DNA from: a virus
Length of the DNA: 21,045 nucleotides
IMG/VR virus record: IMGVR_UViG_3300032291_003976
Span: 1-21,045 of that record
Direction: 5' to 3' (one strand)
This document shows, piece by piece, positions 1-21,045 of the stretch. Below the pieces are notes generated by a model, which was not told where the DNA came from, searched no databases, and was given only the letters and a program-made list of their open reading frames with translations. Position numbers and translations under genes: made by a program. Each line of letters starts with the position of its first letter. Position 1 is the first letter of the stretch.

Positions 1-1
1 A

Positions 2-220
2 ATGAAACTTCTTTTAACAAGAATTGGATTTAATTCTAAATTTTTTATTTCGGGTGATTTGGAACAATTTGATAGACATAAAGATAAGACTCAAACAGGA
101 TTATGGGATGCAATTGTTAGATTTAAAGATTTAGAAAGAATTGGAATTCATGAATTTGGGGATGATGATGTTGTTAGAAATCCACTGATAACAAAAATGT
201 TAAAGAGATATGAACAATGA
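2..220 (+). CDS. phoH: PhoH-like ATPase, C-terminal fragment
   Basis: C-terminal 72 residues of a PhoH-family P-loop ATPase; the 5' part, including the Walker motifs, lies outside the window, so the first in-window Met is probably internal. The visible part has the family's late motifs: a 'LTRIGF.SK' block, then 'FISGDLEQFD' (the conserved T/SGD-x-x-Q-x-D segment), 'GLWDAI' and the ending 'DDDVVRNPLI'. PhoH-like proteins are common in T4-like marine and freshwater phages; their role (RNA-linked ATPase, sometimes tied to phosphate stress) is not settled. The stop overlaps the next start (ATGA), so it is the head of, or part of, the + strand operon. The family call is firm; the function is not. 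Confidence 0.88.
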   Translation: MKLLLTRIGFNSKFFISGDLEQFDRHKDKTQTGLWDAIVRFKDLERIGIHEFGDDDVVRNPLITKMLKRYEQ

Positions 221-807
221 GAATTGGAGTTGAAATAAATAATGTTCTTAGGGATACATTGGGTAGAGTTCAAGACGTGTATGAAAAATGGTATATAGAT
301 AATCCATATATGGATGAATCGGTTGAACGAAAAGTCATCTCTGACGTAACAACTTTAAACATTTTCAGTCACTTGTTATTTAATAACGAAGATGAAGTAT
401 ATGATTTTTTATATAAAGAATATACTATGGAAATTTTTGGACATGCAGGGTCCACTGAAATGTCAGGAATGATGGATTTTAATGATTTCTATTTAGAAAT
501 GAGAGATAGTCACGATATTATCGTAGTATCCGATGAGATAGGTAAATCAAAGCCAGCATCTTTATTTTTCTTATCCAAATTTGGATGTTTAGTAGAAAAC
601 ATAAAATTTTATTCCGAACAAACTAAAAATCAAATGTGGGATAGTATTGATGTTTTACTTACGGCAAATCCTGATTTACTATTGAATAAACCGACAGATA
701 AGACTATTATAAAGTATAACACTACTTACAATTCAGATATTAAAGTAGAATATGAAATAGATAATATTAAAGAACTAAAACAAAAAATCACTGAAATTTA
801 TGCTTAA
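217..807 (+). CDS. HAD-like protein with degenerate active site
   Basis: A 196-residue protein starting 'MRIGVEINNVLRDT', which matches the opening of phage HAD-superfamily phosphatases of the 5'(3')-deoxyribonucleotidase type ('IGIDIDGVLRDT'). The catalytic DxD is replaced by E6-x-N8. A motif II-like strand 'IIVVSDE' (about 100-106) and a lysine-containing 'GKSKPAS' follow, then 'DVLLTANPDLL' where motif III acidic residues would be expected. The fold is therefore plausible but the nucleophile is missing, so it may bind rather than hydrolyse a phosphorylated ligand. It overlaps phoH by 4 nt and the next gene by 8 nt, which points to translational coupling. The assignment rests on motif recognition only. 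Confidence 0.62.
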   Translation: MRIGVEINNVLRDTLGRVQDVYEKWYIDNPYMDESVERKVISDVTTLNIFSHLLFNNEDEVYDFLYKEYTMEIFGHAGSTEMSGMMDFNDFYLEMRDSHDIIVVSDEIGKSKPASLFFLSKFGCLVENIKFYSEQTKNQMWDSIDVLLTANPDLLLNKPTDKTIIKYNTTYNSDIKVEYEIDNIKELKQKITEIYA

Positions 808-1081
808 AGTTTTAAACGAAAATTACTTTATTGATTTGGATGAAATTGAAAAATATTTGGACATGGGAGCAACTGAACCATCCGTAGAAAACGGACAGGT
901 TGAAATGAAAATAAATGTAATTAAATATGAATTGGTAAAACTATTGTTAGATGTTATACTTTCCGAAGATACGGAAATAGACGACAAGCTAGGCTTAAAA
1001 AACTCTTCTAATTCAACATCAGTACCTTTCAAAATTGCATTCAACTCACTCTTAAATAAAAAATTAATCAATCACTATTAA
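800..1081 (+). CDS. Hypothetical protein, 93 aa
   Basis: Unrecognised small protein. It is acidic in the first half and predicted mostly helical ('IKYELVKLLLDVIL' in the middle), ending in a polar Ser/Asn stretch and 'LLNKKLINHY'. No signal peptide or membrane segment is seen. It starts inside the 3' end of the HAD-like gene (8-nt overlap) and stops one base before the glycosyltransferase start. Its reality is supported by this operon-like packing rather than by homology. An antisense frame of similar length exists but breaks the operon logic. Confidence 0.6.
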   Translation: MLKVLNENYFIDLDEIEKYLDMGATEPSVENGQVEMKINVIKYELVKLLLDVILSEDTEIDDKLGLKNSSNSTSVPFKIAFNSLLNKKLINHY

Positions 1082-1082
1082 T

Positions 1083-2138
1083 ATGGAAACAAATCTCAAA
1101 GAAAAAGTTTTAATATCTATAGATAACCTAAAAAACAAAAAATGTAGGTTGTACTTTATGGTACAAGATACTAAAGGAAATGCTAAAGGGTCTATAAGAT
1201 ATATATATCAAATTGCAATGGCTCTTAAAAAAGAAGGACTCAACCCCATAATTCTACACGAAAAAAATGATTACTATGGTGTTGATAAATGGCTTGGTGA
1301 AGAGTATATGAAAGAACTCCCACACAAATCTTTGGAACAACAAAATTTAGAAATTTCACCAGAGGATTTTATCATCTTACCAGAAATTTTTGGATATGTT
1401 ATGGACCAAATCAAAGACATGCCTTGCGCCAAAATCGTAATTACACAATCTTACAAGTATATGTTGGAGACCCTCCAACCTGGGCAAACATGGAACCAAT
1501 TTGGATTTCTAAAAAGCATTACCACAGGAGTTAAGCAAAAAGAGTACATTGAACCGATAATGAGAGGTGTTAGTGTTGACGTACTAGAACCAGTAATAAG
1601 TAAAATGTTTTCTGATAATGGAATGCCAAGAATGCCAATCATTGCGGTTCATTCAAGAGAACAATCAGATACTATTAATATTATTAAAACTTTTTATCTT
1701 AAGTTCCCACAATATAGGTGGTTTACATTTAAAGACATGAGAGGAATGTCTGAAAAAGAATTTGCCAATTCTTTAAAAGAATGTTTTCTCAGTGTTTGGG
1801 TGGATAGAGAGAGTGGTTTTGGTACATTCCCATTAGAATCCATGGCTTCAGGTGTTCCTGTGATTGGATTACTTCCTGATTTACCTCCTGTGTGGATTAA
1901 AGAAGATAATGGTATGTGGGTTGATGATTTGGTTTTAATGTCTGATTTTATTGCCGATTTTGCACACAATTGGCTTGAGGACAATATTAAGCCCGAAATA
2001 TACGACGCAATGAAATCAACTGCCGATGAATATAAAAATCATGAGAAGTTTAATTCAGAAGCTGTTGAATTATTTAGTAAATATATAAACATACGACTTG
2101 ATGCTTTCGAGTCTCAAATATCAAAAATTGACGAATAA
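1083..2138 (+). CDS. GT-B fold glycosyltransferase (GT4-like)
   Basis: A 351-residue protein with the C-terminal signature of group 1 (GT4-type) glycosyltransferases: 'DRESGFGTFPLESMASG' (about 241-257) followed by 'VPVIG', the nucleotide-sugar-binding region with paired glutamates E243 and E252. The N-terminal half carries a Rossmann-like donor/acceptor domain with 'GSIRYIYQIAMALKKEG' resembling the Gly-rich acceptor loop and helix. The expected reaction is sugar transfer from an activated nucleotide sugar; the acceptor (DNA base, virion protein or host envelope) cannot be told. It starts one base after the preceding stop and is followed 1 nt later by a second, GT-A type transferase, so the two probably act in one pathway. 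Start at the first ATG; no Shine-Dalgarno. Confidence 0.8.
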   Translation: METNLKEKVLISIDNLKNKKCRLYFMVQDTKGNAKGSIRYIYQIAMALKKEGLNPIILHEKNDYYGVDKWLGEEYMKELPHKSLEQQNLEISPEDFIILPEIFGYVMDQIKDMPCAKIVITQSYKYMLETLQPGQTWNQFGFLKSITTGVKQKEYIEPIMRGVSVDVLEPVISKMFSDNGMPRMPIIAVHSREQSDTINIIKTFYLKFPQYRWFTFKDMRGMSEKEFANSLKECFLSVWVDRESGFGTFPLESMASGVPVIGLLPDLPPVWIKEDNGMWVDDLVLMSDFIADFAHNWLEDNIKPEIYDAMKSTADEYKNHEKFNSEAVELFSKYINIRLDAFESQISKIDE

Positions 2139-2139
2139 T

Positions 2140-2943
2140 ATGGATAATTTATCGCTATCAATAATTTTACCTATAAAATCTTCCGTTGTTAAAGACTTTG
2201 AAGATTTCTTTAAAAAGGCTATAGAATCAATAAAAAACAATGATGTAAAACCAAAAGAATTGGTTATTGTACATACGATGGAAGAACAATTAACTTCATT
2301 TTTGGACACGTTTGATTTTGGAGAATTGGAAGTAAAAAAAGTTCCTTACAATAAAACTCCTAACTATGGAGACCAAGTAAGTGAGGGTGTCAAATCATCG
2401 ACAGGAGAATGGATTTCTTTTTTTGAGTTTGATGATGAATATTCGTCTATATGGTTTAGGAATGTAAAAAAATACATAAAGTCATTTCCAAACGTTCAAG
2501 TTTTTTTACCTGTCGTTGTTGACGTTGACGAAAAGGGAGGGTTTGCCGGATTCACAAATGAAGCAACTTTTGCAGCTAATTTCAGTCAAGAAATGGGGCA
2601 TCTTACGAATGAAACTTTACACACATATCAAAACTTTCAAACTGCCGGGGCGGTATATAAAAAACAAGTAATAGAAGATTTTGGTGGGTTTAAACCATCT
2701 ATAAAATTAACATTTGTTTATGAATTTCTTTTGAGACTAACATATAATTCAGTGTCAATTATGACAATACCAAAATTAGGATATAAACATCTTAATTTGA
2801 GAGAAGGTTCTATATTTTGGAACTATAAAAACTCAAGTGAAAAAATGTTAGAAGATGAGGTTAAGTTTTGGATTCAAACAGCAAAGAAAGAGTATTTCTT
2901 TGTGGATGACAGAAACATAAAATACGAACCACAAACTAATTAA
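2140..2943 (+). CDS. GT-A fold glycosyltransferase (GT2-like)
   Basis: A 267-residue protein starting at ATG 2140, one base after the previous stop; an upstream in-frame ATG at 2098 would lie inside the GT-B gene and is unlikely. The opening 'LSIILPIKS' is the first beta strand of GT2 transferases. 'SSTGEWISFFEFDDE' (about 87-100) places a DxD-like acidic motif (E96-F-D98-D99) at the end of the 'G-x-W-I-x-F' strand. 'FQTAGAVYKKQVIEDFGGF' (about 166-184) matches the acceptor-side strand and helix of the family. It probably works with the adjacent GT-B enzyme. The stop overlaps the sigma-factor start (TAATG). Confidence 0.78.
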   Translation: MDNLSLSIILPIKSSVVKDFEDFFKKAIESIKNNDVKPKELVIVHTMEEQLTSFLDTFDFGELEVKKVPYNKTPNYGDQVSEGVKSSTGEWISFFEFDDEYSSIWFRNVKKYIKSFPNVQVFLPVVVDVDEKGGFAGFTNEATFAANFSQEMGHLTNETLHTYQNFQTAGAVYKKQVIEDFGGFKPSIKLTFVYEFLLRLTYNSVSIMTIPKLGYKHLNLREGSIFWNYKNSSEKMLEDEVKFWIQTAKKEYFFVDDRNIKYEPQTN

Positions 2944-3692
2944 TGTCAATAATTCTGTCATCTATCACAGAGGATGTATCATCAAAGAAAAGAGGAAGAA
3001 AAGCTCAAAAAGAAAATTATTTTGATATTAGAGAAGAAGATGCAGTTAGAAGTTTTTTAATTGCAACAACATCTGAAGAAAAAAACAAAATATATAATCA
3101 ATTTTTGAAGGGTCCTTTGGACAAAATGATTTCATCTATCATAAGGAGATACAAATTATATAGGAAAGACATGAATTTTGAAGAAATTCATGCGGATACC
3201 CATTCATTTTTAATGACCAAGGTGGATAAATTTAAACCATCTAAAAACAAAAAGGCGTATTCTTACTTTGGAACAATTTGCAAGAATTATCTAATGGGTC
3301 AAATAATTAAAGACCAAAAGGAAACTAATAGGAAAATATCCTATGAAGACGTTTCTTCAGCTTTGGAGCAAAGACCTGATATGGTTTATACTATAGATGA
3401 CTATACCTTGGGAATGGATGTCGTTATTTCAGTTTACACTAAGGAACTTAAAGATTTCATAGACAAAGAGAATTTAAATGATAACGAAAAAAGATTAGGG
3501 TTTGCGTTAGTGGACCTGTTTGATAACTACGAAACTATTTTTTCAAGTACCGATAATAATAAATTTAATAAGAACATTATTTTACTTTCTTTAAGAGAAA
3601 TGACGAATTTATCAACAAAAGAAATTCGAACTTCTATTAAAAAATTTAAAAAATTGTACGTTTTTACCCAAACTAAATTAAAAAACTATTAA
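2943..3692 (+). CDS. 55: T4 gp55-like late-transcription sigma factor
   Basis: A 249-residue basic protein resembling T4 gp55, the phage sigma that directs host RNA polymerase to late promoters. Residues about 52-130 look like sigma-70 region 2: 'MISSIIRRYKLYRKDMNFEE', then 'HADTHSFLMTKVDKFKP' and 'AYSYFGTICKNYLMGQIIKD', the typical aromatic/basic -10-melting helices. The C-terminal part is less conserved and, unlike T4 gp55, I see no clear acidic-hydrophobic clamp-binding tail. It is longer than T4 gp55 (about 185 aa). It overlaps the GT-A stop by 1 nt. Its presence implies dedicated late promoters in this genome; see the TATTTAT motif entries. Confidence 0.85.
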   Translation: MSIILSSITEDVSSKKRGRKAQKENYFDIREEDAVRSFLIATTSEEKNKIYNQFLKGPLDKMISSIIRRYKLYRKDMNFEEIHADTHSFLMTKVDKFKPSKNKKAYSYFGTICKNYLMGQIIKDQKETNRKISYEDVSSALEQRPDMVYTIDDYTLGMDVVISVYTKELKDFIDKENLNDNEKRLGFALVDLFDNYETIFSSTDNNKFNKNIILLSLREMTNLSTKEIRTSIKKFKKLYVFTQTKLKNY

Positions 3693-3696
3693 AAAC

Positions 3697-3703
3697 TATT
3701 TAT
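3697..3703 (+). promoter_or_regulatory. TATTTAT motif upstream of 3708 gene
   Basis: TATTTATT begins 11 nt before the ATG (4-nt gap), just after the sigma-factor stop and a short direct repeat of TTAAAAACTA. This is one of eight such motifs. The gap is short for a promoter with a leader, so this copy fits either a leaderless transcript or a translation signal. Confidence 0.35.
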
Positions 3704-3707
3704 TATT

Positions 3708-4070
3708 ATGCCAAGACCACAAAGAAAAGAAATAAATTTTTCAAAAGAAAGTATCCTTGCTTTAATGCAAGAGATTTATAACGAGCTTGTCGAACAAAGG
3801 AACACTGCCATTAGAATACAGAATAAAATGTTGACTATGATGAAAGACCCTGAAGATATGCAAACAATAGGTCCTGTCATAGAAAAACAACAAAAAATAG
3901 TAAATGACTGTGTAGAGAAAAAAATAAGTTTGTCAAAACTACAATCTTCCATATGGGAGAAATCAAATAATTCAACTGAATCATTTTCAATGGCGGATTT
4001 GGATGATGATTTAATACAAAACCTTATCGAAAAAGATGTTTCAAATGATGAGAAGTCGTATAAAATTTAA
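3708..4070 (+). CDS. Hypothetical helical protein, 120 aa
   Basis: Unrecognised. Residues about 12-85 are strongly helical with heptad-like spacing ('ESILALMQEIYNELVEQR', 'IEKQQKIVNDCVEKKISLSKL'), followed by a Ser/Asn linker and an acidic tail 'MADLDDDLIQNLIEKDVS'. No signal peptide or membrane segment. It is the first gene after the sigma factor, opens the tail gene run, and has a TATTTAT motif just upstream. T4 gp33 (a small co-activator that works with gp55) is similar in length and often near gp55, but I see no sequence match, so that role is only a thought. The next gene follows after 5 nt. Confidence 0.68.
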   Translation: MPRPQRKEINFSKESILALMQEIYNELVEQRNTAIRIQNKMLTMMKDPEDMQTIGPVIEKQQKIVNDCVEKKISLSKLQSSIWEKSNNSTESFSMADLDDDLIQNLIEKDVSNDEKSYKI

Positions 4071-4075
4071 TTTAT

Positions 4076-6178
4076 ATGGGTTTAGATTTAAATCAACAAC
4101 AACAGAAAATCGAGAGTTCGATAAAAGCGTTGAAGGATTACAACGAAACTTCTAACGCGGAAAAACAAATTTTAAAAAAAGGCGGAAATTCTTTTAGTAA
4201 AGTTGGTGATAACCTTTCCTCTCAATTAAATAAAATAAGTGAACAGCAAAAAAGGTATCAAAGAGAAGCTCCAAATTCTCTAGATAGAATGGTTGATTTA
4301 CTAACAACCACAAAGGGCAGCGGTCCTGAAACCTTCAAATTTCTTAGAAAATTATTGTTACAGACGTTAGTAACAATAGAGCCAAAAATAAATGAAATCC
4401 TAACTCAAGAAGTTATAAAGGCATTGGGTTGCTCACAAGAGCAAACCTATAATTCAGTTTCAACAAAAAACCAACAGATTGCATCTTTAAATTTATTACC
4501 TAAAACTGTGGGTAATTATGTGCCATTAGAAAGTATTGATTTAACAGGGATGTTAAAATTAGAAACTACAAGTGTTTTAGGTAAGCTTTTTTATGAGAAT
4601 GAAGTACCATCTACAAGTGATGAATATGTACCATATGGAGGTAAGGTTAAGTTTCCTGTAAATAGAATGTTGAGAAATTTAAGTTTATCACCAAATGAAA
4701 CATATAACGATTTTTATGGTAAATATTATTTTGGAAAATCCGGTAAAAATTTATTTGATTTAAATTATACTGAGTCCAATTCATATGATGTTACGGGGAG
4801 TTATTTTAGATTGTTTCTATTAGACAGAGAAACCTCCAATGATGCAACAGGATATTCGATAAATCAAGTTGGTCAGTTTATAACGGATTATTATTCAACG
4901 ATAAAATTAGTTGACTTTTCTCAAGTAATGGCGGTAGTCATAAACTATATGATTGGTTTTGTATCAATCAAAGGAAAAATAGGTGTTGGTGAGTTAGATA
5001 CACAAAGCAAATTTGCTTTGTTACTCCAAAGAATTTTAGGTTTATGCTTTGATGAAAGACGAGAAATAGATGTAAGTGGTATTTCTAAACTAGGAGAACT
5101 TGACGGTGTAGACGATAGTTTTTTTGAATTTAATGAAGTAGATTTAAGAAATATTGACATAAGAATATCAAACATACAACAAGGTGTTGCGGTATTTGAA
5201 AATTGTGATAATGTAAAATTACCTATAGACGCCGATGGTATTGCTAACGAAATTGCTAATTTTGCGACACAGACCTCTGGAAAAACTAACGATGAATTAG
5301 TTAATTCAATGGATGCTATTGTTGAATCCATATTTGCAAAATGGAAACTACTAGTTCCTAATAGTGCCTCGTTAGAAGTTTCTATAAATAAAGATTTTAT
5401 TAAAAATTTGCCAATAGCATTGGCTTCGGCGGTTTTAAGTCCTAAGGCTTTATTACCTCTTTTTGTAATGTTAAATGAAGTACAAAGAGGTGCGGTGAAC
5501 CAATTAGACAAATTAACATCATCGGCTAATACTATAATAAGTTCTGCAAATACCTTCCTTCAATCAGGAACAACATTTGGTCAACAAGTAAATAATATAG
5601 TTTCTGATGCTGTTGATTTTGTTAAAAAATATAAAAGTTTCATGATATCTTTTGTTACCAGAGTCGGTGCAATTTTTATACAAACTCTATTTGAATTATT
5701 AAAAAGAGAAATTTTTAATTTATTAACAGTAATAATTAGAGATATTCAAAGAACCCAAACAGCTAAACAATATGCAATAATTTTAAAATTAGTCCAATTA
5801 GGGTATGTAGTGGCTAGATTTGTTGGTGATTATAGAAAATGTAAATCATTATTAGATGAGATAAGTTTGTTATTAAATCTAATAAGTTCATACAGAGGTA
5901 ATTCGGTTTTTAGAATACCTGCATTCTTAAATTTGTTGGCATTTCTTTTACCAGGGTTTTCACCTGAAAGAGCGACCTTAAATGTACTTGAAGAATTACA
6001 AAAATTGGGGATACCTACCGGTCCTTTACCAGGGGGAAGTACAAATATGATGAATATGTTTACAAAATCAGTTATTACAGGTATGGATAATGAGGAATCG
6101 CAAAATGGTAAAGTAGAAACCGCAGTTAAATTACCTCCACCTTTCGGACTAATATCAACAGTTGGTAAAAAGATTTAA
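4076..6178 (+). CDS. Large tail/baseplate-type protein, 700 aa (unassigned)
   Basis: A long protein I cannot name with certainty. The N-terminus (about 1-70) is Gln/Lys-rich coiled coil, the middle mixed, and residues about 480-570 are long amphipathic and hydrophobic helices ('MISFVTRVGAIFIQTLFELL' then 'IFNLLTVIIRDI'). A second hydrophobic stretch 'AFLNLLAFLLPGF' lies near 615, and there is a Gly/Pro-rich tail. It sits directly upstream of a gp5-like baseplate OB-fold protein with only a 69-aa gene between, so a baseplate or tail-tube-interior role is the best contextual guess; a tape-measure-like role is an alternative. Start at ATG 4076 after a 5-nt gap. A 188-codon antisense frame inside it is a shadow. 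Confidence 0.75.
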   Translation: MGLDLNQQQQKIESSIKALKDYNETSNAEKQILKKGGNSFSKVGDNLSSQLNKISEQQKRYQREAPNSLDRMVDLLTTTKGSGPETFKFLRKLLLQTLVTIEPKINEILTQEVIKALGCSQEQTYNSVSTKNQQIASLNLLPKTVGNYVPLESIDLTGMLKLETTSVLGKLFYENEVPSTSDEYVPYGGKVKFPVNRMLRNLSLSPNETYNDFYGKYYFGKSGKNLFDLNYTESNSYDVTGSYFRLFLLDRETSNDATGYSINQVGQFITDYYSTIKLVDFSQVMAVVINYMIGFVSIKGKIGVGELDTQSKFALLLQRILGLCFDERREIDVSGISKLGELDGVDDSFFEFNEVDLRNIDIRISNIQQGVAVFENCDNVKLPIDADGIANEIANFATQTSGKTNDELVNSMDAIVESIFAKWKLLVPNSASLEVSINKDFIKNLPIALASAVLSPKALLPLFVMLNEVQRGAVNQLDKLTSSANTIISSANTFLQSGTTFGQQVNNIVSDAVDFVKKYKSFMISFVTRVGAIFIQTLFELLKREIFNLLTVIIRDIQRTQTAKQYAIILKLVQLGYVVARFVGDYRKCKSLLDEISLLLNLISSYRGNSVFRIPAFLNLLAFLLPGFSPERATLNVLEELQKLGIPTGPLPGGSTNMMNMFTKSVITGMDNEESQNGKVETAVKLPPPFGLISTVGKKI

Positions 6179-6179
6179 T

Positions 6180-6389
6180 ATGACTAAAGAACAATTTGAT
6201 AGTATATTATTGGAACAAAAAAATATAAAAAATATTCCAAATTCTAAATTAATAGAATATATGGATGTTGTAACCGAAGATTTTGAAACGACTAAATCAA
6301 ATTTAATAAGCATGTCGTATTATTTAGATAAGTTAGAGGAGCTATATAATTCCATGTTAAAAGAATACCAATCAAGAAATAATGAGTAA
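6180..6389 (+). CDS. Small helical protein, 69 aa
   Basis: Start chosen at ATG 6180, one base after the 700-aa gene's stop; a TTG 18 nt upstream is in frame but overlaps that gene. The product is almost entirely helical and acidic ('FDSILLEQKNIKNIPNSKLI', then 'YYLDKLEELYNSMLKEYQ'). No recognised family. It overlaps the next gene by 8 nt, so it is wedged between two tail genes and translationally coupled to them. It may be a small baseplate component or chaperone for its neighbours, by context only. Confidence 0.66.
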   Translation: MTKEQFDSILLEQKNIKNIPNSKLIEYMDVVTEDFETTKSNLISMSYYLDKLEELYNSMLKEYQSRNNE

Positions 6390-7884
6390 CCAACTTTTAT
6401 ATCAGTGCGTGGTTATTGATAACCAAGACCCCCTAATGTTAGGAAGGGTAAGAGCAACTTTAGTTGGTGAAAACTACGCCGACGTTGTAAAAAGTATTAG
6501 AAATCCACCCTTCAACGAGGAAAAAGATGCGTGGACAGCTAGAGACCCATTCATTTTTAACCCACTTCTACCTTTTTTTATTTATCAAGTTCCAAAAGTA
6601 GAGGAGTTAATAAATATTTTATATTATAACAATGAGTTTAAGTATAGAAATCAGTTCTATATTCAAGCCATGTTTTCCAGCCCTAACAGGGCTCCATTTG
6701 AATACTATGTTGGTTCTCAAAAATTTACAGGTATTGGGGTACAATACACTGACCCGATACCAGTTAAAAATCAAGATGGTACATATCCAAATAGCGCATC
6801 AAAAGGTGTTTTTCCTGAACCAGGTGATAATGCAATTTTGGGTAGGGGTAATGCTGATGTTATTGTTAAAGAAAACGGTATTTTAATTAGGGCTAATAAA
6901 ATAAAAGGTGACTTCCAACCAAATACACCTCCAATCGTAAATAACAAAGGAGCCTTTTTACAACTGACAAAATTTGATGGTAGCAGAGTATTGAAAGCTC
7001 AAAAAATATTTTCTGAAATATTTGAAAGCGTTGTATTATCAAATTATCTAATAGAATACGTAATAATAAACCCTGAAAATGCTGAGGATAGATTTAGTGG
7101 ATATGTATATCTTTATAAATTAAAAGCAGATACAAGAGTAAATTCTAAAAATTTAAAGGTAGATTCAAGTATAGACGATTTAAAATCGCTAATCCTTATT
7201 GAGGAATTTACGGCTCTTCCGATGAAGGATACAATCAACTTCATTAACGGGACTATCAATAAAATTAATACGAAAAATGTTATTAACGGAATACAGATAT
7301 TCACATCAGCACAAAAATTCCCAATTTTTTATAGACCCTCACCTTCATTTTATGAAGTTATTACTTTAACCTCAAATTCAGGTACCCTTTCACAGAAAAA
7401 CGCTTCTGCGATTTATGGTGAAATTAAATTAAATAATACCGCAACTAATGCAGGATATGGGTTAATATACACAGAAAACAAAGTAGGTGTTCCAACTTCT
7501 ATTAAAAAAACAAAGGGAAACGTATATGAATACAACAGCAATCCTGTAACCTATGCCAGCTTAGGTGGGGATAAATTATTTTTACTTTCCCAACAATCAA
7601 ACAAATTTGGTTTGGAACCAATTAACTTCAGTGACACTGCGTATGGTATTTCAGATGCAAAATATGTCACAGAAATATTACCAAAAACATCAAGTTTGGT
7701 TAGAGGAGAAGAACTGATGGAGTTAATAAATCTTATTGTTAGATACCTAATAACTCACACACACTCCTTTCCTGGACTCCCCCCACTACCTGTGGGATAT
7801 GATGGGTCAACCTCAACACAGATACTGACAGAACTCCAAAATGCTGCAAACAAAATATTGAATGAGAATATACGATTGAATTGA
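6382..7884 (+). CDS. gp5-like baseplate OB-fold protein, no lysozyme domain
   Basis: A 500-residue protein whose N-terminus (about 7-30, 'CVVIDNQDPLMLGRVRATLVG') is the signature first strands of the OB-fold domain of T4 gp5 and related baseplate hub/spike proteins ('DP...GRVRVR...G'). Later 'DNAILGRGNADVIVKENGIL' (about 148-168) and near the end 'THTHSFPGLPPLPVG' (about 458-472) are typical of phage hub/spike proteins. T4 gp5 carries a lysozyme domain and an octad-repeat needle; neither is visible here. The expected site is the central baseplate under the tail tube. It is coupled to the upstream 69-aa gene by an 8-nt overlap. Confidence 0.75.
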   Translation: MSNQLLYQCVVIDNQDPLMLGRVRATLVGENYADVVKSIRNPPFNEEKDAWTARDPFIFNPLLPFFIYQVPKVEELINILYYNNEFKYRNQFYIQAMFSSPNRAPFEYYVGSQKFTGIGVQYTDPIPVKNQDGTYPNSASKGVFPEPGDNAILGRGNADVIVKENGILIRANKIKGDFQPNTPPIVNNKGAFLQLTKFDGSRVLKAQKIFSEIFESVVLSNYLIEYVIINPENAEDRFSGYVYLYKLKADTRVNSKNLKVDSSIDDLKSLILIEEFTALPMKDTINFINGTINKINTKNVINGIQIFTSAQKFPIFYRPSPSFYEVITLTSNSGTLSQKNASAIYGEIKLNNTATNAGYGLIYTENKVGVPTSIKKTKGNVYEYNSNPVTYASLGGDKLFLLSQQSNKFGLEPINFSDTAYGISDAKYVTEILPKTSSLVRGEELMELINLIVRYLITHTHSFPGLPPLPVGYDGSTSTQILTELQNAANKILNENIRLN

Positions 7885-7891
7885 TATTTAT
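7885..7891 (+). promoter_or_regulatory. TATTTAT motif upstream of 7903 gene
   Basis: TATTTATG lies 11 nt before the ATG in the 18-nt spacer after the gp5-like gene. It is placed like the other seven copies and would allow a separate transcript for the 7903-9402 pair. Confidence 0.35.
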
Positions 7892-7902
7892 GTTAAAAGA
7901 TA

Positions 7903-9405
7903 ATGTCACTATTAAGGTCATATATTAACAAAAATAACACAATCATTTCCAACTCCTATGCGAATACAGGTAGAAACCCTGTTACCCAATTAAATTTTGG
8001 TTCTTCGGATTGGGTAGTTCCAAACTATGAATACACCAGATTTATCTTTGATTTAGATTTGGATTTATTAAGAGAAAAAATAGAATTGGGTGATATCTCC
8101 ACAGGATGTACCTCAGCTATGACTCACACACTTCAGATGACGAACACTTCATCATTTGAACAAGAGCTTTTAAATACTGATATGTCTGATGGTAGAAGAA
8201 GAGCATCTTCTTTTGATTTAATTTTATTCAGAATACCAAAAATATCAGGAAGCACGGGTTTACCACAATTATGGGATGAAGGTGTTGGATATGATTTTAC
8301 AGAAACAAATAACAATCAAAACGGTATTAATGGTGGGTTATATCCCATTACATACGTAGACGATAGGTCATATTCAACAAGACCATCAAACTGGTATAAA
8401 AATACAAACTTATCTGGTTGGTCAGAAAATGGTATATATAACAATAAGAATCAAGGGGTGGTTAATTATTCTGCACTAACTATTGTCGACACACAACATT
8501 TCCAATTTGGCAATGAAGATATCAATTTTGATATGACTAATGAAATCAATGGTATCATATTCGGAACAATAACAGGTGTAACAGGATGGGGGGTTGCATA
8601 TAAACCAGACATGGAAAACGTTACAGGACTAACTGATTCGTATTCTGTCGGATTTTTTACTCGTCACACACAAACTTTTTATCAACCGTTTTTGTCCACA
8701 GGTTACAATGACTTGATTTTAGATGATAGAAATAATTTTGTTAAAAATCAGGTAAATAAATTATACCTCTATGTATTTGAAAATGGAGTACCTGTAAATT
8801 TAGATTCTACACCATATGTTAGAATTGAAGATAGAGCAGGTAGTGTAGTTCCAAGTATGAGCTCTCTGAGTACTTGTTTAAGAACAAAAGGAGTTTATGA
8901 GGTAGTAGTTCCAAACGGATTTAGTGCGTACACATCTCCATGTGAATTTTTTGATATTTGGTCAGGATTAACAATAAACGGACAATCTATACCTAATGTT
9001 ACCAATCAATTTATACTTAAAAATTATTCTAGTAAAATACAAATAGGTTCATTAACAAGAGAACCTGAGAAATTTGGTTTCGATTTTTATGGTATCCTTC
9101 AAAATGAAAAAATTCTTAACACAGATATTAGGAAAGTTGGTGTAACAATCAAAAAGGCATACACAACTCAACAATTGTTACAAAACATAGATGCTTTCTA
9201 CAGGGTATATGTTAGAGAGGGTAATACGGAAGTTCAAGTTCAAGATTGGACTAAAATAAATAGAACACCAAATGAGTACTACTTTATTTTTGATACTAGA
9301 GATAAGATACCAAATGAATATTACGTAGATATCAAGGTAAATATTAGTGGTGAAGTTGATACTTATAAGAAACAATTAACATTCCAAATAGTTAATAAAA
9401 AATGA
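7903..9405 (+). CDS. Probable virion structural protein, 500 aa
   Basis: Beta-rich, Asn/Thr/Gly-rich protein typical of phage tail, fibre or neck structural proteins, with no named domain that I can fix. Visible traits: N-terminal 'SLLRSYINKNNTIISNSYAN', a 'TRFIFDLDLDLLREKI' segment (about 45-60), Trp/Tyr/Asn-rich stretches around 125-190, and C-terminal beta-sandwich-like repeats ('YRVYVREG', 'YYFIFDTRDKIPNEYYVDIK'). No signal peptide. Similar proteins beginning 'MSLLR.YINK' recur, as I remember, in Bacteroidota T4-like phages as uncharacterised structural proteins. It follows the baseplate OB-fold gene and overlaps the next gene by 4 nt. Confidence 0.72.
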   Translation: MSLLRSYINKNNTIISNSYANTGRNPVTQLNFGSSDWVVPNYEYTRFIFDLDLDLLREKIELGDISTGCTSAMTHTLQMTNTSSFEQELLNTDMSDGRRRASSFDLILFRIPKISGSTGLPQLWDEGVGYDFTETNNNQNGINGGLYPITYVDDRSYSTRPSNWYKNTNLSGWSENGIYNNKNQGVVNYSALTIVDTQHFQFGNEDINFDMTNEINGIIFGTITGVTGWGVAYKPDMENVTGLTDSYSVGFFTRHTQTFYQPFLSTGYNDLILDDRNNFVKNQVNKLYLYVFENGVPVNLDSTPYVRIEDRAGSVVPSMSSLSTCLRTKGVYEVVVPNGFSAYTSPCEFFDIWSGLTINGQSIPNVTNQFILKNYSSKIQIGSLTREPEKFGFDFYGILQNEKILNTDIRKVGVTIKKAYTTQQLLQNIDAFYRVYVREGNTEVQVQDWTKINRTPNEYYFIFDTRDKIPNEYYVDIKVNISGEVDTYKKQLTFQIVNKK

Positions 9406-10172
9406 TAAAAAGAAAAATCCAAGAACAAAAACTTGATGCAACAGTATTGGATGGAAAAGTTTTGCTAAATGGACATAAGTATAGGTTATCAATAAAAGAC
9501 CCCACGTTTGGTTGGATAAATGTTAATGTTGAAAAACTAACTCCTTTAGACAAAACTTGGGAAATTACTGCAGGAAAACTTTGGAAAAAAGAAACAAAAA
9601 CAATTCCTCAAGATGCGGTTGAAATAATCACAAAAAAAGTTGGTCTTCCTTCAATACAACTGAAAGATAAACAAAATAAAGAATATAAATTAGTTAAAGA
9701 ATCAAATATGAAAAAGATAGTAAAACTAACAGAATCTGATTTAAATAGATTAGTCAAAAAAGTTCTAAATGAACAAGAACAAAGCAATTACATGTTTTTT
9801 AGTAACTTGGAACAAATAAAAAGACAATGTGAAATGATGTTGGAAATGGACCCTGATATGATTGACAAAATAATTCAGGATGGTCACGATTGGGCCGATG
9901 ACCATATATCAGAGGCAAAAACTAATATGGACCAAGTATTTGATTTTTTCAAAAATCAAATGTCAAAAGAATCTGATTATTTAGACTACGAAGATATTAA
10001 TGAAGGTAGAAAAAAAACAGGTACAAAACTATGTGCAAGAGGAAAGGCGGCAGCAAAGGCAAAATTTAAAGTTTACCCTTCGGCTTATGCTAATGGATTT
10101 GCAGTACAAGTTTGTAAAGGAGATATTGCGGGATTAGACGGTAAAAAACATTGTTCTGGTTCGTATTGTTAA
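9402..10172 (+). CDS. Modular Cys/Lys-rich protein with internal (I/L)xE tag
   Basis: A 256-residue protein in three parts. Residues 1-100 are a small beta-rich domain. Residues 103-125 form a short amphipathic tag 'LTESDLNRLVKKVLNEQ' that begins at an in-frame Met (ATG 9708). The C-terminal part has a helical region and then a basic domain (about 202-256) with 'CARGKAAAKAKFKVYPSAYA' and four cysteines (C211, C238, C251, C256). The last domain recurs in many T4-like phage proteins of unknown role. Three candidate prohead-protease sites are visible: LNE124, ISE171 before Ala, and INE201 before Gly. A packaged, DNA-associated head protein is my inference. An alternative 154-residue product from 9708 is possible. 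It overlaps the upstream gene by 4 nt. Confidence 0.72.
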   Translation: MIKRKIQEQKLDATVLDGKVLLNGHKYRLSIKDPTFGWINVNVEKLTPLDKTWEITAGKLWKKETKTIPQDAVEIITKKVGLPSIQLKDKQNKEYKLVKESNMKKIVKLTESDLNRLVKKVLNEQEQSNYMFFSNLEQIKRQCEMMLEMDPDMIDKIIQDGHDWADDHISEAKTNMDQVFDFFKNQMSKESDYLDYEDINEGRKKTGTKLCARGKAAAKAKFKVYPSAYANGFAVQVCKGDIAGLDGKKHCSGSYC

Positions 10173-10195
10173 TATGATATAAATTATTATATTTG
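10166..10195 (+). promoter_or_regulatory. Bacteroidota-type promoter candidate
   Basis: TTG (10166-10168), 19 nt, then TATATTTG (10188-10195), a full match to the TAnnTTTG -7 element with a near-match (ATTG) of the -33 box. The ATG at 10200 lies only 4 nt downstream, so the transcript would be leaderless or nearly so. A TATAAATT just upstream resembles a T4 late box but is probably AT-rich noise. Confidence 0.45.
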
Positions 10196-10199
10196 CAAC

Positions 10200-10610
10200 A
10201 TGAAAGTTAATGTTGTTGGATACATACCTAGATTAATGTTTAAAGTTTATCTTTATTTACAGGATAGATTTGACCCCAAACCCCCAATAGCAGAGGAAGA
10301 AAAATTTTGTATTGAAATAACAAAAGAGTTGATTGATAGAGAAAGTTCTGTTTTAACTTTAGCTCCTTTGTCACAAAAAAGATTTATTAAAAATGATGAA
10401 CTGGGTATGTTCGTCATGATTGATAATAGGGTTATTAATATAATCAACCATATCTACAGTTACACTTTAGTAATAGAGGATAGTAATTCCTATGAAGAAA
10501 TTTTATCTAATTTCGACAAAAAGTTGGATTCTATTAGGATATCTTTAGAAGTAGAATTTAGAAGTAATATTCAAAATTCTCTAAAAAATATTTTAGATTC
10601 TATCAGATAG
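10200..10610 (+). CDS. Hypothetical protein, 136 aa
   Basis: Unrecognised soluble protein with mixed alpha/beta character. The N-terminus 'VVGYIPRLMFKVYLYLQDRF' is hydrophobic-aromatic but lacks a signal-peptide cleavage pattern. The middle, 'ELGMFVMIDNRVINIINHIYS', is beta/helical, and the end is a long charged helix. It has its own host-like promoter candidate and a 27-nt gap from the previous gene, so it may be an early or independently expressed gene. Its 3' end overlaps the convergent minus-strand gene by 18 nt around a near-palindromic CTATCAGATAG. Confidence 0.65.
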   Translation: MKVNVVGYIPRLMFKVYLYLQDRFDPKPPIAEEEKFCIEITKELIDRESSVLTLAPLSQKRFIKNDELGMFVMIDNRVINIINHIYSYTLVIEDSNSYEEILSNFDKKLDSIRISLEVEFRSNIQNSLKNILDSIR

Positions 10611-11312
10611 ATGTTCTTTAATTACTCTTCTAATTAAATTATCTATTGATTCTGTTTTTCTCGGCTTATAAGAAACCATTTTTGGTTTGTTCCCTGTTCC
10701 TGATTTAGAATGTGATTTTTCTTCTCTTCTTTTTTGAGAACATGCTGATTTTTTTTGAGAATCGGTCATTTTTGAAGCGACGCTTCTTGCTCTACATTTT
10801 GGATACGCAGAATCTTTTGCCTCTGACCTACCACATGGAGGGTGACCACCACCTTCTTTTTTCCTACATATGTTAACCCAAGGGCCCGAAGGTTGTTTAC
10901 TACCTTTAGGTTTTTTCTTGGTTCCAAACCAAACAGCTAAATCTTCTTTTAAAAATGACTTCTCTTCTTTAATTGACCCAACTACTTTGTCAATTATTTC
11001 TTTGGGTGACTCGATATCGGCAATGTTTCCACCGTCCTCATCATTTTGTCCTGTATAAAATTGTTTTAAATATTGGTCCAATTTAGATAATTTTTTTGTT
11101 TTATTTTCTATTCTTTTTCTCTCTTCAGGTGTTTCCTTAAAATCACCATCCATTTCTTCATAAGCCAACTCAGCATTTAAATAGTTAGAAACTGGATTTG
11201 TGAAAGGTGCTAGTTGGTCTTTTTCCCATAATTCGGGTGCCAAAACTATCGGAACCTTGAATTTTCCAGAATTAGATGAGCCAGTTGCTTCACTAATACG
11301 TTTTTTATTCAT
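10593..11312 (-). CDS. Basic Cys-rich protein (DUF5872-like domain)
   Basis: Start chosen at ATG 11312; the longer TTG start at 11336 would overlap the divergent gene. The 239-aa product begins 'MNKKRISEATGSS', which has a perfect ISE|A prohead-protease site at residue 8. It then has a charged helical middle and a C-terminal basic domain (about 121-213) with C149, C160, C173 and C191 in the pattern 'PWVNICRKK', 'GGGHPPCGRSEA', 'YPKCRARSVAS', 'SACSQKRR'. I recall this domain as DUF5872, common in cyanophages and other T4-like phages; the exact name is uncertain. The last 18 residues, 'ESIDNLIRRVIKEHLSDR', resemble the tag of the 9402 protein. A packaged nucleic-acid-binding role is inferred. 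Confidence 0.72.
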   Translation of the reverse strand: MNKKRISEATGSSNSGKFKVPIVLAPELWEKDQLAPFTNPVSNYLNAELAYEEMDGDFKETPEERKRIENKTKKLSKLDQYLKQFYTGQNDEDGGNIADIESPKEIIDKVVGSIKEEKSFLKEDLAVWFGTKKKPKGSKQPSGPWVNICRKKEGGGHPPCGRSEAKDSAYPKCRARSVASKMTDSQKKSACSQKRREEKSHSKSGTGNKPKMVSYKPRKTESIDNLIRRVIKEHLSDRI

Positions 11313-11317
11313 ATAAT

Positions 11318-11324
11318 ATAAATA
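11318..11324 (-). promoter_or_regulatory. TATTTAT motif upstream of 11312 gene
   Basis: Read on the minus strand, TATTTATA sits 5 nt before ATG 11312, in the 13-nt gap between divergent genes. Its + strand reading is TATAAATA, the exact T4 late consensus, but it lies only 1 nt before the 11326 ATG, too close for a normal promoter on that side. Confidence 0.35.
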
Positions 11325-11325
11325 T

Positions 11326-11601
11326 ATGGAAAGCAAACAACCTTTAGGGTTCTTATTTGAGACTATGGCGTATTATTCAGAAGAATCCGTAGAACAGATT
11401 ATTGATAATTTGGAGTTAAACAATAGTATATTCATTTTGTCACAAGCTCTTGTAATGGCTCATTCAAAAAATGTTTTCAGTTTGACCGAATCTGAGATAA
11501 TTTCTAAATGTTTGAGAATACTTAATAAAGAAATATATTCTTATGATGACACAACAAGACAGGACACAGATAATGTCGAGAATAATCCAATTGGAGAGTG
11601 A
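11326..11601 (+). CDS. Hypothetical protein, 91 aa
   Basis: Unrecognised, helical and acidic: 'SVEQIIDNLELNNSIFILSQ' followed by 'LTESEIISKCLRILNKEIY' and an Asp/Asn-rich tail. Residue composition looks like a real protein. It is divergent from the 11312 gene, with 13 nt between the start codons, and is followed by an overlapping small + strand ORF. No promoter better than the shared AT-rich gap is visible. Confidence 0.6.
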   Translation: MESKQPLGFLFETMAYYSEESVEQIIDNLELNNSIFILSQALVMAHSKNVFSLTESEIISKCLRILNKEIYSYDDTTRQDTDNVENNPIGE

Positions 11602-11758
11602 GAACACCAAGTTAATATTTGACGGACATAAACCCGTTCATGATGATTTTTTTGAACCTAAAAGACAGGAATTAACATTATTACGTTGTTTATATTTTGG
11701 ATACAAAACTAAGTATTGTTCAATAAAAAAAGGGTCTCACGGGACCCTTTTTTCTTAG
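11573..11758 (+). CDS. Hypothetical protein, 61 aa, ends across terminator
   Basis: Small helical protein starting 'MSRIIQLESENTKLIFDG', then 'KPVHDDFFEPKRQELTLLRC'. ATG 11573 was preferred because it limits overlap with the upstream gene to 29 nt; ATGs at 11543 and 11546 would give 71 or 70 residues. The last dozen codons lie within the rho-independent hairpin, and the TAG sits at the end of its T-tract, sharing bases with the stop of the convergent zinc-ribbon gene. No family recognised. Confidence 0.52.
   Translation: MSRIIQLESENTKLIFDGHKPVHDDFFEPKRQELTLLRCLYFGYKTKYCSIKKGSHGTLFS
11724..11753. terminator. Bidirectional intrinsic terminator
   Basis: A-tract, GGGTC(T), a short loop, (G)GACCC, then six T. 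The stem reads as a terminator on both strands and separates the convergent 11573 (+) and 12483 (-) genes. The stem sequence is nearly the same as that of the terminator after the capsid gene. Confidence 0.85.
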
Positions 11759-12483
11759 ATTTTATTACCACAAGAAGGACAGAACTTGTAATTAGTTTTG
11801 ACTTTCGCACCACACTCAGTACAATAATTTCTTATTTCCTGAACCTCAACGGGTTTAGAAGATTTAGGAAGTATTTTATACTCAACACGATGAAGAGTGT
11901 AATAGTTGAAATTTCCATATGTATTAGTTATGTCCTGAGTAGATTTGTCACCTTTTTCAACCCTACCAGTTTCCAAATTAACTGTTGAAGTATTTGAAGT
12001 ATTGGTTAACGTTGTTAACGTTATTCCATTTGTATTAGAGTAGTATACTGAATTGTATGTCGGTGAATTAGTGTTTGACTTGTTCAAAGTACCATACCAA
12101 CTTGTCCCTGTTATGTAGTTAATATGTTGAGGTATATGTTCATCATAGAACTCAATCGTTATCATTCCGTTTAACTCAATTGCAGACCTATTTTGGGGGG
12201 TATTTTCAACTTCATAGGTACTGAACTCAAATTTACTATTAGTGTCAAGGAATCGTTCTAAAAACACTCTCTGGCCTGGTTTCAATACAACTCCTGATGT
12301 GGAAATGTATTCACCATTAATTTTAATTTTAGCAAGTACGGAACTTTGTTTTGGATTATGAATTTCAAATTCAAAATTGTCTTTATCATTAAGGAAGACA
12401 ATGTGGCCGTTATAAACCTTTAAACGTGACTTTTTCTTTGTGATGTGCGCAGTCGGATTGCCCACTTGTGTTGCGTAATTCAT
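11755..12483 (-). CDS. Beta-rich protein with C-terminal zinc ribbon
   Basis: A 242-residue protein. Residues about 15-130 are beta-rich: 'LKVYNGHIVFLNDKDNFEFE', 'VLAKIKINGEYIS' and 'LKPGQRVFLERFLD'. I recall this arrangement from uncharacterised virion-associated or surface proteins in several large viruses and phages. A Thr/Asn/Ser-rich linker (about 125-175) follows, then a compact zinc ribbon with C221-x2-C224 and C235-x2-C238 ('CTECGAKV', 'FCPSCGNKI'). No signal peptide. It is transcribed alone, between a 5' intergenic region and the bidirectional terminator. Function unknown; the metal-binding ribbon is the only firm part. No TATTTAT motif upstream, only an AT-rich leader. Confidence 0.74.
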   Translation of the reverse strand: MNYATQVGNPTAHITKKKSRLKVYNGHIVFLNDKDNFEFEIHNPKQSSVLAKIKINGEYISTSGVVLKPGQRVFLERFLDTNSKFEFSTYEVENTPQNRSAIELNGMITIEFYDEHIPQHINYITGTSWYGTLNKSNTNSPTYNSVYYSNTNGITLTTLTNTSNTSTVNLETGRVEKGDKSTQDITNTYGNFNYYTLHRVEYKILPKSSKPVEVQEIRNYCTECGAKVKTNYKFCPSCGNKI

Positions 12484-12655
12484 TTTTTAAATTTTATAAT
12501 AGTTAATGACTACGTTACCAATACCTTCCTATCCGTGAATAGTACAACAGCCTGTTGGACTGGGGACTGATAAACTAAAATCTATCAATAATTATACTAA
12601 AAAAATTTTTGTTTAAAAGATTTTTTGTGTTACTTTTGTGAGTAAACTATTAAAA
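12484..12655. other. Intergenic region, largest in window
   Basis: 172 nt between divergent genes. The middle (about 12505-12572) is visibly richer in G and C than other spacers and contains small inverted repeats: CTAT...ATAG around 12530-12543 and GTaCAACAgccTGTTGgAC at 12542-12560, followed by GGACTGGGGACTG. It does not fold as a tRNA by eye and has no T-tract, so it is not a terminator. The right end carries the host-type promoter listed separately. Confidence 0.5.
12608..12638 (+). promoter_or_regulatory. Bacteroidota primary-sigma promoter, consensus match
   Basis: TTTG (12608-12611), a 19-nt spacer, then TACTTTTG (12631-12638): a full match to the Bacteroidota -33/-7 consensus TTTG-N19-21-TAnnTTTG. 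The ATG at 12656 would be roughly 10-13 nt beyond the expected transcription start. This is the clearest host-type promoter in the window. Confidence 0.72.
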
Positions 12656-13069
12656 ATGAAAAATACTTTTTTGGCAATTTTCCTTTTTACCTTTATGTGC
12701 TCTTTTGGTCAGAAAAAAGATAAGGACATGCCAATACTAAAATATGTAGACTCTATTGTTGGGATTCACGTCACATTTATATCTTGGTATAGAGAAAATG
12801 ATACTATAAAAATAACACAATTAAGAATTTATAATTTTGTAACAAAAAATTACGTAGATTTTTACGAAGAAGAAATCAAAGAAAAATTTCCAATTTTATA
12901 CCGAGGGTTTACAATTAAGACTAACTTGCCACTTAGTAGTTCCTACAGGCGCAACATTTATTACTTTGATTTCATCAATACCGTCAACTTTTTTAATAGG
13001 TCCGATATTTGTTACCACAGATTGTTTAATTGGAGAATCCAAAATTCCCCATGGAAAATTGCCACCTAA
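12656..13069 (+). CDS. Signal-peptide ORF, probably truncated host-like gene
   Basis: Start chosen at ATG 12656, downstream of a consensus host promoter; the GTG at 12638 overlaps the promoter. The N-terminus 'MKNTFLAIFLFTFMCSFGQ' is a signal peptide in the Flavobacteria style (hydrophobic core, 'SFGQ' end); C15 could also make it a lipoprotein. Residues about 20-75 look like a normal secreted beta-rich domain ('VGIHVTFISWYRENDTIKIT'). From about residue 80 the frame runs antisense through the 3' end of the 14131 gene, and the composition there looks like shadow sequence. I read it as a host-derived gene fused out of frame at its 3' end, or a gene truncated when acquired. The full 137-aa product may not be functional. 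Confidence 0.45.
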   Translation: MKNTFLAIFLFTFMCSFGQKKDKDMPILKYVDSIVGIHVTFISWYRENDTIKITQLRIYNFVTKNYVDFYEEEIKEKFPILYRGFTIKTNLPLSSSYRRNIYYFDFINTVNFFNRSDICYHRLFNWRIQNSPWKIAT

Positions 13070-14131
13070 ATTAGAAATTAATTTTCTTTTATTTCCCGTT
13101 TTATCAAAATCTTTAAAAAAATTCATCCAGAAAGGGTTAGATAAAGATGATTCAGAACCAAAAGTATTCTTAAAGCTTTCTTCTAGTCCCCATTTTTTCA
13201 TTTCATCCAAGGACTGAATAAGTCTTTGGTCATTTGGTCTCAACGAAGATACTTTATTATTCCCCATCTGTGCGGGTAAAGAGTTTATTCCAAACTTAGA
13301 CCTTAAAGCAGTACCAACAAAAATTCTATAAGCATCACTGACTCCACCTCTAAATGAAGTGTCTCCAAAAACTTTTCCATTATATTCAAAATATATAATA
13401 TCGGGCATAGTAAAAGTATCAAAAGAAATAAAAATATCACCCTCACCTCTATTTAATTTCCAAGGAACTATTTGAGTAAAGTTAGCATCTGCACTCAAAA
13501 ACCCGCCCTCATTTTGTAATGATTTTGTATCACATAAAAATTTACTATTTATTGTAGTAACCGTTTTTGTTCCTTCTCCGGTTATATTAAAATCAACAAA
13601 TTGTTCGGATTCATATTTTTTCTTTTTCTCAAGATTTGAAAAATCTCCACTTCCTTTACCACCATAAGGGGTTTTTCCAATTGATACACTAGAAACATCC
13701 TTAGGTGAATTTATAACCAAAATACCTTTTTTTATTAAATCAGGAAATATTTCCTCAAAATATTTTTTAACACTATTAGCTCTAGCTAAAGCTAAGCTAC
13801 CTTTTTTTTCAAAACCTGAGGGGTTAGTTACTTGAGACTCTCCGGCATTTATATTAATTACAAATTTAGATGAATCTGAATTTTTAATAAAATCTTCAAT
13901 ACTTTGTTTCAAAGACAATATAGTATTTTTTACATTATCTGATTCATATTTACCATATTCAAATTTATTCCCAAGAGGAGTTTTAGGGTAAGACTTATTT
14001 TCAGTTGTAGTATCTGTTGAAGTTATTACTTTTGTTTGCTCTCCTAAATATTGTTTCTTAGTGGCACTTTCATGAAGGTTTAAAATCCTATTTTTTTCAT
14101 CATCACTAACAACCCATGTTTGCTTAATCAT
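12896..14131 (-). CDS. OmpA-like domain protein with N-terminal (I/L)xE tag
   Basis: A 411-residue protein. The N-terminus (about 7-25) is a short helix, 'VSDDEKNRILNLHESATKK', ending in LHE21, a plausible prohead-protease site. Residues about 68-188 have the layout of an OmpA/MotB C-terminal domain: strand 'FVININAGESQ', helix 'LALARANSVKKYFEEIFP' (the 'LS..RA..V..YL' motif), then further strands with 'VSIGKTPYGGKG'. The C-terminal 220 residues are unassigned. OmpA-like domains bind peptidoglycan, so a role in entry or lysis is possible; the tag suggests head packaging. No signal peptide. It lies after the capsid-gene terminator, has its own TATTTAT motif, and converges on the signal-peptide ORF. 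Confidence 0.66.
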   Translation of the reverse strand: MIKQTWVVSDDEKNRILNLHESATKKQYLGEQTKVITSTDTTTENKSYPKTPLGNKFEYGKYESDNVKNTILSLKQSIEDFIKNSDSSKFVININAGESQVTNPSGFEKKGSLALARANSVKKYFEEIFPDLIKKGILVINSPKDVSSVSIGKTPYGGKGSGDFSNLEKKKKYESEQFVDFNITGEGTKTVTTINSKFLCDTKSLQNEGGFLSADANFTQIVPWKLNRGEGDIFISFDTFTMPDIIYFEYNGKVFGDTSFRGGVSDAYRIFVGTALRSKFGINSLPAQMGNNKVSSLRPNDQRLIQSLDEMKKWGLEESFKNTFGSESSLSNPFWMNFFKDFDKTGNKRKLISNLGGNFPWGILDSPIKQSVVTNIGPIKKVDGIDEIKVINVAPVGTTKWQVSLNCKPSV

Positions 14132-14146
14132 ATCAAAAACTTTATT

Positions 14147-14153
14147 ATAAATA
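14147..14153 (-). promoter_or_regulatory. TATTTAT motif upstream of 14131 gene
   Basis: Minus-strand TATTTATA, 15 nt before the ATG. It lies just after the terminator of the capsid gene, in the right place for a new minus-strand transcript. Confidence 0.4.
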
Positions 14154-14157
14154 CTTA

Positions 14158-14191
14158 ATAAAATAAAAAAAGGGTCCCGAAGGACCCTTTT
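14158..14191 (-). terminator. Intrinsic terminator after major capsid gene
   Basis: On the minus strand: AAAA-GGGTCC-TTCG-GGACCC-TTTTTTTATTTT. A perfect six-pair stem capped by a UUCG tetraloop and followed by seven T, 22 nt after the capsid stop codon. Confidence 0.93.
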
Positions 14192-14212
14192 GGTATTTTG
14201 GTTCAGACCATA

Positions 14213-16018
14213 CTATCTCAACTCTCTCAAATCAAATGTTCTTACACCGTCAACTGTGATTCTACCATAGAATCTGTTGTTCACCATTTTCTTAGCGTAT
14301 CTAGTCATGATACCTTTGATTGGTGTGAAGTTGAACGGATTGTACATTGTTGGAGTAAGTTGTAAAGGTACATACGGTGCGTAAATGTAACCAGTGTCAA
14401 GTAGAGACGTTCCTTTGTGACCAAGAAGAACTTGGTTAGCTGGGAAGTAAGGGTCTCTGTAGACTTGATATCTACCTGCAAGTGTACCGATTCTTTCGAT
14501 ACCCATGTTGTATTGGTCTTGCTCAGGAGCCGCATTTGAAACGTGGAAATACTCCAAGTCATCAAAAATTGCACTGATTTCAGAAGATACAACAATCCAG
14601 TTAGCACCACCTCTAAGAGTAGACTTATGGATTTGAGCTGAAATTTGGTTGATTGCAGTGATAAGAGTTTGGTTCCAGTCTTTCTGAGTGTATGGAACTG
14701 CGTTAGTTCCAAGTCTCTTCCAACCGTTGTAATCCCATCTTAAGTTCCATGCTGCACCTTTTCTAAGGTCTCTCAAGATTTCTCTGTCGATTTCAGCTGC
14801 AACTTGTTCAGACAATAAAGCTGTCAATTCAGCTTCAGCGTCGATGTTGTGGAAAGCAGCAACGTCTTGTGCCATTTCTGGAGACCATTGTGCTCTTAAT
14901 TTTCTTTCAGTTACAGAAACTGTTACTGATTGAAGGTCGAAAGATACCTCACCGATTTTATCTTCAAATTCAAGATTCTTATAGATTCTATAAGTTCCTG
15001 TGAATGCTTGGCTGTTTGCAGTAGTTGAACTGAAAGTAGAACCTGAATAACCATCAAGAGAATTTTGTCCCACAGTACAAGGTACTTGAAGGTCAACTTC
15101 CAAATAGATGTCACCATTTGCATCACAAATATTGTCGAATTGACCACCACCTGTCTTAGAGGCAGGGAATTCTAATGTTTGGTTAGTATTACCATACTGA
15201 ACGATTCCTTTACCATATCTTTGAGTTACAACTCTGAAAAGATAAGGGTTACTAGTATTCGCAGAAGTTGTTGCGTTACCGGCAGCTCCTTTGATAGTCA
15301 AGTCAGACAAGAATGATTCATTGTCGATTGGGTTACCATCAGGGCCGATTAATTTACCAGCACCATCAGATGCGAAACCTGACATGATAAGAAGAACTTT
15401 TCTATACGCATCTGTTGCGTAAGCTGCTGGGTCCAAGTTTAATGTTGTTGAGTTCCAAGCCGCAGTTACGACAGTAGCAGTTATCGCTGAAAACTGACCT
15501 TTTGAGTAGTCAAACAAACCTGGTGGGTCTAATGCTGGTTCGTTACCTTCATAAAATCTATCATAAAGGTCTCTACCATCGTTATAGTTGTATCCCGCAT
15601 TTGGAGATGCTGGACCATTTGGTGCACCGTATGGTGAATAGTGAGTACCAGTGCTGTCATTTTGACCACCACCAGTTTCGTAATTTTGAATGTTAGGTAC
15701 AAAATAGAACAATTTACCGATTGGTAAGTTCATTGCTTGTACTGATACGATGTCGTTAGCCAATAACTTAGAGAAAACTCTTCTGATGATTGGAAATACG
15801 ACAGTTTCGAAAGCACCTGAGTCAGCAGTTGTTGATGCTTCGTTGATTAAGTGAGACGCTTGGTTCTCATAAAGTTGAGCAACGTTCTCTTTCATATGAC
15901 CTTTAAGTCCCTCTAAGAAACCTAAGCCATTCCATTTGTTGATTGTGTCTTCTTTGATAACTTTAAGGTGCTTAAGACCGATGTTACCAACAAGACCTGA
16001 TTCTAATAAAGCTCCCAT
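14213..16018 (-). CDS. 23: Major capsid protein, T4 gp23-like
   Basis: A 601-residue HK97-fold capsid protein clearly related to T4 gp23: 'VTERKLRAQWSPEMAQDVAA', 'NIDAEAELTALLSEQVAAEI', 'WIVVSSEISAIFDDL', and the C-terminal block 'YQVYRDPYFPANQVLLGHKG' followed by 'APYVPLQLTPTMYNP' and 'MTRYAKKMVNNRF'. An N-terminal propeptide of about 60 residues ends 'SHLINE|ASTT', a good (I/L)xE site for the gp21 protease, matching T4 gp23 processing after E65. It is larger than T4 gp23 (521 aa), mainly through an insertion around residues 110-330. It follows the scaffold gene by 37 nt with no terminator between and ends at a strong terminator. No TATTTAT upstream; AATAAATA on the coding strand is the nearest late-like box. 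Confidence 0.97.
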   Translation of the reverse strand: MGALLESGLVGNIGLKHLKVIKEDTINKWNGLGFLEGLKGHMKENVAQLYENQASHLINEASTTADSGAFETVVFPIIRRVFSKLLANDIVSVQAMNLPIGKLFYFVPNIQNYETGGGQNDSTGTHYSPYGAPNGPASPNAGYNYNDGRDLYDRFYEGNEPALDPPGLFDYSKGQFSAITATVVTAAWNSTTLNLDPAAYATDAYRKVLLIMSGFASDGAGKLIGPDGNPIDNESFLSDLTIKGAAGNATTSANTSNPYLFRVVTQRYGKGIVQYGNTNQTLEFPASKTGGGQFDNICDANGDIYLEVDLQVPCTVGQNSLDGYSGSTFSSTTANSQAFTGTYRIYKNLEFEDKIGEVSFDLQSVTVSVTERKLRAQWSPEMAQDVAAFHNIDAEAELTALLSEQVAAEIDREILRDLRKGAAWNLRWDYNGWKRLGTNAVPYTQKDWNQTLITAINQISAQIHKSTLRGGANWIVVSSEISAIFDDLEYFHVSNAAPEQDQYNMGIERIGTLAGRYQVYRDPYFPANQVLLGHKGTSLLDTGYIYAPYVPLQLTPTMYNPFNFTPIKGIMTRYAKKMVNNRFYGRITVDGVRTFDLRELR

Positions 16019-16055
16019 GTTGTGAAATTTATTTTTTCTTGTTTATTTATTTTTT

Positions 16056-17543
16056 TTACCCTATCTTAGTAATCAAATCTTTAATTCTCATAAATTGAGG
16101 ATTTTCGTAAGTTTTACTTTCGATTAGAGTAGTCGATGAACCTGATTGTACTGATTTTGTCAGTTTGTTACCAACAGATTCATTTAGTGATTTTGTATCA
16201 GTCTTAGTTAATTCTTCTTTGACTACTTTGTAAAGTCCTTTAGACTCTTTAAGTGAATCAACATCGTCGAATCTTCTAAGAATGTTTATCTTTTCTTTTT
16301 TAGTTGTTGAGTGTTCAGTGAAAAGTCTTGTTGCATATGCCAAGTTAGAGTTAAAAATAGCAACTTCGTTAAGTTTCTCTCTAAATACATTTAATGCTTT
16401 TCTGTACTCTTCATTCTTCTCTCTCAAAGAACTAACTTCTGATTCCAATGACTCGAAAGTTAAATTCCTATTAGGCGTAATTCCTTTTCTAAGTCCTCTT
16501 GATTTGTCCTTAGAACCGAAAGCGTAAGTACGTGCGGCCTCTTTAGTTTCTACTTTCTTTTTTAAAGGTTTCATTGTACCTTCCATGTTTTCACCTTTCT
16601 TGTATTCGAATTTGGCTTTACCTGTTCCCATAGTTTTAGGACCTTCTTTTTTGTCCTCGCTGAAACCACCTGATGATTTCTTATATGAGAATTTAGCTTT
16701 ACCCATTCCAACACCTTTAGGCTTAACGGACAATTTACTTTCTTTTGTTTCTACTTTCTTTGACTTCTTATGGTTATAAGATTCGTCCATATGTAAATCT
16801 TCTTCGTCCATTTCTTCAGACTCTTCCATATCATCAGATTCGTCCATTTCTTCAGACTCTTCCATGTCATCAGATTCGTCCATTTCTTCAGACTCTTCGA
16901 TTTCATCATCAGAATCATCGTCTTCAGTAAATTCAATTTCATAAACAACTTCTTCTTCGTCATCCATCATAGTATCTGAATCTGAATCATCAGAAACGTC
17001 AGAACTGTCTGAGAAAATAGCGTCTATTACGTCTTGAACATCTTCGTCTTCTTGTTCGTTGTATTCCATATTTTCATAATTTTCTTCTTCAGATTCACCT
17101 AAGTTTTTAACAAGATATTCTGAGTCTGTATTGTTGTCAGTTAAATGAATGTCGTCACCGTCTTTTTTTACGATGATACCATCATCTTCACCCATAGACT
17201 TAAATACTTTCAAAATAAACTCGTCGGATGCGTCACGTAAATCCATTGGATTATCAGAATCAACATTCATATCCATATCTACTTCCATCTCATCTGAGTC
17301 ATCGTCAGAGAAGTTAGCATCTAAAGATATATCTGTATCATCATCATTGTCATCAGCAGTCATCGTATTGACATCTGCATCTAAATCCAACTCTTCTTGT
17401 TCAGAAAGAGATTCTTTTACTAATTGGCTGATTTCTTCCTTCATAGTAGAAGCAAGTATTCCTTTTGCATTTTCGGCGATAGCTTCTTCAACATTTCTCA
17501 TTTGAATAAGTGCCTCTTCAACAAGATTCTTATTTTCTTGCAT
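16056..17543 (-). CDS. 22: Scaffold / prohead core protein, gp22-like, with acidic repeats
   Basis: Start chosen at ATG 17543; the TTG at 17564 overlaps the TATTTAT box. A 495-residue protein in three zones. Residues 1-50 are a helical N-terminus with several protease-type sites ('EEAIAENAKG', 'QLVKESLSEQ'). Residues 50-255 are extremely acidic, including tandem 'EESEEMDESDDM' repeats. A basic hinge (260-350) holds two copies of 'GKAKFxYKK' (281-289, 308-316). Residues about 360-445 form a gp22-like coiled coil ('SSLREKNEEYRKALNVFREK', 'NSNLAYATRLF'). Its position between protease and capsid matches T4 gene order. T4 gp22 (about 269 aa) is shorter and lacks the acidic and basic zones. It forms the internal core for capsid assembly and is expected to be degraded by gp21. 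Confidence 0.86.
   Translation of the reverse strand: MQENKNLVEEALIQMRNVEEAIAENAKGILASTMKEEISQLVKESLSEQEELDLDADVNTMTADDNDDDTDISLDANFSDDDSDEMEVDMDMNVDSDNPMDLRDASDEFILKVFKSMGEDDGIIVKKDGDDIHLTDNNTDSEYLVKNLGESEEENYENMEYNEQEDEDVQDVIDAIFSDSSDVSDDSDSDTMMDDEEEVVYEIEFTEDDDSDDEIEESEEMDESDDMEESEEMDESDDMEESEEMDEEDLHMDESYNHKKSKKVETKESKLSVKPKGVGMGKAKFSYKKSSGGFSEDKKEGPKTMGTGKAKFEYKKGENMEGTMKPLKKKVETKEAARTYAFGSKDKSRGLRKGITPNRNLTFESLESEVSSLREKNEEYRKALNVFREKLNEVAIFNSNLAYATRLFTEHSTTKKEKINILRRFDDVDSLKESKGLYKVVKEELTKTDTKSLNESVGNKLTKSVQSGSSTTLIESKTYENPQFMRIKDLITKIG
16805..16899. repeat. 36-bp tandem repeat in scaffold gene
   Basis: Two full copies (16805-16840, 16841-16876) differing at one base, plus a partial third. 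It encodes the acidic 12-residue unit rich in Glu, Asp, Met and Ser. The copies are in frame and contiguous, as expected of expansion by slippage. Confidence 0.9.
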
Positions 17544-17563
17544 AATTATTTTTTGTTTACTCA

Positions 17564-17570
17564 ATAAATA
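17564..17570 (-). promoter_or_regulatory. TATTTAT motif upstream of scaffold gene
   Basis: Minus-strand TATTTATT, 20 nt before ATG 17543 and downstream of the terminator of the 17883 gene. It would start the scaffold-capsid transcript. Confidence 0.42.
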
Positions 17571-17635
17571 GTTCCTTTTTTGAAAAAAGTTCGTATTGAG
17601 AATTGATTTGTGGTAAATTATTTAATAAAGGGCAT

Positions 17636-17664
17636 AAAAAAAGTGGTCAGTTTTGACCACTTTA
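17636..17664 (-). terminator. Intrinsic terminator after DUF4494-like gene
   Basis: Minus strand: AAAGTGGTCA-AAAC-TGACCACTTT followed by further T residues; a seven-pair GC-containing stem extended by A-T pairs. It separates the protease transcript from the scaffold-capsid transcript. Confidence 0.9.
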
Positions 17665-17670
17665 TATTTT

Positions 17671-17883
17671 TTAATCTTCGATAACTTCGTCTATCTTACT
17701 TTCAGATACTGAAGTTATTCTCCAATCGTAAGAAAAACTTTCGTATTTTTTTGTAACTTTTGCCTCAACATCTGTTACAGAATACCCTTTAACAAGTTTT
17801 TCTTCTCTGATTTTTTTAATTTTACCTGTGTTATCATCAGGTAAATCATAAGTTACTTTCGCAACAAAATACTTCTCATCCAT
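17671..17883 (-). CDS. DUF4494-like small protein, 70 aa
   Basis: A small protein with the layout of DUF4494 proteins of Bacteroidota and their phages: 'KYFVAKVTYDL' first strand, 'KIREEKLVKGYSVTDVEAKV' (the conserved 'Y.V.A.S.TEAEA' turn and helix), then 'WRITSVSESKIDEV'. Function is unknown; its occurrence is mostly within Bacteroidota genomes, which supports the host assignment. It is encoded 5 nt downstream of the prohead protease and is followed by a terminator, so it is co-transcribed with the protease. It also has a TATTTAT box inside the protease 3' end. Confidence 0.68.
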   Translation of the reverse strand: MDEKYFVAKVTYDLPDDNTGKIKKIREEKLVKGYSVTDVEAKVTKKYESFSYDWRITSVSESKIDEVIED

Positions 17884-17888
17884 CTTGA

Positions 17889-18611
17889 TTATTTTGATAA
17901 ATAATCGGTTAATTTTTTCATTAAATCAATAGATTGACTCATTTTTGGTTCTGAACTAAGTCTTATTTTTTTTTCTTCTTCTAAATTTTCATCATACTTA
18001 TCCCTTTCATTCATATCGTCAAAAAGATATGCTCCGGGTGTTGATGGTGAAGAAACTAAGTCAAAACAAATTAATTCAAAATCATCTTGAACTTCGTTCC
18101 TATCCCCTATTTTCTTTAAAGAACCTACCCCTCTTGATGAAATTCCTAAAGTCACTCCCTGTCTTAATAGATTTGCTGCAATATCACCTTTTGTTGTAAC
18201 AATACCACTTTCATGAAAACCTGGTGAAGTCAACAATTTTATTTTTCCCATCAAAATATTTTTATCCCACCATATATCAGTTATAGCGTGAGACACTCTA
18301 TCTAAATCAATTAAAGAAGATTCTGGATGATTTAACTCCGAAGTTGCTAAACCTTTTTCAATTAAAACTTTATATTTTTCCGATTCTCTTTTTAAAATTT
18401 TTTCAGAATAAGTTCTACCATTCCTATTTGGAGTATCGTATTTTTGTAATACAGCATAGAATTCGAAAGGGTTTTTATAATCAAATTGTTTACCTTCTTT
18501 TATAAATTTTAAATTTTCACCTGCAACAGGAGAAACAAATCCCGCATCCATTTCTATCAAAATTCCGTGACCGACTTCATGAGCCTCAAGGATTCTTAAT
18601 TTTTTTTCCAT
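17889..18611 (-). CDS. 21: Prohead core protease, T4 gp21-like
   Basis: Start chosen at ATG 18611 (a TTG immediately upstream is less likely). A 240-residue serine protease of the T4 gp21/herpes assemblin type. Motifs: 'YDTPNRNGRTY' (58-68), 'GLATSELNHPE' (87-97) with catalytic H95, 'RVSHAITDIWW' (105-115), 'GVTLGISSRGVGS' (152-164) with the serine at S158 or S159, and 'FDLVSSPSTPGA' (183-194). It cleaves scaffold, capsid and other head proteins after (I/L)xE during maturation. It sits between the core-protein candidates and scaffold, as in T4, and carries its own TATTTAT box. Confidence 0.95.
   Translation of the reverse strand: MEKKLRILEAHEVGHGILIEMDAGFVSPVAGENLKFIKEGKQFDYKNPFEFYAVLQKYDTPNRNGRTYSEKILKRESEKYKVLIEKGLATSELNHPESSLIDLDRVSHAITDIWWDKNILMGKIKLLTSPGFHESGIVTTKGDIAANLLRQGVTLGISSRGVGSLKKIGDRNEVQDDFELICFDLVSSPSTPGAYLFDDMNERDKYDENLEEEKKIRLSSEPKMSQSIDLMKKLTDYLSK
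17897..17903 (-). promoter_or_regulatory. TATTTAT motif upstream of 17883 gene
   Basis: Minus-strand TATTTATC inside the last codons of the protease gene, 13 nt before ATG 17883. Its location within coding sequence makes it weaker evidence than the intergenic copies. Confidence 0.28.
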
Positions 18612-18625
18612 CAACTATTTTTAAA

Positions 18626-18632
18626 ATAAATA
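18626..18632 (-). promoter_or_regulatory. TATTTAT motif upstream of protease gene
   Basis: Minus-strand TATTTATT in the 48-nt spacer, 14 nt before ATG 18611. Confidence 0.4.
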
Positions 18633-18659
18633 TTTCAAATAACCAATAGTTTATGTTTT

Positions 18660-19088
18660 TTACTTTTTAGTTAATGAAAAATCGAAATAGTTATTATTTG
18701 ATATGTTGGTTCTTTGGATATTTCTGACAATTTTCTTGATAGAATCTTTTAATTCTATCGATTTGAAATCCAATTGTTTGTCTAAAAAAAGATTAATTTC
18801 TAAATTAAAAAAGGACTTTTTCCCTTGACATATCCCGCTAGTTCTTAGGTCCAAATCAACAATAGTATTTTTTATAAAAACCGATGTGTCTATAGAGTCA
18901 AATACTGTATGTTTCAATTCCCTACTCAAATTACAAACAACCCTATTCCAATTCTCCAACTCTGTTTTGGGTGAAACCCATGATTGTATGTTTATGTATA
19001 ATGACTTTAAATTTTTAGAATCTACAGTACCGTACATAGATTTAAATGATGTTGATACATTCATCTTCACACTTTTCCCTTTTTTCAT
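18660..19088 (-). CDS. Conserved-looking hypothetical protein, 142 aa
   Basis: Mixed alpha/beta soluble protein with no named family. Visible features: a basic start 'MKKGKSVKMNVSTSF', strand 'SLYINIQSWVSP' followed by helix 'ENWNRVVCNLSRELKH', strand 'TIVDLDLRTSGI', then 'KSFFNLEINLFL' and a basic C-terminal helix 'IKKIVRNIQRTN'. It sits in the head module between the core-protein candidate and the protease, where T4 has genes 67 and 68, but I see no similarity to either. An AT-rich spacer lies upstream; no TATTTAT. Its position argues for a head-assembly role; evidence is context only. Confidence 0.68.
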   Translation of the reverse strand: MKKGKSVKMNVSTSFKSMYGTVDSKNLKSLYINIQSWVSPKTELENWNRVVCNLSRELKHTVFDSIDTSVFIKNTIVDLDLRTSGICQGKKSFFNLEINLFLDKQLDFKSIELKDSIKKIVRNIQRTNISNNNYFDFSLTKK

Positions 19089-19181
19089 TCAGTTTTCATA
19101 TTACTTAGTTTATTTTTTATAAACATAAGATATTATAACTTGTTAGTCAAAGTTTTGGATAAATCGCAATATTTGTAATAT
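19089..19181. other. Divergent spacer with AT-rich inverted repeat
   Basis: 93 nt between the 19088 (-) and bS21 (+) start codons. GTTTAT-TTTTT-ATAAAC at 19108-19124 is a six-pair inverted repeat, too weak for a terminator. AATATTTG (19168-19175) matches seven of eight positions of the -7 element, 7 nt before the bS21 ATG, but no -33 box is correctly spaced. Confidence 0.4.
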
Positions 19182-19367
19182 ATGTTAATTATTGAAATAA
19201 AAGGAAACGATAGTATTGAAAGAGCGTTAAAATTGCTTAAGTCAAAAGTTATTAAGACTAAACAACAACAAAAGTTGTTTGATAAAAAAGAATACGTAAA
19301 GAAATCTGTAGTAAAAAGAAAACAGACTTTAAAAGCAATTTACACCCAAAAGATTAAAAATTCTTAA
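19182..19367 (+). CDS. rpsU: Phage-encoded ribosomal protein bS21
   Basis: A 61-residue homologue of small-subunit protein bS21 in its Bacteroidota form. The opening 'MLIIEIKGNDSIERALKLLK' corresponds to the bS21 'I.I.....I..ALKR.KRK' start, followed by 'QQQKLFDKKEYVKKSVVKRK' (the 'LR.R..F.KPS..RR' block) and 'AIYTQKIKN' at the end. Y54 is retained; as I recall, Tyr54 of Flavobacterium bS21 helps hold the 16S anti-Shine-Dalgarno tail away from mRNA. Phage bS21 is known from several large phages. It is the only + strand gene inside the minus-strand head module, and its stop shares bases with the stop of the 20068 gene. It probably exchanges into host ribosomes; the effect is unknown. Confidence 0.88.
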   Translation: MLIIEIKGNDSIERALKLLKSKVIKTKQQQKLFDKKEYVKKSVVKRKQTLKAIYTQKIKNS

Positions 19368-20068
19368 AGAGATTCGTGTAGTTTCTTTAACTTCAAGAAG
19401 TTAAGTTGACTGAAAGAATCATCTTCAATTTTTTTAATTGTCTCTTCAATTTTGGTTCTTGTATCGTCATCATCTTGAGATTCTGCCAATGGGACCAATT
19501 TTGCCAAAGCCATTTCTTTGAGGGATACAAACTTGTTTTCCAAAATAGAACTATCTTCTTTAATAATTTCGAAAAACTCTTTTTTTGACTCCTCGTCTAA
19601 CCCATCGATATAGCTGTTGATTGTTTGATTGGCAATCTTAACCATACTACTTATTGGAAGATTTATATGATTTTCGGTAACTTTTGACTTTCCTTGTAAA
19701 TTTTTAATTAATTGTTTTTTTAAATCAACCCTTTCGGATATATTGGTAACGTGATTAAAATAAACTAAATCATCAATTAATTTATATTTGTTTTGAACTT
19801 TTGATTCTTCAATAACTCTAGGTAACTTAATTTTTTCAAGCAACTTTTGAATTACTGAAATACCTTCCGATAAATAATCTTTAGCATCATCTACGGATAG
19901 TCCTTGTGGTTTAGAAAGTTCATCATATAGAGCATAAACTTTGGAAATGTCTTTATTATTCAAAACGTTTTGCCTGAACTCACTCATTGCTCTTTTAAAA
20001 GATTTCTCATCTTTGTAAGATTCTAGTAGGTTCTCTTCTATTATGGACTTTATTAAACCGAATGTCAT
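19364..20068 (-). CDS. Probable prohead core protein (gp67/gp68 position)
   Basis: A 234-residue, almost wholly helical, highly charged protein encoded directly downstream of the portal gene, where T4 has core genes 67 and 68. The N-terminus 'MTFGLIKSIIEENLLESYKD' is an amphipathic helix with an IEE|N site resembling the other head tags. 'KSFKRAMSEFRQNVLNNKDI' follows, and the C-terminus is acidic ('AESQDDDDTRTKIEETIKKI'). Core proteins of this kind assemble with the scaffold and are trimmed by gp21. There is no confident sequence match to gp67 or gp68; the role rests on position, composition and the tag. A TATTTAT box lies 23 nt upstream. Confidence 0.72.
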   Translation of the reverse strand: MTFGLIKSIIEENLLESYKDEKSFKRAMSEFRQNVLNNKDISKVYALYDELSKPQGLSVDDAKDYLSEGISVIQKLLEKIKLPRVIEESKVQNKYKLIDDLVYFNHVTNISERVDLKKQLIKNLQGKSKVTENHINLPISSMVKIANQTINSYIDGLDEESKKEFFEIIKEDSSILENKFVSLKEMALAKLVPLAESQDDDDTRTKIEETIKKIEDDSFSQLNFLKLKKLHESL

Positions 20069-20091
20069 ATAAATTTTTATTTGTTTTCAAT

Positions 20092-20098
20092 ATAAATA
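20092..20098 (-). promoter_or_regulatory. TATTTAT motif upstream of core-protein gene
   Basis: Minus-strand TATTTATA immediately after the portal stop codon, 23 nt before ATG 20068. The spacing suits a short-leader promoter. Confidence 0.42.
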
Positions 20099-21045
20099 TT
20101 ACAGATTTAATAACTTATCAAGTTGTTTGTCAATTTCTCCCAAAGAATCTCTACCTTGACTTAAATTTATAAAACTTGCTCCCTCTAATACGTTATTTTC
20201 AACCAAAATATTTAATCTTTCGAGTCTAGATTCTGGTGTTACTGCTGCCTCACCTTCTCCGCCAGGAGGTGGTGGAGGTGGTGGAGGTGCTCCGCCTCCT
20301 TCAGAACCCATATCTGGAGAAGATAATGGTCCCAAATCACCACCTAAATCAGGTTGTGCTTCACTAGAAGTTGTTGCGGTTCCTCCACTAGAATTTCCAT
20401 AAAGTTTATCAATATTATCGAATAATCCTGTTTTACTAATTATTGTTGGAGTTTGTTTCAATTCTTCACCGATAGCTCTTTCCAATCTTTGTTGTAATAA
20501 ATCAGTCCTAATTTCATCATCAGAAAAATTGAATATGTGTTTCTTTGCCCATGTTGCCGAAGTTGCGGAAATACCATTACCTGGGTCCATAACCAAATCT
20601 TTATAAAGCAAAACTTTTTCTTTCCAAACATCAATTTTAAGTAAATCGGCTTGAGTTGATGGGTTGGTTAGACCAATTGTAAAGTTATCTATCTCATCCT
20701 CAAATCCTAATAAAAATAGATGTATGATTGCAATTTTATTAAGTTCTTGAATCATACACTTTTGAATCCTGTTGATAGTTCTTGCAAAACGAATATCTTG
20801 TAATGAAAGATTTTTACCATCACCAACAACTTCTTCAAAACCCAAAAATGCTTTTGGCACTCTAAGGGCGGTTAATAATTTTTTCTGTATATATTCGATA
20901 TCGGCAATCTCAGATAAGTTTTGTGCCCCTGGTAAAGTATCGATTGGACTTGCCGCCGCTTGGTCTCTAACAGGAATAAAGTAATCTTGATCCACAGCCA
21001 TTTGGTTAAATCTTAAATCGACATTACCTGAATTCTTATCAACTA
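20099..21045 (-). CDS. 20: Portal protein, T4 gp20-like, C-terminal part
   Basis: The frame is open to the window edge, so this is the C-terminal 315 or so residues; the Met at 21001 is internal. Match to T4-type portals: 'VDQDYFIPVRDQ' (gp20 'ML.DYWLPRR'), 'IEYIQKKLLTALRVPKAFLG', 'DIRFARTINRIQKCMIQELN', and 'LTNPSTQADLLKIDVWKEKV'. It forms the dodecameric ring at the capsid vertex through which DNA is packaged. The C-terminus carries an unusual low-complexity tail: Ser/Thr/Gly-rich, then eight consecutive prolines (20265-20288) and a Gly/Glu stretch before a final helix 'ERLNILVENNVLEG'. It is the first head gene in the minus-strand order 20-core-21-22-23. Confidence 0.95.
   Translation of the reverse strand, partial: VDKNSGNVDLRFNQMAVDQDYFIPVRDQAAASPIDTLPGAQNLSEIADIEYIQKKLLTALRVPKAFLGFEEVVGDGKNLSLQDIRFARTINRIQKCMIQELNKIAIIHLFLLGFEDEIDNFTIGLTNPSTQADLLKIDVWKEKVLLYKDLVMDPGNGISATSATWAKKHIFNFSDDEIRTDLLQQRLERAIGEELKQTPTIISKTGLFDNIDKLYGNSSGGTATTSSEAQPDLGGDLGPLSSPDMGSEGGGAPPPPPPPPGGEGEAAVTPESRLERLNILVENNVLEGASFINLSQGRDSLGEIDKQLDKLLNL

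Follow-up and report, generated by a model that had tools for sequence, protein, structure and literature searches.

A genuine, full-length ribosomal protein bS21 gene (rpsU) of the Bacteroidia type is confirmed by sequence analysis within the viral DNA examined here (the window, a virus record of 21,045 nucleotides, or 21 kb, that is itself a fragment). Its leader lacks a Shine-Dalgarno (SD) sequence and carries a putative late promoter whose spacing would place the start of transcription on the AUG itself. We propose that the phage protein displaces host bS21 from the ribosomes of Flavobacteriia late in infection and that, being made from an SD-free, AUG-start late promoter, it does so in a one-way replacement; our confidence in this reading is about evenly divided.

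Identity of the phage bS21 and its residues 19-28

bS21 is the ribosomal protein that phages carry most often. The product of the window gene matched the Pfam Ribosomal_S21 profile (PF01165) over 53 of 55 positions, with an E-value of 9.9e-9 and a score of 35.2 bits (cut-off 27), which keeps it inside the bS21 family; the score for the NCBIfam equivalog TIGR00030 fell under its cut-off (25.0 vs 28.95 bits), as fits a divergent member. Its best solved relatives are bS21 proteins of Bacteroidota, headed by that of Flavobacterium johnsoniae (7jil, E=7e-9), with which it aligns without gaps over residues 1-61, Y54 standing opposite Y54, the aromatic position that stacks on A1534. The initial annotation had described a full-length Bacteroidota-type bS21 on the + strand that keeps Y54, and both statements were borne out. 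Related proteins were found on 79 viral contigs (58-100% identity) and are under purifying selection (median dN/dS about 0.09, 28 pairs), so that the open reading frame is not a chance one.

Phage-encoded bS21 had been said to be known already, and it is. Chen et al. (2022) described 47 phage genomes, from freshwater Bacteroidota jumbo phages grouped in clades a-e, in which bS21 is encoded on the opposite strand, no more than a few genes away from the terminase, portal, protease and capsid genes, retains Tyr54 or another aromatic residue and diverges at residues 21, 23, 25 (their numbering) and 28; they found late, high bS21 expression and proposed that the protein enters ribosomes and selects phage transcripts (PMC9723584). 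The window has the same antisense placement near the portal, prohead protease and major capsid genes, the same Tyr54, divergence at residues 21, 23 and 28 and, as in those phages, its closest cellular bS21 in Flavobacteriia. Their genomes measure about 290-330 kb and have the terminase nearby; the window is a 21-kb fragment, and its 322-kb relative G001 has a terminase gene within the head region. We found no real difference between the two, and the window contig is a further member of the published group; the ribosome-takeover idea of the initial annotation is likewise already in print (PMC9723584). The bS21 of Pelagibacter phage HTVC008M, which enters Escherichia coli ribosomes (Mizuno et al., 2019; PMC6375957), is also phage-borne and in a T4-like myovirus, but its host and the protein itself are proteobacterial, apparently reflecting a separate acquisition. 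The huge phages LR756501 (735 kb), LR745206, LR756502 and LR756504 carry, like the window, a Bacteroidota-type bS21 with Y54.

The phage proteins depart from those of the host in a block that hardly varies among them. Residues 19-28 read LKSKVIKT[KR]Q in all 38 distinct phage proteins, as against YKRKFDKTGT in F. johnsoniae. At residues 19, 21, 23, 24, 27 and 28, the phage proteins (38/38) differ from the 47 distinct Flavobacterium proteins (47/47): phage L19, S21, V23, I24 and Q28 stand opposite Y, R, F, D and T (V once), and residue 27 is K or R in the phages and G in Flavobacterium. Arginines are also about half as numerous, averaging 3.6 per phage protein vs 7.8 per host protein. The phage proteins share with F. 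johnsoniae bS21 the ungapped collinear alignment and much of the C-terminal half, where K51, A52 and Y54 are near invariant (Tyr54 in 37 of the 38, His in one). For residue contacts we relied on Chen et al. (2022) and McNutt et al. (2023). According to the former, the N-terminal helix of bS21 covers the anti-SD along the expected path of the mRNA (PMC9723584); with the 19-28 block on that side, the phage would appear to alter the mRNA-side end of the protein while keeping the end that hides the tail.

Phylogenetic comparison with host bS21 (118 rows) placed the 38 distinct phage proteins in a single clade (SH-aLRT 91), beside that of the 735-kb phage LR756501 and apart from Flavobacterium, in a tree that is only moderately firm because it rests on 64 columns. 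Recent capture from a present-day host is therefore not supported, an argument that the 64 columns make a weak one.

These data bear on the simplest alternative, namely that phage bS21 does the job of host bS21 and merely keeps up the supply of a protein that binds loosely and can be exchanged, once host transcription has ceased, leaving the choice of mRNA unchanged. Such a role would suit the purifying selection and the conservation of Tyr54 along with much of the C-terminal half. Truncation of bS21 impairs initiation by F. johnsoniae ribosomes on mRNA without an SD (PMC9976891), so any supply of bS21 would help a phage whose genes lack SDs. Most of the facts are accounted for in this way, except the fixed 19-28 block, whose near invariance and complete separation from the Flavobacterium residues exceed what plain maintenance would call for; we regard simple supply as possible but rather doubtful.

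The head module and the neighbors of bS21

The genes surrounding bS21 form a T4-like head module encoded on the minus strand, in which the portal, the prohead protease and the major head protein were identified (Table 1); bS21 is antisense to this module in 79/79 loci. It had been placed in the head module, between core and protease genes. The first part of that description stands; the second does not, as the immediate neighbors of bS21 are uncharacterized genes of 142 and 234 aa, with the protease and portal genes each one gene further out. The stop codons of bS21 and the 234-aa gene overlap by 4 nt, an overlap repeated in 61 of 70 loci.

Table 1. Positions of genes and predicted promoter elements in the window.
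Feature	Position	Strand	Remarks
Candidate late sigma factor (T4 gp55-like)	2943..3692	+	phrog_234 "late sigma", best E=5.9e-4
Major head protein (T4 gp23-like)	14213..16018	-	phrog_138, E=3e-66
Prohead (head maturation) protease, T4-like	17889..18614	-	phrog_207, E=7.8e-43
Putative TATTTAT promoter element of protease	18626..18632	-	first T 21 nt before ATG
Divergent neighbor, 142 aa	18660..19088	-	adjoins bS21 in 79/79 loci
Putative -10 element TATGTT of divergent 142-aa gene	19122..19127	-	34 distinct intergenic regions compared
Putative -35 element TTGACT of divergent 142-aa gene	19145..19150	-	reads AGTCAA on + strand
Putative late-type -10 element TATTTGT of bS21	19170..19176	+	first T 12 nt before ATG
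Phage rpsU (bS21, 61 aa, Bacteroidia type)	19182..19367	+	ATG start; Tyr54; residues 19-28 LKSKVIKTKQ
Convergent neighbor, 234 aa	19364..20068	-	found in 75/79 loci
Putative TATTTAT promoter element of 234-aa gene	20092..20098	-	leader comparison and window motif scan
Portal protein, C-terminal part, open at window edge	20099..21001	-	phrog_213, E=1.7e-27

The constant position within the head module (79/79), together with the overlap between bS21 and the 3′ end of an oppositely oriented head-region gene, might instead be indicative of a role outside the ribosome, with bS21 acting as a small basic RNA-binding protein in the virion (for example, entering the cell together with the genome) or regulating head-gene mRNAs or its own; packaging in the virion was also raised by Chen et al. 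(PMC9723584). We consider this improbable, given that the protein is a full-length, collinear bS21 that keeps the ribosome-contacting Tyr54, and that a phage bS21 of another family does enter ribosomes (PMC6375957).

The 142-aa protein gave a confident AlphaFold model (pLDDT 90.8, pTM 0.86) with no fold match in the PDB, its sole match being one uncharacterized phage protein. Its slot just before the protease is what we take to be the position of a prohead-core gene in the T4 gene order. The gene is possibly the bS21_CN (fam498) of Chen et al. (2022). We also considered it as a dedicated bS21-exchange factor and found no support for this idea, because there was no informative fold match, the gene occurs without bS21 and its position suits a prohead-core gene. 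Among 20 further long records picked via another gene, bS21 was present in 12 and the 142-aa gene in 13. The 152-kb fragment G317 (locus L343) retains the 142-aa gene with its promoter intact and has no bS21 in the record; a terminator-like hairpin occupies the place of bS21 there. In the cultured T4-like Flavobacterium phage Immutovirus immuto, no bS21 lies between portal and protease, and tblastn returned no match. Absence from G317 and from Immutovirus immuto implies that bS21 is not essential to this lifestyle.

Elsewhere in the 21-kb window, no tRNAs were found. The protein encoded at 11755-12483, between the tail and head genes, has a C-terminal zinc ribbon (PF13240), and two adjoining genes at 1083-2943, just before the sigma-like gene of Table 1, are glycosyltransferase-like (Glycos_transf_1, weak; Glycos_transf_2, E=3e-6).

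TATTTAT-type elements and the predicted start of bS21 transcription

An expectation-maximization (EM) search begun from several seed words converged best on (A)TATTTAT. We rejected the possibility that this word is over-represented in the window, where 16 copies were found vs 15.0 expected; only its placement is non-random, as seen in longer relatives. In three of these, G001 (322 kb), G003 (149 kb) and G006 (107 kb), TATTTAT occurs upstream of genes in a strand-specific manner and at two preferred distances, with its first T either near -24 to -21 or near -13 to -11 from the ATG and few sites between. It precedes only roughly 25-50% of eligible genes, and a search of the same three genomes for a conserved -35 element upstream of it found none. 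In the far class, the motif is followed by an A-tract where the start site would be expected; 5′ slippage at such tracts (e.g., in G001), giving poly(A) leaders, is conceivable.

The initial annotation had treated TATTTAT as a leader, and one could imagine that it and its relatives enhance translation on ribosomes tuned to them by bS21. Being AT-rich, just before the ATG and enriched in the three large relatives, the motif might invite such a reading, which we nonetheless think very unlikely in view of its promoter-like strand specificity, its two fixed distances, the A-tract at the expected start site of the far class and its near absence before operon-internal genes (those no more than 5 nt after another gene; 0/89, 0/48 and 2/43 in G001, G003 and G006, respectively). 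TATTTAT is better explained as a -10-only promoter element serving late genes, a prediction that draws on sequence comparison. Late promoters of T4, which are recognized by the gp55 sigma factor, likewise consist of a -10 element with no -35 and serve late genes, the T4 sequence being TATAAATA as against TATTTAT here. As T4 has gp55, the window has a candidate gp55-like gene (2943-3692), although its identification as a late sigma is weak: phrog_234 was matched by 30/30 relatives at E<=1, the comparison of its product with T4 gp55 (7d7c) gave E=0.11, and a fold search with the product returned sigma factors, none at E<=0.001. The gene is highly conserved, with at least 567 stretches of viral contigs carrying it.

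Within the head module, the element precedes the protease gene at -22 to -19 in 35/35 distinct leaders and the core gene in 20/20, and was found before the major capsid protein (MCP) gene in 0/15; the portal gene also lacks it. In G001 it is present before the endolysin and terminase genes. This promoter map is in line with the co-transcription that Chen et al. described, of MCP with the core gene upstream of it and of the protease with its downstream gene (PMC9723584).

For bS21, the TATTTGT site scored at the 99.9th percentile of the coding-sequence background of the window under the EM-derived matrix, and the best matrix site fell at -14 to -12 in 24 of 27 distinct bS21 leaders. The -7 box of F. 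psychrophilum promoters occupies positions -12 to -5 relative to the start site, and by the distance rule from that start-site map (PMC9723704) transcription of bS21 is predicted to start at the A of its ATG (19182, +/- 1-2). The same rule predicts that near-class genes generally start on their own AUG and that far-class leaders are about 10 nt long, so that about a third of motif-bearing genes would yield leaderless mRNAs. In 9 ortholog pairs whose starts align, the near spacing was conserved. It accounted for 47 of 140 motif-bearing G001 genes vs 7 of 88 TAnnTTTG boxes in a Flavobacterium genome (p=5e-6), a comparison between differing motifs and hence indicative. For F. psychrophilum, the published map gives a leaderless share of 5.5% (PMC9723704).

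The intergenic region shared by bS21 and the 142-aa gene holds an invariant GTCAAAA that could be taken for a -35 element of bS21. We rejected that assignment. In the 34 distinct intergenic regions compared, TTGAC, on the opposite strand, is always present and lies 17 bp from a TAT[GTC]TT-like hexamer in 33, while its distance to the bS21 -10 element varies from 14 to 21 bp, and GTCAAAA persists in L343, which lacks bS21. The fixed 17-bp spacing and this persistence argue that it contains the -35 element of the 142-aa gene. By these sequence features, bS21 and the 142-aa gene have putative promoters of two different types set back to back. Chen et al. found similar RNA levels for bS21 and bS21_CN (PMC9723584), which, set against the differing promoters of bS21 and its divergent neighbor here, is a point against our model.

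Shine-Dalgarno sequences, host rpsU and a proposed replacement of host bS21

In F. johnsoniae, host bS21 hides the anti-SD and rpsU has an extended SD, so that its product is synthesized chiefly when bS21 runs short; this autoregulation and the effect of Y54A were described by McNutt et al. (2023) (PMC9976891). We compared phage and host genes in this respect, using 80 Flavobacterium rpsU loci. In every one of the 80, the region from -25 to -4 contains an SD match 6-11 nt long, mostly AGGAGGTG, whereas among 28 distinct phage bS21 leaders the longest match was 5 nt, 19 had under 4 nt and none (0/28) reached 6 nt. The bS21 leader of the window has no SD, and the extended SD of a host-type autoregulated rpsU is absent from it. 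The phage gene would thus pair SD-free translation with a predicted leaderless late promoter, where F. johnsoniae has a host promoter and an SD leader. Since almost all genes of such phages lack SDs (they are nearly unused, with 1/318 in G001), the loss at bS21 may be the default rather than a special adaptation. Whatever the reason for the loss, SD-based control would be unable to act on a leader without an SD. Unlike the window clade, LR756501 (locus L245) has an AGGAGG SD upstream of bS21, and its bS21 may therefore still be under host-type control.

It had been argued that replacing host bS21 could turn initiation toward phage mRNAs without SDs. This fails, because Flavobacterium mRNAs are also without SDs and no selectivity would result; moreover, Tyr54 predicts that the anti-SD is hidden, as with host bS21. 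The late co-expression and ribosome replacement that it assumed agree with published data and proposals (PMC9723584, PMC6375957, PMC9976891), replacement being, for these phages, a proposal.

The late displacement of host bS21 that we propose would proceed as follows. bS21 would be transcribed from its TATTTGT promoter, which has no -35 element, at a late stage, the timing measured in its relatives, and its mRNA would be translated leaderless or nearly so. The protein would then exchange into ribosomes, bS21 being loosely bound. Because Tyr54 is kept, the anti-SD should stay hidden in ribosomes loaded with phage bS21, and if the F. johnsoniae mechanism applies, translation of host rpsU would stop, since it depends on an accessible anti-SD. 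Phage bS21 would accumulate freely while host bS21 was not replenished, and replacement would become one-way. The 19-28 block may in addition alter initiation, perhaps favoring leaderless or very short-leader phage mRNAs. Such an altered mRNA preference, suggested by the residues of the block, is possible but less certain. E. coli ribosomes without bS1 and bS21 prefer leaderless mRNA (reviewed in PMC12186496), which makes a link between bS21 and leaderless initiation plausible, with the difference that bS21 is missing there and swapped here.

Taken to its full extent, the one-way replacement proposed here would have the phage exploit the feedback of host bS21: rpsU is shut off, the phage copy escapes, and the 19-28 block shifts ribosomes toward late mRNAs that are unusually often leaderless. 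We offer this fuller version only tentatively. McNutt et al. (2023) speculated that the rpsU feedback loop might counter phages (PMC9976891); a loop turned against the host would be the opposite of that suggestion. In a partial literature search, we found no published report of the contrast between host rpsU (SD of 6-11 nt) and phage bS21 (none), of the promoter spacing of bS21 or of the fixed 19-28 block with Tyr54 kept, and a search of PMC9723584 for the relevant terms found in it neither promoter spacing nor SD loss nor the autoregulation argument.

Host autoregulation, the absence of an SD from the phage gene and its predicted leaderless late promoter together narrow the general idea of ribosome hijacking to specific questions, namely whether host rpsU is repressed by phage bS21 and whether leaderless mRNAs are favored.
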